From: Centipeda noxia ATCC 43541
GTDB taxonomy: Bacteria; Bacillota; Negativicutes; Selenomonadales; Selenomonadaceae
Direction of reading: 5' to 3'
Assembly (NCBI RefSeq): GCF_000160555.1
Contig: NZ_GG749280.1
Location: forward strand, 1 to 64,000
DNA length: 64,000 bases
Both the position numbers and the translations under genes were made by a program. The notes beneath the pieces are model-generated. The model was given only the letters and a program-made list of their open reading frames with translations. It was not told where the DNA came from and did not search any database. Position 1 is the stretch's first letter; each line of letters starts with the position of its first letter. Positions 1 to 64,000 of this stretch are shown one piece after another.

Positions 1-59
1 ATTACGGGGGTTCATGAGCTTTTCCCCATGCGCTTTGCCCGCATCGGCGCGACTGTCAT

Positions 60-88
60 AATATAACACGCACAAGAACTTCCGTCAA
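60..88 (-). promoter_or_regulatory. sigma-A-type promoter reading off the left edge
   Basis: On the minus strand TTGACG (83-88) and TATATT (60-65) are separated by exactly 17 bases. Transcription would start near position 53 and run leftwards out of the window. The first 50 transcribed bases contain no long reading frame; a start codon with a G-rich stretch ahead of it lies at 13-15 but only five codons are visible. The product is unknown. Confidence 0.6.
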
Positions 89-137
89 GCCCTTTTTCTT
101 CATTTTTTCATGTTTCTTTGTAAAAACCTCCCCATTC

Positions 138-698
138 TCACAAGCTATATGTAAAGTTCAATTCATTCCGTTCGGATAGTGTTGGTGCGGCGGCATCTTT
201 GTCTGAAAGGACACGGGGGTTCATTGGCCAAACGATGCTGATCACGGGGTCATTCCAACGAATATTGCCGTCGCAGCCAGGCGCGTAGAAATTGTCTGCC
301 TTGTACTGCACCTCGACATTATCGGTGAGCGTGATGAAACCATGCGCAAACCCGCGTGGAATAAAGAGCTGCCGATAGTTCTCTGCCGAAAGCTCGATGC
401 CGACCCACTTTGCATAGGTTGGCGATCCGCGGCGAATATCTACGGCAACATCAAATATTGCCCCTCGCGAGACACGCAGAAGTTTTGCCTGTGCCATTGG
501 ATTCAGCTGATAGTGCAGTCCGCGCAGTGTTCCCCTTTGCGCGGAGAAGGAATGGTTGTCCTGCACAAAGTTAACATTGATACCTGCATTCTCCATCTTT
601 TTCTGCGACCAGCTCTCCATGAACCAGCCACGCGCATCGCCGAACACCTGAGGTTCGAGGATGAAGACGCCCTCGAGCGCCGTCTCAATCACATTCAT
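138..698 (-). CDS. rfbC: dTDP-4-dehydrorhamnose 3,5-epimerase
   Basis: This 186-residue protein has the usual length of RmlC/RfbC, which epimerises C3 and C5 of dTDP-4-keto-6-deoxyglucose in dTDP-L-rhamnose synthesis for surface polysaccharide. The family signature RGLHYQ is present, with H62 matching the catalytic histidine, and the cupin segments around RGFAHGF and VQYKAD are intact. It starts 9 bases downstream of the rfbA stop, with its TAGGAG ribosome site overlapping that stop, so the two genes are co-transcribed. rfbB and rfbD are not adjacent in the window; to the left the next element is an independent promoter. Confidence 0.95.
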   Translation of the reverse strand: MNVIETALEGVFILEPQVFGDARGWFMESWSQKKMENAGINVNFVQDNHSFSAQRGTLRGLHYQLNPMAQAKLLRVSRGAIFDVAVDIRRGSPTYAKWVGIELSAENYRQLFIPRGFAHGFITLTDNVEVQYKADNFYAPGCDGNIRWNDPVISIVWPMNPRVLSDKDAAAPTLSERNELNFTYSL

Positions 699-707
699 AG
701 ATATCTC

Positions 708-1583
708 CTATACATCTTTGATGAGGCGCTTCAAATAAATTCCGTATTCGTTCTTTGCAAGCGGCTCGGCGAGACGCAGAACCTGTTCCGCGTCGATGTA
801 ACCCATGCGATAGGCAATCTCCTCAATGCAGGAGATTTTGAGCCCCTGCCGCGCCTGTATGGTCTGGACGAAGGTTGCTGCCGAGAGCAGAGACTCATGT
901 GTGCCTGTGTCGAGCCATGCATAGCCGCGCCGCAGGCGCTCTACATGAAGTTTCCCCGCCGTGAGGTAGGCAATATTGACATCGGTAATCTCCAACTCAC
1001 CGCGTGCAGACGGACGAATCCCGCGCGCAATATTGACGATATCGCTGTCATAGAAATAGAGTCCCGTGACAGCATAGTTTGATTGCGGCCGCGCTGGCTT
1101 CTCCTCAAGGGCAAGTGCCTGTCCCGCTTCGTCAAAGGAGACGACGCCGTAGCGCTCGGGATCGGATACGTAGTAGGCGAACACGGTCGCCCCCTCTTCG
1201 CGCTGTACGGCGCTTTGAAGGACCTGCGCAAAGTCGGAGCCATAGAAGATATTGTCACCGAGTACGAGCGCACAGGCGTCACCCGCAATGAAGTCTGCGC
1301 CAATAATAAATGCCTGGGCAAGTCCGTCGGGGCACGGCTGAACAGCGTATGATACGGAAAGACCGAGCTGGCTTCCATCACCGAGCAGTGCCTGATAGAG
1401 CGCGCTGTCCTCCGGTGTCGTAATGATGAGAATGTCGCGTATCCCTGCGAGCATAAGTGTGCTCAGCGGATAGTAGATCATTGGCTTGTCATAGATTGGC
1501 ATGAGCTGCTTTGATACGACCTTCGTCAGCGGATAGAGCCGTGTTCCCGATCCTCCCGCGAGGATAATTCCCTTTTTAATCAT
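708..1583 (-). CDS. rfbA: glucose-1-phosphate thymidylyltransferase
   Basis: RfbA/RmlA makes dTDP-glucose from dTTP and glucose-1-phosphate, the first step of dTDP-rhamnose synthesis. The nucleotide-binding signature [11 protein letters not shown] sits at residues 10-20, followed by [11 protein letters not shown]. The product is 291 residues, the normal length. I chose the ATG at 1583 because AGAGAGG (1591-1597) precedes it at good spacing and the family begins with MKGIILAGG; a longer frame to 1640 would run back into the promoter. It heads a two-gene rfbA-rfbC unit behind its own promoter. Confidence 0.95.
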
Positions 1584-1611
1584 CCCGTCACCTCTCTGGA
1601 ATTTTTCCCTT

Positions 1612-1640
1612 ATTGTACGGTGTTTTGTGATGTAAGGCAA
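1612..1640 (-). promoter_or_regulatory. promoter of rfbA-rfbC
   Basis: On the minus strand TTGCCT (1635-1640) and TACAAT (1612-1617) have a 17-base spacer. The predicted transcription start is about 1605, some 22 bases ahead of the rfbA start codon. Confidence 0.65.
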
Positions 1641-1662
1641 GAAAATTTCCAGGCATTATTTC

Positions 1663-1691
1663 TTGAAGAATCATCATTGGAACGATATAAT
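1663..1691 (+). promoter_or_regulatory. promoter of the unknown gene at 1723
   Basis: TTGAAG (1663-1668) and TATAAT (1686-1691) lie 17 bases apart on the plus strand, about 25 bases ahead of an AGGAGG ribosome site. It is back to back with the rfbA promoter. Confidence 0.7.
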
Positions 1692-1722
1692 CAAGAAAAT
1701 TGTGGTACATAGGAGGACTTAT

Positions 1723-2286
1723 ATGGGCACATCTGTAAATTTTTCCGTCGGCGATCCTTTTCCGCTGCCGGTCCTTGCGCAGGCAGACGGCGGCATGTTC
1801 CAAGCGGATAAAAACGGTATGATGTTCGTGCTCCAGCTCTCGCGAACAGACGCTGTCGCCGTCGAGGCATTCCGCACAGGAGAAATCGAGCTTGCCGTGA
1901 CTGAGGAGAGCGGTGTTCTTTTCCTACTCTACCGCATTGACGGCATCTTCCGTGACGGCTGGGGGGACGCCCCGCTCTCCCTCTCTCTTGTGAAGAAAGA
2001 TCTGCTGCCCGATGAAGAGAGTCTCTCTGATCCGACAATTCATCTCTATCTGATTGATACGAATCTAAAGATTCTGCTGGCGCAGCGTACGGCACATCTA
2101 CCCGAGAAGTTTGCGGAGATCATCCGTGCAAATATACGTACACAACAAAAAGAACCCCTCTCCGCTCTTGCGTTTCAAAAAAAGGTGGCAACAATCTGGG
2201 CAGAGAAATCCTCTGCGGACCTGCGTGCCATGGCAAGTGCGGCGCATACGCTGCCGATGACGCTGGGAAGCGCTCCGCTGCACTAA
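1723..2286 (+). CDS. hypothetical protein of unknown function
   Basis: I do not recognise this 187-residue protein. The start is the ATG at 1723, preceded by AGGAGG at 1711-1716; the frame extends further upstream but that part overlaps the promoter. There is no signal peptide or membrane segment. The N-terminal half alternates short hydrophobic strands (MFVLQLS, GVLFLLYRID), suggesting a beta-rich domain; the C-terminal third is helical with several lysines and alanines. It is a single-gene unit with a near-consensus promoter and a perfect terminator, so it is probably well expressed. It is transcribed away from rfbA, with no functional clue from neighbours. Confidence 0.8.
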   Translation: MGTSVNFSVGDPFPLPVLAQADGGMFQADKNGMMFVLQLSRTDAVAVEAFRTGEIELAVTEESGVLFLLYRIDGIFRDGWGDAPLSLSLVKKDLLPDEESLSDPTIHLYLIDTNLKILLAQRTAHLPEKFAEIIRANIRTQQKEPLSALAFQKKVATIWAEKSSADLRAMASAAHTLPMTLGSAPLH

Positions 2287-2290
2287 AAGC

Positions 2291-2336
2291 AAAGAGCCGA
2301 TTTTGACCATCGTGAGACGGTCAAAATCGGCTCTTT
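2291..2336. terminator. bidirectional rho-independent terminator
   Basis: Perfect 18-base arms at 2291-2308 and 2319-2336 with a 10-base loop; the arms begin and end with A and T runs on both strands. It lies between the convergent ends of the unknown gene (2286) and the nitroreductase (2365). Confidence 0.85.
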
Positions 2337-2364
2337 TAACAAGTTGTTCTGCGGTATGCGTAAG

Positions 2365-2892
2365 CTACGAAACATAATACACGCGATTTGCGCGGCGGGT
2401 GGGCGGCTTCGGCAGATCGCCGCTGCGGTAGCCGAGCGCACAGTGCCCGACACCGATATACGCACCCTCGATGCCCAATTTTTTCAGCAGTTTTTGATAG
2501 AAAGGTTCTTCAAACTCTTCCTTTGCACGATTAATCCATATGGTGCCAAGCCCCAGTGCATGCCCTGCGAGCATAAGGTTGCCGAGGACGAGGCTCCCGT
2601 CCTGCACCGATGTATGTCCCTCTTTCGGAGCGAGCACAATGAGAATCACAGGGGCACCATAAAAGGGATCCGTTCCCTCTTCCCAACCGCCGATGCGGCA
2701 GTTGTCGCGGGCGATTCGTGCCCGCAGATCGGGATTTGTCACAGCAACGATGATCGGAGACTGCTTTCCTTTTCCGCTGGCCGCATACAACCCGGCTTCG
2801 ATTACCTTATCGATCAGCGCATGCGGCACCTCATCCGTTTTGAACTTCCGAATGCTGCGGCGCTCAATGATGTCCTTGAGCGTTGTGTTCAT
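2365..2892 (-). CDS. nitroreductase-family flavoprotein
   Basis: The 175-residue protein has the FMN-dependent nitroreductase fold signature: an N-terminal IIERRSIRKFKTDEVP segment that binds the FMN phosphate, a central ASGKGKQSPI region and a C-terminal GVGHCALGYRS segment. Members reduce nitro groups, quinones or flavins using NAD(P)H; the substrate cannot be read from sequence. Its ATG overlaps the stop of the upstream methyltransferase-MTHFR gene (ATGA), so it is translated from the methionine operon, possibly supplying reducing power or simply being a passenger. The operon ends in the terminator at 2291-2336. Confidence 0.85.
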   Translation of the reverse strand: MNTTLKDIIERRSIRKFKTDEVPHALIDKVIEAGLYAASGKGKQSPIIVAVTNPDLRARIARDNCRIGGWEEGTDPFYGAPVILIVLAPKEGHTSVQDGSLVLGNLMLAGHALGLGTIWINRAKEEFEEPFYQKLLKKLGIEGAYIGVGHCALGYRSGDLPKPPTRRANRVYYVS

Positions 2893-4682
2893 CGTATTTC
2901 TCCCCTTTCTTTAATGCCTTCGACAATCCGCGCGATGAGCGCCGTCCTTGAAAACGGCGTAATGATATAGTAGCCGTCAATATATGGTTCGATGTCTTTT
3001 GCAATCGCAAGTGAGAGACGGACGGCGAGTTCTTCCGCTGCAGTCCGGTCCAGCCCACGGTATGCGCTGATGATGCGCTCCTCAACGTGAATGCCCACGA
3101 TCTCGCTTTCCATAAAACGGGCGTTCCGCTCGCTGACAACAGGCATAATGCCCCCGAGAATAAACGCGCCGGGGAGCATGTCGCGTGCCGTTTGCAGGTT
3201 TTCCTTTGCACGCTCACTCAGGACAGGCTGGGTAAAGAACCCTGTCATGCCCGCTTCCATCTTTTTCCGTGCAAGTCCGAGCTGCGACGGAAAATGCTTT
3301 GCATTGACATTGAGTGCTCCAAACACATGGAACGGCACGATATCTCCGCGTGAACCGAGGCTCGTGACAAATGAGGCAAGCTTGCGTGAATTGAACTGAT
3401 AGACGCTCTTGACCTCATCGCGCTCTGCTGTTGGGATCGGGTCCCCCGTGATCGCGATCATATTGTGCACGCCCTCGGCGCTCAGTCCGAGGAGAATGGA
3501 TTTGATCGCGTTGAGGTTGCGGTCGCGGCAGGTCATATGCGGGATGGGCTCGATGCCGAGCTCGCGGTGGACGCGCCCGGCAAGCATCGCCGCGTCCATA
3601 CGCGCGCGCGCGATGGGATTATCCGCAATAGTAATGGCAGAAATGCCCGCTGCCTGCAGCTCACGCACCCCGACAAGGAATTTATCTGCATTTCCGGTCT
3701 CCGGCGGGTCAAGCTCGACAGCGATGGGCTTCCCTCCGGATTTCAACGCATCAAAAAAGGGACTGAGCGGAACTTCCATCGGTTGGACGCGGGTCTCTTC
3801 GCCTTCCTCGTCAATCTCGCCCGTACCGTCCGCAAGTGCGGCACAAAGCGCACGGATATGCTCCGGCGTCGTACCGCAGCAGCCGCCGACAATCGAGATG
3901 CCATCGCGCACGATCGCGGCAAGACTTGTGCCGAAATACTCCGGAGCGCTCTCATAGAATGTACGTCCGTCGACAACGATCGGATGCCCCGCATTCGGCA
4001 TGAGGGAAAGAGGCAGGGACGTCATCCCAAGATGATGACCCAGTTCCCGCATCTGCCGCACGCCATTTACACAGTTAAAACCGACGGCATCAATCGATCC
4101 GCTCTCTGCCGCCTCATGAATCAGATCCTCGGCGAAGCGTCCGTCACGCGTATAGCCGCCGGGCAGCGCAGAGAACGAGGCCAGGATGAAGGCATGGGGG
4201 CATATGCGTTTGATGTGTGCTGCCGTCTCGATCAAGCCCTCAATTGACGCGTTGGTCTCGAAGAGGAAGTGCGTCGCACCGCATGCGAGAAATGTATCGG
4301 CGAGGAAGCGATACTCTGCGATGATGTCTGTATGCGGCAGGCCCGTAACAGGACCAATGTCGGCAAATACATAAGCTCCGAACGGTTCTGCCGCGCGCGC
4401 TGCTATTTCCCATCCCGCACGGATGATACGCCGCACAAGAGATTCGTCGCCCTGGTAGACGATACGGTTTGCAGCGAAGGTATTGGTCTTGATCGCCTGT
4501 GCGCCTGCCTGCAGGTACTCCGTATGAATAGCCCCGACAACGGCAGGTGTCTCTATATTGGCGAGCTCAACACCTTTCCCGTGGGTATGCGTCTTTTGGG
4601 CATAGTATGTGCCCATGCCGCCGTCAAAAACCAGCGGCTCTTTTTTGATGTGTTCTCGTATATCTGCGCTGTTTTGCGCCAT
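2889..4682 (-). CDS. homocysteine S-methyltransferase / methylenetetrahydrofolate reductase fusion
   Basis: This 597-residue protein joins two enzymes. Residues 1 to about 295 form a homocysteine methyltransferase barrel, with the zinc ligands in FNCVNG and GGCCGTTPEHIRAL. The rest is a MetF-type 5,10-methylenetetrahydrofolate reductase (VELDPPETGN, AITGDPIPTAERDEV, FFTQPV). The same order is found in the YitJ family of Firmicutes. It would produce methyl-THF and pass methyl groups to homocysteine. It lies 23 bases downstream of metH and overlaps the nitroreductase start by four bases, so it is the third gene of a methionine operon. No S-box riboswitch is visible ahead of the operon. Confidence 0.92.
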   Translation of the reverse strand: MAQNSADIREHIKKEPLVFDGGMGTYYAQKTHTHGKGVELANIETPAVVGAIHTEYLQAGAQAIKTNTFAANRIVYQGDESLVRRIIRAGWEIAARAAEPFGAYVFADIGPVTGLPHTDIIAEYRFLADTFLACGATHFLFETNASIEGLIETAAHIKRICPHAFILASFSALPGGYTRDGRFAEDLIHEAAESGSIDAVGFNCVNGVRQMRELGHHLGMTSLPLSLMPNAGHPIVVDGRTFYESAPEYFGTSLAAIVRDGISIVGGCCGTTPEHIRALCAALADGTGEIDEEGEETRVQPMEVPLSPFFDALKSGGKPIAVELDPPETGNADKFLVGVRELQAAGISAITIADNPIARARMDAAMLAGRVHRELGIEPIPHMTCRDRNLNAIKSILLGLSAEGVHNMIAITGDPIPTAERDEVKSVYQFNSRKLASFVTSLGSRGDIVPFHVFGALNVNAKHFPSQLGLARKKMEAGMTGFFTQPVLSERAKENLQTARDMLPGAFILGGIMPVVSERNARFMESEIVGIHVEERIISAYRGLDRTAAEELAVRLSLAIAKDIEPYIDGYYIITPFSRTALIARIVEGIKERGEIR

Positions 4683-4705
4683 CTGTATTCAGCCTCCCTG
4701 CCGCG

Positions 4706-7114
4706 CTATCCGAGTACGCGGCGCGCGATCTCGACAATGCTCCGCGCATCGCCGGCATAGTGATCCGCGCCAATTTCACGCGCATAATCCTCTGTCAGCA
4801 CAGCACCGCCGACCACGGTTTCACATTCATGCCCTGCCTCATGCAGAGCATCGATGGTGCGCTTCATTGCTGTAACAGTCGTCGTCATGAGTGCGGAGAG
4901 CCCGATCAGTCCGACCTGCTTTTCGATGGCGACCTCCACCACGCGCGTAACGGGCACGTCGCGCCCGAGGTCGATAATCTGGTAGCCGTAATTCTCCAGG
5001 ACAACCTTGACAATGTTCTTGCCAATGTCATGGATATCCCCTTCCACTGTGGCAAGGATGATCTTCCCTTTCGAAACGCCCTGCCCCTCCTCGGCAAGGC
5101 GGGCTTTGATGAGTTCAAGACCTGCCGTCGCGGCATTTGCCGCATTGATGAGCTGCGGGAGGAAGATAATTTCCTTCTCATAGCGGTCGCCCACAATATC
5201 GAGCGCAGGGATGACCTTCTCCTGGATGATCTCCATCGGCGCTTTCTCCGTGAGAAGCTTCCGCGTGATGCGCTCAGCATCATCACTCAGCCCTCGGATG
5301 ATCGCGTCCATAAGCGGGTCAACGTCGTCAGCGCCGTCTGCTGCAGCGGTCTGTACGGCATCCGGCGACTCGCTGCCCGTAATGCCAAGTTCCTTGCGTC
5401 GCCGTATCTCCGCCTGCTCCGGTGCAAAGCGTGCAATATAGGCGGCGCAGTCCACATCCTCACCAGAGACCGCGCGGAAGGAGATGACAGCATCCATGAT
5501 CTCCTTTGTGTTCGGATTGACAATGGGGAAATCAAGGCCGACATGCATCGCCTGTATGAGAAAGTTTTCCGTCATATGCACGCGTGCCGGGAGGCCGAAT
5601 GAGATATTGCTGACGCCGAGCGCACAATGCAGTCCGAGGCGCTCGTGCACCTCCCGCACGGCACGCAGGGTCTCCATTGCCTGATTCTGCTGGGCTGAAA
5701 CGGTGAGTGTCAGACAGTCGATGATGATATCCTCACGTTCGATGCCGTAGCGCTCTGCCTCTGCGACAATGCGCTCGGCGACCGCGATGCGGTCTGCGGC
5801 AGTCTCCGGCAGCCCCTTCTCGTCCATCGCAAGGCCGAGCACAGCCGCCCCATAGTGTTTGGCAAGCGGGAAGATAGCATCCATACGCTCGCGTTCACCG
5901 CTGACCGAGTTGATGATGACACGCCCGTTTGTCACGCGCAGCGCCGCTGCAATGACCTTCGGATTTGCCGAGTCGATTTGCAGAGGCAGATCAACCACGC
6001 TCTGTACGGCCTTGACGACATACGGAATAATCTTCTCCTCATCAACGCCCTGCGCACCGACATTGATGTCGAGCACCTGCGCGCCCGCTTCCTGCTGGGA
6101 TATGGCGAGCTTCTTGATGTACCCGTAGTCCTCCTCAAGAAGAGCCTGCTGGAGACGCTTCTTGCCCGTCGGATTGATGCGTTCGCCGATGACATTCAGT
6201 TTTCCGTATTCAGCAACGCGCCCCGGCGAGGCGATGCCCTTGCGCTTCCTGCGCTCAGGCCGCTCCGCAGCGCCGCTTGCAACAGAAGCAGCAAGTGCCC
6301 GAATGAACTCCGGATTTGTGCCGCAGCAGCCGCCCATGATAACGGCGCCGCGCCGCGCGAACTCCGCCATCTCCCGGCCAAACTCCTCTGCCGTCATCTC
6401 ATAGGCGCCCGTACGTGGATCGGGCAGACCCGCATTGGGCTTCACAATGACAGGCAGATCCGTCCACTCCATTAGTTCATCGACAATCGGCAGAAGTTCT
6501 ACGGGACCAAGCGAGCAGTTGACGCCGATTGCCGCAACACCGAGCGCGTCCAGTGTAACCGCGACAGACGGTACAGCTGCACCAAGAAAGGTGCGTCCAT
6601 TCTGTTCGAAGGTCATCGTCACCCAAATGGGCAGCTTCGTATGCTCCTTTGCTGCGAGTACGGCCGCCTTTGCTTCATAGAGATCGGTCAGCGTCTCAAA
6701 GATGATGAGATCGGCACCCGCCTCCTCTCCCGCAACCGCCATTTCGCGGAAAAGTTCATAGGCCGCTTCAAAGGAGAGCGTGCCAAGCGGCTCGACCAGC
6801 TCTCCGATGGGACCGACATCGAGCGCAACACGCACCCCTTCCACACCGGAGTGCTCTGCCGCACGGCGCGCAATCTGCACATTTGCCCCGATGACTTCGG
6901 CGACGGTCTTGCCTGTTCCTGCGAGTTTATGCCCGTTCGCTCCGAACGTATTGCTGTAAATAACGCGGCTGCCCGCGGCGATGTAGTTCCGATGAATTTC
7001 CTCGACCACTTCGGGATGCTCTATGCCGAAGAGCTCGGGGCGCTCGCCCGGCGCAAGCCCCCGCGCCTGCAGCTCAGTCCCCATCCCACCATCCAATATA
7101 ATAATGTCTTTCAT
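4706..7114 (-). CDS. metH: cobalamin-dependent methionine synthase lacking the activation domain
   Basis: MetH transfers a methyl group from methyl-THF through methylcobalamin to homocysteine. In 802 residues I see the homocysteine barrel (DGGMGTELQ at the N-terminus, zinc ligands in GVNCSLGP and GGCCGTNPE), the pterin-binding domain (NVIGERINPTG onward), a helical cap, and the B12-binding domain with DIHDIGKN, H695 being the cobalt ligand. The protein stops right after this domain. The roughly 330-residue S-adenosylmethionine reactivation domain of E. coli MetH is missing and is supplied by the gene 34 bases upstream. Such split synthases are known in several anaerobes. Confidence 0.95.
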   Translation of the reverse strand: MKDIIILDGGMGTELQARGLAPGERPELFGIEHPEVVEEIHRNYIAAGSRVIYSNTFGANGHKLAGTGKTVAEVIGANVQIARRAAEHSGVEGVRVALDVGPIGELVEPLGTLSFEAAYELFREMAVAGEEAGADLIIFETLTDLYEAKAAVLAAKEHTKLPIWVTMTFEQNGRTFLGAAVPSVAVTLDALGVAAIGVNCSLGPVELLPIVDELMEWTDLPVIVKPNAGLPDPRTGAYEMTAEEFGREMAEFARRGAVIMGGCCGTNPEFIRALAASVASGAAERPERRKRKGIASPGRVAEYGKLNVIGERINPTGKKRLQQALLEEDYGYIKKLAISQQEAGAQVLDINVGAQGVDEEKIIPYVVKAVQSVVDLPLQIDSANPKVIAAALRVTNGRVIINSVSGERERMDAIFPLAKHYGAAVLGLAMDEKGLPETAADRIAVAERIVAEAERYGIEREDIIIDCLTLTVSAQQNQAMETLRAVREVHERLGLHCALGVSNISFGLPARVHMTENFLIQAMHVGLDFPIVNPNTKEIMDAVISFRAVSGEDVDCAAYIARFAPEQAEIRRRKELGITGSESPDAVQTAAADGADDVDPLMDAIIRGLSDDAERITRKLLTEKAPMEIIQEKVIPALDIVGDRYEKEIIFLPQLINAANAATAGLELIKARLAEEGQGVSKGKIILATVEGDIHDIGKNIVKVVLENYGYQIIDLGRDVPVTRVVEVAIEKQVGLIGLSALMTTTVTAMKRTIDALHEAGHECETVVGGAVLTEDYAREIGADHYAGDARSIVEIARRVLG

Positions 7115-7148
7115 TCCGACTCCTTCACTCTCACGTACGGAATTTTCT

Positions 7149-7829
7149 TTACGTTTTTGCGCCCTCTCTGCACCTGCGCCCAGCCTTGCGGAAGGGGCAG
7201 CTGCGGAACATGAGACAGCTCTCGCAGTCCGGAGGACGATGCGGCTGTGGTGTCCGGGCGATCCCCATGATCGCCGTCACCGATTTGCGCGGCACCATGA
7301 TCGTCGTCGGCGTCAGCGAGACCCCAACGCGCCGCGTCATATCGAGCAGAGCAAAAAATTTCGGCTGCTCCGAGATCGGCAGATCGCCGTACCCCGGACT
7401 GAAGCGATCGGTCAGATAACGCCCCTCTGCCTCCACAGCAGCGCGCATATCGCTCTCGAAATTATTGCAGATATTCTCGATCGCCGTACTCGCACACGCG
7501 TCCATGATGACAGAGTCCGCTGCATTCATGACCTCATAGCGCATCATCAGGCGCTCTACCCCGGGACCGAGCGTCGCGCCGAAGAGAACAGCCTCCTCGC
7601 ACGGCGCAAGCATACGCGGGATATCGCGGCCCTCAAATGTGACACCGAGCACGGCGCCGTTCTCCAACGGCACTTGCCGATAGGTCAGACGCGGGGTTGC
7701 CGCTGCCAGCACCTCATCCGTACAGCGGCGAATCTGCGCCGCGATTTCCTCTGTAAGCTCCTGCCCGCGAAAGCCGAGATACTTCAAAATTTCGTTCATA
7801 TTCAGCGTTGTAAAACGCGGTTCAAACAT
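7149..7829 (-). CDS. methionine synthase reactivation (AdoMet-binding) protein
   Basis: This 226-residue protein resembles the C-terminal activation domain of MetH, which uses S-adenosylmethionine and an electron donor to rescue the cob(II)alamin form. Recognisable parts are LGFRGQELTEEI, RYLTDRFSPGYGDLPISEQ (the AdoMet-binding RPAPGYP-like loop) and LTPTTIMVPRKSVTAIMGI. The C-terminus carries CESCLMFRSCPFRKAGRRC, a cysteine cluster that could bind a metal or cluster. The ATG at 7829 has TAGGAG just ahead; the frame extends upstream only through the promoter. It is the first gene of the operon that continues into metH. Confidence 0.88.
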   Translation of the reverse strand: MFEPRFTTLNMNEILKYLGFRGQELTEEIAAQIRRCTDEVLAAATPRLTYRQVPLENGAVLGVTFEGRDIPRMLAPCEEAVLFGATLGPGVERLMMRYEVMNAADSVIMDACASTAIENICNNFESDMRAAVEAEGRYLTDRFSPGYGDLPISEQPKFFALLDMTRRVGVSLTPTTIMVPRKSVTAIMGIARTPQPHRPPDCESCLMFRSCPFRKAGRRCREGAKT

Positions 7830-7867
7830 ACTCTCTCCTATTTTTCCTTTCCCCTCGCGGGAACTTG

Positions 7868-7876
7868 TGATATAAT
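7868..7876 (+). promoter_or_regulatory. extended -10 promoter of trpD
   Basis: TGaTATAAT at 7868-7876 is a full extended -10 on the plus strand, with no good -35. The start would be near 7883, about 45 bases ahead of the trpD ATG. It lies just downstream of, and divergent from, the methionine operon promoter. Confidence 0.5.
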
Positions 7877-7887
7877 ACAGCACTGTC

Positions 7888-7916
7888 ATTTTATATGCTA
7901 AGGAAAAAATTATCAA
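7888..7916 (-). promoter_or_regulatory. promoter of the methionine synthase operon
   Basis: On the minus strand TTGATA (7911-7916) and TAAAAT (7888-7893) are 17 bases apart. The leader to the ATG at 7829 is only about 50 bases and contains no recognisable S-box, T-box or cobalamin element. Confidence 0.55.
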
Positions 7917-7928
7917 GGGGGAAACGGA

Positions 7929-8948
7929 ATGATAAAAGAAGCGATTCAAAAAGTCGTGGATAAGCAGGATCTCTCCTATGATGAGGCGTACGCCGTCATG
8001 AACGAAATCATGTCGGGCGAAACCTCTGCGGTTGAAAATGCCGCCTACCTTGCAGCACTCTCAACAAAGAGCAGCGGCATGGAGACGATTGACGAGATCT
8101 CCGGCTCTGCAGCGGCAATGCGCGCGCATGCCGAGACAGTCGAGCATGACATGGACGTGATTGATATCGTCGGTACAGGCGGCGATCACTCAGGCAGCAT
8201 CAACGTTTCGACAACAGCCTCGTTCCTCGCGGCAGCAGCCGGACTGAAAGTCTGCAAGCACGGCAACCGTGCGGCGTCGTCGAAAAGCGGTACCGCGGAC
8301 TGCCTGGAGGCGCTCGGCATAAACATCGACCAACCGCCCGAGAAAGTGCGCGAAGAGCTTCGCTCCATCGGTCTCGCTTTCCTCTTTGCCCAGCGCTACC
8401 ACCAATCGATGAAACATGTCGGAGCGATTCGCCGCGAGCTCGGCATTCGCACGGTATTTAACATTCTCGGCCCCCTCACGAATCCGTCACGCCCTGCCTG
8501 CATGCTGCTCGGCGTCTACGGCGAGCACCTCCTGCGCCCGCTTGCAAAAGTATTGCCCGAACTCGGTGTGAAACGCGCGCTCATCGTCCACGGAATGGAC
8601 GGCATGGATGAAATTTCGATCGGTGCTCCAACAATGGTGCGCGAGATCGCAGGAGGCAATGAGACTTCCTATGAGATACGCCCGGAGGATTTCGGCATTG
8701 CGCCCGCATCGAAAGATATGATTCGCGGCGGTTCTCCCGAAGAAAATGCTGCCGTCACGCGCGGCATCCTCGCCGGAGAGATCCGTGACGCACGCGCAGA
8801 CATCTGTCTCATGAACGCAGGCGCTGCAATCTATATCGGCGGCCGCGCATCCTCTATTGCCGACGGCATTGCTGCAGCACGACAAACGATCGCCGACGGA
8901 AGTGCCCTAAAAAAGATGAAGAGTTTCATCAAAATCTCGCACGAATGA
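7929..8948 (+). CDS. trpD: anthranilate phosphoribosyltransferase
   Basis: TrpD joins anthranilate and PRPP in tryptophan synthesis. The 339-residue length is typical. Diagnostic motifs are VGTGGDHSGSINVST (PRPP loop), KHGNRAASSKSGTADCLEALG and TVFNILGPLTNP, which separate it from thymidine phosphorylases. No other trp gene is near, which is unusual because trpD normally sits in a trp operon. It is followed 15 bases later by a transporter gene, suggesting co-transcription. Because TrpD homologues can act on other aromatic acids, the exact acceptor is an inference. Confidence 0.9.
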   Translation: MIKEAIQKVVDKQDLSYDEAYAVMNEIMSGETSAVENAAYLAALSTKSSGMETIDEISGSAAAMRAHAETVEHDMDVIDIVGTGGDHSGSINVSTTASFLAAAAGLKVCKHGNRAASSKSGTADCLEALGINIDQPPEKVREELRSIGLAFLFAQRYHQSMKHVGAIRRELGIRTVFNILGPLTNPSRPACMLLGVYGEHLLRPLAKVLPELGVKRALIVHGMDGMDEISIGAPTMVREIAGGNETSYEIRPEDFGIAPASKDMIRGGSPEENAAVTRGILAGEIRDARADICLMNAGAAIYIGGRASSIADGIAAARQTIADGSALKKMKSFIKISHE

Positions 8949-8963
8949 AAGGAGTTTGCATAT

Positions 8964-9899
8964 ATGCAGACACTCGAACAGCTCAGTAATTTTGTTTCGC
9001 GTTATATGGCATTATTCGTCATTCTCATCGCGGGCATCTCCCTTTTTCAGCCGTGGACATTCATTTGGACAGTGCCGTGGATCACGATCCTGCTCGGCGT
9101 CGTCATGTTCGGCATGGGTATGACGCTCCGCTTTGCGGATTTTAAGCTTGTCCTCCAGCGCCCGCGTGACGTATTCATCGGTACGGTCGCACAGTTCGGC
9201 ATCATGCCGCTCCTCGCATGGGCGCTGGCACATGCCTTCGCCCTCCCGCCGGAACTTGCGGCAGGCGTTATCCTCGTCGGCACCTGTCCCGGCGGTACGT
9301 CGTCCAATGTCATGACCTACCTCGCGCGCGGCGATGTCGCACTCTCCGTCTCTATGACGATGGCGTCCACCATTCTCGCGCCGATTATGACGCCTCTTCT
9401 CACGCTCTGGCTGGCCGGTCAGTGGATTGACATCCCGGCAGAGAAAATGATGATCTCCATCGCGCAGGTCGTCATCGCTCCGATCATCCTCGGCATTCTC
9501 ATCAACCATTTCTTTGAACGGCCCGTGCAAAAGGCAATCAAAATCCTCCCGCTCATCTCGGTCATTGCTATTGTGCTCATCGTCGGCGGCGTTGTCTCAG
9601 CGAATGCGGAACGCATCATCGAGACGGGCGCCCTCATCATGCTCGTCGTCATATGCCACAACCTCCTCGGCTACGCACTCGGCTTTCTCGTCGCCAAAGC
9701 GCTCGGTATGAATATGGCGAAGGTCAAAGCCGTCTCCATCGAGGTTGGCATGCAGAACTCGGGGCTCGCAACTTCGCTTGCACTCCTCCACTTCGGTGCG
9801 GCAGCTGCCATCCCCGGCGCGCTCTTCAGCGTCTGGCACAACATCTCCGGCTCCCTTGCCGCCAATTATCTTTCGAGCGGAATGAAAAAATCCTCGTAA
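8964..9899 (+). CDS. bile acid:sodium symporter (BASS) family transporter
   Basis: The 311-residue protein is almost entirely hydrophobic, with nine to ten predicted membrane helices, and carries the family motif GTCPGGTSSNVMTYLARGD plus the C-terminal VGMQNSGLA segment. These regions form the crossing helices and sodium sites in structurally known members. Substrates in bacteria include organic acids such as pantoate as well as bile acids; nothing here fixes the substrate. It follows trpD by 15 bases with a GGAG ribosome site and ends in a terminator, so it forms a two-gene unit with trpD. Confidence 0.88.
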   Translation: MQTLEQLSNFVSRYMALFVILIAGISLFQPWTFIWTVPWITILLGVVMFGMGMTLRFADFKLVLQRPRDVFIGTVAQFGIMPLLAWALAHAFALPPELAAGVILVGTCPGGTSSNVMTYLARGDVALSVSMTMASTILAPIMTPLLTLWLAGQWIDIPAEKMMISIAQVVIAPIILGILINHFFERPVQKAIKILPLISVIAIVLIVGGVVSANAERIIETGALIMLVVICHNLLGYALGFLVAKALGMNMAKVKAVSIEVGMQNSGLATSLALLHFGAAAAIPGALFSVWHNISGSLAANYLSSGMKKSS

Positions 9900-9914
9900 G
9901 AATTTCACAGTGAA

Positions 9915-9944
9915 AAGGGGCTGACCAATAAAGGTCAGCCCCTT
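9915..9944. terminator. terminator between the transporter and frdB
   Basis: Perfect 12-base arms at 9915-9926 and 9933-9944 with a 6-base loop. The T run is better on the minus strand, where it would end the fumarate reductase operon; it can also stop plus-strand transcription. Confidence 0.75.
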
Positions 9945-9977
9945 CTTACTATATCCAATTTCTGCACCGGAATTCAA

Positions 9978-10730
9978 TTAATGGTTGAACATGTTGCGCA
10001 GCGCCTGCTTGTTGACCTCGCGGTTCAGCTGAGCAAGATGCTGCGTCAGCTTAATGCTTTTCGGACAGACGCGCTCGCAGTTCTGACTGTTGCCGCAGCT
10101 CGTGATGCCGCCCTTTTCCATCAGTGCATTGAGACGTTTCGGTGCATCGAACTTTCCGAGCGGATGCAGATTGAACAGCAGCGTCTGTGCCGTCGGCGCG
10201 GGCCCGATGAAATCCGACTGAGGTCCGACATTCGGACACGCCTCGAGGCAGCAGCCGCAGGTCATGCAGTGCGACAGCTCATAGCAAGTCTCAGCCGTAT
10301 AGGGATTCTGAATCGGCGCATCCTTAACGTCCCATGTGCCGTCCACCTCAATCCAGCCGTGAATGCGCTTGAGGCTCTCAAACATAACTGATCGGTCAAT
10401 GAGAAGATCGCGGATGACCGGGAATGTACGCGCCGGCTGTATGCGAATCGGCTGTGCAAGGTGATCTACCAGCGCGCAGCATGCCTGCTGCGCACGGCCA
10501 TTGATGACCATCATGCATGCACCGCAGACCTTCTCGAGGCAGTTGCACTCCCAGACCGGAGGCGGAACGCGCTTGCCGTCGACGGTCACAGGGTTCTTCT
10601 GAATCTCCATGAGTGCTGCAACGACGTTGAGACCGGTACGATAGTCGACCTCGAATTCCTGCGTATACGGGCTTTCATTCGGTCCGTCCTGGCGCTCAAT
10701 GATAAAACGAACTTTTTTCTGTTCTGCCAT
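9978..10730 (-). CDS. frdB: fumarate reductase/succinate dehydrogenase iron-sulfur subunit
   Basis: This 250-residue subunit carries electrons between the cytochrome b subunit and the flavoprotein. It has the 2Fe-2S cysteines in WECNCLEKVCGAC with a later CC pair, the 4Fe-4S motif CMTCGCCLEACP and the 3Fe-4S region CGNSQNCERVCP. It is the last gene of the fum-frd cluster, 15 bases after frdA. In a fermentative Negativicute the complex most likely works as a menaquinol-dependent fumarate reductase producing succinate for the propionate pathway, although sequence alone does not decide direction. Confidence 0.93.
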   Translation of the reverse strand: MAEQKKVRFIIERQDGPNESPYTQEFEVDYRTGLNVVAALMEIQKNPVTVDGKRVPPPVWECNCLEKVCGACMMVINGRAQQACCALVDHLAQPIRIQPARTFPVIRDLLIDRSVMFESLKRIHGWIEVDGTWDVKDAPIQNPYTAETCYELSHCMTCGCCLEACPNVGPQSDFIGPAPTAQTLLFNLHPLGKFDAPKRLNALMEKGGITSCGNSQNCERVCPKSIKLTQHLAQLNREVNKQALRNMFNH

Positions 10731-10745
10731 GACTGCTATCCTCCC

Positions 10746-12557
10746 CTACTCCTTCTTGGCAACGGCATAGTTGCGCGCACGTGCCTTGATGAGCGAATGC
10801 TCAAAATCCATGTAGCTGATAATCGGTTCCTCTGTCTTCGGATCGTAGTCTACGATGGAGGTCTTCATAAAGTGCTCGTCATCACGGCCATAGAAGACGA
10901 GCTCGCCGTCGGCATCGGTCATGCGTTCGCCGCTCTCGTCAAGCAGGATCTTGGCATGTGCGCCGCGGCTCTCATCGCGGCAGCGCGCCGCCTTCGTAAC
11001 CGCCATCGCATAGAGAATCATATTGCGCAGCTGACGTACGAACATCGCTTCCTGGTTCGCCCATGTCCCATGATCCGTCACGCCGATGTCATCCCAACGC
11101 TTCAGGATGTCCTTGAGCTTTTCAAGGCAGATATCAAGGCCCTTATTGTCACGCTCGATGGAGACGTAATCATACATGATCTCGCCCATCTCCTGATGGA
11201 GCTGATGCGCATTGACCGAGCCTGTCATATTGCGGATTCTGTCGAACTCCTCAACGGCCTCTTTGCGCGCGCTCTCCATCTCTTCCTCTGTAAGGGCAGT
11301 CCCGAGCTCGCCGCTGCGGGCCCAGCGCAATGCCTCAGGCCCTGCGATAAAGCCCGAGTATGCCGCCGAGAGAAGTGAATTCGCACCAAGACGGTTCGCA
11401 CCATGGTACTGATGGTCGCACTCACCGGCCGCCATAAGCCCCGGGAGGTTTGTATGGTGATTGCGGTCGACCCAGATACCGCCCATCGAATAGTGCACGG
11501 ATGGGAAGATCTCCATCGGTACCTTGCGCGGGTCCTGACCGACAAACTCCGAATACATCTCGAGGATGCCGCCGAGCTTGCGCTCGAGGTAGTCCGCGGG
11601 AATATGGGAGAGGTCGAGATAAACACGGCGGTCATTGTCAATGCCGAGGCCCATATGGACACAGACCTTGAAGATTGCGCGGGAGGCAACATCGCGGGGA
11701 ACAAGATTGCCGTATGCCGGGTACATCTCCTCGAGAAAATACCACGGCTTTCCGTCCTTATACGTCCAGATGCGCCCGCCCTCGCCGCGGCATGCTTCAG
11801 ACATGAGACGGTTCTTATCCGAGCCCGGAATCGCTGTCGGGTGAATCTGAATGAATTCCGGGTTGCCAATGTGTGCGCCCTGCTGATATGCGGAGGAAAC
11901 CGCCGAGCCGTTGCAGATTGTGGACGCCGTACAGCGTCCGAACACCTGTCCGGGTCCGCCTGTCGCCAGTATGACAACATCTGCCGGGAACGATTTAATC
12001 TCGTTTGAATTCATGTTTTGCGCAACAATGCCGCGGACAATGCCGTCCTTATTCTTAATCGCGCGGATGTATTCCCAGAACTCATATTTTGTAACCTTGC
12101 CTTTGACTTCCCAGCGGCGCACCTGCTCATCGAGTGCGTAGAGAAGCTGCTGACCGGTCGTAGAGCCCGCGAATACCGTACGCTTATTCTTCTGTCCGCC
12201 GAAGTTGCGCAGATCAAGCACACCCTCTGCCGTACGCGTAAACGGAACCCCCATCCGGTCAAACATCTTGACGAGCTTCGGCGCAGCCTCAACCATGCCT
12301 TTGACCGCAAGCTGATCCGCGAGGAAGTCACCGCCGTAGACCGTATCATCGAAGTGCTCATAGACGCTGTCGTGCTCGCCCTTCGTATCCATGCAGGCAT
12401 TCATACCGCCCTGTGCGCAGAGCGAGTGCGAACGCTTCACCGGGCAATAGGAAAAGAGGTCAACCGTACCGCCGCCCTCGCAGACCCTCATCGCAGCGAG
12501 CAGCCCTGCCAGACCGCCGCCGACGATGATAACCTTATTTTCTGGTACTTTAGCCAT
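10746..12557 (-). CDS. frdA: fumarate reductase/succinate dehydrogenase flavoprotein subunit
   Basis: The 603-residue catalytic subunit begins with the FAD dinucleotide motif VIIVGGGLAGLLAA and has SHSLCAQGG, whose histidine attaches FAD covalently. The active-site regions EFIQIHPTAIPGSD, RGEGG and HYSMGGIWVD are present. It matches the type B (di-heme, single cytochrome subunit) family seen in Wolinella and Bacillus rather than the E. coli FrdABCD type. Gene order C-A-B and tight spacing show one transcript with the cytochrome and iron-sulfur subunits. Confidence 0.94.
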   Translation of the reverse strand: MAKVPENKVIIVGGGLAGLLAAMRVCEGGGTVDLFSYCPVKRSHSLCAQGGMNACMDTKGEHDSVYEHFDDTVYGGDFLADQLAVKGMVEAAPKLVKMFDRMGVPFTRTAEGVLDLRNFGGQKNKRTVFAGSTTGQQLLYALDEQVRRWEVKGKVTKYEFWEYIRAIKNKDGIVRGIVAQNMNSNEIKSFPADVVILATGGPGQVFGRCTASTICNGSAVSSAYQQGAHIGNPEFIQIHPTAIPGSDKNRLMSEACRGEGGRIWTYKDGKPWYFLEEMYPAYGNLVPRDVASRAIFKVCVHMGLGIDNDRRVYLDLSHIPADYLERKLGGILEMYSEFVGQDPRKVPMEIFPSVHYSMGGIWVDRNHHTNLPGLMAAGECDHQYHGANRLGANSLLSAAYSGFIAGPEALRWARSGELGTALTEEEMESARKEAVEEFDRIRNMTGSVNAHQLHQEMGEIMYDYVSIERDNKGLDICLEKLKDILKRWDDIGVTDHGTWANQEAMFVRQLRNMILYAMAVTKAARCRDESRGAHAKILLDESGERMTDADGELVFYGRDDEHFMKTSIVDYDPKTEEPIISYMDFEHSLIKARARNYAVAKKE

Positions 12558-12581
12558 TCTTACTCTCCTTTGCTGCAGTTC

Positions 12582-13214
12582 TCACATGAAATAGCTGCCC
12601 ATGAAGGCGAGCGTAACAAGACTCATCAGCGTACAGAGGCTCATCGCAAGCGCATTGATCACAGACTGCGCGCGCGGCCCCTTTGCAATGCCCCATGTCA
12701 TGCAGAATGTCGAAATCCCATTGCAGAAATGGAAGATCGCTGCAATCATGCCGAGCGTATAGAGCACTGTGTGTAAAATGGCATAATCCCCCGTCACAAA
12801 ATAGGTATAGAGGAGGTCATAGTTAATATGTGTCCCCATGATGCCCTTTTCCCACACGCGCATATAGCCTACATGCCAGATGAGGAACGGAATGAGCAGC
12901 CATGCCGTATAACGCTGAACGGCAAACTGCCAGTTGCGGACGTAGCCATAATTGCCGGGATTGTTCTTCGCCTGCGCAGCGATATAGATGCCATAAATCG
13001 CGTGAAAGAGAATCGGCAGCGCGATGGCAAACACCTCGAGCCCGTAGAAAAGCGGACGCGGGATAAGATCCATCATGGCCAGCGCATCGTTGAAGGCCTT
13101 CGCTCCGCCTAGCACGGTCGAGTTTGTAAAGACGTGCTCAAAGAGGAAAACGCCGATGACGATAAGTCCGACCAAGGAATGCAGGCGCCGCATGTAAAAG
13201 GTTGTGTGGAACAT
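12582..13214 (-). CDS. frdC: fumarate reductase cytochrome b subunit
   Basis: The 210-residue protein has five predicted membrane helices and the histidines expected for two hemes b: RRLHSLVG, FEHVF, LFHAIYG, IWHVGY and IFHFCNG. It anchors the complex and exchanges electrons with menaquinone. I place the start at the ATG at 13214, 6 bases after AGGAGG (13221-13226); the frame continues upstream but there overlaps a hairpin and has no membrane character. It sits between fumB and frdA; the 110-base gap upstream holds a perfect 11-base hairpin. Confidence 0.9.
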   Translation of the reverse strand: MFHTTFYMRRLHSLVGLIVIGVFLFEHVFTNSTVLGGAKAFNDALAMMDLIPRPLFYGLEVFAIALPILFHAIYGIYIAAQAKNNPGNYGYVRNWQFAVQRYTAWLLIPFLIWHVGYMRVWEKGIMGTHINYDLLYTYFVTGDYAILHTVLYTLGMIAAIFHFCNGISTFCMTWGIAKGPRAQSVINALAMSLCTLMSLVTLAFMGSYFM

Positions 13215-13249
13215 TTCATACCTCCTAAAATATGTAGACCTCTGGAAGT

Positions 13250-13276
13250 GCAGCTCCGGAACATCTCCGGAGCTGC
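13250..13276. repeat. perfect inverted repeat between fumB and frdC
   Basis: Arms GCAGCTCCGGA (13250-13260) and TCCGGAGCTGC (13266-13276) with a 5-base loop. There is no T run on the minus strand, so it is not a standard terminator. It could stabilise or separate the frd message, or form a processing site. Confidence 0.6.
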
Positions 13277-13324
13277 TCCCCGAATGATTCGTCATGCGCC
13301 AAACCATCCGCATGCGTAGTCAAA

Positions 13325-13882
13325 TCAAAGTTTGCGATAGGGTTTCTGTCCCATTTCATAGAAGTTATTGCCCTCGGAATCAATCACAACGATACAGGGG
13401 AAATCTTCGACCGTTAGCTTTGCGACGGCTTCGGGGCCAAGTTCCGGGTACCCTACGACTTCATACTTCTTCACAGACTTTGCAATCAGGGCCGCCGCAC
13501 CGCCGACCGCAGCAAAATAGGTGGCGCCATGCTTCTTCATCGACTCGACAACGGCTGCCGAACGCGAGCCCTTGCCGACCATGCCTTTGATGCCCTGTTC
13601 CAACATCGTCGGAGTATACGCATCCATGCGGCCGGATGTCGTTGGGCCTGCCGAACCGATCGGGTCGCCCGGCTTTGCCGGCGTCGGTCCAAGGTAGTAG
13701 ACAATTTGATCGTGCCAGTCAACCGGCAGAGGTTCTCCTTTTGCAAGGGCCTCGGTCATCGCCTTATGCGCCGCATCGCGCGCACTGATGATCGTCCCCG
13801 TAATCAGGACACTGTCACCGGCCTTGAGCTTGCGAGACATTTCTTCTGTAAACGGAGTCGTAATACGGATACTGTCCGCCAT
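13325..13882 (-). CDS. fumB: fumarate hydratase class I, beta subunit
   Basis: This 185-residue protein matches the C-terminal half of class I fumarases (GDSVLITGTIISARDAAHK, PAKPGDPIGSAGPTTSGRMD, KGMVGKGSR, FAAVGGAAAL, VIDSEGNNFYE). With the alpha subunit it forms the oxygen-sensitive 4Fe-4S enzyme interconverting malate and fumarate. It lies 32 bases after the alpha gene and upstream of frdC, so malate to fumarate to succinate is encoded in one cluster. A tartrate dehydratase beta subunit is the nearest alternative; the fumarate reductase context favours fumarase. Confidence 0.92.
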   Translation of the reverse strand: MADSIRITTPFTEEMSRKLKAGDSVLITGTIISARDAAHKAMTEALAKGEPLPVDWHDQIVYYLGPTPAKPGDPIGSAGPTTSGRMDAYTPTMLEQGIKGMVGKGSRSAAVVESMKKHGATYFAAVGGAAALIAKSVKKYEVVGYPELGPEAVAKLTVEDFPCIVVIDSEGNNFYEMGQKPYRKL

Positions 13883-13914
13883 TGAGCATTCCTCCCTAAC
13901 GATAATACACAGTG

Positions 13915-14757
13915 TCAGAGCACTCGATGCGCATGCCTAAGGGCATGGCAGCAGATGGTCACCGCAACCGGAAGCCCTGCGATGTGCGTTGCCCCCCATT
14001 CAATATTCACGGCAAGCGCGGTGGTCGTCCCTCCAAGCTGGGGACCAATGCCCGTCTTGTTGATCATCTCGAGGAGCTCATTCTCGAGTTGTGCATACTC
14101 CGGCATTGCATGCCGCTGATCAATCGGCCGCGTAAGCGCCTTCTTCGAAAGGAGTGCCGCCTGATCCATCGTTCCGCCGATACCGACACCGACCACCTCG
14201 GGAGGACACGGATTCGGACCCGCATGCTGAATGATCTCCATGACAGCATTCTTTACACCCTCAACACCATCTGCAGGAACCAGCATCTTCACGCCGGACT
14301 TGTTTTCCGAACCGAAGCCTTTGGGCGCGATCGTAATGTTGAGCTGATCGCCGGCAATGATCTTTGTGTAGATCACACCCGGCGTATTGTTCTGTGTATT
14401 CTTTCGGTTAAAAAGGGGCTCCGCAACAACCGATTTGCGCAGGTACCCTTCCGTATATCCCTTTGCAATTCCCTCGTTGATCGCATCCTCCAAGAGGCCA
14501 CCGGTGATATGGAGATCCTGCCCGACCTCCACAAACACAATGGTCATCCCTGTGTCCTGGCAATATGGACGATCCTCCTCACGCGCGATCTCAGCGTTGC
14601 GAATGATCTGATCCAAGACAATCCTGCCGACGGGCGACTCCTCGGTCTCTCTCCCCTTTTTTAACCCCTTATAGACATCATCCGGGAGATAGTACGCCGC
14701 TTCTTTGCACATCTCGGCGACGTTCTCTGTGATTTCTTTTGCGCTTAGCTCTCGCAA
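13915..14757 (-). CDS. fumA: fumarate hydratase class I, alpha subunit
   Basis: The 280-residue alpha subunit has the three conserved iron-sulfur cysteine regions: RPYCQDTG (C66), GPNPCPPEVVGVGIGGT and the C-terminal CCHALRHAHR. The start is a TTG at 14757, chosen because AGGAGG at 14765-14770 is 7 bases away and no ATG is available nearby. It is the first gene of the fum-frd cluster, behind a strong promoter. Confidence in the function is high because of the paired beta subunit. Confidence 0.93.
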   Translation of the reverse strand: MRELSAKEITENVAEMCKEAAYYLPDDVYKGLKKGRETEESPVGRIVLDQIIRNAEIAREEDRPYCQDTGMTIVFVEVGQDLHITGGLLEDAINEGIAKGYTEGYLRKSVVAEPLFNRKNTQNNTPGVIYTKIIAGDQLNITIAPKGFGSENKSGVKMLVPADGVEGVKNAVMEIIQHAGPNPCPPEVVGVGIGGTMDQAALLSKKALTRPIDQRHAMPEYAQLENELLEMINKTGIGPQLGGTTTALAVNIEWGATHIAGLPVAVTICCHALRHAHRVL

Positions 14758-14800
14758 AATAATCCCTCCTATAAATATAACTTATACACAGGTTGATTAG

Positions 14801-14829
14801 ACTATATCATATTTTTTTCTTGCTTTCAA
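14801..14829 (-). promoter_or_regulatory. promoter of the fumarase-fumarate reductase cluster
   Basis: On the minus strand TTGAAA (14824-14829), 17-base spacer, TATAGT (14801-14806), with TGa directly ahead of the -10. It is the only good promoter seen upstream of the five fum-frd genes. Confidence 0.7.
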
Positions 14830-15020
14830 GTTTTTCAAATAGAGCGTAAAGCCTTGAGAAAAGTGAATCTCATTCAATTTCAGGAGATATTTTTTACGCT
14901 TGGCCGCGCTTCATTTTCTATATTGTTCTTTATCGTTTCTTTCACGTATTACATTGGATAATAAAAATTATGATCCCGTTTGCACTGTATTTCAAGTCAT
15001 ATATCAAATGTTTTTTATCT
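14830..15020. other. AT-rich intergenic region with an imperfect palindrome
   Basis: About 190 bases much richer in A and T than the surrounding genes. AGCGTAAA near 14843 and TTTACGCT near 14892 can pair, enclosing a smaller GAGA/TCTC pairing. There is no reading frame of note. It separates the fumA promoter from the 3' end of the phosphoesterase gene and may hold binding sites or a small RNA; I cannot tell. Confidence 0.3.
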
Positions 15021-15022
15021 TT

Positions 15023-15508
15023 TTAGCGAATGCGAAGAAGTTCCACCTGCGGAACTTCATGTTCATGCAGCTCCACAAGCATAAAAGAGCCTCTCCGCTC
15101 ATCGCGCGGACGTGCAATGCTCCCCGGATTGAGCACGGTCACATCTCCGCGTTCTTCGAGCGCCGTGTGCGTGTGTCCGTAGACTGCAATATCCGCCCCT
15201 GCTTCACGTGCCGCCGCGGAAAGCATCGCTGTATCAAAACGCACGTTAAAGAGATGCCCGTGCGTGAGAAAAATGCGGTGGCCAGCTGCCTCCACGACCG
15301 TCTCCTCATAGATGCCGTCCGCGTAAACGTCACAGTTGCCGAGAACGCGCTCCACACGCTTGCCTGTCAGTTTCTCCAAATCATCCGCATCTGGGGCGAA
15401 ATCCCCCGCATGCAGCCAAAGTTCCACCGCAGCTGCGCCGGGTACGGCAAGCATATCCTCAAATACACGGATATCTCCGTGACTGTCACTCACAATTCCG
15501 ATCTTCAC
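15023..15508 (-). CDS. YfcE/MJ0936-family metallophosphoesterase
   Basis: The 161-residue protein shows the complete calcineurin-like metal-binding series: VSDSHGD, GDFAPD, GNCD, THGH and YGHTH. Members of this small family are phosphodiesterases dependent on manganese or nickel; physiological substrates are mostly unknown. It lies 102 bases downstream of rdgB in the same direction, a common neighbour order (rph-rdgB-yfcE) in Firmicutes, so it probably shares that transcript. The intervening gap contains an 8-base hairpin (15537-15557) without a T run. Confidence 0.88.
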   Translation of the reverse strand: MKIGIVSDSHGDIRVFEDMLAVPGAAAVELWLHAGDFAPDADDLEKLTGKRVERVLGNCDVYADGIYEETVVEAAGHRIFLTHGHLFNVRFDTAMLSAAAREAGADIAVYGHTHTALEERGDVTVLNPGSIARPRDERRGSFMLVELHEHEVPQVELLRIR

Positions 15509-15610
15509 GATATTTCCCTTTCTAAAATGTAGGACGGCATGAGGTTTCTCCTCATGCTAAGTCCCCCCCGCACTTTCCTCATGGCAGACAGAGGCAAAGG
15601 CACGCTTCCG

Positions 15611-16234
15611 TTATCTCGTGCGAAGAAATTTTTCGAGCTGCACCTTCATTCTTTTCAGGGCGGTGCCGCGATGACTGATCTCATGCTTTTCCTCGCACGT
15701 AAGCTCCGCCATTGACCGACCGTCCGACAGATAAAAATATGGGTCATAGCCAAAGCCCCCCGTACCGCGTGCCTCAGGCCGGATATAACCGGAGCAGGTT
15801 CCCTCTGCCGTGAGTTCATGCCCGTCCTCGAGCGCAAGCACAAGCGCACAGTGATAAGCAGCGGCAGCATTCTCCTCGCCACATATCCGGAGGTCCGCGA
15901 TGAGCTTCGCATTATTCGCCGCATCGTCACCGTGCATGCCCGCATAACGTGCCGAACGGACACCGGGCGCACCGTCGAGCGCCTCCACGGCAAGTCCCGA
16001 GTCGTCAGCAAGCGCTGCCAGCCCCGTCTGTTCTCTGTAACAGCGTGCCTTAATGCACGCATTCTCCATAAAGGTCGCGCCGTCTTCGACAGGTTCTTTG
16101 ATCTCCGATGCATCCGGCAGGATCTCATGTATGCGCGAAAGCGGCACAAGGCGTACAGGCAGCCCCGCAAAAGCTTTCTCCATCTCACGCACCTTGCCTT
16201 CATTCGACGTGGCGATAAGAATGATCTTCTCCAT
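15611..16234 (-). CDS. rdgB: XTP/dITP diphosphatase (Ham1/RdgB)
   Basis: RdgB hydrolyses non-canonical purine triphosphates such as dITP and XTP to monophosphates, preventing their use in DNA. The 207-residue product starts at the ATG at 16234, with GGGAGG just ahead, and opens IILIATSNEGKVREMEKAF, the family signature. The second signature LADDSGLAVEALDGAPGV is intact, as is the C-terminal HRGTALKRM. Its ATG lies one base past the rph stop codon, so the two are translated together. Confidence 0.94.
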   Translation of the reverse strand: MEKIILIATSNEGKVREMEKAFAGLPVRLVPLSRIHEILPDASEIKEPVEDGATFMENACIKARCYREQTGLAALADDSGLAVEALDGAPGVRSARYAGMHGDDAANNAKLIADLRICGEENAAAAYHCALVLALEDGHELTAEGTCSGYIRPEARGTGGFGYDPYFYLSDGRSMAELTCEEKHEISHRGTALKRMKVQLEKFLRTR

Positions 16235-16235
16235 C

Positions 16236-16982
16236 TTATCCCTCCCGCCCCGGCAGCCAGGACAATGTCTCACCGAGCGCTGTCTTCTGATGTTCGATCA
16301 GCTCTCGGATACCTCGTTCGCCGAGATCGAGGAGCGCATTCATCTCCGCGCGCGAAAATGAACGCCCTTCACCCGTCCCCTGCACTTCGACGAACTCGCC
16401 CGCCCCCGTCATCACGAGGTTCATGTCAACCATCGCGCTGGAATCCTCCTCATAGCAAATATCGAGGAGCGGAGTTCCTTCCGTGTCAATGCCGACACTG
16501 ACCGCCGCTACATAGTCGCGCACGGGAAAGATTCCATGCTTTGTATAGAAGGTCGCACATGCTTCCACAAGTGCAACAAATGCCCCCGTCACAGATGCAG
16601 TCCGTGTCCCGCCGTCCGCTTGAAGAACATCACAGTCAATATGGATGGTCCGCTCACCGAGTACCTTCATGTCGACCACCGCGCGCAGGGCACGCCCGAT
16701 GAGGCGCTGAATCTCCTGTGTTCGTCCCGACTGCCGGCCGCGCACAGCCTCCCTTGCCGTCCGCTCTGCCCCCGCTCCGGGGAGCATGGCGTACTCCGCC
16801 GTGACCCACCCTGTCCCCGAGCCTTTCAAAAAGAACGGTACACGCTCCTCTACCGTTGCTGCGCATACAACGCGCGTATGCCCAGTCTCAACAAGGGCAG
16901 AGCCGGCAGGATACCGCTGATATCCGCGTTCGATGTGCACGGGGCGCAGCTGATCGGTACGTCTCAGATCTCTTCTTGGCAT
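16236..16982 (-). CDS. rph: ribonuclease PH
   Basis: RNase PH trims the 3' ends of tRNAs by phosphorolysis. The 248-residue protein has the family start [18 protein letters not shown], the phosphate-binding [15 protein letters not shown] region, the [19 protein letters not shown] segment and [19 protein letters not shown]. Length is normal. It heads the rph-rdgB-yfcE group. A large hairpin terminator for the upstream operon lies just ahead of it, leaving little room for a promoter; TATAAG about 20 bases upstream of the start is a weak candidate. Confidence 0.95.
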
Positions 16983-17010
16983 GCTTTTCCCTCTTCCGTC
17001 ATTTACTTAT

Positions 17011-17075
17011 AAAAAAGAAAGCAGGATGTTTGCGCTGATGCGGAGATTGATCTCCTGCAAATTCTTCCTGCTTTC
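17011..17075 (-). terminator. terminator after the murI operon
   Basis: On the minus strand arms GAAAGCAGGA/TCCTGCTTTC (17066-17075 and 17017-17026) enclose an inner GGAGATCAATCTCC hairpin and are followed by six T residues (17011-17016). Confidence 0.7.
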
Positions 17076-17102
17076 CGCCTTTTCTTATGTATGTCGATGC
17101 AT

Positions 17103-17768
17103 TTACTCAGCATGATGCGCCGCCTGATACTGCCGATAGTTTTTTACGATGCAGATCGGCGTTTTTTGCGAAGCGTTTCCAAAGGGATTATCCAGCAGCA
17201 GCTTTGCTGCAAGCGTTCCGTCCACGCCGTCCGACACGCCGACCACGCGGGAGCGCTTGAGGTCATTGACATCCGCTACCATCGCGCCGAATGCTCCCAC
17301 ACGCTCGCAAATGCGCGCAGCAACCCGATCCGGCTCGGCAGGACCGTAGACGATCATCTTATCGAACGGCGGCATCGTCCCCGTCACATCGTCAATCAGA
17401 GCAGCTTCCTTCCCGCCCCACTGGTAGAATAATCCGCTCTTTCCGACAAGCTTGCCGAGGAATCCGGCAAAGAGTGCAAAAAGGACGCGCCATGTTCCCT
17501 CCACGTCCATCAGCGCCTGCATTCCATGCGGACTTGCGAGGCTGCCGTAGTCCGGGATAAAACGGCATGCGAAGCGGGCGGCAGCGGAGATGTTCAGCTC
17601 CTCGGGACAGACGATCCGCCCCTGCGTGATCGCTACCACACTCTCGGCGCAGCAGACGAGATCGTCTGCAGTCACCCGTGGGCCGGCGTAGGATTCGATC
17701 ACATCCGCAATATCGTCCGCATCGGTCAAGATCCGCGTTGGAACGGGAAGAATATCCAGCTCAGCCAT
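17103..17768 (-). CDS. coenzyme F420-0:L-glutamate ligase (CofE)-like protein
   Basis: The 221-residue protein resembles the CofE domain: LPVPTRILTDADDI, a CAESVVAITQGR segment, the GTMPPFDKMIVYGPAEPDRVAARI region and a C-terminal DVNDLKRSRVVGVSDG. CofE adds glutamates to the deazaflavin F420, but no F420 genes are in this window and Selenomonads are not known F420 producers, so it may act on another gamma-glutamylated or lactyl-phosphate substrate. The ATG at 17768 overlaps the upstream stop by 8 bases and has a G-rich ribosome site. It is the last gene of the murI operon. Confidence 0.72.
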   Translation of the reverse strand: MAELDILPVPTRILTDADDIADVIESYAGPRVTADDLVCCAESVVAITQGRIVCPEELNISAAARFACRFIPDYGSLASPHGMQALMDVEGTWRVLFALFAGFLGKLVGKSGLFYQWGGKEAALIDDVTGTMPPFDKMIVYGPAEPDRVAARICERVGAFGAMVADVNDLKRSRVVGVSDGVDGTLAAKLLLDNPFGNASQKTPICIVKNYRQYQAAHHAE

Positions 17769-18333
17769 TCTTCTTCCCCCCTTCCCGGGCAATCGCAATG
17801 CCGGCAAGATCTGCAATTTCCTGCGCCGCAACCTTCAGCATCACCTTTGAATAATGCGCAGGAATACGTCCAGTCTCCTGGTAGATGAGGTCGAGCCGCA
17901 AGTCGGGCAGATGCGCAATCGCCTCTTCAAGAGAATTCCCTCTGCGGCCCTCAATGGAAACCTTGAGTACGAGATGGATGCGCGAATGCTTCTGAATCAG
18001 CACCGCCTCAAAGTAATCGTCCTCACGCGGCGCGCCGGCAAGCTCCACCTTGCCGCGTACAAGCGCGCCGTCATACTGCTCATAGGGAAGCTGGATGCGC
18101 AGAAACGCGTCCATGATCGTCCCGCACTGCTTTCCCTCATTGGCAAATGGGATGGTCGCCCCGATCACGAGATGCTCCGCCGTGTGTTCGACAAGAGAAA
18201 ACTTCGTCATCTCGCCGACCTTCGGCACGATGATCTCCGTGCCGAGATAGGCAAAAACCGCCCGCCGACCGATCTCCGCGACAATCAGCATGACGATCAG
18301 TAAGTGTATCCACCATCCAAGTTCAGCGCCCAA
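17761..18333 (-). CDS. hypothetical protein with one N-terminal membrane segment
   Basis: I do not recognise this family. From a TTG at 18333, with GAGGGA (18341-18346) seven bases ahead, the product is 190 residues. Residues 6-26 form a membrane helix (WWIHLLIVMLIVAEI), followed by a soluble domain of mixed strands; no catalytic motif stands out. An upstream ATG-start reading would overlap the thioesterase gene by 60 bases or more, so the TTG is preferred. It is embedded between a thioesterase and a CofE-like ligase with overlaps at both ends, implying tight co-expression and perhaps a shared membrane-associated role. Confidence 0.7.
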   Translation of the reverse strand: MGAELGWWIHLLIVMLIVAEIGRRAVFAYLGTEIIVPKVGEMTKFSLVEHTAEHLVIGATIPFANEGKQCGTIMDAFLRIQLPYEQYDGALVRGKVELAGAPREDDYFEAVLIQKHSRIHLVLKVSIEGRRGNSLEEAIAHLPDLRLDLIYQETGRIPAHYSKVMLKVAAQEIADLAGIAIAREGGKKNG

Positions 18334-18757
18334 TGTCCCGTCCCTCTTTCTCTGCCGCCATCGCCGCCTCCAGCGGCTCATAGAAACGCCGCGGCAGGCG
18401 CGTGATGTGCCCGGTGTCGCGGCGCGTAAATACATTCTCCGAAAATCCGCACACGAGCATCGTTCCCGCCTCATTCAATATGCGATATGAGAACGCCATC
18501 TTCGCCTTTGTGAGCGCCGTACCCGTCGTCTCGATGACGAGCTCGTCATCAAAGTGTCCCGGCGCATGGAACTCTGCACTGACCTTCGTGATTGGGAATA
18601 CATATCCTGCCTCCATCAGATCGCCTAGTGTGATGCCGATGCGCCGCAGGTAGGCGACACGTCCGATCTCAAACCAGCGGATGTAGTTCGCATGGTGCAC
18701 GACCTCCATCGCATCTGTATCGTAAAAATTCACCCGATGTTCAACACGGATCGGCAT
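18323..18757 (-). CDS. YbgC/4-hydroxybenzoyl-CoA thioesterase-family hotdog protein
   Basis: This 144-residue single hotdog domain has the family signature VNFYDTDAMEVVHHANYIRWFE, in which the aspartate and the following histidines form the active site. Members hydrolyse short acyl-CoA or acyl-carrier thioesters. The start is the ATG at 18757 with AAGGAG ahead; the frame extends upstream into murI without coding sense. It lies 34 bases downstream of murI, and its stop overlaps the TTG start of the next gene. Confidence 0.87.
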   Translation of the reverse strand: MPIRVEHRVNFYDTDAMEVVHHANYIRWFEIGRVAYLRRIGITLGDLMEAGYVFPITKVSAEFHAPGHFDDELVIETTGTALTKAKMAFSYRILNEAGTMLVCGFSENVFTRRDTGHITRLPRRFYEPLEAAMAAEKEGRDIGR

Positions 18758-18791
18758 GAATGCTCCTTTCGTTTCGAGAATCTGAGATTCC

Positions 18792-19580
18792 TCAGACAAT
18801 TTCCTCCATGCGCTCTGCACGCGCGAGATACCCCTCAATCCGTGCAAGCGCCTCCGCCCCCTCGACCAGCCGTCCCGACTCAAAGAAGGTGCAGTGCGCC
18901 TTCCTCTCGCCTGCAGGCACAGTGCGCAGATTCGTACGACGCGCCAATTCCTCTACCGTCCCCTCATTCCCGTCTACAAAACCTACTGTCTGCGGCATGA
19001 TTTGACGCAGTGTATCTTTGAAATAATTAAAGTGCGTACACCCGAGCACAATCGCGGAATAGTTGATGAGGTCATACGGCGCAAGCGCACTCCGGAGATA
19101 GTTCTCTACACGCGGAGATACAAACTCTCTCTCCTCCGCAAATTCCACGAGGCGCGGGAGGGCAAGAAGATCGATGCACCCGCCTGTGTCATACGCCGAG
19201 ATCAGACGGCGCAGCTTCTCACCGTTTACGGTGATCGGCGTTGCCGTCACAAGCACCCGGCGCTCCGTATCGCGTTCAAGCGCTTTCTTTACCGCAGGCT
19301 CCATTCCGATGATCGGCACCGCATAGAGCCGCCGCATCTCATCCACCGCAACAGAGGTCGCCGTATTGCAGGCAACGACAACAGTATCGGCCTTCTGTTG
19401 CTCAACGAGAAAATGAAACGCCTCGCGGACGAAGCCTCGCACGGCAGGGACGGATTTCGTGCCATAGGGCACATGATCACGGTCAGCGAAGAATAGGAAG
19501 TCCTCTGAGGGGAGTACGCGCCGCGCGTGACTGAGCACAGTCAATCCACCAATCCCCGAATCAAACAGAGCGATGCGCAT
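18792..19580 (-). CDS. murI: glutamate racemase
   Basis: MurI makes D-glutamate for peptidoglycan. The 262-residue protein begins IALFDSGIGGLTVL and has both catalytic cysteine motifs, VVACNTATS and VLGCTHFNY, plus the FFADRDHVPYGTK segment. The usual GCTHYP is GCTHFN here, a mild change next to the catalytic cysteine. It is the first gene of a four-gene unit with the thioesterase, the membrane protein and the CofE-like ligase, and has a strong promoter facing away from brnQ. Confidence 0.94.
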   Translation of the reverse strand: MRIALFDSGIGGLTVLSHARRVLPSEDFLFFADRDHVPYGTKSVPAVRGFVREAFHFLVEQQKADTVVVACNTATSVAVDEMRRLYAVPIIGMEPAVKKALERDTERRVLVTATPITVNGEKLRRLISAYDTGGCIDLLALPRLVEFAEEREFVSPRVENYLRSALAPYDLINYSAIVLGCTHFNYFKDTLRQIMPQTVGFVDGNEGTVEELARRTNLRTVPAGERKAHCTFFESGRLVEGAEALARIEGYLARAERMEEIV

Positions 19581-19615
19581 TGCCGCCTCCTCTTCTGCAC
19601 CAACGATATTATTCT

Positions 19616-19644
19616 ATTATAGCAACTTCTTCTCCCTTTGACAA
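19616..19644 (-). promoter_or_regulatory. promoter of murI, -35 shared with the brnQ promoter
   Basis: On the minus strand TTGTCA (19639-19644), 17-base spacer, TATAAT (19616-19621). The -35 occupies the same bases as the plus-strand -35 of brnQ. Confidence 0.75.
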
Positions 19645-19667
19645 ATTCCTTCCACCCCTGCTATAAC
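19638..19667 (+). promoter_or_regulatory. promoter of the brnQ-like gene
   Basis: TTGACA (19638-19643), 18-base spacer ending in TGc, and TATAAC (19662-19667). It is divergent from and overlaps the murI promoter. Confidence 0.65.
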
Positions 19668-19719
19668 CGGTTCATTGAACTTTTGTAATATTTAATTACT
19701 TTATGGAAAGATTTTGCAG

Positions 19720-20478
19720 ATGAAACGACGGCTGAAAAAGAAGGAATATGTCTTCGTTGCCTCGATGCTCTTCGGACTTGTCTTCGGCGCAGGCAATCTG
19801 ATCTTCCCTGCAGCCATGGGTCAGCGTGCAGGCGCAGCGATGCTGCCGGCACTCATGGCTCTGCTCTATCTCGCACTCACCTATGTCGGTGCACAAAGCC
19901 GCACAGTCTATGGCATTGACGCGAATGGAGGCGACAGCCTCTATCACATCGCATCCCATTATTTCGGCGCATCCGGCGGCATTCTGCTCGGCATTACGAT
20001 CACCTGCGCCTGTCTTAAGACCGCCATTGGGCTCGTCACCGCATGCAGCACGACATTCTCCGAACTTTTCCCGCGCTCGCCCTCGTATGAAAAATATGCC
20101 GTTTTCTTCGCGTTCTTCTCGTTCGCCGTGTCAAACGTCGGACTCAGCCACATCATCGCATATGCTCTCCCTGTACTCTACTTCCTCTATCCCGCGGCCA
20201 TTGTCCTGATCGTTCTCTGCCTGCTGGAGGGTGTGCTCGGATATCATCGCCCGCTCTTTGTCGGCACAATGATCGGCACCTGCACCGCCGCAGCATTTGA
20301 TTTCATAAAGGCTCTGTCACCGTCCGTTCAGAGTGCGCTGCCCGGCATCCATCTCCTGCGCACGATCGGAGAGGCGCTCCCTCTTTCCGTGATCGGCATG
20401 GGATGGGTTGTTCCCTCGATCACGGGGCTCCTGCTCGGCAGCATCGTTCTCGTTCTGCAAAAAAGATGGGCCTATTGA
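19720..20478 (+). CDS. brnQ: BrnQ-type branched-chain amino acid carrier with a large internal deletion
   Basis: BrnQ proteins import leucine, isoleucine and valine with sodium and are normally about 430-450 residues. This frame encodes 252. Residues up to about 37 match the BrnQ N-terminus (MLFGLVFGAGNLIFPAAMGQRAG), then the sequence jumps to the second half (LYLALTYVGAQ, CLKTAIGLVTACSTTFSELFP, AIVLIVLCLLEG), continuing to a normal C-terminus. About 180 central residues are missing without a frame break. It probably cannot transport and may be a decaying gene, although promoter and frame are intact. I chose the ATG at 19720 over a TTG six bases earlier because of its spacing from GGAAAG. Confidence 0.8.
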   Translation: MKRRLKKKEYVFVASMLFGLVFGAGNLIFPAAMGQRAGAAMLPALMALLYLALTYVGAQSRTVYGIDANGGDSLYHIASHYFGASGGILLGITITCACLKTAIGLVTACSTTFSELFPRSPSYEKYAVFFAFFSFAVSNVGLSHIIAYALPVLYFLYPAAIVLIVLCLLEGVLGYHRPLFVGTMIGTCTAAAFDFIKALSPSVQSALPGIHLLRTIGEALPLSVIGMGWVVPSITGLLLGSIVLVLQKRWAY

Positions 20479-20503
20479 CGCAAAGGGGCCTTTTTGATAG
20501 AAT
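20475..20503 (+). promoter_or_regulatory. promoter of tRNA-Ser
   Basis: TTGACG (20475-20480), 17-base spacer ending in TGa, TAGAAT (20498-20503). The -35 contains the brnQ stop codon. The start point would be about 10 bases ahead of the mature tRNA. Confidence 0.7.
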
Positions 20504-20519
20504 GAATACCGCTGAATAC

Positions 20520-20608
<89 letters not shown>

Positions 20609-20624
20609 TATTTTTGCAATCGAA

Positions 20625-20656
20625 AAGACGACTGCTTATGCAGCCGTCTTTTTTTT
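20625..20656 (+). terminator. terminator after tRNA-Ser
   Basis: Arms AAGACGACTGC and GCAGCCGTCTT (one mismatch) with a TTAT loop, followed by six further T residues. It lies between the tRNA and the convergent upp gene. Confidence 0.85.
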
Positions 20657-20672
20657 GTACGAATATAAGTCG

Positions 20673-21356
<684 letters not shown>

Positions 21357-21361
21357 TCATT

Positions 21362-22609
21362 TTACATGTAGAGCGGATAGTTATCGCAGAGCACAGCGAC
21401 GCGGCGGCGGGCTTCTTCCCGGCGCGGCATATCCGTCGGCGCATCAAGCACATATGCGATGATGCGTGCGACTTCGCGCATATCCTCCTCGTTGAAGCCG
21501 CGCGTGGTAAGCGCAGGCGATCCGAGACGGATGCCGCTCGTGATGAAGGGGCTGCGCGGCTCGAACGGAATCGTATTGCGGTTCGCCGTGATGTTGACCT
21601 CATCGAGGATATTCTGCGCGTCTTTTCCGGTGATTTCCTTGTTCGTAAGATCGACAAGCATGACGTGCGTGTCCGTCCCGCCGGAGACGATACGATAGCC
21701 GAGCCGTATCAGCTCATCGGCGAGAGCAGCGGCATTCTTTACAACCTGGGCGCCGTATTCCCTGAACGAAGGCTGCAGTGCCTCGCCGAGCGCGACTGCC
21801 TTCGCAGCGATGACATGCATCAGAGGGCCCCCCTGAATGCCGGGGAAAACAGCTTTGTTGATCTTCTTTCCAATCTCCTCATCACGCCCGAGGATGATGC
21901 CTCCGCGCGGGCCGCGCAGCGTCTTATGCGTGGTCGAGGTGACGACATCCGCGTATGGAACAGGACTCGGATGCTGACCTGCAGCGACGAGGCCGGCAAT
22001 GTGCGCCATATCCACCATAAAGAGAGCGCCGGCTGCCTTTGCGATCGTTCCGATACGTGCGAAATCTATCGTGCGCGCGTAAGCAGAGGCCCCTGCAATA
22101 ATCATTTTCGGCTTGTGTTCCTTGGCAAGTCTCTCCAGTGCGTCGTAGTCGATGCGCTCGGTCTCCCGATCCACGCCGTAGGGAATGACCTTATAATAGG
22201 TGCCCGAAATATTAACAGGACTGCCGTGCGTCAGATGTCCCCCATCCGTCAGATTCATGCCGAGAATTGTGTCTCCCGGCTGCAGGAGCGCAAAGAACAC
22301 CGCCATATTTGCCTGCGCGCCCGAATGCGGCTGCACATTTGCCCAGTTCGCGCCAAAGAGCTCCTTTGCGCGGTCAATCGCCAGCTGCTCCACAACATCG
22401 ACGTACTCACATCCGCCGTAATAGCGTTTGCCCGGATAACCCTCTGCATATTTGTTTGTGAGAACGCTGCCCTGCGCCTCCATAACGGCACGGCTGACGA
22501 TATTCTCCGAAGCGATGAGTTCCAGCTTCGTCCGCTGACGCTGCAGCTCATGCTCAATCGCTTCGTATGCCTTCGGATCGACCTGATTCAACGCATCCAT
22601 AATACTCAT
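21362..22609 (-). CDS. glyA: serine hydroxymethyltransferase
   Basis: GlyA interconverts serine and glycine with transfer of a one-carbon unit to tetrahydrofolate, feeding the folate pool used by the methionine enzymes elsewhere in the window. The 415-residue protein has [10 protein letters not shown], the [18 protein letters not shown] substrate loop and the PLP lysine motif [14 protein letters not shown]. Length is normal. It starts 8 bases after a GGAGAG ribosome site and lies 12 bases downstream of rpiB. Confidence 0.96.
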
Positions 22610-22621
22610 GCAAAGCTCTCC

Positions 22622-23074
22622 TCAATGATTCGTTTGCTCTTCGAGCGCCATTGTCTTCTCAATGCGGCGCGCATGGCGTCCGCCCTCAAATTCCGTCCGA
22701 ATCCATGCGCGCACAATCTCGCCCGCAGGGCCGAACCCCGTTACGCGGCCGCCCATAGCGAGCACATTTGCATCGTTGTGCCGCCGCGACATAATCGCCG
22801 AGTAGACATCCGTACAAAGTGCCGCACGGATTCCATCAATCTTGTTCGCAGCAATCGAGATGCCGATCCCCGTCCCGCAGAGGGCGATGCCGCGGTCTGC
22901 CTTTCCTGCGATGATTTCAGCACATACCTTCTGTGCAACATCGGGATAATCGACTGCCTCCTTGCCGAACGTACCGACATCCTTTACACGGATATCACTG
23001 AACTCGTGGAGCACCATTTTGATCTCTTCTTTGAGCTCCACCGCTCCGTGGTCACTGCCGATGACTATATTCAT
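22622..23074 (-). CDS. rpiB: ribose-5-phosphate isomerase B
   Basis: RpiB interconverts ribose-5-phosphate and ribulose-5-phosphate. The 150-residue protein starts MNIVIGSDHGAVELKEEI and has the active-site cysteine loop ALCGTGIGISIAANK and the SRRHNDANVLAMGGR segment. The ATG at 23074 has GGAGGGC directly ahead; the frame extends nine codons upstream without need. It heads the rpiB-glyA-upp operon. Confidence 0.94.
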   Translation of the reverse strand: MNIVIGSDHGAVELKEEIKMVLHEFSDIRVKDVGTFGKEAVDYPDVAQKVCAEIIAGKADRGIALCGTGIGISIAANKIDGIRAALCTDVYSAIMSRRHNDANVLAMGGRVTGFGPAGEIVRAWIRTEFEGGRHARRIEKTMALEEQTNH

Positions 23075-23111
23075 GGGAATGCCCTCCTTTCTATGCTCCA
23101 TATTCTCTGTT

Positions 23112-23120
23112 ATTCTAGCA
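23112..23120 (-). promoter_or_regulatory. extended -10 promoter of rpiB-glyA-upp
   Basis: On the minus strand TGcTAGAAT occupies 23112-23120, with only a poor -35 upstream. It sits in the 72-base gap between znuB and rpiB. Confidence 0.45.
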
Positions 23121-23146
23121 TAAATCGCTGAAAAAGAACAGAGCCG

Positions 23147-23989
23147 TCAGCGCTGAAAGCGCGCACGAAATGCAAGCGACAGGAAGAAAAACAGCGACGC
23201 CGCCGCAACGATCGCCGCACCCGCGGCAATACCGAGATAGTATGCGGCAAATAGTCCGATCAGTCCGGAAAGGAGTGCCAATACCGTCGAAATGACATGA
23301 TACTCCTTCACGCTGCGCGCAAGATTGCGCGCAGCCGCTCCTGGGAGAACGAGGAGCGCATTGATGATGAGAATGCCGACCCACTGAATGCTCACAGCGA
23401 CGACCACGGCAAGCAGAACGGCAAACGCCGCCTCAACAGCAAAGATAAAAATGCCCCTGCTCCGTGCCAGCGAGGAATTGACCGAGAGCAGCAGCAGACG
23501 ATTAAAGAGCAGAATCCAGCCGATGAGGACAACGACATCCACCGCAGCGAGTCCTGCGAGATCAGAGGGCGTAATACTCAGTACATCGCCGATCAGCAGC
23601 GGGGAGAACTTTGAGAACCCGCCGCCGCGGCTCATAATCATAAGTCCGACCGCAATCGCCGTTGAGGAAAACACGCCGATGACCGTATCCGCCGACGCCG
23701 CTGTCCGATGCTTGATATAGGTGATGAGGAGAGCAAAGACGACGGAAAAGAGAACCAGTGACGTGATCGGAGAGAACATGCCGGCAATCGCACCAATCGC
23801 GATTCCCGTAAATGCGCCGTGTCCGAGAGAATCGGAGAAAAACGCCATGCGGCTTGAAACCACCATCGTGCTCAGCAGTCCAAAAAGCGGCGTCATGAGG
23901 AGAATCGCAAGAAGCGCATTTTTCATGAACGCATATTCCATCCACGAAAACGGAAGAAGCGTGTCCAGCACGCTGTAGATCAGTTCCAT
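23147..23989 (-). CDS. ZnuB-type metal ABC transporter permease
   Basis: The 280-residue protein has about eight hydrophobic helices and the ABC-3 family features: SDSLGHGAFTGIAIG near residue 55, and NALLVLPGAAARNLARS near the C-terminal third. This family imports zinc or manganese. It overlaps the ATPase gene by 10 bases. The matching binding protein (ZnuA type) is not in this window, so the metal cannot be assigned with confidence. Confidence 0.9.
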   Translation of the reverse strand: MELIYSVLDTLLPFSWMEYAFMKNALLAILLMTPLFGLLSTMVVSSRMAFFSDSLGHGAFTGIAIGAIAGMFSPITSLVLFSVVFALLITYIKHRTAASADTVIGVFSSTAIAVGLMIMSRGGGFSKFSPLLIGDVLSITPSDLAGLAAVDVVVLIGWILLFNRLLLLSVNSSLARSRGIFIFAVEAAFAVLLAVVVAVSIQWVGILIINALLVLPGAAARNLARSVKEYHVISTVLALLSGLIGLFAAYYLGIAAGAAIVAAASLFFFLSLAFRARFQR

Positions 23990-24801
23990 GCGTGCTCCTC
24001 CTTCTCCGTATCCGCTGCCTGTGCATCCAGATGCCGAAGGTCCGGCAGAATACCGAAGATACGCTCCATCAAAGGGCTCTCAAAGACCTCGGCCGGCGTC
24101 CCCTCCGCCGCAATCCCACGGTCCATCAACACAACCTTGTCCGCATGGCGTGCAACCATGCCGAGATCATGAGAGATGAGGAGGATCGCGAGATCCTCCT
24201 TTGCCCGCAGATCGGCAACGATCTCATAGAACAGCGACAATCCGTTCTGATCGACCCCCGAGACGGGCTCGTCGAGCAGGAGAAGATTCGGCATGGGATC
24301 GAGCGCAAGCGCGAGCAGCACACGCTGAAGCTCACCTCCTGAGAGCGCACCGAGGCGTCGGTCCATCAGATGCTCCGCGTGTACGCGCGCAAGGTTCTCA
24401 GCGGCACGCCTGCGATAGCGGCGTGCAGAAAACAGCCACACGGGACGCACAGTCAAACACGCCATGAAGAGATCCATCACCGTCGTCGGCGCGCTCACAT
24501 CCAGGCGCAGATACTGCGGCACATAACCGATCACCGGATGGTCGGTATGTCGATCTCCCGCATCGACAAAACGCAGACTGCCCGCATGGGGGATTTCTCC
24601 GAGAATCGCGCGCAGGAGCGTACTCTTGCCCGCGCCGTTGGGTCCGATGATGGCTGTCAGCTCTCCACAGTGAATATGCAGATTGACATGCGAAAAGACT
24701 TCAAACGTCCCGAACGAGACGCTGAAGTCTTCGATTTTGGTACAACAAAAATGTGCGCAGCCTTCGGCTGCTCCTCTGTGATGAAAAATATGCCTGAGCA
24801 T
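23980..24801 (-). CDS. ZnuC-type metal ABC transporter ATPase with Cys/His-rich N-terminus
   Basis: The 273-residue ATPase has Walker A GPNGAGKST, the Q-loop around YVPQYLRLD, signature LSGGELQRV and Walker B LLLLDEPVSGVD with a downstream switch histidine in LISHDLG. Before the ABC core is an extension of about 25 residues rich in His and Cys (HHRGAAEGCAHFCCTKIE), which could bind metal and sense supply. It overlaps the permease gene by 10 bases and lies 15 bases after a different ABC permease gene. Confidence 0.9.
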   Translation of the reverse strand: MLRHIFHHRGAAEGCAHFCCTKIEDFSVSFGTFEVFSHVNLHIHCGELTAIIGPNGAGKSTLLRAILGEIPHAGSLRFVDAGDRHTDHPVIGYVPQYLRLDVSAPTTVMDLFMACLTVRPVWLFSARRYRRRAAENLARVHAEHLMDRRLGALSGGELQRVLLALALDPMPNLLLLDEPVSGVDQNGLSLFYEIVADLRAKEDLAILLISHDLGMVARHADKVVLMDRGIAAEGTPAEVFESPLMERIFGILPDLRHLDAQAADTEKEEHAWN

Positions 24802-24816
24802 GCGTATCCTTACTTT

Positions 24817-25554
24817 TTAATCCGTCAGTCGGCGAAATTTCCACGTGCCTGCCAAAATCCCGAGCACCGCATACACGAAGACAATGCCGAACGAAAACAT
24901 CGAGAACGTTCCCGCTGTTCCAAGGCTGCGCAGGAGATGACTCGTGTGCGTCAGCGGCAGGATCTCCACGAACCAGCGCACGACATCCGGCAGCGCCGCC
25001 GTCGAGAAGAAGGTTCCGCAGAGGAATGACATCGGCAGCAATACGTAGAGATTGACCTGCCCCATCTCCTCATAGGTGGAGATATACATCGCCGCGAGAA
25101 AGCCGATCTCCGCAAAGATCATGCAGTTCATCGCGAGCACGAGGAGAAAGAGCGGCGTAATGGAAAAATGCGCCCCGAACAGATAACTGAGTATAATGAT
25201 AATCGCGGATGAAATCATCCCGCGCACAACCGCTCCCGCAATCTTGCCGATGACGAAAGCATCCGGACGAATGGGCGCGATCAGATACTCCTCGAGACTC
25301 CGGTGGTAAATGCGCTCTGCATGCACCGAGATAATGCTGTTGAAGCTGATGTTCATTGAATTCATGGCGAGCAGCCCCGGCACAAGGAAGTCAAGATAGG
25401 ATCCGGCGCCGACATCAATGCTGCGCCCGAGGCCCCAGCCAAAGGCGACAAGGAACATGAGCGGCGAGACCATACGGCTCAGAATATATTTCGTCAGACG
25501 CCGGCGCAGCACAACCCAATCGCGCCAGAACACCGTCCAGATATCCCCCAGCAT
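24817..25554 (-). CDS. ABC-2 type exporter permease
   Basis: The 245-residue protein has six predicted membrane helices and the ABC-2 pattern of NodJ/DrrB-type permeases, including FGWGLGRSIDVGAGSYLDFLVPGL and the later PMSFLCGTFFSTAALPD segment. With the ATPase overlapping by one base it forms an exporter, probably of a lipid, polysaccharide precursor or drug. Nothing nearby fixes the substrate. Confidence 0.88.
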   Translation of the reverse strand: MLGDIWTVFWRDWVVLRRRLTKYILSRMVSPLMFLVAFGWGLGRSIDVGAGSYLDFLVPGLLAMNSMNISFNSIISVHAERIYHRSLEEYLIAPIRPDAFVIGKIAGAVVRGMISSAIIIILSYLFGAHFSITPLFLLVLAMNCMIFAEIGFLAAMYISTYEEMGQVNLYVLLPMSFLCGTFFSTAALPDVVRWFVEILPLTHTSHLLRSLGTAGTFSMFSFGIVFVYAVLGILAGTWKFRRLTD

Positions 25555-26441
25555 CAGAGCCCTTCCTTTCGTCCCGTCAGCTCGATGAACACGTCCTCGA
25601 GATTCGTCGGGCGCAGTAAAACGCGCTGCATCGTGTTCTCGAGTGTACGTGCATGGGCACGTGCTTCTTCACCGGTATGAAAGAAACGGTACATGCGTCC
25701 GCTCTCTTCGTCCCACTCCACGGCATAGCCCCCCAGCTGCTCGCAAAAGGCATGCGGCGTCTGCACATCAATCAGGCTGCCCCTATTGATAATGGCAACA
25801 CGATCACAAAGCGCCTCTGCCTCCTCAATATAATGTGTTGTCAACAGCACGGTTACGCCGTTGCGAGCAATCTCGCGCACAATCGACCAGATGTGCCGGC
25901 GTATCTGCGGATCAAGCGCTACCGTCGGCTCATCGAGAAAGAGCACCTGCGGATGATGAATCAGTGCGCGTACAATCAAAAGCCGACGCGTCATGCCCCC
26001 CGAGAGACGACGCACACCATCGTTGCGCACCTCAGTAAGTGCCATCTCCGCGAGCAGCTCCTCGATGCGCGCCGTACGCTGTGCACGAGCCATATGATGC
26101 AGGCGCGCATGCAGCTCCATATTGTCCCATACCGTGAGTTCCTGATCAAAGTTCACATGCTGAGGCACAACACCGATCCGCTCCTTAACCGCGCGCGCCT
26201 CCGTGCGGATATCCTGTCCGCCGATGCGAATGTGTCCGCTTGTCGGCTGCGTCTGCATCGTGAGCATCCGAATGATCGTCGTCTTTCCCGCGGCGTTGGG
26301 TCCAAGGAGACCGAACACCTCCCCGCGCCGCACAGAGAGGCTGATCCCTGCAACAGCAGTCTTCCAGTCCTTTTTCTTCGCCTCATTCGTATGGGGGAAT
26401 TTTTTTACGAGAGCCTCCATCTCGATCATCATAGATTCCAT
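25554..26441 (-). CDS. ABC exporter ATP-binding protein (DrrA type)
   Basis: The 295-residue ATPase has Walker A GPNAAGKTT, signature LSGGMTRRL, Walker B VLFLDEPTVALDP and the switch histidine in TTHYIEEAEALCDR. The C-terminal 60 residues carry the domain typical of drug-resistance-type ATPases. It lies six bases after the oxidoreductase gene and overlaps the permease by one base. Confidence 0.9.
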   Translation of the reverse strand: MESMMIEMEALVKKFPHTNEAKKKDWKTAVAGISLSVRRGEVFGLLGPNAAGKTTIIRMLTMQTQPTSGHIRIGGQDIRTEARAVKERIGVVPQHVNFDQELTVWDNMELHARLHHMARAQRTARIEELLAEMALTEVRNDGVRRLSGGMTRRLLIVRALIHHPQVLFLDEPTVALDPQIRRHIWSIVREIARNGVTVLLTTHYIEEAEALCDRVAIINRGSLIDVQTPHAFCEQLGGYAVEWDEESGRMYRFFHTGEEARAHARTLENTMQRVLLRPTNLEDVFIELTGRKEGL

Positions 26442-26447
26442 CGCAGC

Positions 26448-27434
26448 TCAATCCGCCCGAAATTGGATGCCCGCCATGAGGCGTGCCTTCTCCATCACTG
26501 CCATGACTGTTCGTGTCGTGTGCAGCCCCTCCTCTGCGCGCGCATAGTCACCGCGTTCAAAAATGTCCCGCATCGCTTCGAACTCATGCACCATACGGTG
26601 TTCATATCGATTCAGTGCATACGTCCGCGGTTCTTTGCCGCGCAGACCAACCGTGAATGAACGGAGTTCATTCGGGGTTCCCTCTGCATGAATCCAGCCG
26701 GATTCCCCCTGAATCATAAAGAAAGAGGGGCTCATACTGTCCTTTGCCGCCGCCGCAGAAGCAACAAAACCGTCATAGCGCAGCGTCAGTATCCCGGAGG
26801 TATCAATTCCGTTGAATCCGATGTTTGCCGCATAGGAAGCCGACTGCGGCCGGCCGAACAGAGAGATGATCAGCGAGAGATTGTAGACGTTCAGATCATA
26901 GAGAGCCCCGCCGGAGAGAGACGGGTCGAATACCGGCGCGACATCACGGTCCAAATAGCGGTCATAGCGGCTGGAGTACTGGGAATAGTTCGCCTGCACA
27001 AGACGAATGAGTCCGAGCATCGGAAGCATCTCCATGATCCTCCGATAATTGGGGAGAAAGAGCGGCGTGACTGCCTCAAACACGTATCGCTTGGCTGCCT
27101 GCGCACGCGCAATCAGCTCCTCCGTTTCCGCCAGCGTTGAGGCAAACGGCTTCTCCACAATCACATGCCACCCCGCTGCAATCGCTTGCCGCGCATAGTC
27201 AAAATGCGCACTGTTAACAATGCCGAGATAGACAAAATCCGCTTCATGCGCTGCCAGCATTGCGCCATAGTCGGTCGCCACCTGCGGCACGCCAAACTCT
27301 CGGGCCATGGCGCATGCCTTATCTCGGCTGTGCGGGCGTGCACAGAGTACAGTGACCTCGATCCCATCTGCCTGACGCAGTGCAGTCAGCGCTTCCCGCG
27401 CGATCATACCTGTACCGACAACTGCCATCTTCAT
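26448..27434 (-). CDS. Gfo/Idh/MocA-family oxidoreductase
   Basis: The 328-residue NAD(P)-dependent dehydrogenase begins with the Rossmann motif VVGTGMIAREAL and has the EKPFAS motif (HVIVEKPFASTLAE), whose lysine is catalytic in this family. Members oxidise or reduce sugars, inositols or cyclitols. The ATG at 27434 has AAGGAG ahead; the track upstream is noncoding promoter sequence. It is the first gene of a possible five-gene transcript that continues into both ABC systems, though a functional link is not evident. Confidence 0.87.
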   Translation of the reverse strand: MKMAVVGTGMIAREALTALRQADGIEVTVLCARPHSRDKACAMAREFGVPQVATDYGAMLAAHEADFVYLGIVNSAHFDYARQAIAAGWHVIVEKPFASTLAETEELIARAQAAKRYVFEAVTPLFLPNYRRIMEMLPMLGLIRLVQANYSQYSSRYDRYLDRDVAPVFDPSLSGGALYDLNVYNLSLIISLFGRPQSASYAANIGFNGIDTSGILTLRYDGFVASAAAAKDSMSPSFFMIQGESGWIHAEGTPNELRSFTVGLRGKEPRTYALNRYEHRMVHEFEAMRDIFERGDYARAEEGLHTTRTVMAVMEKARLMAGIQFRAD

Positions 27435-27497
27435 TTCAATGCTCTCCTTCATTTGCGGAATCTCGATTCTATACACAGCCGCCTCTGTCATCCATTT

Positions 27498-27506
27498 ATT
27501 ATAACA
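27498..27506 (-). promoter_or_regulatory. extended -10 promoter of the Gfo/Idh/MocA gene
   Basis: On the minus strand TGtTATAAT occupies 27498-27506. No good -35 is visible; the region upstream is the terminator of the cobaltochelatase gene. Confidence 0.5.
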
Positions 27507-27526
27507 GGGTCATTCCATAAAGAAAA

Positions 27527-27564
27527 GGGTCTGCCGCAGAAGCAACTCCTTCCGCAGCAGACCC
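27527..27564 (-). terminator. terminator after the cobaltochelatase gene
   Basis: Sixteen-base arms (27527-27542 and 27549-27564) with two mismatches and a 6-base loop, followed on the minus strand by TTTTCTTT. Confidence 0.75.
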
Positions 27565-27595
27565 CTTTACAGCAATGTGAGAGAATGTGTTTCCC

Positions 27596-28627
27596 TTATT
27601 TCATCATTTTAAGGTGATCCGCATCCGCATCTTTTTTCCCCTGCAGAGCGTCCCACGCATCATTCGCGCGCTCTACAAATGCAGCTCGAATATTCTTGTT
27701 CTCGCCGAGACCGTGCAGATAGGTATTCACCTTAAAGCCCTTGCTCTCAAGAATACTCTTGTGCGAATCCGAATCTTTGCCCGCCATATCGTTGTGTGCA
27801 TGATCGCCCGCAACCATCATAATCGGCATGAGCGTCACTGTCTTGACATTCGCATTGTTGAGCTTCGGAACGACATCTTCGAGACTCGGCCACCCCTCAA
27901 CCGTGTAGACGTAGACATTCTTATATCCGAGCGCATCAAGCTTCGCCTGAATCACGGAATAGTAAGCATTGGAAACGTGCGGTGTGCCGTGTGCCATGAG
28001 GAGAAGGGCCTCATCCTTGCCAAGCTTCGGGAACTGGCTGGAGACGGCCTTGATGAACTCCACAACGTCATCCGACTGCTCTTCCTGCCCCTGCCAGTAC
28101 ATAAGAGATGTCCCGCAGGTCATCGTCTTGAACTGTTCTTTATACTCATTGAACACAGCCTTGACATAGGAGTACTCCATTCCCGGAATGACGTCCAGCG
28201 AGACCAGTGCAATGCGCGAGTAGCCGTCTGCCTTGAGTTGTGTCAGCGCCTCCTCGGGGGTCGGATACTTCTTGCCCTCATTCTTTTCGATGCGGTCGAT
28301 GATGATGTGGGAGGTAAATGCCGTCACAACCTTCACACCCGGATGGGCCGCCTGAATGTCACGCACGGTCGCCTCAATCGTCTTTTCACGCGTCTCCTTG
28401 AACGTCGTGCCGAAGCTCGCCACGACGATGGCATCCTTGTTCGCGAGATTCTGAAGCTGCGGATTCTCATACTTCAGCACACCGATCTCCGAAGCCTCCA
28501 AGAGGGCCGGCGTTGCTGTCTTGACTTCGGGATTGAGCTCATATGACGCCTCTGCCGGGCTGTATGAGAGTCCCAGGACCGCCGAGCATGCAAGTGATGC
28601 AGCCAGCATTTTCTTCCAATTCTTCAT
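27596..28627 (-). CDS. cbiK: exported sirohydrochlorin cobaltochelatase (CbiK type)
   Basis: CbiK inserts cobalt into sirohydrochlorin in anaerobic cobalamin synthesis. The 343-residue product starts at the ATG at 28627 (GGGAGGAATT ahead) with a clear signal peptide (KKMLAASLACSAVLGLSYSPAEA), so the mature protein should lie outside the cytoplasmic membrane. Core motifs are VVASFGTTFKETREKTIEA, the active-site LLLMAHGTPH and MMVAGDHAHNDMAG with the chelating histidines. A periplasmic CbiK is known in Desulfovibrio, where its role is unclear. Upstream lies a cobalamin riboswitch, so expression should fall when cobalamin is plentiful. No other cobalamin biosynthesis genes adjoin it. Confidence 0.9.
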   Translation of the reverse strand: MKNWKKMLAASLACSAVLGLSYSPAEASYELNPEVKTATPALLEASEIGVLKYENPQLQNLANKDAIVVASFGTTFKETREKTIEATVRDIQAAHPGVKVVTAFTSHIIIDRIEKNEGKKYPTPEEALTQLKADGYSRIALVSLDVIPGMEYSYVKAVFNEYKEQFKTMTCGTSLMYWQGQEEQSDDVVEFIKAVSSQFPKLGKDEALLLMAHGTPHVSNAYYSVIQAKLDALGYKNVYVYTVEGWPSLEDVVPKLNNANVKTVTLMPIMMVAGDHAHNDMAGKDSDSHKSILESKGFKVNTYLHGLGENKNIRAAFVERANDAWDALQGKKDADADHLKMMK

Positions 28628-28646
28628 CCGAATTCCTCCCAAATAG

Positions 28647-28681
28647 ATAAATAAAAGCTTTCCTGCCACAGCAAGAAAGCT
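28647..28681 (-). terminator. expression-platform terminator of the cobalamin riboswitch
   Basis: On the minus strand an 11-base stem (28671-28681 with 28656-28666, one G-U pair) with loop TGTG is followed by TTTATTTAT. It lies 20 bases ahead of the cbiK ribosome site, so termination would block the gene when the aptamer is bound. Confidence 0.7.
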
Positions 28682-28774
28682 CATAGTGTCCGTAGGATCT
28701 ATGCATCGCCTTCCTGTCGCTCGCAGGTATGTGATGACAGGCAGCCAAACGGCGCCCAAACACACGGCAATCAT

Positions 28775-28934
28775 TAAACAGGCAGTTCTCCTGGCTCGGT
28801 TCATCGCTCTCCTGCGCCTTCCCAAAAGGCCTATCCTCTCAGTGGCTTCCTGCAGGTTTGCTCCCCTCACAGTGGCGGGACCGCGCCGGCTTATCCGGCT
28901 TCTCTTTTAAGCACGCACAAATGTGCTGCACCTG
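28775..28934 (-). promoter_or_regulatory. cobalamin riboswitch
   Basis: On the minus strand the leader carries the standard elements in order: an AAGCCGGATAAGCCGG stem, GCGGTCCCGCCACTGTGA, AGCCACTG, GGGAAGGCGCAGGAG and GATGAACCGAG, and the B12 box AGCCAGGAGAACTGCCTG at 28779-28796. The match to the AdoCbl-type aptamer core is close throughout. It precedes the exported cobaltochelatase gene by about 150 bases, which include a terminator. Confidence 0.95.
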
Positions 28935-28975
28935 TTTTTCATTAATTTAATTATATATAATATGCTACGCTTATT

Positions 28976-29004
28976 AGAATACATCATTATTCTTAAGTTG
29001 TCAA
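28976..29004 (-). promoter_or_regulatory. promoter of the riboswitch-cbiK transcript
   Basis: On the minus strand TTGACA (28999-29004), 17-base spacer, TATTCT (28976-28981). The start would be about 35 bases ahead of the riboswitch core. Confidence 0.7.
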
Positions 29005-29017
29005 TCATTTGATGCAC

Positions 29018-29752
29018 TTATTTCGACGTATCTTCTTCCACATGTGCTCTCCATTTAGCGGGTATAGTGCCGCCGCCCTCTGCCGTCTCTTCAACATAGG
29101 TATTGACGGCATCGTAGTTTGCGCGGACCCCTGATTTTGTGTTTCGGTACGTCACAGCGTTCGCCTTCTTCACTCCGATCGCTCCCGCTTCTTCGGCAGC
29201 ATCGATATTAGCGCCGAGATAGATAAAATCCCACCCGTCCTGTTCCTGTTTATCGGAGATCATCTCCTTCACCTTCTGCTTGGTGAATTTCGTGCTCGCA
29301 TTCTCAAGACCGTCCGTGATGATGACAAAGATCACCTTCGTCTTGCCGCACTCCGTCGCTTTCGACCGCTCCATCTTCAGAATCGTGCCGCCCACTGCAT
29401 CGAGCAATGCTGTTGTGCCGCCCGTCTCGTACTCCCGCTCCGTCAGCGGCCGGACATTTTGAATATACCTTCGCGCATAGAGAAGATCCGTTTTGTCGTT
29501 AAAAAGTACTGCCGTCACGCGCACATTGATGCCGAGCTTCTTCTGCTTTTCGATCATGGAGTTAAATCCGCCGATCGTATCCTTTTCAAGCCCCTGCATT
29601 GACCCGCTCTTGTCGATCACGAGCACGAGCTCTATGCGCTTCGGCTGCTCCATCGCCTTCGGCGCATCATCGGTGCCCTTGGCAGCAGCAGCGGCGGCAG
29701 ATGCCATGCACATAAGACAGGCGAGCACAGCGCATTGAATCCTCTTCCACAT
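29018..29752 (-). CDS. exported von Willebrand factor A domain protein
   Basis: The 244-residue protein starts at the ATG at 29752 (AGGAGA ahead) with a signal peptide ending near AAAAAAKG. The remainder is one VWA domain with a complete MIDAS metal site: DKSGS, the threonine in GGTTALLDAVGG and the aspartate in ITDGLENAS. Such domains bind protein partners through Mg2+. No transmembrane anchor or second domain is seen. It is 31 bases downstream of the sigma-H-like gene and may share its transcript. Target and function are unknown. Confidence 0.85.
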   Translation of the reverse strand: MWKRIQCAVLACLMCMASAAAAAAKGTDDAPKAMEQPKRIELVLVIDKSGSMQGLEKDTIGGFNSMIEKQKKLGINVRVTAVLFNDKTDLLYARRYIQNVRPLTEREYETGGTTALLDAVGGTILKMERSKATECGKTKVIFVIITDGLENASTKFTKQKVKEMISDKQEQDGWDFIYLGANIDAAEEAGAIGVKKANAVTYRNTKSGVRANYDAVNTYVEETAEGGGTIPAKWRAHVEEDTSK

Positions 29753-29783
29753 GATAAAATCTCCTCTGCACGGCAGCGGTCGT

Positions 29784-30593
29784 CTACTCTTCCGGCGTGC
29801 GGGTGCCGCGATTGATGGTTGTGAGGCCGCGATAGACCGTACTGATATCGAGATCATCCCCGCGTGATTCCATATATTTCTCCAGCTTGCGCTTGACCCG
29901 CTGCAGTGCATTGTCGATGGATTTCACCTGGCGGTGCAGATCGACCGCAATCTCCTGATAGGACTTGCCGTCGAGATAACTCATGAGCACACGCCATTCG
30001 AGATCGCTGAGGATCTCCTCCATCTTCTGCTCAATATCGACGAATTCCTCGCGGCTGATCACAAGCTCCTCGGGATCGCTGATGCGTGCGCCGGAGAGCA
30101 CGTCGAGCAGTGTGCGGTCGGAGTCCTCATCGTAGATGGGTTTGTTGAGCGACACATAGGAATTGAGCGGGATATGCTTCTGCCGCGTCGCTGTCTTGAT
30201 CGCAGTGATGATTTGCCGCGTCACGCAGAGTTCGGCAAACGCGCGGAAGGATGAGAGCTTGTCCTCGCGAAAATCACGAATTGCCTTAAAGAAGCCGATC
30301 ATACCCTCCTGCACGATATCCTCGCGATCTGCGCCTATGAGAAAGTAGGAACGCGCTTTGGAGCGCACGAAATTACGATACTTATTGATGAGATAGTCCA
30401 GCGCATCATCGCCCTGGCAGGCGCGAATGCGCGCAAGCAGATCCTCATCCGTGTACCCGTCATAGATGCTGCTCTCTGCAGATGTCTCGTCACATTCGTC
30501 CCCGTCCGAATCGAGGTCGTCTGTATCGATTGCATCCGGCACAGTTTGTTCCTCATCGAGCATGGATTTTTGCTTTTCACCGTAAAAAATCAT
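29784..30593 (-). CDS. sigH: RNA polymerase sigma factor, SigH-like
   Basis: The 269-residue sigma-70-family protein has region 2 (YLINKYRNFVRSKARSYFLIGADREDIVQEGMIGFFKAIRDF) and region 4 (LSDLEWRVLMSYLDGKSYQEIA, DNALQRVKRKLEK) as in the sporulation and stress factor sigma-H. It lacks region 1.1 and is longer than Bacillus SigH (218) because of an acidic N-terminal extension of about 45 residues and a C-terminal tail. Selenomonads do not sporulate in general, so it probably serves a stationary-phase or other regulon. It has its own promoter, just upstream of which lies the pyrR terminator. Confidence 0.88.
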   Translation of the reverse strand: MIFYGEKQKSMLDEEQTVPDAIDTDDLDSDGDECDETSAESSIYDGYTDEDLLARIRACQGDDALDYLINKYRNFVRSKARSYFLIGADREDIVQEGMIGFFKAIRDFREDKLSSFRAFAELCVTRQIITAIKTATRQKHIPLNSYVSLNKPIYDEDSDRTLLDVLSGARISDPEELVISREEFVDIEQKMEEILSDLEWRVLMSYLDGKSYQEIAVDLHRQVKSIDNALQRVKRKLEKYMESRGDDLDISTVYRGLTTINRGTRTPEE

Positions 30594-30674
30594 ACGATTG
30601 CTCCGTCTTTCAAAGGATTGCTTTGGAGAATCCGCCGAACAAATCAGCCGTTCCCGTACAAATGTCCCAGTTTT

Positions 30675-30704
30675 ATTATACCTCTATTGCAAAACCTCCG
30701 TCAA
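30675..30704 (-). promoter_or_regulatory. promoter of the sigma-H-like gene
   Basis: On the minus strand TTGACG (30699-30704), 18-base spacer, TATAAT (30675-30680). It lies immediately after the T run of the pyrR terminator. Confidence 0.65.
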
Positions 30705-30710
30705 GAGACA

Positions 30711-30752
30711 AAAGAGGACTGCAGGCGGCTCAATCCCGCTGCAGTCCTCTTT
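30711..30752 (-). terminator. terminator of the rodZ-pyrR operon
   Basis: Perfect 14-base arms at 30711-30724 and 30739-30752 with a 14-base loop, followed on the minus strand by a short T run (TTTTGT). Confidence 0.75.
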
Positions 30753-30764
30753 GCTTATATTGCA

Positions 30765-31313
30765 TTACGCGCGTTCCCGAATAATGACCTTCTCTTCCCC
30801 ATCCGTATCTCTGAGCAGCACAGAGACGTCCTCATGCGCTGCAGTGGGAACATTCTTGCCGACATAGTCGGCGCGAATAGGAAGTTCTCTGTGCCCGCGG
30901 TCAATGAGCACGGCGAGCTGGATCATACGCGGCCGCCCGATATCAAGAAGCGCATTTATTCCCGCGCGAACCGTTCTTCCGGTATAGAGTACGTCATCGA
31001 CGAGCACAATCGTCTTTCCCGTGATATCAATCGGCATTTCTGTCGGATGTACAATGGGCTGATAGGAAAGCTCGTTGAGATCATCGCGATAGAGTGTGAT
31101 ATCGAGTATGCCGCGCGGGAGTTCACGGCCTTCGATCCGTTCGATCTCCGCTGCAATCCGTGCCGCAATGGTCACACCGCGTGTGCGGATGCCGACCAGG
31201 ACAAGATTCTCCATGCCCTTGTTTTTCTCGACGACCTCATGCGAAATGCGCATAAGCGCGCGCCGAATCCCGTCATCATCCATGAGGACGGCCTTTTCCC
31301 TGAACTGTGTCAT
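30765..31313 (-). CDS. pyrR: bifunctional PyrR regulator / uracil phosphoribosyltransferase
   Basis: PyrR binds pyr mRNA in response to UMP and has weak uracil phosphoribosyltransferase activity. The 182-residue protein has the PRPP motif [12 protein letters not shown] and the family regions LVGIRTRGV and [11 protein letters not shown]. It is the last gene of the long rodZ-to-pyrR operon, 12 bases after rluD; no pyr genes follow, so it would act on messages elsewhere. Confidence 0.93.
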
Positions 31314-31325
31314 GCGATCAGCTCC

Positions 31326-32234
31326 TTATCTGCCGCTGCGCAGTGCGCACAGAATCTCCTCTATGTCCGCGGGCAGCGGCGCCGTAAACGCCATCTCCTC
31401 GCCGCTGCGCGGATGCGCAAGAGTAAGTGTCAGCGAGTGCAGCGCCTGTCCCGCAATTGCAAAGGGATTTTTCTTGGACGTGTACTTTGCATCCCCGACG
31501 AGCGGATGTCCGATGCTTGTCATATGGACGCGAATCTGATGCGTACGCCCCGTCTCCAAGCGACATGCAACAAAAGTATATCCGCCGAAACGCTCCAGCA
31601 CCTCAAAATGTGTAGTCGCGTGTTTTCCATTTTCCCGGACAATTGCCATCCTCTTGCGGTCGGTCGGATGACGACCGATATCGCCTGTGATAATGCCCGC
31701 ACGCTCCGCAATATTGCCGTATACAATCGCACGATACTCGCGGCGCGCTTCTTTTTTCTGTATCTGCTCTGCAAGAGAGCGGTGCGCCGCATCATTCTTG
31801 GCCGCCGCCATAACGCCTGAAGTATCCTTGTCAAGACGATGCACAATACCGGGACGCAGTGCACCGTTGATGCCTGAAAGGTCCCGGCAGTGATAGAGAA
31901 GTGCATTGACGAGAGTCCCTCCGGAGATGCCTGCGGCAGGATGGACAACCATGCCGCGCGGCTTATTGACGACAATGATATCAGCGTCCTCATAGAGAAT
32001 ATCAAGGGGGATGTTCTCCGCACGGACGGAGACCTCCTCCACAGGGGGGAGATCGCACGCGACGCACTCTCCGCCGCGCAGCTTATAGTTCGCCTTGCGC
32101 GGCGTTCCATCTACAGTAACTCGCTTCTCTTCGATCAGCCGCTGTGCATAGCTGCGCGACAGATCGGGCATCTTGCGCACGAGGAAAACGTCCAGCCGTT
32201 CGCCCGCGCAGTCTGCACTGAATATCCCGCTCAT
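31326..32234 (-). CDS. rluD: RluA-family pseudouridine synthase (RluD-like)
   Basis: The 302-residue protein has an N-terminal S4 RNA-binding domain (LDVFLVRKMPDLSRSYAQRLI) and the catalytic motif GIVHRLDKDTSGVM, whose aspartate attacks the uridine. The C-terminal HQIRVHMTSIGHPLVGD segment is typical. RluD modifies helix 69 of 23S rRNA; closely related members modify other sites, so the substrate is inferred. It overlaps lspA by four bases. Confidence 0.9.
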   Translation of the reverse strand: MSGIFSADCAGERLDVFLVRKMPDLSRSYAQRLIEEKRVTVDGTPRKANYKLRGGECVACDLPPVEEVSVRAENIPLDILYEDADIIVVNKPRGMVVHPAAGISGGTLVNALLYHCRDLSGINGALRPGIVHRLDKDTSGVMAAAKNDAAHRSLAEQIQKKEARREYRAIVYGNIAERAGIITGDIGRHPTDRKRMAIVRENGKHATTHFEVLERFGGYTFVACRLETGRTHQIRVHMTSIGHPLVGDAKYTSKKNPFAIAGQALHSLTLTLAHPRSGEEMAFTAPLPADIEEILCALRSGR

Positions 32235-32689
32235 CGGGGGAGCTCTTTCTTCTGCACGAAAAATGCCCAGAGAACGGCTGCTGTCCCAAGGACAATGGCG
32301 ATGTCTGCGACATTAAAGACGGGCCAGATGCGAAAGTCGAAAAAGTCGACGACATGCCCCGTACGCACACGGTCGATCATATTGCTCACGGCTCCTGCCG
32401 CAAGGGCAACCGCTCCATAGTGGATGAGCGTCCCGCTGCGGCGCAGGCGCTCATAGAATGCAAGGAAGACCGCACAGAATACTGCGGCCGTAACGAGAAA
32501 GAGCCATTGCTGGTACTCAAAGATACCGAACGCCGCTCCGGGATTGAGAACAAACGTAATATGAAAAAATGGCGGGACAATCGGAATACTCTCACCCGGC
32601 AGCATGGTCAGCTCCACACAATATTTGACGAGCTGATCAAGAAGTACCGTGCCGAAAAAGAAAAATGCCGCTTTCACGCGTCCGCTCAT
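32231..32689 (-). CDS. lspA: lipoprotein signal peptidase II
   Basis: LspA cleaves signal peptides of diacylated prolipoproteins. The 152-residue protein has four membrane helices and both catalytic aspartate regions: FVLNPGAAFGIF and SNMIDRVRTGHVVDFFDF. I start it at the ATG at 32689, since the family begins just before LLDQLVKY; an upstream TTG would add 16 residues without a ribosome site. It lies between ylmH and rluD, a conserved order. Confidence 0.93.
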   Translation of the reverse strand: MSGRVKAAFFFFGTVLLDQLVKYCVELTMLPGESIPIVPPFFHITFVLNPGAAFGIFEYQQWLFLVTAAVFCAVFLAFYERLRRSGTLIHYGAVALAAGAVSNMIDRVRTGHVVDFFDFRIWPVFNVADIAIVLGTAAVLWAFFVQKKELPR

Positions 32690-32753
32690 CACTTCCAAAT
32701 ATCCTTCCTGTTCCGTCCATTCCACTGCCCGCTGCAAAGTTCTCCGGCAGCTT

Positions 32754-33548
32754 CTAAAAGAAGCGCTTCAATACGACAACTGTGCGGCCCTTCTTTGTCT
32801 GTCCCCGCACCTCGGTTACCTCAACCCGCCCGCGTCCGCGCATCGAGAGAACATCCCCCTCCTTGATCGTCTTGGACGCACTGCCCGCGCTCTGCCAGTT
32901 AAGCTTCACCTTATCCGCGGCAATATCATCCGCCGCACGGCTGCGCGAGACGCCGAACCCCGCCGCAGCGACGGCGTCAAGGCGAAGGGAAGCAACCGTT
33001 GCACGAATCTCTTTCGTCCGTTCCTCACGCGGCGCAATCTCCGCCGTATCCTCCACCGTTGCTTTGACGCCGGCAGCACCGATCATGGTCAGATTATTCA
33101 CGATGAAGTCCGAGATCTTTGCATCGCAGAGAATCTTTGCCGCATCCGCCCCCGGCAGAATATCTCCGATTGATTCACGCTCAATCCCAAGACCCATGAG
33201 CGCGCCGAGTACATCCCGATGCGAAAGACGTGCAAACTGCCCGTTCCATGCAGCCGCCACGCAGACGATCCCAAATCCGTCAGGCGTTCCTGCAAAATCC
33301 GCATGGCGCAGCATCGCACGCTGACGCTCTGCTCCTGCATATCCGCCGTCGAAATCAAGCTGTATGCCTTCATAGTTGGCACAAATAGTCTCCGCAATTT
33401 CCTGGCCGTAGGGATCGAGAAAAGGGCTGATGCGAAACTTGCGCGTCTTTATAACGCTCTCAGCGAGATCGAGCAGACGGATCGCCGTCTCCTCTCCCTC
33501 GCTCCCCCGATAAAAGCGGAGAATCCGCTCCCTCTGTTCCGATGCCAT
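32754..33548 (-). CDS. ylmH: YlmH-type S4-domain RNA-binding protein
   Basis: The 264-residue protein matches the YlmH family found in cell-division clusters of Gram-positive lineages and cyanobacteria: an N-terminal domain ending in AKISDFIVNNL, and a C-terminal S4 domain (LRLDAVAAAGFGVSRSRAADDI, EGDVLSMRGRGRVEV). Recent work links YlmH to rescue of stalled large ribosomal subunits. It lies between proC and lspA. The divIVA gene that often follows ylmH is not present. Confidence 0.88.
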   Translation of the reverse strand: MASEQRERILRFYRGSEGEETAIRLLDLAESVIKTRKFRISPFLDPYGQEIAETICANYEGIQLDFDGGYAGAERQRAMLRHADFAGTPDGFGIVCVAAAWNGQFARLSHRDVLGALMGLGIERESIGDILPGADAAKILCDAKISDFIVNNLTMIGAAGVKATVEDTAEIAPREERTKEIRATVASLRLDAVAAAGFGVSRSRAADDIAADKVKLNWQSAGSASKTIKEGDVLSMRGRGRVEVTEVRGQTKKGRTVVVLKRFF

Positions 33549-33586
33549 TATCTTCTCCTTAGGGTAGGCCCGACCTTTTCTGTGCG

Positions 33587-34399
33587 TCAGTTCTTTCCAA
33601 GTTCTCTTGAACGTTCCGCCGCTGCAAGCACAGCCTCTATCAGCGCTGAGCGCACGCCCTCTCGTTCGAGTATACGCAGCCCTGCCGCAGTGGTTCCCGC
33701 GGGGCTTGTCACCGCCGCGCGCAGATCGGCAGGCGAGCTCTTCGCAGCGAGCGCCATCTGTGCTGCGCCAAGCATCGTCTGCGCCGCGAGCATCGTCGCC
33801 GTCTCTCGCCCGAGTCCCGCGGCGACACCGCCCTCAGCAAGTGCCTCGATCATAAGGAACACATAGGCAGGGCCGCTTCCGGAAAGCCCTGTTACGGCAT
33901 CAAGATCATGCTCGCGCACCTCAACAATGCGTCCCGACGCGCCGAGTATACGCGCTGCGTACGCACGCTCTTCCGCTCCCGCATGCATACCGCACGCAAA
34001 TGCAGACATGCCCGCGCCGACGGCAAGCGGCGTATTCGGCATCGCGCGGATAACCGGATGTCCCGGATATGCGGCCTCAATCTGCGCAATGGGAAGTCCC
34101 GCCACAATCGAAAGAACGAGCGCCCCCTCATGCAGAAGAGGCGCCGTCTCCTGCATCGCCTCCGCAGCTGCGGAGGGTTTTACCGCAAGGATGAGTACAG
34201 CAATATGGGGCAGAAAATCCTCTGCCCCGACCTGTGCATGCACACCATAGGCCGCTGTCAGCACATCACATCGCGCAGCCTTGTGTTCCGATACGTGAAT
34301 ATGCGGCGGAGAAGTCATTTCCTGCGCCGTCAGCCCGGCGATTATTGCCTCAGCCATCGCTCCGCCGCCGATGACGCCGATTTGTACTGCGTCACTCAT
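33587..34399 (-). CDS. proC: pyrroline-5-carboxylate reductase
   Basis: ProC makes proline from pyrroline-5-carboxylate with NAD(P)H. The 270-residue protein has the Rossmann start IGVIGGGAMAEAIIAG, the substrate region SGSGPAYVFLMIEALAEGGV and the C-terminal SPAGTTAAGLRILE signature. It lies six bases downstream of sepF, a conserved linkage in division clusters. Confidence 0.94.
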   Translation of the reverse strand: MSDAVQIGVIGGGAMAEAIIAGLTAQEMTSPPHIHVSEHKAARCDVLTAAYGVHAQVGAEDFLPHIAVLILAVKPSAAAEAMQETAPLLHEGALVLSIVAGLPIAQIEAAYPGHPVIRAMPNTPLAVGAGMSAFACGMHAGAEERAYAARILGASGRIVEVREHDLDAVTGLSGSGPAYVFLMIEALAEGGVAAGLGRETATMLAAQTMLGAAQMALAAKSSPADLRAAVTSPAGTTAAGLRILEREGVRSALIEAVLAAAERSRELGKN

Positions 34400-34405
34400 A
34401 ATGTT

Positions 34406-34906
34406 TTACCTGTTCAGCCATGACATATCATCCCCGAGGCGATGCTCCTCCTCGGAGTAGCTGACGTTGACATTGCTCGGCGCACAGAGGATGACATTGT
34501 TGCTGATCTTTTTGATATCGCCGTTGAGCGCATACGTCGTTCCGCTGATGAAGTCGATGATGCGGTTCGCAACGCTCTTCTCCGTCTTTTCAAAGTTGAG
34601 CACAACCGGCTTTTTCTTCTGCAGATTGACAGCCACCTGCTGCGCATCGTCAAATGTCTGCGGCTCGATCACTACGACATTCATGCGATATGCTGCGACG
34701 ACATTGTCGATTGGCGTACCGCCTGCGGCTCCCGCAGGCACCGAAAACTCCGGAAATGCCGAGAGATTCGCACCTGTCTCGCGCGGGCGCGATGCACGTG
34801 CGCCGATCTCAGCAACAGGAGCACCCTTCTGCTCCTCGTTCTCCTCTGTCTCATCCTCCGGCGTAATGCCAATGAACTTCGTTGATATTTTCTTAAAAAT
34901 ACTCAC
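34406..34906 (-). CDS. sepF: cell division protein SepF
   Basis: SepF tethers FtsZ to the membrane and shapes the ring. The 166-residue protein has an N-terminal amphipathic helix (SIFKKISTKFIGI), a charged linker and the SepF core (VVIEPQTFDDAQQVAVNLQKKKPVVLNFEK, RIIDFISGTTYAL). The start is a GTG at 34906 with GAGGGA ahead, seven bases after the yggS stop. Position between yggS and proC matches many Firmicutes. Confidence 0.93.
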   Translation of the reverse strand: MSIFKKISTKFIGITPEDETEENEEQKGAPVAEIGARASRPRETGANLSAFPEFSVPAGAAGGTPIDNVVAAYRMNVVVIEPQTFDDAQQVAVNLQKKKPVVLNFEKTEKSVANRIIDFISGTTYALNGDIKKISNNVILCAPSNVNVSYSEEEHRLGDDMSWLNR

Positions 34907-34913
34907 TGATCCC

Positions 34914-35633
34914 TCACACTCCTAGGGTATATTGACGTGCACCAAAAATCGCAGTACCGACGCGCACCAGATTCGCCCCCTCCTCGACGGCGATCCCATA
35001 ATCGTGGGTCATGCCCATCGAGAGGTAGCGGATGTCTGCCGTGCGCGGCCCCGCTGCCTTCATCTGACGAAACAGCTCATACATTTCCCGAAAGAGGGGA
35101 CGACACTGTTCCACATTCTCATAATTCGGCGCAATACACATAAAACCCTGCAAGCGAACCGAACACAGTTCATCGATTGCCGCAAGCAGTTCATCTAAAT
35201 CTTCCCGATAAACCCCGGATTTGCTCTCCTCGCGCGCAAGATTGACCTGCACAAGAACATTCTGCACCTTGCCGAATCTCTCCGCCGCTTTGTCAATCTC
35301 CTGTGCAAGGCGAACGGAATCCACCGAGTGGATGAGATCAAACTGCCGTACCGCCTGCTTTGCTTTATTCGTCTGCAAATGCCCGATGAGATGCCATTTG
35401 ACCGCGCGTGCCAGCGTTCCCGCCTTGCTCAGCGCCTCCTGCACGCGATTCTCGCCGATGTTCATAACACCCGCGTCAATGGCTTTCTGCATTGCCTCTA
35501 CCGGATGGTTCTTCGTCACGGCAATCAGTTCCACGGGTGTCTCTGCCGATACGCGCGTACGCCGCGCACGCGCTGCAGCGATCTCGGCACGCACGGACTG
35601 CAGCCGCTCATATATCATCGCGTCATTACTCAT
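34914..35633 (-). CDS. yggS: YggS-family PLP-binding protein
   Basis: This 239-residue protein is a PLP homeostasis protein with the alanine-racemase-like barrel and no known catalytic activity. The PLP lysine is in ELIAVTKNHPVEAM; GENRVQEA and the phosphate-binding SMGMTHDYGIAVEEGANLVRVGTAIFG region are intact. The ATG at 35633 overlaps the pgeF stop (ATGA) and has GGAG ahead. Confidence 0.92.
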   Translation of the reverse strand: MSNDAMIYERLQSVRAEIAAARARRTRVSAETPVELIAVTKNHPVEAMQKAIDAGVMNIGENRVQEALSKAGTLARAVKWHLIGHLQTNKAKQAVRQFDLIHSVDSVRLAQEIDKAAERFGKVQNVLVQVNLAREESKSGVYREDLDELLAAIDELCSVRLQGFMCIAPNYENVEQCRPLFREMYELFRQMKAAGPRTADIRYLSMGMTHDYGIAVEEGANLVRVGTAIFGARQYTLGV

Positions 35634-36445
35634 CTCAGCTCCATCACCGCCGCCAGCCGTCCTGTCCTGCCGCCCGCGGCACGATAGGAATAAAAAAAAG
35701 TACGATCGCACGATGTGCAGACATTTGCACTGTCGATATTGTTCTCCGCCAGCCCCGCCTCCACCAGCTGGATGCGGTTTGCCGCCCAAAGATCAAGATG
35801 GATCGCACCGTCCCGCTTCGTCAGGATCTCATTTGCATGCGCGGGAAATTTCGTGTAGAAACGATCCGCGACCTCCGGTCCCACGACATAGCAGTCCGCC
35901 GAGATGGAGGGTCCGATGCCGGCGCATACGTCGGAAGGCTTTGTCCCAAATTCCTCGCCCATACGCGCAATCGTTTTTGCCGCAATCCGCTGTACCGTCC
36001 CCTTCCATCCTGCGTGGACAAGCCCCGCAGCATTGTGCACAGGATCATAAAGGAGCACCGGAACACAGTCCGCATAACAGAGCAGGAGCGCAACGCCGCT
36101 GTCATTCGTGATCATCGCGTCCGCATCTGCGCATGCATCGTCATAGTCGCGGGCGCCCCGCCCCGCATCACGCCGCAGAACACGCACAATCTCCGTGCCG
36201 TGCACCTGACGAATGGTACAGATACGCGCGGCATCCGATCCGATCGTACGCAGATAGCGCGTACGGTTCTCCCATACATGGGCAGGATCGTCTCCGACAT
36301 GCAGCGCCATGTTGAGCGTATCGAACGGCACAGGACTCACGCCGCCGTGGCGCGCAGAGAATCCATGGATAAGGCGATCTTCGGGAAAAATATCGAGCTG
36401 TCCGCTCCAGAGATTATTCCCCATATGCCGCAATACAAAACTCAT
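35630..36445 (-). CDS. pgeF: PgeF/YfiH-family (laccase-domain) protein
   Basis: The 271-residue protein belongs to the former DUF152 family, now linked to purine nucleoside phosphorolysis, adenosine deamination and peptidoglycan editing. Metal ligands are visible in IRQVHGTEIV, LCYADCVPVLLYD, LVHAGWKGTVQRI and the C-terminal CTSCDRTFFYSYRA. It overlaps the radical SAM gene and yggS by four bases each, so it is translationally coupled in the operon. Confidence 0.9.
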   Translation of the reverse strand: MSFVLRHMGNNLWSGQLDIFPEDRLIHGFSARHGGVSPVPFDTLNMALHVGDDPAHVWENRTRYLRTIGSDAARICTIRQVHGTEIVRVLRRDAGRGARDYDDACADADAMITNDSGVALLLCYADCVPVLLYDPVHNAAGLVHAGWKGTVQRIAAKTIARMGEEFGTKPSDVCAGIGPSISADCYVVGPEVADRFYTKFPAHANEILTKRDGAIHLDLWAANRIQLVEAGLAENNIDSANVCTSCDRTFFYSYRAAGGRTGRLAAVMELR

Positions 36446-38190
36446 CCATTTATCCTTTCCGTACTACGGCAAACGCCGCACCGCTCGCATCCGTTAAAGC
36501 ATGCAGGCGTCGCCTTCAGCGCCTGTGCCCGCATATATTCCTGCCAAAGATAACACTTTGTAAAGCCCATATCGAGATGCTCCCATGGGAGATAATCATC
36601 CCGCGCCCACGCCCGCATCAGATAATCCTCCGGCGCAAGCCCGTCTGCCTTCATCTCCGGCACAAGATCCTTAGCCCCTCTTCCTGCCGCCGCTCGGATA
36701 AGCGGCTCCGCCAGCCGACGATCACCGCGCGCAAGGATTGCCTGCACAAGCGCCTCCTTCGGAGATTCAAAGTGAACGATAATCCTCTTGCGGCGGCGGA
36801 GCGCCTGTACAATACGCTTAATAACGGCATCAAGGCGCTTCTTGTCCGCCATCGGCATCCATTGGAATGGTGTGAAGGGCTTAGGAACGAACGGATTGAT
36901 GCTGAGTGTGAGTGTTCCGCGGCTCCCCTTTTCATCCATATAGTCCCGCAGTCTCTCCGTGAGATCAATGATCGCATCGATGTCCGCGTCCTCCTCAAAC
37001 GGCAGTCCCACCATGAGGTAAAGCTTGAAATTTGGGATGTGTGCCGCGGCTCCGAGATCAATAGCCGTAAAGAGATGATGTTCTTCAATTCCCTTATTGA
37101 TAACGGCGCGCATCCGCGCGCTTCCCGCCTCAGGAGCAAGCGTCAGCGTCTGCAGTCCGCTTGCGGCAAGGGATTCAACAAGCTTCTTCGTCACGGAGTC
37201 TGCGCGGAAAGAGGCAACAGACATGGACAGTCCCTCTCCGAGAATAGAACGACAGAGTTCATCGATCTCCGGATAATCCGAAATCGCCGCTCCCATCAAA
37301 CCGATTTTCTTTCCATGGGAAAGAGCTTCACGCACCTGCGCCTCAATGACAGAGAGGGAACGGTTGCGCGGGCGGCGGAAGCAGTAGCCCGCCATACAAA
37401 AGCGACAATGCCGTCCACAGCCGCGTGCCGTCTCGATGAGGTAAAAGTTGAATTCCGTATCCTCGGCAACGACGACCGTATGCGCAGGAGCGGCATCAAG
37501 ATTCTCTACCCACTGGCGCGATATGCTGGGCGGTGCTCCCGCTTTCGGCGCAAGCGATGCAATATTCCCGTCCGCACAATAGGAAGGCATATAGAATGCA
37601 GGGACGTAGACACCCGGAACGCGTGCCAGGCGCAAAAGGAGTGCTGCCCGGTCCTCGCCTGCACGCACGCCTTCATGATAGGCATCCATCAGAGCAGGCA
37701 TGACAGCCTCCCCCTCGCCGATCACAAAAGCATCTGCAATCTCTGCGAGGGGCTCCGGATTGAACGTTGCGCAGGGCCCCCCCGCAATGACGAGCGGATC
37801 ATGCTCTGTGCGCTCAGCTGCACGCGGCTTGATGCGGCTGAGTGCAAGCATTTTGACCACGTGGAAATAGTCCATTTCAAAGGAAACAGCAAAGCCGATG
37901 ACAGCGAAGTCTGCAAGCGGTGTCTGCGTCTCCACACTCATCATCGGCGTCTGTGTACGCTCGTAGCGCGAAATTTCGGTACGGTCAGGCAAGAATACGC
38001 GCTCACACGCCGTATCGACGCGCCGATTGAGGAGCTCGTAGATGACATGAATGCCGAGGTTCGACATACCGATGAAGTAAGTATTCGGATAAGCCAAAGC
38101 AAATCGTGTACGTGTGCCCTGCGGATAGCGATAGTATCCGCGTTCCCGGGCAAGACGCTCCTGCAGTTTGCTTTTCAGCTGATAATCCAA
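36442..38190 (-). CDS. radical SAM protein with N-terminal B12-binding-like region
   Basis: The 582-residue protein has an N-terminal cobalamin-binding-like domain (LAYPNTYFIGMSNLGIHVIYELL, AGGPCATFNPEPLAEIADAFVIGEGE), a radical SAM core with GCGRHCRFC (CxxxCxxC) and a C-terminal ACFNGCERCGVC cluster. It belongs to the uncharacterised radical SAM group related to TIGR03960. The start is uncertain: no ATG precedes the domain, and the TTG at 38190 is the first usable codon downstream of the nrdR stop, although its ribosome site is weak. It overlaps pgeF by four bases. The substrate is unknown. Confidence 0.82.
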   Translation of the reverse strand: MDYQLKSKLQERLARERGYYRYPQGTRTRFALAYPNTYFIGMSNLGIHVIYELLNRRVDTACERVFLPDRTEISRYERTQTPMMSVETQTPLADFAVIGFAVSFEMDYFHVVKMLALSRIKPRAAERTEHDPLVIAGGPCATFNPEPLAEIADAFVIGEGEAVMPALMDAYHEGVRAGEDRAALLLRLARVPGVYVPAFYMPSYCADGNIASLAPKAGAPPSISRQWVENLDAAPAHTVVVAEDTEFNFYLIETARGCGRHCRFCMAGYCFRRPRNRSLSVIEAQVREALSHGKKIGLMGAAISDYPEIDELCRSILGEGLSMSVASFRADSVTKKLVESLAASGLQTLTLAPEAGSARMRAVINKGIEEHHLFTAIDLGAAAHIPNFKLYLMVGLPFEEDADIDAIIDLTERLRDYMDEKGSRGTLTLSINPFVPKPFTPFQWMPMADKKRLDAVIKRIVQALRRRKRIIVHFESPKEALVQAILARGDRRLAEPLIRAAAGRGAKDLVPEMKADGLAPEDYLMRAWARDDYLPWEHLDMGFTKCYLWQEYMRAQALKATPACFNGCERCGVCRSTERING

Positions 38191-38215
38191 ATCCCACCGC
38201 TGCCTTTCGTTGTTG

Positions 38216-38680
38216 TCACTCCTTCCCCCGGTGCGCGCGCAATGTCTCCAGCTCCTCAATGAAATTCGTAATATCGTCGAATTTCCGATAGACTGAGGCA
38301 AAGCGGATATACGCGACCTCATCGAAATCCTTCAGGCGCTCCATCACGATCTCGCCGATCTTCTCAGACGGCACCTCCGGCTCTGTGCTGTTGCGAATAT
38401 CACGCTCAATCTCCGCTACGAAATTCGTGATCTGCTCCATTGAGATGTCGCGTTTGTCACACGAACGAATAATCCCCGTCAGCAGTTTGTCACGATTGAA
38501 GGGCTCACGACGGTTATCACGCTTTACAACCATGAGCGGCAGCTTCTCTACCACCTCATAGGTCGTGAACCTTCGTGCGCACTCGCCGCATTCACGGCGG
38601 CGGCGAATGGTCATGCCTTCGTCTGCTGCGCGGGAATCAATGACCCGGCTGTCCGGCGCCTTGCAAAAAGGACATCTCAT
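38216..38680 (-). CDS. nrdR: transcriptional repressor NrdR
   Basis: NrdR represses ribonucleotide reductase genes according to ATP/dATP. The 154-residue protein has the zinc ribbon CPFC at the start and CGECARRFTTYE, followed by the ATP-cone (VVKRDNRREPFNRDKLLTGI). I chose the ATG at 38680 (MRCPFC), ten bases from AGGAAGG; another ATG three codons upstream abuts the ribosome site. Confidence 0.94.
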   Translation of the reverse strand: MRCPFCKAPDSRVIDSRAADEGMTIRRRRECGECARRFTTYEVVEKLPLMVVKRDNRREPFNRDKLLTGIIRSCDKRDISMEQITNFVAEIERDIRNSTEPEVPSEKIGEIVMERLKDFDEVAYIRFASVYRKFDDITNFIEELETLRAHRGKE

Positions 38681-38709
38681 TACTTTCATCCTTCCTCATG
38701 TGCCGTATA

Positions 38710-39621
38710 TCACTGTTGATTTCTCGTGCCCTTGGTTCCCCGTGCATCCTTGGCCCCCGTCGCTCTGCTCTGTCCTTGCTGTGCAGCAGGAGCTTCCTGG
38801 GAGGGCGCAGGCGGGAGCGTATCCCTGAGATCCTTCGTCTCTTTTGTGAAACGACGCTCTACGACCTCGCCCTCATTCCCGAATCTGCCAAGCTTTTTCC
38901 CGTTTGCCGTCACTTCAAGTGCGCCCGCATTGCCTGCGCGGATGATGATCGCGTCATTGGCCTGCCAGTTCTCGGTTCTCCCGCTTTCAATGATGCCTTC
39001 TAAGACGACATTGCCGTCAACCTGTACCTCCATCCAACTGCGTTCTGTCAGATGCACGCTCACACGCACGTCCTGTGCGCTCGCCGCCGCTGTACGGGCG
39101 GCATCAGAGGCATCTGCCTCAGCAGCAACAGACGTCGGCGCAGGTTGCTCCGTTTTTGTCGGCGCAGGCGCAGCCGTCTCCTTTGCCGGAGAATTGATGG
39201 CAGAAATGAGGGCTGCACCGCCGCCCACAAGCGCAGCCAGCACAATGATGCCAAGTGCAAGCTTGCCGAATATCCCTGCATAGGACGATCTCCGCCCGCC
39301 AATGGATATCTGGGAGAGCGATTCGTCGCCGACGCTGCTCAGCGAAATACGACGCGGCTTTGTCTCCGGTTCTGCCGGTACGGGGGCAGGCGGAGCGCCG
39401 TTCTCCTCTGCAAACTGCTGGACCAAATGTTCCGCGTCCAGATGAAGAAATGCAGCATAATTGCGCACGAATCCCTTCGCATATACCATACCGGGCAGTG
39501 CATCGATATTGCCCCGCTCGATATGCTCAATGTAAAGCTTGCGAATGCTCGTCCCTTCCTCGATATCCGCAATCGTCAGCCCCTGCTTCTCGCGCGCTTT
39601 TCGCAAGATGTCTCCGACCAT
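38710..39621 (-). CDS. rodZ: RodZ-like helix-turn-helix membrane protein
   Basis: RodZ connects MreB to the cell wall machinery in rods. The 303-residue protein has an N-terminal Xre-type helix-turn-helix (GDILRKAREKQGLTIADIEEGTSI), a single membrane helix near residues 120-142, an Ala/Thr/Pro-rich linker and a C-terminal beta domain (DUF4115: ERSWMEVQVDG). The ATG at 39621 has GGGAGGG ahead. It appears to be the first gene of the operon through pyrR; nrdR begins 29 bases after its stop. Confidence 0.9.
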   Translation of the reverse strand: MVGDILRKAREKQGLTIADIEEGTSIRKLYIEHIERGNIDALPGMVYAKGFVRNYAAFLHLDAEHLVQQFAEENGAPPAPVPAEPETKPRRISLSSVGDESLSQISIGGRRSSYAGIFGKLALGIIVLAALVGGGAALISAINSPAKETAAPAPTKTEQPAPTSVAAEADASDAARTAAASAQDVRVSVHLTERSWMEVQVDGNVVLEGIIESGRTENWQANDAIIIRAGNAGALEVTANGKKLGRFGNEGEVVERRFTKETKDLRDTLPPAPSQEAPAAQQGQSRATGAKDARGTKGTRNQQ

Positions 39622-39667
39622 GAGACTCCCTCCCAGACTTTTGTTACTCCCGGAATATATGCCTTCA

Positions 39668-39696
39668 ATTATACACAAAGTATCATACAAAGACAA
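39668..39696 (-). promoter_or_regulatory. promoter of the rodZ-pyrR operon
   Basis: On the minus strand TTGTCT (39691-39696), 17-base spacer, TATAAT (39668-39673). The -35 lies seven bases past the iscS stop codon. Confidence 0.7.
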
Positions 39697-39702
39697 ATTT
39701 TT

Positions 39703-40848
39703 TCAATACTGCTCCCCCGCAATCGCGATAATGCGGTCTGCAAAAGAAACAATATCCTCGTGTTTCGTAAAGCGTCCAAGGCTCACGCGGATCGACGCAC
39801 ATATCTCCGGCTCCGAAAGACCCATCGCCTGCAGGACATGAGACGGATGTGCGGCCCCGGCGCTGCATGCACTTCCTGCCGATACGGCAAATCCTGCCAA
39901 ATCGAGTCGGATCAGCATCGTATCCTGTGACGTTCCGGAAATGCCGAAGTTCAAAATGCCCGCGAGATGCGACTCCCTGTCCCCGTGAAAAGAAATGCCG
40001 CCGACCGCAGACAGCTTCGTGTGCAGGAACTCTGCAGCAACGCTCAGGCGCTCATTCTCCGCCGTCATCTCAATACCCGCAATCTCTGCCGCACACCCGC
40101 AGCCCACAATTGCCGCTGTATTCTCCGTGCCTGCCCGCATGTCGCGCTCCTGTGCTCCGCCGTACAGAAGAGGTGCAATGGCCGTCCCGCGCCGCACATA
40201 GAGTATGCCTATCCCCTTGGGTCCGCAGAATTTATGCGCAGAAAAGGAAAGCGCATCCACGTTCAGCGCGTTCACATTGAGTGGTATATGCCCCGCTGCC
40301 TGTACGGCATCCGTATGGAACAAAATACCGTGCGCGCGAACAAGTGCGCCGATCTCTGCAATCGGTTCTATCGTCCCGACCTCGTTGTTCGCCGTCATGA
40401 TGCTGACAAGAATGGTTTCGTTCCGCAGTGCGGCTTCTACATCTGACGGGTCAACACGCCCCGCCGCATCGACGGGGAGATAGGTAACGGAAAATCCATT
40501 CCTCTCCAAGTAATGACAGGTCTCGAGCACGGCGGCGTGCTCGATCGACGAGGTCACGATGTGTGCGCCGCGGCCTGCCGTGCGCTGTGCCTCTGCAATG
40601 CCGCGCAGCGCCCAATTATCGCTCTCCGTGCCGCCGCTCGTAAAAAAGATCTCCTCAGGAGACGCGCCGATAAGTGCAGCCGTCTGGGCGCGCGCACGCA
40701 TGACGGCACGGCGCGCCCCCTGTCCGAACGCGTGGAGGCTCGACGGATTGCCATATATATCCGTCAGATACGGCATCATCTCTTCGAGCACGCGGGGATC
40801 AAGCGGCGTCGTCGCAGCATAATCGAGATAGATCGGCGCACTGCTCAC
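39703..40848 (-). CDS. iscS: cysteine desulfurase
   Basis: IscS/NifS removes sulfur from cysteine for iron-sulfur clusters and thiolation. The 381-residue protein has YLDYAATTPLD, SSIEHAAVLE, the PLP lysine motif ALSFSAHKFCGPKG and the active cysteine in SAGSACSAG. I start it at the GTG at 40848, which overlaps the iscR stop (GTGA) with AGGG eight bases ahead; another GTG three codons upstream is possible. No iscU or other scaffold gene follows. Confidence 0.93.
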   Translation of the reverse strand: MSSAPIYLDYAATTPLDPRVLEEMMPYLTDIYGNPSSLHAFGQGARRAVMRARAQTAALIGASPEEIFFTSGGTESDNWALRGIAEAQRTAGRGAHIVTSSIEHAAVLETCHYLERNGFSVTYLPVDAAGRVDPSDVEAALRNETILVSIMTANNEVGTIEPIAEIGALVRAHGILFHTDAVQAAGHIPLNVNALNVDALSFSAHKFCGPKGIGILYVRRGTAIAPLLYGGAQERDMRAGTENTAAIVGCGCAAEIAGIEMTAENERLSVAAEFLHTKLSAVGGISFHGDRESHLAGILNFGISGTSQDTMLIRLDLAGFAVSAGSACSAGAAHPSHVLQAMGLSEPEICASIRVSLGRFTKHEDIVSFADRIIAIAGEQY

Positions 40849-41288
40849 TGGTTGCACCCTACGCGCTGACGGCCGCGGCGCATCAAATCGGAAAGTGCAA
40901 TATTGTTCAGCACATTATTGATGTTGTCGCAGACTTCTTCCCAAATCTGGCGCGTGACACAGTTGCCGGCACGCACGCAGCTCTGATCGACGGCCTCGGC
41001 ACTCGTCAGCAGGCAGTCCACAAGGGCGATCGGCCCCTCCACAGCGGTGATGATCTGCCCGATCGTCACCTCTTCGGGAGGGAGCGCCAGCGTATAGCCG
41101 CCCTGCGCTCCACGCACGCTCTCTACGAGCCCCGCACGCCGGAGCGGCGCCATCAGCTGTTCCAAATAGTTCTCTGATATGCCCTGCGTCTTTGCAATCG
41201 TCTTGAGCGGGACGACCCCCTCCCCATAGTGCAGCGCCAGTTCATAGAGTGCCGTCACACTGTAGCGCCCTTTCGTTGATAGTTTCAT
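40845..41288 (-). CDS. iscR: Rrf2-family iron-sulfur cluster regulator (IscR-like)
   Basis: The 147-residue protein begins MKLSTKGRYSVTALYELALHYGEG with the Rrf2 winged helix, and has three cysteines (CLLTSAEAVDQSCVRAGNC) in the positions that bind the 2Fe-2S cluster in IscR. The ATG at 41288 has GGGGGAT ahead. It precedes and overlaps iscS by four bases. A consensus promoter and a perfect 11-base palindrome upstream suggest autoregulation. Confidence 0.92.
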   Translation of the reverse strand: MKLSTKGRYSVTALYELALHYGEGVVPLKTIAKTQGISENYLEQLMAPLRRAGLVESVRGAQGGYTLALPPEEVTIGQIITAVEGPIALVDCLLTSAEAVDQSCVRAGNCVTRQIWEEVCDNINNVLNNIALSDLMRRGRQRVGCNQ

Positions 41289-41299
41289 TGATATCCCCC

Positions 41300-41326
41300 G
41301 GATTGATGGGTATTCCCCATCAATCC
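41300..41326. promoter_or_regulatory. perfect palindrome in the iscR leader, probable operator
   Basis: Arms GGATTGATGGG (41300-41310) and CCCATCAATCC (41316-41326) with a 5-base centre, between the promoter and the ribosome site. Its length and symmetry suit a dimeric regulator, probably IscR itself. A hairpin role in RNA is the alternative. Confidence 0.6.
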
Positions 41327-41352
41327 CGACCATTCTGCTTTGATTTATCGTT

Positions 41353-41381
41353 ATTATAAATGAGTTTCGTTTTCCTGTCAA
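41353..41381 (-). promoter_or_regulatory. consensus promoter of iscR-iscS
   Basis: On the minus strand TTGACA (41376-41381), 17-base spacer, TATAAT (41353-41358): a perfect match to the sigma-A consensus. Confidence 0.85.
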
Positions 41382-41395
41382 AAAATCCGCAGATA

Positions 41396-41848
41396 CTACT
41401 GCCCTGTCGACCCAAATCCGCCTGCACGCATCTCGCCGCATCCGGCAGCATCGCCGTCCACTGTCAGATATTTCGTGAAGATCCCCTGCGCGATACGTTC
41501 TCCCGCCGAGATATGCACGGAATCCCCGCCGTAATTGTAGAACGGAATGAAAATATGGCCCTCGTTCTCCATATTGCCGTAATAATCTGCATCAATGACG
41601 CCCACGCTGTTCATCAGCATAAGATGCTTCTTGAGTGCCGTACTCGACCGGATGTAGATGAGCAGCACCTCATCCTTCTGCATATATGCCTTGACTCCTG
41701 TCGGTACAAGGGCACATTCCCCGGATGCGATATCCACATCGGCCGCAGAGGCGAAATCATATCCCGTACTGGCCCCTGTTTTTCGCTCCGGCAAATGAAT
41801 GCTCGCCGCTTTGTATACCGATACAACTTCAAATCCGCGTGTCTTCAT
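41396..41848 (-). CDS. dut: deoxyuridine 5'-triphosphate nucleotidohydrolase
   Basis: Dut hydrolyses dUTP to dUMP, keeping uracil out of DNA and feeding thymidylate synthesis. The 150-residue trimeric-type enzyme has the five conserved motifs, including ASTGYDFASAADVDI, IRSSTALKK, GVIDADYYGNMENEG, ERIAQGIF and the C-terminal RAGGFGSTGQ. It follows the hfq terminator with an AGGAGGG ribosome site, and the iscR promoter starts 15 bases past its stop. Confidence 0.93.
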   Translation of the reverse strand: MKTRGFEVVSVYKAASIHLPERKTGASTGYDFASAADVDIASGECALVPTGVKAYMQKDEVLLIYIRSSTALKKHLMLMNSVGVIDADYYGNMENEGHIFIPFYNYGGDSVHISAGERIAQGIFTKYLTVDGDAAGCGEMRAGGFGSTGQ

Positions 41849-41871
41849 AACCTTCCTTCCCTCCTGAAACG

Positions 41872-41909
41872 AAAAAAACGCCGCGCCGAATCATATCATT
41901 CAGTGCGGC
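41872..41909 (-). terminator. terminator after hfq
   Basis: On the minus strand a 12-base stem (41898-41909 with 41880-41891, one mismatch and one G-U) with a 6-base loop is followed by a run of seven T residues. It lies just ahead of the dut ribosome site, so dut would depend on readthrough or an unseen promoter. Confidence 0.7.
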
Positions 41910-41927
41910 AGCATATCAGTTCCTGTA

Positions 41928-42161
41928 TTAAGATTCCTCGATCAATGCCTTTACCGGCTGTGCAGGAGTAATGGTCGAGACAGCGTGTTTGTAGATCATC
42001 TGCTGCTTCCCCAAGCTGTCCACAAGGATAATGAAGCTGTCAAAGCCGCGCACCGTCCCCTTGATTTGGAAACCGTTGACGAGATGTATCGTTACCGATA
42101 TGCCCTCTCTGCGCACCTGATTGAGGAAATTGTCCTGCAGATTGATAATTTTTGCCGTCAC
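41928..42161 (-). CDS. hfq: RNA chaperone Hfq
   Basis: Hfq forms a hexamer that binds sRNAs and mRNAs. The 77-residue protein matches the core family: [40 protein letters not shown], then the Sm2 motif YKHAVSTI. The start is a GTG at 42161 overlapping the miaA stop (GTGA), which gives the expected [10 protein letters not shown] beginning. The miaA-hfq order is conserved in many bacteria. Confidence 0.95.
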
Positions 42162-43126
42162 GCCTGAGCGCCCCTTTCTCTTTCTTCCTTCCATGCACGC
42201 ACATCTGTGAGGATGTGCTGCAGGAGTTCCGTCTTTGTCAAGGCATCTGCATCATACCAGCGAATATAGGGCATCCGCCGATACCATGTAAGCTGTCGCT
42301 TGGCAAAATGCCGCGTCGCCTTCTGGATGGCGTCAACCGCCTCTGCTTGGCTCATCTCTCCGGCGAGATAAGCGGCAGTCTCCTTATAGCCGATGCCCTT
42401 CATCGCAGGTGCATCGCGCTGCACGCCGCGCGCAAGGAGCCCTGCTACCTCGTCTGCAAGCCCCGCCGCAAACATTTCCTCTGCGCGCGCGTTGATGCGC
42501 TCATAGAGACGTGCACGTTCCCGCGTGAGTCCGATGACAAAGGCATCGTAGGGCGTATCTCCGCCCGCAAGCGCACTCTCCTGTGAAATCCGCTCTGCAC
42601 CGTAGCGTATGACCTCAATTGCACGAATAACACGCCGGAGATTATTCATGTGCAGGCGCTCCGCCGCACGGGGATCACGCTGTGCAAGGAACGCATGCAC
42701 ACGCACATTTCCTCTCCTGACGGCAATGCGCTCCATTGCACGGCGAAAGCAGGCATGCTCCTGCGTCTCGTTGAAGTCGTAGCCCTCGACGAGGGCCTTG
42801 ATATAGAGCCCTGTCCCGCCGACGATGAAGGGCAGACGGCCCTCACGCTCATGTGCCTGCACGAGTTCGGAGACCCGCATCACAAACTCCGTTACGGAGA
42901 AGGATTCGTCCGCGTCCAGCACATCCACGAGATGATGCCGTACGCGCATGAGCTCCTCTTTCGTCGGCTTTGCACTGCCGATATCAAAGCCGCGGTAAAG
43001 GAGCATGGAATCGCCCGAAATGATATCGGTGCCAAGTTCCTCTGCAAGTCTCAGTGAAAGTTCCGTCTTACCCGCCGCTGTCGGTCCGAGCAGAACGAGA
43101 AGGGGCAATTTCTGACGGGTTGTCAA
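42158..43126 (-). CDS. miaA: tRNA dimethylallyltransferase
   Basis: MiaA adds dimethylallyl to A37 of tRNAs reading UNN codons. The 322-residue enzyme has the P-loop [13 protein letters not shown], the [17 protein letters not shown] substrate region and [15 protein letters not shown]. The start is a TTG at 43126 that overlaps the upstream stop, with little ribosome-site sequence, so translation is probably coupled. It sits between a hydrolase gene and hfq. Confidence 0.93.
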
Positions 43127-43800
43127 AGCTCAATCGTTTCGCCGGGAGCAACGATATTTACATGTGCACGCGTCATTGCCTCCGTGACCTCCTTATAGCG
43201 GTTTACCTCCTGTGCGATGACCGGCCACGTGTCGTAGTGGATGGGGATGACATGGCTCGCATTGAGCCACTGTGCTGCCTGCGCTGCATCCTCGAGCCCC
43301 ATTGTATAGTTGTCGCCGATGGGCAGGACGGCATAGTCGATCGCATCCTTGCGGCCGATCAGCTGCATATCGCTGAAGAGTGCCGTATCGCCGGAGTAAT
43401 AGACGACCTTGTCGCCGATGTAGATGACAAAACCGCACGCGATCCCGCCGGCAACCCCTGCACTGTGCTGGGCAAACGTCATCCGCACCTTGCCGAAGGG
43501 CAGGTCAAGCGAACCGCCGGTGTTCATCGGATAAGACTGGATCGCGGAGCACGCCTGGCTCTCACACACACTGATGACCTCGGGGATCGCGACAATCGCC
43601 GCGCCTGTACGCGCCGCAATCGACGGCGCGTCACCGAGATGGTCTCCGTGCGCATGGGTAAGCAGGATGAAATCGCACTCCACATCGTTCGCCGCAATGC
43701 TCGCGGTCGGGTTTCCCGTCAGAAAGGGATCGACAAGCACCTTATGTGTTCCGTCATCGAGCAAAAAAGCCGCATGACCGTAGTAGCTGAATTTTACCAT
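43123..43800 (-). CDS. UPF0173-family metal-dependent hydrolase
   Basis: The 225-residue metallo-beta-lactamase-fold protein has LLTHAHGDHLGD, the GDTALFSDM segment and the C-terminal IPIHYDTWP, matching the UPF0173 (YtkL) family. The physiological substrate is not known. The ATG at 43800 sits eight bases after GGGAG; a GTG three codons upstream abuts the ribosome site. It heads a three-gene unit with miaA and hfq. Confidence 0.9.
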   Translation of the reverse strand: MVKFSYYGHAAFLLDDGTHKVLVDPFLTGNPTASIAANDVECDFILLTHAHGDHLGDAPSIAARTGAAIVAIPEVISVCESQACSAIQSYPMNTGGSLDLPFGKVRMTFAQHSAGVAGGIACGFVIYIGDKVVYYSGDTALFSDMQLIGRKDAIDYAVLPIGDNYTMGLEDAAQAAQWLNASHVIPIHYDTWPVIAQEVNRYKEVTEAMTRAHVNIVAPGETIEL

Positions 43801-43841
43801 GGCGATCACTCCCTCAACTCCACTGCTGGTTATTATTGTTT

Positions 43842-43869
43842 ATTATACGATATGTCGGAACAATGTCAA
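43842..43869 (-). promoter_or_regulatory. promoter of the hydrolase-miaA-hfq unit
   Basis: On the minus strand TTGACA (43864-43869), 16-base spacer, TATAAT (43842-43847). It follows the ileS terminator directly. Confidence 0.7.
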
Positions 43870-43872
43870 TAG

Positions 43873-43915
43873 AAAAGCCGTTTGGTCCACAATATGCGTG
43901 GACCAAACGGCTTTT
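43873..43915 (-). terminator. terminator of ileS
   Basis: Perfect 18-base arms (43873-43890 and 43898-43915) with a 7-base loop and T-rich sequence after the stem on the minus strand. Confidence 0.9.
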
Positions 43916-43928
43916 CATTCCGGTGTGA

Positions 43929-46900
43929 TTATGCGATGCTCAGTGTGAGCTTTTCTCCATTGATGTTCCAGTCCTTGCTCGTTCCTGCAGGTGCATCGTA
44001 GGAAACACTGTCAGCGAGCGTGACCGTACGGATAAACTCCTCATTTTTCGCAGCAATCTCCATAAGCTTTGCGTTGCCCGAGAGATCAAGCACGATATGG
44101 TCCGTCACCTCAAGACCGCATTCTTTGCGCATCGTCTGCACCTTGCTGATGATCTCGCGGACAAAGCCCTCCTCGATCAACTCCGGCGTAAGCGTTGTCG
44201 CGAGCGCAACCGTTACGTCACCATAGCTCTGACAGTTATACCCCTCCTGCTGCGAGACGGTCACCTCGACATCCTCCGAGGTAAGCGCAACAGCACCGTC
44301 TGCAAGGCTCAGCGTATAGCTGCCGTCCCTTGCAAGCGCTTCTTTCACCGACGCGCCGTCGCTCTCCTCAAGGGCCTTCTTGACTGCGCCCATCTGCTTG
44401 CCGACCTTCGGTCCGAGAACGTGAAAATTCGGCTTCACATGGTAGGCGAGGAAGTCCGACATATCGTCACGGAAGGTCACCGTTTTGACATTCAGTTCAT
44501 CTTCGATGATCTTAACGAAGAATTCCGGCAGCGTGTGCCCTGCCTTGACAAACATATCGGCGACAGGCTGGCGGTTCTTGATGTTCGACGCATTGCGTGC
44601 TGCACGCCCGAGCGTGACGACTTCGAGGACGATCTCCATATTCTCCTCAAGCGCCGGATCGATCCACGCTTCGTTCACCGTTGGGAAATCCGCGAGATGA
44701 ACGGAGATCGGCGCGTTTTCATCGACCGAGCAGACAAGGTTGCGGTAGATGCTCTCCGTGATGAACGGCACCATCGGCGCCGCTGCCTTCACCGTTGTCA
44801 CGAGCGCTGTATAGAGGGTCAGGTAGGCGTCTACCTTATCCGGTTCCATCCCCTTTGCCCAAAAGCGGCTGCGGCTACGGCGCACATACCAGTTCGAAAG
44901 TTCTTCGACGAAGGACTGCAGCGCCTTTGCCGCCTCCGTCACGCGATAGTTTGCCAGGCAGTCGTCCACCGTGCGAACCATCGTATTCAGGCGGGAGAAC
45001 ACCCAGCGATCCATAACTGAGAGGCGGTCATAGTCAAGCGTATGCTGCGTCGGATTAAACGCGTCGATGTTCGCATAGAGGACATAGAACGCGTACGTGT
45101 TCCAGAGGGTCCCCATAAACTTGCGTGCGCCTTCCTGTACCGCATCATCAGAGAATCGATTCGGCAGCCACGGGGCGCTGTTCTCATAGAAATACCAGCG
45201 GATCGCGTCCGCGCCGTGGCGGTGTAGGGCGTCCATCGGTTCGACCGCGTTCCCCTTGGATTTGCTCATCTTCTGCCCGTTCTCATCCTGCACGTGGCCG
45301 AGGACGATGACGTTCTTGTACGGGCTCTTGTCAAAGAGCAGCGTCGAGATCGCAATCAGCGAATAGAACCAGCCGCGCGTCTGATCGACCGCCTCAGAGA
45401 TAAAGTCCGCCGGGAAATATTTCTCGAAGACTTCCTTATTCTCAAATGGATAGTGCCACTGTGCGAACGGCATCGAGCCGGAGTCGAACCAGCAGTCAAT
45501 GACCTCGGGCACGCGGTGCATCTCCCCGCCGCACTCATGGCACTTGAACGTGATCGCATCGATGTACGGACGATGCAGTTCGATGTCTGCGGGGCAGTCC
45601 GGCTGCAGGCTGCGCAGCTCTGCGATAGAGCCGATCGCATGCTCGTGTCCGCAGGAACATTTCCAGATGTTGAGCGGTGTCCCCCAATAGCGGTCGCGGC
45701 TGATGCTCCAATCCTGCACATGTTCGATCCAGTTGCCGAAACGTCCGTCGCCGATCGTCTTTGGGATCCAGTTGACCGTGGCATTATTCGCGACGAGCGC
45801 ATCGCGCACAGCCGTCATCTTGATGAACCACGAGGCGTGTGCGTAGTAGATGAGCGGCGTGTCGCAGCGCCAGCAATGCGGATAGCTGTGGGTGAATTCG
45901 GGTGCCTTGAAGAGTTTTCCGCTCTTTTCGAGGTCGTCAATGATCAGCGGGTCGGCATCCTTCACAAAGACCCCCGGCCAATCCGTCTCCTCCGTCATCT
46001 CGCCCTTGTCATTGACGAACTGGACGAACGGCATATTGTACTTCCGGCAGACGCGGTTGTCATCCTCGCCAAAGGCCGGCGCCGTATGGACGATGCCCGT
46101 GCCGTCCTCGGTCGTGACATAGTCGTCGCAAATGACGAAGAAGGCGTTATCCTGCACATCTTTTGTCGCAAAGGGATAAAGCGGCTCGTACTTGCGGTAC
46201 TCGAGTTCGCTGCCCTTCATTCTCGCAAGGATTTCGTGTTCCTCCGGCGAATCGGAGAATACGCTGTCCATCAGCGCCTCGGCAAGATAGTAGACCTCAC
46301 CGCGGGCGCGTACCTTCACATAGGTCACATCCGGGTTTACGCACAGCCCGAGGTTCGACGGGAGTGTCCACGGCGTCGTCGTCCATGCAAGGAAGTACGC
46401 GTCCTCATCTGCCGCCTTGAACTTCACGATTGCCGAGCGCTCTGTCACATCCTTATAGCCCTGCGCAACCTCGTGCGAGGAGAGCGGCGTGCCGCAGCGC
46501 GGGCAGTACGGAACAATCTTATGGCCCTGATAGAGGAGCCCCTTCTTCCAGATCTCCTTGAGCGCCCACCACTCAGACTCGATAAAATCGTTCTCGTATG
46601 TGATGTAGGGATGCTCCATATCCGCCCAGAAGCCGACGACATCGGAGAACTCCTCCCACATCGCCTTATACGTCCAGACGGATTCACGGCATTTCTTGAT
46701 GAATGGTTCGATGCCGTACTCCTCGATCTGCTCCTTGCCGTTGATGCCGATCGCCTTCTCGACCTCGAGTTCGACCGGCAGGCCGTGGGTATCCCAGCCC
46801 GCTTTGCGGAGCACCTTGCGGCCCTTCATCGACTGGTAGCGCGGCAGCATGTCCTTTATGACGCGCGTCAGTACGTGTCCAATGTGCGGACGCCCGTTCG

Positions 46901-47048
46901 CGGTCGGCGGCCCGTCGTAAAAGGTGAATGTTTCGCAGCCCTCGCGCTGGTCGACGGCTTGCTGTGCAATATGATTCTCGCGCCAAAAATCCGCAACGGC
47001 CTTTTCGCGCGCGGCAAAATTCAGATTGGTATCTACTTTCTCGTACAA
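43929..47048 (-). CDS. ileS: isoleucyl-tRNA synthetase
   Basis: IleS charges tRNA-Ile. The 1039-residue enzyme has the HIGH-type motif TANGRPHIGHV, GWDTHGLPVELEVEK, the editing domain and KMSKSKGNAVEP. The length, the GWDTHGLPVE-ELEK-type sequence and the lack of a C-terminal zinc finger place it in the eukaryote-like IleS2 class. The start is a TTG at 47048 with GGGAGGG six bases ahead. The leader is only about 25 bases, so the T-box common on Firmicute ileS genes is absent. Confidence 0.95.
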   Translation of the reverse strand: MYEKVDTNLNFAAREKAVADFWRENHIAQQAVDQREGCETFTFYDGPPTANGRPHIGHVLTRVIKDMLPRYQSMKGRKVLRKAGWDTHGLPVELEVEKAIGINGKEQIEEYGIEPFIKKCRESVWTYKAMWEEFSDVVGFWADMEHPYITYENDFIESEWWALKEIWKKGLLYQGHKIVPYCPRCGTPLSSHEVAQGYKDVTERSAIVKFKAADEDAYFLAWTTTPWTLPSNLGLCVNPDVTYVKVRARGEVYYLAEALMDSVFSDSPEEHEILARMKGSELEYRKYEPLYPFATKDVQDNAFFVICDDYVTTEDGTGIVHTAPAFGEDDNRVCRKYNMPFVQFVNDKGEMTEETDWPGVFVKDADPLIIDDLEKSGKLFKAPEFTHSYPHCWRCDTPLIYYAHASWFIKMTAVRDALVANNATVNWIPKTIGDGRFGNWIEHVQDWSISRDRYWGTPLNIWKCSCGHEHAIGSIAELRSLQPDCPADIELHRPYIDAITFKCHECGGEMHRVPEVIDCWFDSGSMPFAQWHYPFENKEVFEKYFPADFISEAVDQTRGWFYSLIAISTLLFDKSPYKNVIVLGHVQDENGQKMSKSKGNAVEPMDALHRHGADAIRWYFYENSAPWLPNRFSDDAVQEGARKFMGTLWNTYAFYVLYANIDAFNPTQHTLDYDRLSVMDRWVFSRLNTMVRTVDDCLANYRVTEAAKALQSFVEELSNWYVRRSRSRFWAKGMEPDKVDAYLTLYTALVTTVKAAAPMVPFITESIYRNLVCSVDENAPISVHLADFPTVNEAWIDPALEENMEIVLEVVTLGRAARNASNIKNRQPVADMFVKAGHTLPEFFVKIIEDELNVKTVTFRDDMSDFLAYHVKPNFHVLGPKVGKQMGAVKKALEESDGASVKEALARDGSYTLSLADGAVALTSEDVEVTVSQQEGYNCQSYGDVTVALATTLTPELIEEGFVREIISKVQTMRKECGLEVTDHIVLDLSGNAKLMEIAAKNEEFIRTVTLADSVSYDAPAGTSKDWNINGEKLTLSIA

Positions 47049-47077
47049 AGAAAACCCTCCCGTAGCGTAGTCACGTC

Positions 47078-47106
47078 ATTCTAGCACACGGAAGGGGATT
47101 TTTCAA
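47078..47106 (-). promoter_or_regulatory. promoter of ileS
   Basis: On the minus strand TTGAAA (47101-47106), 17-base spacer ending in TGc, TAGAAT (47078-47083). The start would be near 47071. Confidence 0.75.
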
Positions 47107-47136
47107 GGAACAGGCGGCATCTGCCCAAGATTTCTC

Positions 47137-47165
47137 TTGCACCTTTATGCAAAGAGTGCTATAAC
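47137..47165 (+). promoter_or_regulatory. promoter of the phytase gene
   Basis: TTGCAC (47137-47142), 17-base spacer ending in TGc, TATAAC (47160-47165). The leader to the ATG is about 100 bases and shows no clear structured element. Confidence 0.6.
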
Positions 47166-47268
47166 CAACGATGAATATAGAAAGCACAAATAAAATCCAC
47201 GCCAATTCGAGCAAAGGTTTTATCAGCGATTCCGAAAGGATCGTCGATTTACACAGCAGAGGGATATC

Positions 47269-48255
47269 ATGTACGCATTCAAACATTTACTCACTGCCCT
47301 GCTATTATGCACGCTATGCATCATCCCATACACCGCCTCTTCCGCCGATACGAATGCAGACTACCGGGGTTATGTCTGGCGCATCGATACAACGGCGGGC
47401 AATGCGGCGGAGCTGCCGCACAATTTCCGCACGGCGGCATCGCCGTTCCGAACATGGACAGACGCGGCGAAGTTCGGCGTCGACCCGAACTACACTCCCT
47501 CTCGCGAGGGGCTAGACGCCCTGCCGCTCTCGGGAAGCGCGGAGTTCTCCGTCCCTGCCTTTCACGCGCTGCTGAAAGACCTGCACACGCGCGCAAAAGC
47601 CTCGATCTGTATCGTCGATCTGCGGCAGGAGTCGCACGGCTTCATGAATGGGAACGCCGTCAGCTGGTACGGCAAGCACGACTGGGGCAATATCGGCCGG
47701 ACGAAGCACGAGGCACTGCGTGACGAGAACATGCGCATTCGCAGTGCACAGGGCAAGGATGTCGTGCTCGCGCACCTCGACAAGAAAAAGCAGCAAAAAA
47801 ATCAGCAGACCGTCCGCGTCACGGCGGCGATGACGGAGCGTGAGCTGGTCGAGCATGCGGGCGTGCGCTACGTCCGTCTCGCCGTCACCGACCACAAATG
47901 GGCAGACCCACAGACCATCGACAAATTTGTCGATCTCGTGAAAAAAATGCCTGCGGACACATGGATGCACTTTCACTGTCAGGCAGGCAAGGGACGCACG
48001 ACCAGCTTTATGGCGATGTACGATATGATGAAAAATCCCTCCGTCCCGCTGAAGGACATTCTCTATCGTCAGTACCTGCTCGGCGGAGCATACCTCGCCT
48101 ACGACCCGACCACGCAGCATACACCGACGGGATGGGAGGATGCAGACTACCATCACAAGTCAGAAATGATCGCAAAGTTCTACGACTACGTTCAGCAGAA
48201 TCACGAGGGCAACTATGCCGTACCGTGGAGTACGTGGCTGAAGAAGAATCCATAA
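47269..48255 (+). CDS. exported protein-tyrosine-phosphatase-like inositol polyphosphatase (phytase)
   Basis: This 328-residue protein resembles PhyA of Selenomonas ruminantium, which dephosphorylates phytate with a PTP fold. It begins with a signal peptide (about residues 1-26), has the general-acid loop AVTDHKWADP (D208) and the P-loop HCQAGKGRT, with C237 the nucleophile and R243 the phosphate-binding arginine. In the characterised enzyme the loop is HCEAGVGRT, so E and V are replaced by Q and K here, which may change substrate preference. A long basic helix (DKKKQQKNQQ) lies before the catalytic core. It is a single-gene unit with its own promoter and terminator. Confidence 0.9.
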   Translation: MYAFKHLLTALLLCTLCIIPYTASSADTNADYRGYVWRIDTTAGNAAELPHNFRTAASPFRTWTDAAKFGVDPNYTPSREGLDALPLSGSAEFSVPAFHALLKDLHTRAKASICIVDLRQESHGFMNGNAVSWYGKHDWGNIGRTKHEALRDENMRIRSAQGKDVVLAHLDKKKQQKNQQTVRVTAAMTERELVEHAGVRYVRLAVTDHKWADPQTIDKFVDLVKKMPADTWMHFHCQAGKGRTTSFMAMYDMMKNPSVPLKDILYRQYLLGGAYLAYDPTTQHTPTGWEDADYHHKSEMIAKFYDYVQQNHEGNYAVPWSTWLKKNP

Positions 48256-48309
48256 GAGAATAAGAAAGCCCGCACATTGTATTTGATATGCGGGCTTTCT
48301 TATTCTCTT
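48254..48309. terminator. bidirectional terminator between the phytase gene and fbp
   Basis: Perfect 21-base arms at 48254-48274 and 48289-48309 with a 14-base loop. The arms overlap the stop codons of both convergent genes. Confidence 0.9.
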
Positions 48310-50209
48310 ACTGCGGCTTGATATGTCCTGTCTGGTAGGCATGCAGGAGCGCATGCAGGTCAGCGATCTCGTCGGCGATCGCGGCACCGCGGTCAGTATC
48401 GCGCACGAGGGAGCTGCGCGCCTGCAGCTCGACCGTCTGGGAGACAGACTCGATATCGCGGTTCTCGCGCAGTGCCTCGCGCACATTCGCCACGGTCTGA
48501 TGCTGGAGGAGGCGCAGCCCGCGTGAGTTGTAGATGAGCGTGTAGCCCGAGATGCCTGTCTTCGCACGGAACGGCGCAGCAAAGCCGCCGTCGATGACGA
48601 GTGCACGTCCGTTTGCGCGCATGGGGCTTTCTCCCTTTTTCACCTTGACGGGAACATGTCCGTTGATGATATGCCCCCGTTTCGGATCGAGGCCGAACTC
48701 GGCAAGGACTCTCTCGCAGACGGTCTCGTCGTTGATCAGACGAAAATACGGATCGGACGGCTCTTCCCACGTTGACTCATCAGCGATGAAGGAGCGCTCA
48801 AACGTCGTGAATGAACGCCCCGAGGTGGGCGCGAGGAGGCCGCACCAGAGGAAGTACATGAAGTCCAGCCCCTCCTGCGTATGCTCATTCCACGCCTCGC
48901 GCGCCTTCTCCTCGCAGAAATCGAACCATGCACGTCCGCAGTATTCCTTCCCTTTATATGCGATCGTTCGGAACTCTCCTGTCTCATCCAGCGGAACACA
49001 GGCATGAAAGAGCAGATTGCCGTTATAGCACATATACATGCTGCCGCGCTCATACAGATAGTTCACATGGCGCTGCAGCGCCTTGCTCTCAAGGAAATAG
49101 GAGCGCAGATCTGCAATGATGTGCTGCTCCTCCTCCGTGAGCTCATAGCAGTCCGCCCCATTATCAATTGTGGGGAAATAGGCACTCTCAAGCTCCACGC
49201 GCCGACCATTGCCGAGCGTAACATAGGAGGAGCTGTAATCGATCTTGTCAAGAAGCAGGCGGTCCTCCATCTGAAAGTTCGGATTACGTTGAATGAGCGC
49301 TCCCTCGAGTTTGAACATCATCATCGTAACGGCACGCTCCGCCGCCTTGATGGGGTTCTCATCAGGGTAGATGCGCGAGGCAAAGGTCGAGAGCGGACGC
49401 AGGCTGATCCCGTAGCCGCGCTCGAGGACATCCGTATTCCGATAGCGCAGTGAGTTGCGAATCACCCCCGCGATGCAAACCTCACTGCCGAGCGCCGCTC
49501 CCATCCAGAGCACGTCATGGTTTCCCCATTGAATATCGACGGACGGGTGCTGCATAAGAAGATCGAGAATGCCGTCCGGACGATCGCCGCGGTCAAAGAA
49601 ATCGCCGACAATATGAATACGCTCGACTGAGAGGCGCTTGATAAGCACGCTGAACGCCTCGATGTAGTCTGCGCCGCCGCCGATCTCCACAATCGTTTCA
49701 ATCAGCTGTTTATAGTAGTAAAGCTGCGCCTCATCATGCTCTGGACGCGTGTTCATCAGCTCTACGATGACGGACTCGTAGCGTTTCGGGATGTAGTCGC
49801 GCATTTTGTTTGCGGGGAATTTCCAACTCATCAGCTTCGTAAGTTCGAGCAGATTTGCCAAATTTTGCTGGTACCAGATCCCGGAGATCTTCCCCTGCAC
49901 GGTCAGCTGTTCTACCTTCTCGCGCGGATAGTAGATCAGCGTGCAGAACTCTGCCTTCTCCTCATCTGTCATGCGCTCGCCGAAACAGTAGTCCACTTTC
50001 TCCTTGATGACGCCCGAACAGTTGTTGAGGATGTGAAAGAACGCGTCGTACGCGCCGTGCAGATCGCTCATAAAGTGCTCCGTCCCCTTCGGCAGCATCA
50101 GTTGGGACTGCAAGTAGACGATCTTCTCGTAGACAATCTCCTTCGTCGGATACTTTTCCGCCATCAATCTGAGCACTTTATCCTGTTCCGATGTCATCGG
50201 TATCGTCAT
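48308..50209 (-). CDS. fbp: fructose-1,6-bisphosphatase class III
   Basis: This enzyme hydrolyses fructose-1,6-bisphosphate in gluconeogenesis. The 633-residue length and the metallophosphoesterase motifs MSDLHGAYDAF, GDFFDRGDRPDGILD, WGNHDVLWMGAALGS and GHVPVKVKKGESP identify the class III family of Firmicutes, unrelated to E. coli Fbp. The ATG at 50209 has GGAGGAAG ahead. It has its own promoter overlapping the 3' end of the osmoprotectant transporter gene. Confidence 0.95.
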   Translation of the reverse strand: MTIPMTSEQDKVLRLMAEKYPTKEIVYEKIVYLQSQLMLPKGTEHFMSDLHGAYDAFFHILNNCSGVIKEKVDYCFGERMTDEEKAEFCTLIYYPREKVEQLTVQGKISGIWYQQNLANLLELTKLMSWKFPANKMRDYIPKRYESVIVELMNTRPEHDEAQLYYYKQLIETIVEIGGGADYIEAFSVLIKRLSVERIHIVGDFFDRGDRPDGILDLLMQHPSVDIQWGNHDVLWMGAALGSEVCIAGVIRNSLRYRNTDVLERGYGISLRPLSTFASRIYPDENPIKAAERAVTMMMFKLEGALIQRNPNFQMEDRLLLDKIDYSSSYVTLGNGRRVELESAYFPTIDNGADCYELTEEEQHIIADLRSYFLESKALQRHVNYLYERGSMYMCYNGNLLFHACVPLDETGEFRTIAYKGKEYCGRAWFDFCEEKAREAWNEHTQEGLDFMYFLWCGLLAPTSGRSFTTFERSFIADESTWEEPSDPYFRLINDETVCERVLAEFGLDPKRGHIINGHVPVKVKKGESPMRANGRALVIDGGFAAPFRAKTGISGYTLIYNSRGLRLLQHQTVANVREALRENRDIESVSQTVELQARSSLVRDTDRGAAIADEIADLHALLHAYQTGHIKPQ

Positions 50210-50245
50210 ATCGCTTCCTCCTGCGAAATATTTTCACTCTTCTGC

Positions 50246-50274
50246 ATTCTAACATCGAAACAATTTTATTTCAA
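50246..50274 (-). promoter_or_regulatory. promoter of fbp
   Basis: On the minus strand TTGAAA (50269-50274), 17-base spacer ending in TGt, TAGAAT (50246-50251). The -35 overlaps the stop codon of the upstream gene. Confidence 0.7.
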
Positions 50275-51812
50275 ATCAATCCGCCTTTTGCACGCAGAAA
50301 TTCTTCGGCCACCGCACGCGGTTCCCTGCCCTCACTCTCAACAGCGTAATTCATCGCCGCCATCTCCTCGTCACTGATGGTTCCCGTCAGCTTTTCCAGC
50401 GCATCACCAAGCTCCGGATGACGCTCGAGCACCTCCGCACGCACGACATTGCCGCAGCGATAGGACGGGAAAAAGTTCCGGTCATCAGCGAGCACGACAG
50501 CATCCGCTGCGGCAAGCTGTCCGTCCGTGGTAAAGATGATCATCACGTCGATCTGCCCGTTTGCAAATGCCTGATATTTCAATCCGATATCGAGATCCGT
50601 CGTGCGCCCGAATGTTAGTCCGTATGCTTCGCAGAGCGCAGGATAGCCGTCCGCCCGCTCAAAGAAATCATATTCCGCGCCAAAGGTGAGATCGGGCGCG
50701 GCGCGGCGCAGGTCGGAATACCTGTGCAGATCGTATTGCTCGGCGATTTCTCGGCGAACGGCAATACCGAACGTGTCGTTGAAGCCGTACATCCCCGCCC
50801 AACGCATGTGAAAACGCCGCTCGTATTCCTCTGTGAGCTTTGGAAATAGTTCTTCGCTGTACTTTGTCTCTTCTTTGAGCACCATATTCCATCCGGTTCC
50901 CGTATATTCCGGATAGATATCGAATGCACCGCTCTCCATCCCCGGATGGATATTGGAAGTGCCGCCGCCGACGCCGGCAGTAATACGCGCCTCGAGTCCC
51001 GTATTATGTTCAATGACCATCTTCAGTATCTCACCCATAATGAGCTGCTCTGTCATCGGCTTCGTAGCAATGTGAACGACATCTGCCCTGGCGAAGAAAC
51101 CATATGTCACGCTGCTCACCGCAATGAGCACAGCCGCAGCTCCGGCATATGCTATGCGTTTCTTCCCGCACAGTCGCACCGGCTCTGCCATGCGCCGTTC
51201 CGCCCACCCCAGTACGCCGTCCACTGCAAGAGCGAGGATGGCAATCAAGAGACTGCCCGCGATTGTGAGCGCCGTATTGTTCGTCGTAATTCCGCGATAG
51301 ATTGCTACCCCGAGACCGCCTGCACCAATGAACGAGGCAATGCCCGCAAGTGCAATCGTCATCGTCGCCATATTGCGAATACCTGTCATAATAACAGGCA
51401 TGGCGATTGGGAGCTGAACATGTGTCAATGTATAAAACGCCGAGCCGCCCAATCCGATCGCCGCCTCACGGAGCGAGGACTGAACCTGTGTGAGTCCCGT
51501 ATGCGTCGCACGTACCATCGGCAGGAGTGCATAGATCGTGAGCGCGATGATTGCCGAACGGTTGCCGATGCCAAAGAAAGGAATGAGAAAGCCGAGCATC
51601 GAAATCGACGGAATCGTATAGAGGAAGTTCACTGTCCCGAGCGTGGGTGCCGCCGCCCGTTCATATTTGTGAATAAGAATGCCCGCCGCCCCGCCGAGAA
51701 CGATGGCAATGCCGATTGCCGCACCTGAAATCCACAGATGCTCGATCATGAGCTGGAGGAAGAACGCACTGCGCTCCGCAAAGATGGAAAGAACTGCATG
51801 CAAGAGTTCCAT
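50271..51812 (-). CDS. osmoprotectant ABC transporter, permease fused to substrate-binding domain
   Basis: The 513-residue protein joins an OpuBB-type permease (residues about 1-215, with the EAA-like loop GLTQVQSSLREAAIGLGGS) to a glycine-betaine/choline-type binding domain (about 240-513; IYPEYTGTGWN, TTDGQLAAAD). Such fusions import betaine, choline or carnitine for osmotic protection. The ATG at 51812 has AAGGAGGGA ahead. The ATPase partner normally lies next to it but is absent here, so it must be encoded elsewhere. Confidence 0.9.
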   Translation of the reverse strand: MELLHAVLSIFAERSAFFLQLMIEHLWISGAAIGIAIVLGGAAGILIHKYERAAAPTLGTVNFLYTIPSISMLGFLIPFFGIGNRSAIIALTIYALLPMVRATHTGLTQVQSSLREAAIGLGGSAFYTLTHVQLPIAMPVIMTGIRNMATMTIALAGIASFIGAGGLGVAIYRGITTNNTALTIAGSLLIAILALAVDGVLGWAERRMAEPVRLCGKKRIAYAGAAAVLIAVSSVTYGFFARADVVHIATKPMTEQLIMGEILKMVIEHNTGLEARITAGVGGGTSNIHPGMESGAFDIYPEYTGTGWNMVLKEETKYSEELFPKLTEEYERRFHMRWAGMYGFNDTFGIAVRREIAEQYDLHRYSDLRRAAPDLTFGAEYDFFERADGYPALCEAYGLTFGRTTDLDIGLKYQAFANGQIDVMIIFTTDGQLAAADAVVLADDRNFFPSYRCGNVVRAEVLERHPELGDALEKLTGTISDEEMAAMNYAVESEGREPRAVAEEFLRAKGGLI

Positions 51813-51847
51813 ACCGTCCCTCCTTTTCAAATGTAATCTATAATATC

Positions 51848-51863
51848 ACAATAATTTTATTGT
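51848..51863. promoter_or_regulatory. palindrome over the -10 of the osmoprotectant gene, candidate operator
   Basis: ACAATAA and TTATTGT flank a 2-base centre at 51848-51863, covering most of the -10 element and the start point of the transcript. A repressor bound here would block the promoter. TATCACA also occurs as a direct repeat on both sides. Confidence 0.5.
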
Positions 51864-51887
51864 ATCACAGAAATCAATATAATACAA
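51859..51887 (-). promoter_or_regulatory. promoter of the osmoprotectant transporter gene
   Basis: On the minus strand TTGTAT (51882-51887), 17-base spacer ending in TGa, TACAAT (51859-51864). Confidence 0.65.
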
Positions 51888-51890
51888 GAA

Positions 51891-51914
51891 GCCCCTCCCC
51901 ATACAGGAGAGGGG
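51891..51914 (-). terminator. weak terminator after the oxidoreductase gene
   Basis: A CCCCTC/GAGGGG stem (51892-51897, 51909-51914) with an 11-base loop, followed on the minus strand by CTTCTTGTATT. The T run is interrupted. Confidence 0.4.
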
Positions 51915-51922
51915 TCCGGGTT

Positions 51923-52879
51923 CTATACGAGCACAACAGCTTTGCCGAGGCCATCACGCCCCTCAAGCCAGCGGTGCGCCTCCGCAGTATCTGAGAGGGT
52001 GAATACACGCTCCGGCCGGACGGGAACTTTATATTGTCTGATGTATGCAAACAATTCACTCAGATGCTCCTCACGCACATTACCCGAGTAAAAGGAGGTG
52101 AGATAGGCATCCTCCGCAAGATCTCCGATCGGTTCAAATCCCTCCAGATCCCATTTCCCGCCGAGCAGTCCCGTATTGCACAGAATACCGCCGCGCGCAA
52201 GATGTTTCATACTGTCCTTCATGACAGCAGGGCCGACCAGCTCGAGAATGCGGTCATACCGTTCATCCGTACGCAGAATGCCGTCCTCTTCAATCACAAC
52301 ATCGCTGTAGCCCGCGGTAAGCATCCGTGTGCGCTGCTCCGCGCGCCGGGTGCTCCCAACAATGTACATATGCGGAAACTGTGCACGCATAAGGCGCAGG
52401 AATGCGATGCCGACACCGCTTGCCCCGCCGCGTACGAGGACCGTATATCCGTCCTCGATGCGCAGGTTCTTGAGCGAACCGAACGCCGTGTAATACGTCT
52501 CCGGAATCACCGCTAAAATCTCCCACGGCAATTCACTCTGCACAGGATAAATCTGCTCATTCGGCAGCAGTACATACTCCGCATAGCCGCCGTCAAAGGC
52601 GCGCCCCATCTCCCCCATCAGTGAGACAACGCGCTGCCCCGCGGGAAGGCGTACTGCGTCCGTCGTCTCTTCTACCGTCCCGACGCATTCGATGCCGAGG
52701 ATGCGCGGAAAGGAAACGGACGGAGACAGCCCCTGGCGCGTGAAAATCTCCGAATGGTTCACGCCAAAGGCGCGCACGCGCACGAGCGACCAGCCAGCCT
52801 TAAGCGCAGGACGCGGGACATCTGTATAAACGAGCTGTTCCGGTCCGCCGGGTTTATATACAACAACCGCTTTCATCAT
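51923..52879 (-). CDS. zinc-type alcohol dehydrogenase/quinone oxidoreductase-family protein
   Basis: The 318-residue medium-chain reductase has the family N-terminus MKAVVVYKPGGPEQL, the FGVNHSEIFTRQG substrate loop and the nucleotide-binding VLVRGGASGVGIAFLRL, with a serine/arginine pair (GSTRRAEQ) pointing to NADPH. Zinc ligands are not conserved, so it is a quinone oxidoreductase-like or enoyl reductase-like member. The ATG at 52879 has GGAGGAA ahead. It is a single gene, divergent from the P-type-ATPase-like gene. Confidence 0.87.
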   Translation of the reverse strand: MMKAVVVYKPGGPEQLVYTDVPRPALKAGWSLVRVRAFGVNHSEIFTRQGLSPSVSFPRILGIECVGTVEETTDAVRLPAGQRVVSLMGEMGRAFDGGYAEYVLLPNEQIYPVQSELPWEILAVIPETYYTAFGSLKNLRIEDGYTVLVRGGASGVGIAFLRLMRAQFPHMYIVGSTRRAEQRTRMLTAGYSDVVIEEDGILRTDERYDRILELVGPAVMKDSMKHLARGGILCNTGLLGGKWDLEGFEPIGDLAEDAYLTSFYSGNVREEHLSELFAYIRQYKVPVRPERVFTLSDTAEAHRWLEGRDGLGKAVVLV

Positions 52880-52908
52880 ATTTCCTCCCAACGCAGATCT
52901 TTTCTTCC

Positions 52909-52938
52909 ATATTATCATCTCATCCGCAAAAATGACAA
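52909..52938 (-). promoter_or_regulatory. promoter of the oxidoreductase gene
   Basis: On the minus strand TTGTCA (52933-52938), 18-base spacer ending in TGa, TAATAT (52909-52914). Confidence 0.5.
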
Positions 52939-52953
52939 GCACAGCTCAGGAGT

Positions 52954-52982
52954 TTGTCTCTTTCCATCTCCTATGCTATAAT
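52954..52982 (+). promoter_or_regulatory. promoter of the P-type-ATPase-like gene
   Basis: TTGTCT (52954-52959), 17-base spacer ending in TGc, TATAAT (52977-52982). The start would be near 52989, about 33 bases ahead of the TTG start codon. Confidence 0.75.
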
Positions 52983-53021
52983 GCCCCTGTAACAAAGTCG
53001 TATGCTAGGAGTTGAGCATCC

Positions 53022-54380
53022 TTGAAGAATTTTGCCTCAACATTTGTCCATTTTATTGCAAGTGTCGCCTTCGCCGTGAGCGCTGCGGGGTATTGGTATT
53101 TCACAGACAATATCTCGATCGAAACGGCGTCCGAGATTTTCCTTGGCGTATTCCTCGCCGCATCACCGCTCCCCTTCATCGTCTCACGATGGCTGATCGC
53201 TATGCGCATCAAACGCCGCCTGCACAGCAGCGCCATCGTATGCAGCCGTATGGGCGCGCTGACCGAGCTCCTTCATGTTGATACGATCGCATTCAACCGC
53301 AACGGAACGCTCACAGAAGGAAATATATTCATCTCAGGACTGATTCCCGAAGGGATGACGCAGGGCTCTCTGCTGGCGCTCGCTGCCAGTGCCGAACGCG
53401 AAGCCGTACATCCGTATGCGCAGGCGCTCTATGATACCGCCGTTCAGCGCGGTCTCCATCTCCAGCGGCACTCGGCGGCACGCGAGGCCGAAAGTCTCGG
53501 CGTTGAGGCGCTCATTGCGCGCACGCCCGTCCGCGTTGGAAAGAAGGAATGGCTACAGGAGGAGAACATCGAGATCAGTGCCGCTCTCCTCACGCGCGCC
53601 GATCAGCTCGCGACGAGCGGACAGTCGCCGCTCTTTGTCAGCTCGAGCAAGTATGCGCGCGGCATCATTGCCGTACGTGACGATGTGCGTGCAGAGGTAA
53701 AACGCACGCTGCAGCAGCTGCGTGAACGCGGTCTCTCTCTCGTTCTCCTCACGGGCGAGACAAGGCGTCTCGCAAATGCGACGGGCAAGGAACTCCGCAT
53801 CAGTGAGATACGTTCTGATCTCACAGGCACGGATAAGGCACGCGAAATCCGGCTGCTGCAGTCACGCGGCGCCGTCGTCGCGATGGTCGGCGATCCAATG
53901 TCGGATCAGGCGGCGCTGCGCGCAGCAGATATCAGCATCGGCTGTCCCTCCTCTCTGGAGGAGCCGCCTGCTTCTCCGGAAGAAGATGCTCCGCAGGATC
54001 CGCTGCACGAAGAACTTCTGCGTGGTCCGAATGAAAATATTTCCGCTGAAGAACGCGAGCTGCTGCTGCCTGCCGAGAACGCCGCTTATTTCGAGTCACA
54101 TCCGCTGCACAAACAAAGCTGTTCAGCGGACTTTACGCCGGATATCATGCTCGATGCGGCGGGACTTCCGAGTCTCGTCGCTCTCTGGGATACGTGCAAC
54201 GCTGCACGTTCACGCGCAAAGCAAAATCGCTGGCTGAGCATCTTCTTCCTCCTGCTCTTTGCACCTGCCTCTGCGGGCCTTCTCTCCTTCCTCGGCGCTC
54301 CGCCTCTCTCCTATCCGTTCGTCGCGGGCGCACTGCTTTTGCTGATGCTCCTGCTCATTATGAATGCACTTCGTGAATGA
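53022..54380 (+). CDS. degenerate P1B-type ATPase-like membrane protein
   Basis: The 452-residue protein aligns with the C-terminal half of heavy-metal P-type ATPases: two helices, a P/N catalytic unit and two final helices. Key residues differ. The phosphorylated DKTGTLT is NRNGTLT (N92 replaces the aspartate); the metal-binding CPC of the membrane helix is SPL (48-50); TGDN is TGET (244-247); GDGxND is GDPMSD (290-295), keeping both aspartates. The N-domain HP (130-131) and K272 remain. The A domain and first four helices are missing, and an acidic insertion of about 60 residues follows the P domain. The frame is intact, with a TTG start after AGGAG, so this looks like a retained pseudoenzyme, not a decaying gene. 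Role unknown. Confidence 0.85.
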   Translation: MKNFASTFVHFIASVAFAVSAAGYWYFTDNISIETASEIFLGVFLAASPLPFIVSRWLIAMRIKRRLHSSAIVCSRMGALTELLHVDTIAFNRNGTLTEGNIFISGLIPEGMTQGSLLALAASAEREAVHPYAQALYDTAVQRGLHLQRHSAAREAESLGVEALIARTPVRVGKKEWLQEENIEISAALLTRADQLATSGQSPLFVSSSKYARGIIAVRDDVRAEVKRTLQQLRERGLSLVLLTGETRRLANATGKELRISEIRSDLTGTDKAREIRLLQSRGAVVAMVGDPMSDQAALRAADISIGCPSSLEEPPASPEEDAPQDPLHEELLRGPNENISAEERELLLPAENAAYFESHPLHKQSCSADFTPDIMLDAAGLPSLVALWDTCNAARSRAKQNRWLSIFFLLLFAPASAGLLSFLGAPPLSYPFVAGALLLLMLLLIMNALRE

Positions 54381-54426
54381 GTTTAACTAATATCCATTCC
54401 TAAATAATTGAAAATATCATTCTAAC

Positions 54427-54455
54427 TTGTATTTCATTTTAACCTATGATATAAT
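54427..54455 (+). promoter_or_regulatory. promoter of the cyd operon
   Basis: TTGTAT (54427-54432), 17-base spacer ending in TGa, TATAAT (54450-54455). The leader of about 85 bases can form a CTTTTGTCC/GGGGCAAAAG hairpin near 54472-54497 ahead of the cydA ribosome site. Confidence 0.75.
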
Positions 54456-54546
54456 TCACCGAACCATGACCTTTTGTCCAATTTTCGGGGCAAAAGCAGG
54501 GGCTGTGATTATATTGTGGGTTCTTTATTTTGGGAGGGTTTTGGGA

Positions 54547-55917
<1,371 letters not shown>

Positions 55918-55919
55918 AC

Positions 55920-56936
55920 ATGGATTACAATATTCTCTGGTTTGTGCTCATCACTGTGCTCTTCACGGGTTTTTTCTTCCTCGAGGGATTTGACTACGGT
56001 GTCGGCACACTTCTCACGATTATCTCGGATAAAGAGAGCGACCGCTCTCAGATCGTCCGCACGATCGGTCCCGTCTGGGACGGCAACGAGGTCTGGATGA
56101 TCACGGCAGGCGGTGCGATGTTTGCAGCGTTCCCGCATGTCTATGCTACCCTCTTCAGTACGTTTTACATCGCGCTCTTCCTCATGCTGGTCGCACTCAT
56201 CCTGCGGGCGGTCGCGTTTGAATTCCGCCATCAGCGCACGGATGAAAAATGGCAGAGCATGTGGTCGAATGCGATCACGTTCGGCAGTATCGTCCCTGCA
56301 TTCCTCTGGGGCGTTGCGGTCACAAATCTGATTGCGGGACTTCCCATCGGTCAAAACATGGTCTATCAGGGCAGTTTCTTTGATCTCTTGACCCCGTATA
56401 CCCTGGTCGGCGGCGCAGCATTCTTTACGGTCTTTGCCTTTCACGGTGCCTCATTCCTAGGCCTGCGTCTCACCGATCAGCAGCTTCTCGCACGTGCACG
56501 TACGCTTGGTCTGAAATTCGGTGGCCTCGCGGCAGTTCTTTACGTTCTCTGCATGGTTCTCACCTATTTAGAGACGGATCTCTACGACAGCACGCTCGCC
56601 GGTGCAGCGCTCGTCCTCTCCGCAGTCTCCTTCGTTGCAGGAATCGGGGCGCTTTACAAGAACTGCTCCAAAGGCGCGTTCGTGCTCGGCGGTCTCGCCA
56701 TTGCGGGTACGACGATCGGCTTTTTCGCCGGACTCTTTCCGCGGCTTATGGTCTCGAGCCTCAACCCGAGCTGGAGCCTGACGATCCGCAACGCTTCATC
56801 GACGGAGTACACGCTCTCCATTATGACAATTGCGGCGCTCATCTTCGTCCCCATTGTCCTCGGCTATCAGATCTGGACGTATTATATTTTCCGTAAACGC
56901 ATCGCTCCGGATGACACGAGTCATCAAGCCTACTGA
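55920..56936 (+). CDS. cydB: cytochrome bd oxidase subunit II
   Basis: CydB is the partner membrane subunit of CydA. The 338-residue protein starts MDYNILWFVLITVLFTGFFFLEGFDYGVG and has the conserved GPVWDGNEVWMITAGGAMFAAFP region, with eight to nine membrane helices. The ATG follows the cydA stop by two bases with GAAGGAGGG ahead, so expression is coupled. Confidence 0.95.
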   Translation: MDYNILWFVLITVLFTGFFFLEGFDYGVGTLLTIISDKESDRSQIVRTIGPVWDGNEVWMITAGGAMFAAFPHVYATLFSTFYIALFLMLVALILRAVAFEFRHQRTDEKWQSMWSNAITFGSIVPAFLWGVAVTNLIAGLPIGQNMVYQGSFFDLLTPYTLVGGAAFFTVFAFHGASFLGLRLTDQQLLARARTLGLKFGGLAAVLYVLCMVLTYLETDLYDSTLAGAALVLSAVSFVAGIGALYKNCSKGAFVLGGLAIAGTTIGFFAGLFPRLMVSSLNPSWSLTIRNASSTEYTLSIMTIAALIFVPIVLGYQIWTYYIFRKRIAPDDTSHQAY

Positions 56937-56943
56937 CAACCAA

Positions 56944-58584
56944 ATGAAAAAGAAGTCCATCCTATTCTCCGCCCTTCGTGCGGAGAGAAATCATATTCTC
57001 ATGCGTGCGGCGATCGAACTCCTGCACGGAGGACTCGTCATCGCCGCGGCGTGGGAGGCTGCGGTCATCGTAAATACGGTATTCATGCAGCGCGGCGGAC
57101 TTTCCGAAACAGCATCAGAACTTCTGATGCTGTTTTTGTGCGTTCTCTCCATGGCGCTCCTGCGCCTGCCAAAAGGACATATCGAGGCGCAGCTCTCCCA
57201 TCATCTGCGCCTCTCCTGCCGCAAGGCTCTGCATGAGGCAATGCTCGCACAAGGGCGTGACGTCTCCGGCGCACTGACGTTGACGCTTGAACGCGTTGAT
57301 GCGCTCGATCCGTTTTTTCATATGGTCCTGCCGACAGTGATCGCAGGCGCAGTTCTCATCCCCCTCATCCTGATTGTATCCGCATTTGCAGATCCTCTCT
57401 CGGCGCTTCTTTTTCTGGCAACGCTCCCGATTGCTCCTTTTTTGCTCTTCCTGATCGGGCGCGCCACACGCCGTGCGAGCGAACGTCAATGGGACAAGAT
57501 GCAGGCGCTGACGGACGGCTTCGGCGAGCTTATCCGCGCGGCAATGACCCTCAAAATCTTCCGCCGCACAGAGAGCGAGGGCGCGCATCTCGCACAGATG
57601 AGCCGCTCTTTCGCCGAGGCCTCCCTTTCTGTCCTCCGCCTTGCCTTTGTCTCGGCATTTGCGCTCGAGCTGATCACGACACTCTCGATTGCTCTCATCG
57701 CCGTCTCGATCGGCCTGCGCCTGCTCGAGGGGATGATGGACTTTCAAACGGCATTCTTTGTGCTCATTCTCGCACCGCTCTTCTACCAGCCTCTGCGCGA
57801 AGGCGGCATGGCCTTTCATGCAGCAATGGATGCAAAGACGGCGGAGTCAGCACTTCTGCCCTATCTGGATCTCTCTTCTCCTGCGAACGGAGCATGCGAT
57901 CGCATTCTCACACCACCCGCCGTCCATACGGAACATCTCGGCTATCGCTACCCAATGACGAATGAGGCCGTACTGATTGACCTGAGTCTTTCATTTCCCG
58001 CAGGAAAAGTCACTGTTCTTGCGGGTGCAAGCGGTATCGGAAAGTCCACGCTGCTGCTCCTGCTTGCAGGGCAGATTGCACCGACAGAAGGAAGTATTTT
58101 TCTGGCCGACGGTGCAGGCACAGGGAATGCCTTCGATCTCGCACATCTCTCGGAAGGGACGAGGCAGTCGCTCATCACCTATGTGCCGCAGGAACCGCAT
58201 ATATTTACAGCAACACTTGCAGAGAACGTCAGTCTCTGGCTGGAAGATGCTTCGGATGCATCTGTCACAGCCGCCCTCGAGGCCGCGGCGCTCGGCGACT
58301 TCCTGCGCGCTCTGCCCGAGGGAATTCGAACGCCCCTCGGTGCAGGCGGCCATCCCCTCTCTGCGGGGGAACGGCACCGCCTCGGTCTTGCACGTGCATT
58401 TTTCCAAAACCGTCCCGTCGTTCTCCTTGATGAGATCACTGCAGGCCTCGACGGCGAGACGGAGACATGCGTCATCGAGGCGCTGACCGCATTTGCTCAT
58501 CACCGCACGCTGATCCTGACATCGCATCGTCCGGCGCTGATTGCATGGGCAGATCATGTCATTGAATTAGGAGGTGATGTTTGA
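56944..58584 (+). CDS. cydD: cysteine/glutathione exporter subunit CydD
   Basis: CydDC exports reductant needed to assemble cytochrome bd. The 546-residue half transporter has six N-terminal helices and an ATPase with Walker A GASGIGKST, signature LSAGERHRL (a variant of LSGGQ) and Walker B VVLLDEITAGLD. The start is taken as the ATG at 56944, seven bases after the cydB stop, though no strong ribosome site precedes it; an ATG at 56911 inside cydB is possible. Coupling to cydB is likely. Confidence 0.9.
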   Translation: MKKKSILFSALRAERNHILMRAAIELLHGGLVIAAAWEAAVIVNTVFMQRGGLSETASELLMLFLCVLSMALLRLPKGHIEAQLSHHLRLSCRKALHEAMLAQGRDVSGALTLTLERVDALDPFFHMVLPTVIAGAVLIPLILIVSAFADPLSALLFLATLPIAPFLLFLIGRATRRASERQWDKMQALTDGFGELIRAAMTLKIFRRTESEGAHLAQMSRSFAEASLSVLRLAFVSAFALELITTLSIALIAVSIGLRLLEGMMDFQTAFFVLILAPLFYQPLREGGMAFHAAMDAKTAESALLPYLDLSSPANGACDRILTPPAVHTEHLGYRYPMTNEAVLIDLSLSFPAGKVTVLAGASGIGKSTLLLLLAGQIAPTEGSIFLADGAGTGNAFDLAHLSEGTRQSLITYVPQEPHIFTATLAENVSLWLEDASDASVTAALEAAALGDFLRALPEGIRTPLGAGGHPLSAGERHRLGLARAFFQNRPVVLLDEITAGLDGETETCVIEALTAFAHHRTLILTSHRPALIAWADHVIELGGDV

Positions 58585-60200
58585 TGACAGGAACACTTGC
58601 TCGCCTTCTTGCAATTGCTGCCCCGGCAAAGGCACTCCCTGCCCTCCTTGCGGGAGTGCTTGCGGCAGCATTCGGCATTGCGCTGATCGCTGCAGCAGCA
58701 TGGATCATCGCGAGTGCGGCCCTGCAGCCGCCGCTCTCAGCACTTGCCCTTGCGATTACAATGGTGCGTGCCTGCGGCATTGGACGTGCCGTCTTCCGCT
58801 ACCTCGACCGCCTTCTTTCCCATCGTCTTGCATTCTCCTGCTATGAGAAGCTGCAGCTGGCAACATACCGCCGCTCTGCCGCGGCGATTCCCCTGCGCGA
58901 GGGTAATGTCCGCGAGGGCGAGTTCCTGCACGATCTCCTAACCGGCTGCGAGGCTCTGCGCGATTTCTATCTGCGCGCCGTACCGCAGCCGTTGATCGCA
59001 GGTGCTTTGATGCTTGCGGCCTGCGCCGCGCTTCTCCCCCTTGCGCCCTTTGGCGCTGCTCTTATCCTTGTGCTCTATCTTCTCCATCTTTCCCTACCCC
59101 GTCTCCTCCAAGAAAAAGATCTGCGCATAGAGAGTGCAGCCTATCGGGGCAGCCTGCTCGATCAATTGGACGGACGTGCGGAACTCAGAGCCGCCGGCAG
59201 CATTTCCCATGCGATCCACTTTCTCGATCGGGCAGCGGCGGACTTTCAGCGGGAGCAGGCCGCCAGACGCCAACGGTGTGAAAGGCTCTTCACGTTGCTC
59301 GATATTCTGCGCGTAGCGGTCTGGATCGTGCTGATTGTTCTGCTGACACCTCTTGTCAGGGACGGTGCATTGACCGGCGTACAGTATGCCGTCTGGGTGC
59401 TCACCCTCGAAGCGCTGCTCAGCGAGTTCCGTCCGCTCCCTGCTGCAAGCATCAGTGCAGCGGAAGCAATGCAGGCGGCATCAAACATACTGCCGAAGGA
59501 GTTCAAGGCTGCCCCAGAAACAGCTTCGTCGCCTGCTGCAAAAGTACCGGAGGAAGGCGCACCTCTGATCGAAGCAAAGCAGGTTTCCTTCGGCTATCAT
59601 ACCTCCGTTCCCATTCTGGACAAACTCTCGTTCACGGTCCGCCGTGGTCAGCACACGGCGATCATTGGCGAGAGCGGTGCAGGCAAGACGACGCTCGCCG
59701 GTCTGCTTCTGCGTCTCTGGGAGCCGGACAGCGGTGAGATTCGCTTCGGCGGCATCCCGCATACGAGTCTCACCCCTGTGGAAACGCGTGCCCTCTTCGG
59801 GGCAGCCCTTCAGGGAAGCTATCTCTTCAGCACGTCGATCCGGGACAACTTCCTGCGTCTGCATGACGAGATAAGCGAGCAACAAATCTGGCAGGCCCTT
59901 GAAACGGCACAACTTGCCGATGTCGTGCGCGCCCTGCCTGCAGGACTCGACGAGCCGCTCGGCAAGAATGCTTCGCGTCTTTCGGGCGGCCAGCGCAGCC
60001 GACTCCTCACAGCGCTTGCCCTCGCCTCCGGCGCACCGATACTGCTCCTCGACGAGCCGACGGCAGGCCTCGATGCTGCGCGCGGTGCACGCCTGATCGA
60101 ACGTGTTCTTGCTGCGCTCGACGCGCGCGGTGCGACACTCATCGTCATCACGCACGATCTCCCCCTTTTAGACCGCATGAAACAGGTGATAGAACTATGA
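58584..60200 (+). CDS. cydC: cysteine/glutathione exporter subunit CydC
   Basis: The 538-residue partner of CydD has six membrane helices, Walker A GESGAGKTT, signature LSGGQRSRL and Walker B ILLLDEPTAGLD with the switch ITHDLPLL. The ATG overlaps the cydD stop by one base, and a full AGGAGGTGA ribosome site sits ahead; a TTG three bases earlier is an alternative. The order cydA-B-D-C is that of most Firmicutes. Confidence 0.92.
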   Translation: MTGTLARLLAIAAPAKALPALLAGVLAAAFGIALIAAAAWIIASAALQPPLSALALAITMVRACGIGRAVFRYLDRLLSHRLAFSCYEKLQLATYRRSAAAIPLREGNVREGEFLHDLLTGCEALRDFYLRAVPQPLIAGALMLAACAALLPLAPFGAALILVLYLLHLSLPRLLQEKDLRIESAAYRGSLLDQLDGRAELRAAGSISHAIHFLDRAAADFQREQAARRQRCERLFTLLDILRVAVWIVLIVLLTPLVRDGALTGVQYAVWVLTLEALLSEFRPLPAASISAAEAMQAASNILPKEFKAAPETASSPAAKVPEEGAPLIEAKQVSFGYHTSVPILDKLSFTVRRGQHTAIIGESGAGKTTLAGLLLRLWEPDSGEIRFGGIPHTSLTPVETRALFGAALQGSYLFSTSIRDNFLRLHDEISEQQIWQALETAQLADVVRALPAGLDEPLGKNASRLSGGQRSRLLTALALASGAPILLLDEPTAGLDAARGARLIERVLAALDARGATLIVITHDLPLLDRMKQVIEL

Positions 60201-60913
60201 CGCAGGAACAATTTCACGAACGAATCCATGTTGTTCTGGACCGCCTCGGCGCAGCAGCACCGCCCCATGAGCTTTTTGCGGGCGGTGCAGAGGACTGGCA
60301 TGCCCGCGCACGGCTCGCACATTTCCTCGCACAGATGCCGGAGCATCGGGCAGAGGCGATGGAGCTCTTTCAGAGCATCATAGACACCGATCCGAACGAG
60401 GAGCTGGCGCAGGATGTAGAGGAAAAAGTCTACGCTCTTCAAGGACTGAGTGCATTGGAAGCCCGTGAAAAGGAAACGCAGGCAGCAGCGCTCGATCATA
60501 TCAATATGGCAATCGAATGCGCGGAGGCCACAGATTTTCTCTACAAATATATTCTGCGCGGCGAACTCTGGGCAGACCGCTGGAACCTCATGCACAAGCT
60601 TGGCATGACCGAGGAAGCAGAGGCAGAGGCGGATGAACGCATTGCCGTCTTTGACGGTCTTGAAGATACGGTTCCGCACAACAGCTATCTCTACTACGGC
60701 TACCGGTTCAAGGCCCATCTCGCTGCGGAACGCGGCGTCGTACTCATCGCAAAGGACTACATGCACATGGCGCTCCACGCCATGGAGATTCCCCCCGCAT
60801 ATGAACAGGGCCTTGCCGATGCCTTTGCGGCATCGCACGAAAATGCCTCTTGGATCCTGTGCGAAATTGACCGCGCCACGCCGAATCCCGAGCAGCTGCA
60901 TTGGGATATATAA
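60197..60913 (+). CDS. helical-repeat (TPR-like) protein, fifth gene of the cyd operon
   Basis: I do not recognise the family. The 238-residue soluble protein is acidic and almost all helical, with TPR-like spacing in ARLAHFLAQMPEHRAEAMELFQSIIDTDP and again in YLYYGYRFKAHLAAERGVVLIAKDYMHMALHAM. No signal peptide or membrane helix is seen. Its ATG overlaps the cydC stop (ATGA), and a strong terminator follows, so it belongs to the cyd transcript. A role in assembly or stability of the oxidase or transporter is a guess from context. Confidence 0.8.
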   Translation: MTQEQFHERIHVVLDRLGAAAPPHELFAGGAEDWHARARLAHFLAQMPEHRAEAMELFQSIIDTDPNEELAQDVEEKVYALQGLSALEAREKETQAAALDHINMAIECAEATDFLYKYILRGELWADRWNLMHKLGMTEEAEAEADERIAVFDGLEDTVPHNSYLYYGYRFKAHLAAERGVVLIAKDYMHMALHAMEIPPAYEQGLADAFAASHENASWILCEIDRATPNPEQLHWDI

Positions 60914-60940
60914 AATATTTCTTTTCGTATGATCGCGCAC

Positions 60941-60990
60941 AAAACGGGTCAGCCGTACCCAAAATTTGGTTCGTACGGCTGACCCGTTTT
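60941..60990. terminator. terminator of the cyd operon
   Basis: Perfect 18-base arms (60941-60958 and 60973-60990) with an A/T-rich loop and a T run. It lies between the convergent cyd operon and the exported protein gene and can serve both. Confidence 0.9.
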
Positions 60991-61010
60991 TGTTGTCTAT
61001 CTCTCTGCGT

Positions 61011-62363
61011 TCAGGGTGTTTTGCGATAACTTTCGTCCATCAAGCCAAAGAGCGCAGGATAGTTTCCCTGCGTAATAAGAGAGAAACCCGGAGCATCGAT
61101 CTCTTTTCCCTCGAAGGATGCAGATTTTCCTTCCTGCTCCATGCGTTCGGCAGTCATATTGGGCGCATGAATCTTGGGCATCACTGAGATATCGTGTTCC
61201 GTCCCATTCGCCCGCCTAATGTGGAAGACAGTGTTTCCCTGTTTCTGCAGGAGCAGAAGGCGCAGTTCGTTTGGCTTGTACCAAGCAACAGATGCACCGT
61301 CAATGTGCAGGATCTCATCTCCCTCTGAAAAGGCAGCATCGCTTGATGTTTTGATAAAGAAATGATTCCCCTCATCTTTCTTATACAAATAACTGATCTC
61401 GAAGGGAAACACTGCATACGGGCTCATTTCGCGATACAGATCGTTCAGGAAGCCATCCCATTGATCCGCAAGACTTCGCCATATTCCGGTCGAAGTGACG
61501 ACAAATCCTTCCGGTGTCATCATGCCGACTGTATAATATGATTTTGCAAATGACAGATATCCTTGCTGATCCTTCATCATCGCAAGAAGAGTCCCGCCAT
61601 GATATGGAATCGTTTCAAACGTGACCAGAGGCCATTGGTCGCCGATACTGTCCCCTATAACGCTGACGATGTGTTCGTTCGTATTCGGAAAGAAGTGAAA
61701 GCCCCTCCACTCCGACTTCATTTCTTTGTCTTTCTTGAGTTCCTCCAAATGCCCATAGATTCGACCTTGAACCACCTCAGGCGAAACATCAGGGAGGAAT
61801 ACACGCGGTCTGGAATCCTCCTGTACAGAATCATCTGCATTCTGTGCACGTATATTGCCTTCCCGGAGATACTGCGACGGATCTGCGGCAGCGAGCTTCT
61901 GCATCGCCTCTGCCGTTTTTAGCTTTCCCTTTTTCTCCCATAGAATTTTGTCCCCATCGACAAGCTGGAACGAAAATTCCGCAGCTTTTCCCATTCGCGC
62001 AATATCCTCTGCCGATAGACGGTACCATCCGGAGAACCACTTGCTGTCATGCATATCGGCTTCGGAGCCGACCGGCTCCAGTGCGATCGGCTGACCATCG
62101 GCATAGGCACGCGCATGGACCGCATTTGCTTTTTTGAACGAACTCTTTTCTGCGTCAAATCGGATGTAGTACACAGGTGCCGCTCCATCGGGCGCAAATG
62201 CTTTCAGCACGGGAAGATCCGGTCCTGCGACAAAGCCGATACTGCCGTCGGGTGCACGATGTGCGAGCACCGCGTTCTTATACGGGAACTCTCCGGATGC
62301 CTCTGCACAGCTCCCCATAAAAAGAAGTCCGCACAGGAGAATGCCTGCGATTCTGATCCCCAT
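61011..62363 (-). CDS. exported protein with a C-terminal PDZ-like region
   Basis: The 450-residue protein starts with a signal peptide (IRIAGILLCGLLFMGSCAEA). The cysteine at 19 could be a lipoprotein site, but the preceding residues fit a lipobox poorly. Residues about 30-150 look beta-rich, the centre is mixed, and residues about 345-395 (EGDEILHIDGASV, NELRLLLLQKQGNTVFHI) resemble a PDZ domain. No protease catalytic motif is seen. It is a single gene with its own promoter. I cannot assign a function; a surface or periplasmic binding role is likely. Confidence 0.8.
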   Translation of the reverse strand: MGIRIAGILLCGLLFMGSCAEASGEFPYKNAVLAHRAPDGSIGFVAGPDLPVLKAFAPDGAAPVYYIRFDAEKSSFKKANAVHARAYADGQPIALEPVGSEADMHDSKWFSGWYRLSAEDIARMGKAAEFSFQLVDGDKILWEKKGKLKTAEAMQKLAAADPSQYLREGNIRAQNADDSVQEDSRPRVFLPDVSPEVVQGRIYGHLEELKKDKEMKSEWRGFHFFPNTNEHIVSVIGDSIGDQWPLVTFETIPYHGGTLLAMMKDQQGYLSFAKSYYTVGMMTPEGFVVTSTGIWRSLADQWDGFLNDLYREMSPYAVFPFEISYLYKKDEGNHFFIKTSSDAAFSEGDEILHIDGASVAWYKPNELRLLLLQKQGNTVFHIRRANGTEHDISVMPKIHAPNMTAERMEQEGKSASFEGKEIDAPGFSLITQGNYPALFGLMDESYRKTP

Positions 62364-62411
62364 TAAAGTATCCGCCTTTCTGAATGGAACAGCAAGAATA
62401 AATTCTCTCTC

Positions 62412-62440
62412 ATCATACCTGCAGACGTTCTTAAATACAA
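62412..62440 (-). promoter_or_regulatory. promoter of the exported PDZ-like gene
   Basis: On the minus strand TTGTAT (62435-62440), 17-base spacer, TATGAT (62412-62417), about 50 bases ahead of the ATG. Confidence 0.6.
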
Positions 62441-62530
62441 GCCCTGCTGTCGGAAAATATCGCCGTGCGCTTCAAAATAAAACGGCAGAGACTCTTTTAT
62501 GACGAACCTCAATTCTCTCAGCCGCGTCAT

Positions 62531-62559
62531 TTGAAAGAATCCCTTTTTCCTGCTATAAT
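62531..62559 (+). promoter_or_regulatory. promoter of the U32 peptidase gene
   Basis: TTGAAA (62531-62536), 17-base spacer ending in TGc, TATAAT (62554-62559). The leader to the ATG is about 65 bases. Confidence 0.75.
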
Positions 62560-62630
62560 CGTAGCTGACAGAGGAGGATCGTCGTTTGCATCAGCAGCAG
62601 ATTCTCCGACCCAAAGGAGTTATTTTCAGA

Positions 62631-64000
62631 ATGCTGTTACACCGTAAATCCGTCGAACTGCTTGCACCTGCCGGCACATGGGACGCCATGACCGCAGGCA
62701 TTGCAGCCGGTGCGGATGCCGTCTACCTCGGCGGCAAACATTTCAATATGCGTCTGCATGAAGGCGACTTCAATTTCAATGACGAACTCCTCAAAGAGGC
62801 TGTTGATTATGCGCACGCGCGCAACGTCGAACTCTATGTCACGCTCAACAACCTCATCAGCAATGAGGAACTGCCGGCACTGCGGGACTACCTTTCGTAT
62901 CTCAACGAGATTCGCCCGGATGCAATTCTCGTGCAGGACTTCGCCGTGCTCGAGCTTGTCCACGAGATGGGCATTACCGTCCCCCTGCATACCTCCGTCA
63001 TGATGAACACGCACAATGAGCACGCCATCGAAAAGCTCAAGGAGTACGGCATCACGCGCATTGTTGTCGGCCGGGAGATGACCCTCTCCGAGCTCGCCCT
63101 CTTCCGTGCGCGCACGGGCATCGAGGTCGAGTACTTCATGCACGGCGATATGTGCATCTCGGAGAGCGGTCAGTGCATTCACTCGGGCGTACTCTTCGGA
63201 CAGAGCGGCAACCGCGGGCGCTGCATGAAGATCTGCCGCTGGCCGTTTGCACTCATCAATGAGGAGACGGGCGCCGTGCTCGACGAGGACAGCCCCGGTC
63301 CGTACAAGCTTGCGCTGAAGGACATGTGTATGTACCGCTCCATTCCGGAGCTGATTCAGGCGGGCGTCTACTCGTTCAAGATCGAGGGGCGCATGCGCTC
63401 GCCCGAGTTCATCGGGCGTCTTGTCTCTACCTACCGCAGGGCAATCGACGCCTACATCGCAGACCCGAACGGCTATGCGACGGATGAGGACGGCTGGCGC
63501 ACGCTCTATGACAATCGCGTACGCGACTACACGACAACGTTTGCATTCGGGCAGCCCACGGCGGTCGACATCGGCATGACGGGCGAGCGTGAACCACGCT
63601 TCTTCAGCCAGGCCGTCGAGGAAGCGGGCTTTGCCGACGAGGTTCTGCGCGCGGAGCGTCCGATTGAGAAGGAAAACGCCCCCAGCCGCCATCTGAGTGT
63701 GCGCGTCGGCACGGTCGAAGCGGCGCGTGCAGCAATCGATGCTGGTGCCGATACGATCTATGCAGGCGGCGAGGCTTTTCGTCCCAACCGTCCGTGGAAG
63801 CGCGCAGATTATGAGGACATCATCCGCTATGCAGCGGGTCGGACACGCATTGTCATCAATACGCCGCGCACGACCATGCGGCGCGCGTGCGGCGAACTGG
63901 AGCAGTTCTTTACGGAGTTGGAGAGCCTCGGAGCAGACGGCATCATGGTCGGAAACCTCGGTGCCCTGAAGCTTGCCCGTACGTGCACGAAGCTGCCCGT
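62631..64000 (+). CDS. peptidase U32-family protein, cut by the window end
   Basis: At least 456 residues are encoded, running off the right edge. The ATG at 62631 follows AAGGAG (62614-62619). Residues 8-30 (VELLAPAGTWDAMTAGIAAG) and the U32 signature YFMHGDMCISESGQC, followed by GNRGRCMKICRWP, identify the family; the cysteines can hold an iron-sulfur cluster. A second domain repeating the barrel pattern (VRVGTVEAARAAIDAGADTI) starts near residue 355, as in the long members of about 650-850 residues. Long U32 proteins include collagenase-like and RlhA-type 23S rRNA hydroxylation factors, so peptidase activity is uncertain. Confidence 0.92.
   Translation, partial: MLLHRKSVELLAPAGTWDAMTAGIAAGADAVYLGGKHFNMRLHEGDFNFNDELLKEAVDYAHARNVELYVTLNNLISNEELPALRDYLSYLNEIRPDAILVQDFAVLELVHEMGITVPLHTSVMMNTHNEHAIEKLKEYGITRIVVGREMTLSELALFRARTGIEVEYFMHGDMCISESGQCIHSGVLFGQSGNRGRCMKICRWPFALINEETGAVLDEDSPGPYKLALKDMCMYRSIPELIQAGVYSFKIEGRMRSPEFIGRLVSTYRRAIDAYIADPNGYATDEDGWRTLYDNRVRDYTTTFAFGQPTAVDIGMTGEREPRFFSQAVEEAGFADEVLRAERPIEKENAPSRHLSVRVGTVEAARAAIDAGADTIYAGGEAFRPNRPWKRADYEDIIRYAAGRTRIVINTPRTTMRRACGELEQFFTELESLGADGIMVGNLGALKLARTCTKLP

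Follow-up and report, generated by a model that had tools for sequence, protein, structure and literature searches.

Pseudoenzymes are well known among kinases and among the sites of ABC transporters. The P-type ATPases were reviewed in 2023 (PMC10654040, available in part), and the member that serves as our comparison system is CopA, the Cu(I)-exporting P1B-1 ATPase with structures from Archaeoglobus (PDB 3a1c, 2voy) and Legionella (PDB 4bbj). A related pump, CcoI, is described in the accessible part of PMC8475189 as a CopA2-type P1B-ATPase for the assembly of cbb3 oxidase. The nearest degenerate P-type case that we found in the literature, judging by the available sections of PMC6592433, is the degenerate P4-ATPase domain borne by the Plasmodium guanylate cyclase PfGCbeta, and degenerate nucleotide-binding sites are described for ABC exporters (PMC7756269, also available in part). 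Subscription journals and preprints aside, our search found no paper on the gene described here or on a bacterial family of its kind, and none that joins the term pseudoenzyme with P-type ATPases.

The gene lies in a 64,000-nucleotide stretch of the Centipeda noxia ATCC 43541 genome, here called the window, and is an intact relative of the copper P1B-ATPases that belongs to the P-type ATPase superfamily by descent, as judged by its score and P/N fold. Its features, numbered by position in the window, are as follows.

53022-54380, plus strand: degenerate P1B-ATPase gene, an open frame of 452 codons with a TTG start
52954-52982, plus strand: promoter TTGTCT-17-TATAAT with TG ahead of the -10 hexamer (10/12)
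53007-53011, plus strand: AGGAG, a ribosome-binding-like site (by eye)
53025-53228, plus strand: two remaining N-terminal membrane helices, residues 2-69 (AlphaFold2; hydropathy, close orthologue L032)
53163-53171, plus strand: S48-P49-L50 at the CPC position, metal site lost (SPL in 11/13 and SPI in 2/13 congeners)
53295-53297, plus strand: N92 at the position of the phosphorylated Asp (N in 13/13 congeners)
53337-53636, plus strand: N domain, residues 106-205 (dN/dS 0.032, the lowest among six regions)
53751-53759, plus strand: T244-G245-E246, TGE at the TGD position (sequence)
53889-53906, plus strand: GDPMSD at the GDGxND position, both Asp present (D291 in 12/13 and D295 in 13/13 congeners)
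53949-54134, plus strand: fast-evolving linker, residues 310-371 (dN/dS 0.265; pLDDT below 50 over most of 312-369)
54168-54371, plus strand: two C-terminal membrane helices, residues 383-450 (AlphaFold2)

The gene and its product

The sequence-only reading of the window had described a P-type ATPase relative that has lost its catalytic aspartate and its metal site, and its account of the residues agrees with what we found. The asparagine stands in the context FNRNGTLTEG, SPL replaces CPC and so departs from the CPC, SPC or CPH types of metal motif in M4, TGE replaces TGD, and the protein retains H130-P131 of the N domain, K272 and both aspartates of GDPMSD (D291 and D295), together with E125, G160 and G173. 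In the GxG of the N domain, S158 takes the place of the first Gly, and LLTRADQLA occupies residues 189-197. The uninterrupted frame, open from the TTG at 53022 to 54380, and the near-consensus promoter were likewise as claimed, and cydA is next on the plus strand, which places the gene directly upstream of the cyd operon and in the same direction.

Where a P1B-ATPase has an A domain with TGE and eight helices, this protein starts with two helices ahead of the P domain, and no A domain, MA, MB, M1 or M2 was found in it, in keeping with the claimed loss of the A domain and of the first four helices; we take the helices at residues 2-69 to be M3 and M4 in P1B naming. The motif TGE[SAP] had no match among the close orthologues of the window protein. 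In a profile scan, the similarity to P1B-ATPases spanned the helix before CPC through the end of the P domain. The window protein scored 169.8 bits with TIGR01525, under the cut-off of 346.25, and exceeded the cut-offs of both TIGR01494 (97.9 bits; cut-off, 62.3) and PF00702 (66.7 bits; cut-off, 26.4), and copper pumps were its top sequence matches among solved structures. From N92, the protein is predicted not to hydrolyze ATP through a phospho-enzyme.

Conservation and selection within the genus

An orthologue with 70-81% identity was found in all 13 congeners searched (oral Selenomonas and Centipeda), each of them with Asn at position 92, SPL or SPI in place of CPC, and Ser at position 158. 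The frames run to the end in 12 of the 13; in the remaining genome, G009, the C-terminus runs into an assembly gap of N, and a 587-amino-acid (aa) frame spans the gap. By eye, the extended -10 element TGnTATAAT was present upstream in all 13 congeners, and the start codon was TTG in 12 and GTG in one.

The median dN/dS of the whole gene was 0.124 over 91 pairs (Nei-Gojobori), a figure that, like the other dN/dS values given here, is approximate because the median dS of 1.13 is near 1. By the same measure, we obtained 0.087 for cydA, 0.163 for cydB, 0.146 for cydD, 0.174 for cydC, 0.082 for a TPR-like gene behind cydC and 0.064 for fructose-bisphosphatase, the values for cydC and the TPR-like gene being based on 13 of the 14 genomes of the genus. 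According to the sequence-only reading, close relatives with DKTGT and CPC, or a dN/dS near 1, would have spoken for a strain-level decaying gene; all 13 congeners lack both the Asp and CPC, and the ratio is far from 1. Changes common to all 13 congeners, a dN/dS of 0.12 and a conserved promoter thus indicate that the gene is not a decaying one.

Distribution in the Selenomonadaceae

A profile built from 11 sequences matched all 189 Selenomonadaceae genomes, partly through ordinary pumps. Of 61 loci that were read in 26 genera, 56 (22 genera) were degenerate, all with long open frames, and five (4 genera) carried a canonical copA; 14 additional loci proved degenerate, and L193 proved canonical. 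For counts of residues, the degenerate set was reduced to 44 representatives by leaving out 12 of the 13 congeners, with one sequence kept from the window's genus. The catalytic position was occupied by G in 14 of these, A in eight, S in seven, P in seven, N in three, T in two, and C, D and R in one each; hence, the catalytic Asp is absent from 43 of the 44, and CPC from all of them. The single D belongs to a degenerate pump at 6229-8187 of locus L095, which has no CPC yet bears an Asp at the catalytic position (DRSGT).

The set is graded in protein length. Canonical pumps have 752-771 aa, degenerate ones with most of their helices have 627-757 aa (12 of the 56), two further ones have 538 and 552 aa, and the remainder have 386-493 aa; in several copies of genus g30, hydropathy indicates a single helix left before the head. 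One copy, from a metagenome-assembled genome (L133), is broken by an internal stop. Five complete genomes of genera g8 and g10, with frames of 853-907 aa as their best matches, yielded no degenerate gene, and neither did the one genome of g36. Elsewhere in the class, the profile had matches in 32 genomes at an E value of 1e-72 or better, and all six of the matches listed were frames of 758-842 aa; degenerate copies may nevertheless exist outside the Selenomonadaceae. A homologue from the Coriobacteriia (L153) proved to be a canonical pump. Collectively, the loci read indicate that a copper-pump gene has lost its catalytic and metal residues in most Selenomonadaceae, and usually much of its length too.

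Constraint on the N domain

Selection differs between the regions of the degenerate protein. The N domain had the lowest dN/dS (0.032), followed by the first P segment (0.059), the second P segment (0.101), the first helices (0.116), the last helices (0.184) and the linker (0.265). When the canonical CopA of this genus was compared in 13 genomes, including that of the window, the N domain was the fastest of four regions (0.182), with 0.145 and 0.139 for the P segments and 0.097 for the helices; G010 was left out of this comparison, its match bearing a stop. The same inversion appeared across the family when the 44 degenerate representatives and 10 canonical rows were compared: identity in the N domain was above that in the second P segment for 890 of the 946 degenerate pairs, versus 2 of the 45 canonical pairs. 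This inverted constraint is the strongest sign that selection may now act on the N domain and not on pumping.

The residues of the N-domain pocket, which we assume to map onto the ATP contacts of CopA and ATP7B, are largely kept: E125 in 41, H130 in 38 and G160 in all 44 representatives. All five pocket residues occur together in 29 of the 44, and at least one is missing in the other 15; these 15, and the Ser158 of the window and its 13 congeners, argue that nucleotide binding is not shared by all. The conserved N-domain residues E162, R171, D194 and Q195 are also present in the nearest canonical pumps and would thus have been kept from the ancestor instead of being new gains. The earlier proposal of a maintained nucleotide-binding pseudoenzyme therefore stands in its first part, given the loss of Asp and CPC in 13/13 congeners at a dN/dS of 0.124, whereas binding itself is plausible. 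For the window's genus, with its Ser158, a protein ligand or a weaker nucleotide site would be as likely as ATP or ADP.

An AlphaFold2 model computed from 17 sequences (L133, with its internal stop, was left out of the alignment) reached a mean pLDDT of 80.0 and a pTM of 0.68, with low confidence in the linker at 312-369. It placed helices of the membrane parts at residues 2-29, 33-46, 50-69, 383-418 and 431-450. In a Foldseek search with the model, copper pumps ranked first. By VIA-align, the CopA N domain (2voy_J) could be superposed over its full 118 residues on residues 100-221 at 1.3 Å (Z 21.8), and the CopA P/N unit (3a1c_B) over 269 residues at 2.0 Å (Z 29.8). The N-domain fold is thus intact in the model; a common fold by itself says nothing on function.

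Chromosomal place and origin

The degenerate gene is located upstream of and opposite to an ispE-gntR-glmU-prs block, occasionally with one frame between them, at 29 of the 56 loci (17 of 22 genera); of the five canonical loci, L088 and L098 occupy the same ispE-divergent place. A copZ gene with an intact CxxC follows the canonical copA in L046, L088, L098 and L100. In a tree of 69 rows, one branch (100/99) splits the 56 degenerate from the 13 canonical rows. The pumps nearest to the degenerate rows include the Megamonas-like L088 and L089 and, from g9, L046 and L100; L098 groups with other canonical pumps. The tree and the chromosomal place fit a single origin from a copA-copZ pair, although the degenerate rows may group through long branches, and the Asp of L095 would allow for more than one loss of the catalytic residue. 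In L098 (g31), positions 6742-14063 hold a canonical copA-copZ followed by cydABDC, divergent from ispE, with copper export and cytochrome bd in one block.

A relative of copZ lies behind the degenerate pump in all five genomes of genus g6 (L090, L049, L091, L099 and L204). Its CxxC is intact in one (G067), has lost one cysteine in three and both in one, and the segment AALGDLEGMH is identical in all five. Among the 189 genomes, close relatives of this chaperone (E value below 1e-29) turned up only in g6, g31, g9 and g42; weaker matches were mostly within long CopA frames. Otherwise, the neighbourhood varies between genera, with no partner gene beside the degenerate pump throughout: among 25 neighbour clusters, none was constant, and only the ispE-gntR-glmU-prs block recurs widely (up to 19 genera).

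Relation to cytochrome bd

Cytochrome bd has no copper, and CydDC is part of its biogenesis. The cydA gene is directly downstream in the window and in 13/13 congeners, and it follows the degenerate gene in 25 of the 56 loci (8 of 22 genera) and, after copZ, the canonical copA of L098. By eye, a promoter-like site, TTGTAT-17-TATAAT with TG ahead of the -10 hexamer, is present at 54427-54455 on the plus strand; it was not listed by the promoter scan and is likely cydA's own promoter.

Across the family, cydA is absent from 33 of the 189 genomes. A cytochrome bd assembly factor would be found only together with cydAB; the degenerate gene occurs without cydA in ten genomes of six genera that are at least 91% complete (G017, G019, G023, G048, G049, G057, G144, G151, G153 and G179), the absence from G151, G153 and G179 being inferred from the list of 156 matching genomes. 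The reverse pattern, cydA with no degenerate gene found, occurs in the five complete genomes of g8 and g10. This phyletic mismatch makes the cyd link of the sequence-only reading real in position and doubtful in function, so that a role tied to the cyd operon is not supported; the promoter-like sites of the two units are separate as well.

The TPR-like protein encoded behind cydC (238 aa; 60197-60913, plus strand) overlaps the end of cydC in the window and shows about 60% identity between genera. In G017 and G023, its gene directly follows the degenerate gene, as if cyd had been excised from between them; more generally, it comes next after the degenerate pump at loci without cyd (L045, L051 and L111) or with cyd elsewhere (L112). 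As an obligate partner, it was rejected: it was found in 101 of the 189 genomes and not in genera such as g12, g7 and g2, which have the degenerate gene. Elsewhere in the window, 47269-48255 on the plus strand encodes a secreted protein whose HCQAGKGRT loop may be akin to those of the protein-tyrosine-phosphatase-type phytases known from Selenomonas.

Discussion

At the level of sequence, our comparisons establish the loss of the catalytic and metal sites, purifying selection and the strongest constraint in the N domain. This combination suggests that the pump was turned to another use and not left to decay. Our best explanation, which we hold with slightly better than even confidence, is that the gene encodes a metal-free, membrane-tethered pseudoenzyme derived from an ispE-divergent CopA, with the N domain as its working part and with a ligand and a partner that we infer. 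The ancestor in the Selenomonadaceae would have been a copper-exporting CopA divergent from ispE and followed by copZ. This pump would have lost phosphorylation with its Asp and metal binding with CPC, and most lineages would also have shed the A domain together with helices one to four. What was kept would be a membrane-tethered head with helices before it, the P core and N domain, and two helices behind. The N domain would bind ATP or ADP where the pocket is kept, or hold on to another protein, and its bound or unbound state would be relayed to that partner through the tethered P core. Such a protein would neither pump copper nor, across the family, serve cytochrome bd alone.

The alternatives differ in what the head would do. 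It may be a pure protein scaffold, its N-domain fold kept for docking with no nucleotide bound, which we regard as possible but clearly the less probable course: G158 is replaced in the window and all 13 congeners, H130 is replaced in 6 of the 44 representatives, and E162, R171 and Q195, which would lie outside the ATP contacts, are conserved as well as the pocket, but all five pocket residues persist in 29 of the 44. That the protein regulates or scaffolds the cell's functional CopA, as a decoy for ATP, chaperone docking or oligomerization, seems unlikely to us. Every genome of the congener search has further P1B matches, 13 genomes of the genus encode a canonical CopA of 879-917 aa with DKTGT and CPC, and both the descent from a copA-copZ pair and the altered CopZ that still adjoins in g6 would suit such a role; however, CPC and most CxxC motifs are gone, a stand-alone CopZ of the g6 kind is confined to g6, g31, g9 and g42, and no degenerate counterpart was found beside the canonical CopA of g8 and g10.

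That the gene, placed just upstream of cydABDC, provides a factor for the assembly or regulation of cytochrome bd is a distinctly improbable reading. This reading draws on the adjoining cydA in the window, in the congeners and in 25 degenerate loci, but ten genomes have the gene and no cydA, five complete g8 and g10 genomes have cydA with no degenerate gene found, and in the window cydA has a promoter-like site of its own; the phyletic pattern rules this role out as the family-wide function. A pseudogene on its way out, which we regard as highly improbable, has in its favour the fast linker (0.265) and membrane parts (0.184), the one copy with a stop (L133) and the stepwise domain loss across the family. 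Against it stand long frames at 56/56 loci, a promoter conserved in the genus and dN/dS values of 0.124 overall and 0.032 in the N domain, by which decay is ruled out as far as sequences can tell.

The preferred reading, a metal-free pseudoenzyme working through its N domain, can be extended to the former pair as a whole. We tentatively propose that copA-copZ may have been turned into a metal-free signalling module in this one family, in which CopA would have become a membrane-tethered, nucleotide-responsive N-domain switch and CopZ, of which g6 still has copies that mostly lack an intact CxxC, would be its former or present docking partner; most lineages would later have cut the pump down to the switch. 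If so, bacteria would have their first described family of stand-alone pseudo-P-type ATPases. The family offers a series at one recognisable chromosomal place, with working copA at one end, heads of 400 residues at the other and dead pumps of full length in between, by which one can ask directly how a P-type N domain behaves once it is no longer part of a pumping cycle. There is a warning for annotation as well, as a superfamily model scores the gene as a P-type ATPase and it would pass for a copper pump.

Set beside the known systems, and within what the available parts of the sources on CcoI, PfGCbeta and ABC exporters cover, the degenerate protein resembles each in part. Like CcoI, it is a P1B relative considered together with a terminal oxidase; unlike CcoI, it lacks both the catalytic and the metal site, and the oxidase encoded next to it is cytochrome bd. 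The PfGCbeta domain is of the P4 type, cyclase-fused and eukaryotic, whereas the gene described here stands alone and is kept across a bacterial family. The degenerate sites of ABC exporters offer the likeness of a non-hydrolyzing nucleotide site under selection, for which the N domain is a candidate, but they belong to an unrelated fold and have an active counterpart within the transporter that carries them. With CopA, the degenerate protein shares the fold of the P and N domains, the E and H of the N domain and the order of helices around the head; in contrast to CopA, it has no phosphorylatable Asp, CPC, A domain with its TGE loop, metal-binding domain or first four helices, and its N domain is the slowest-evolving region, whereas that of CopA is the fastest.
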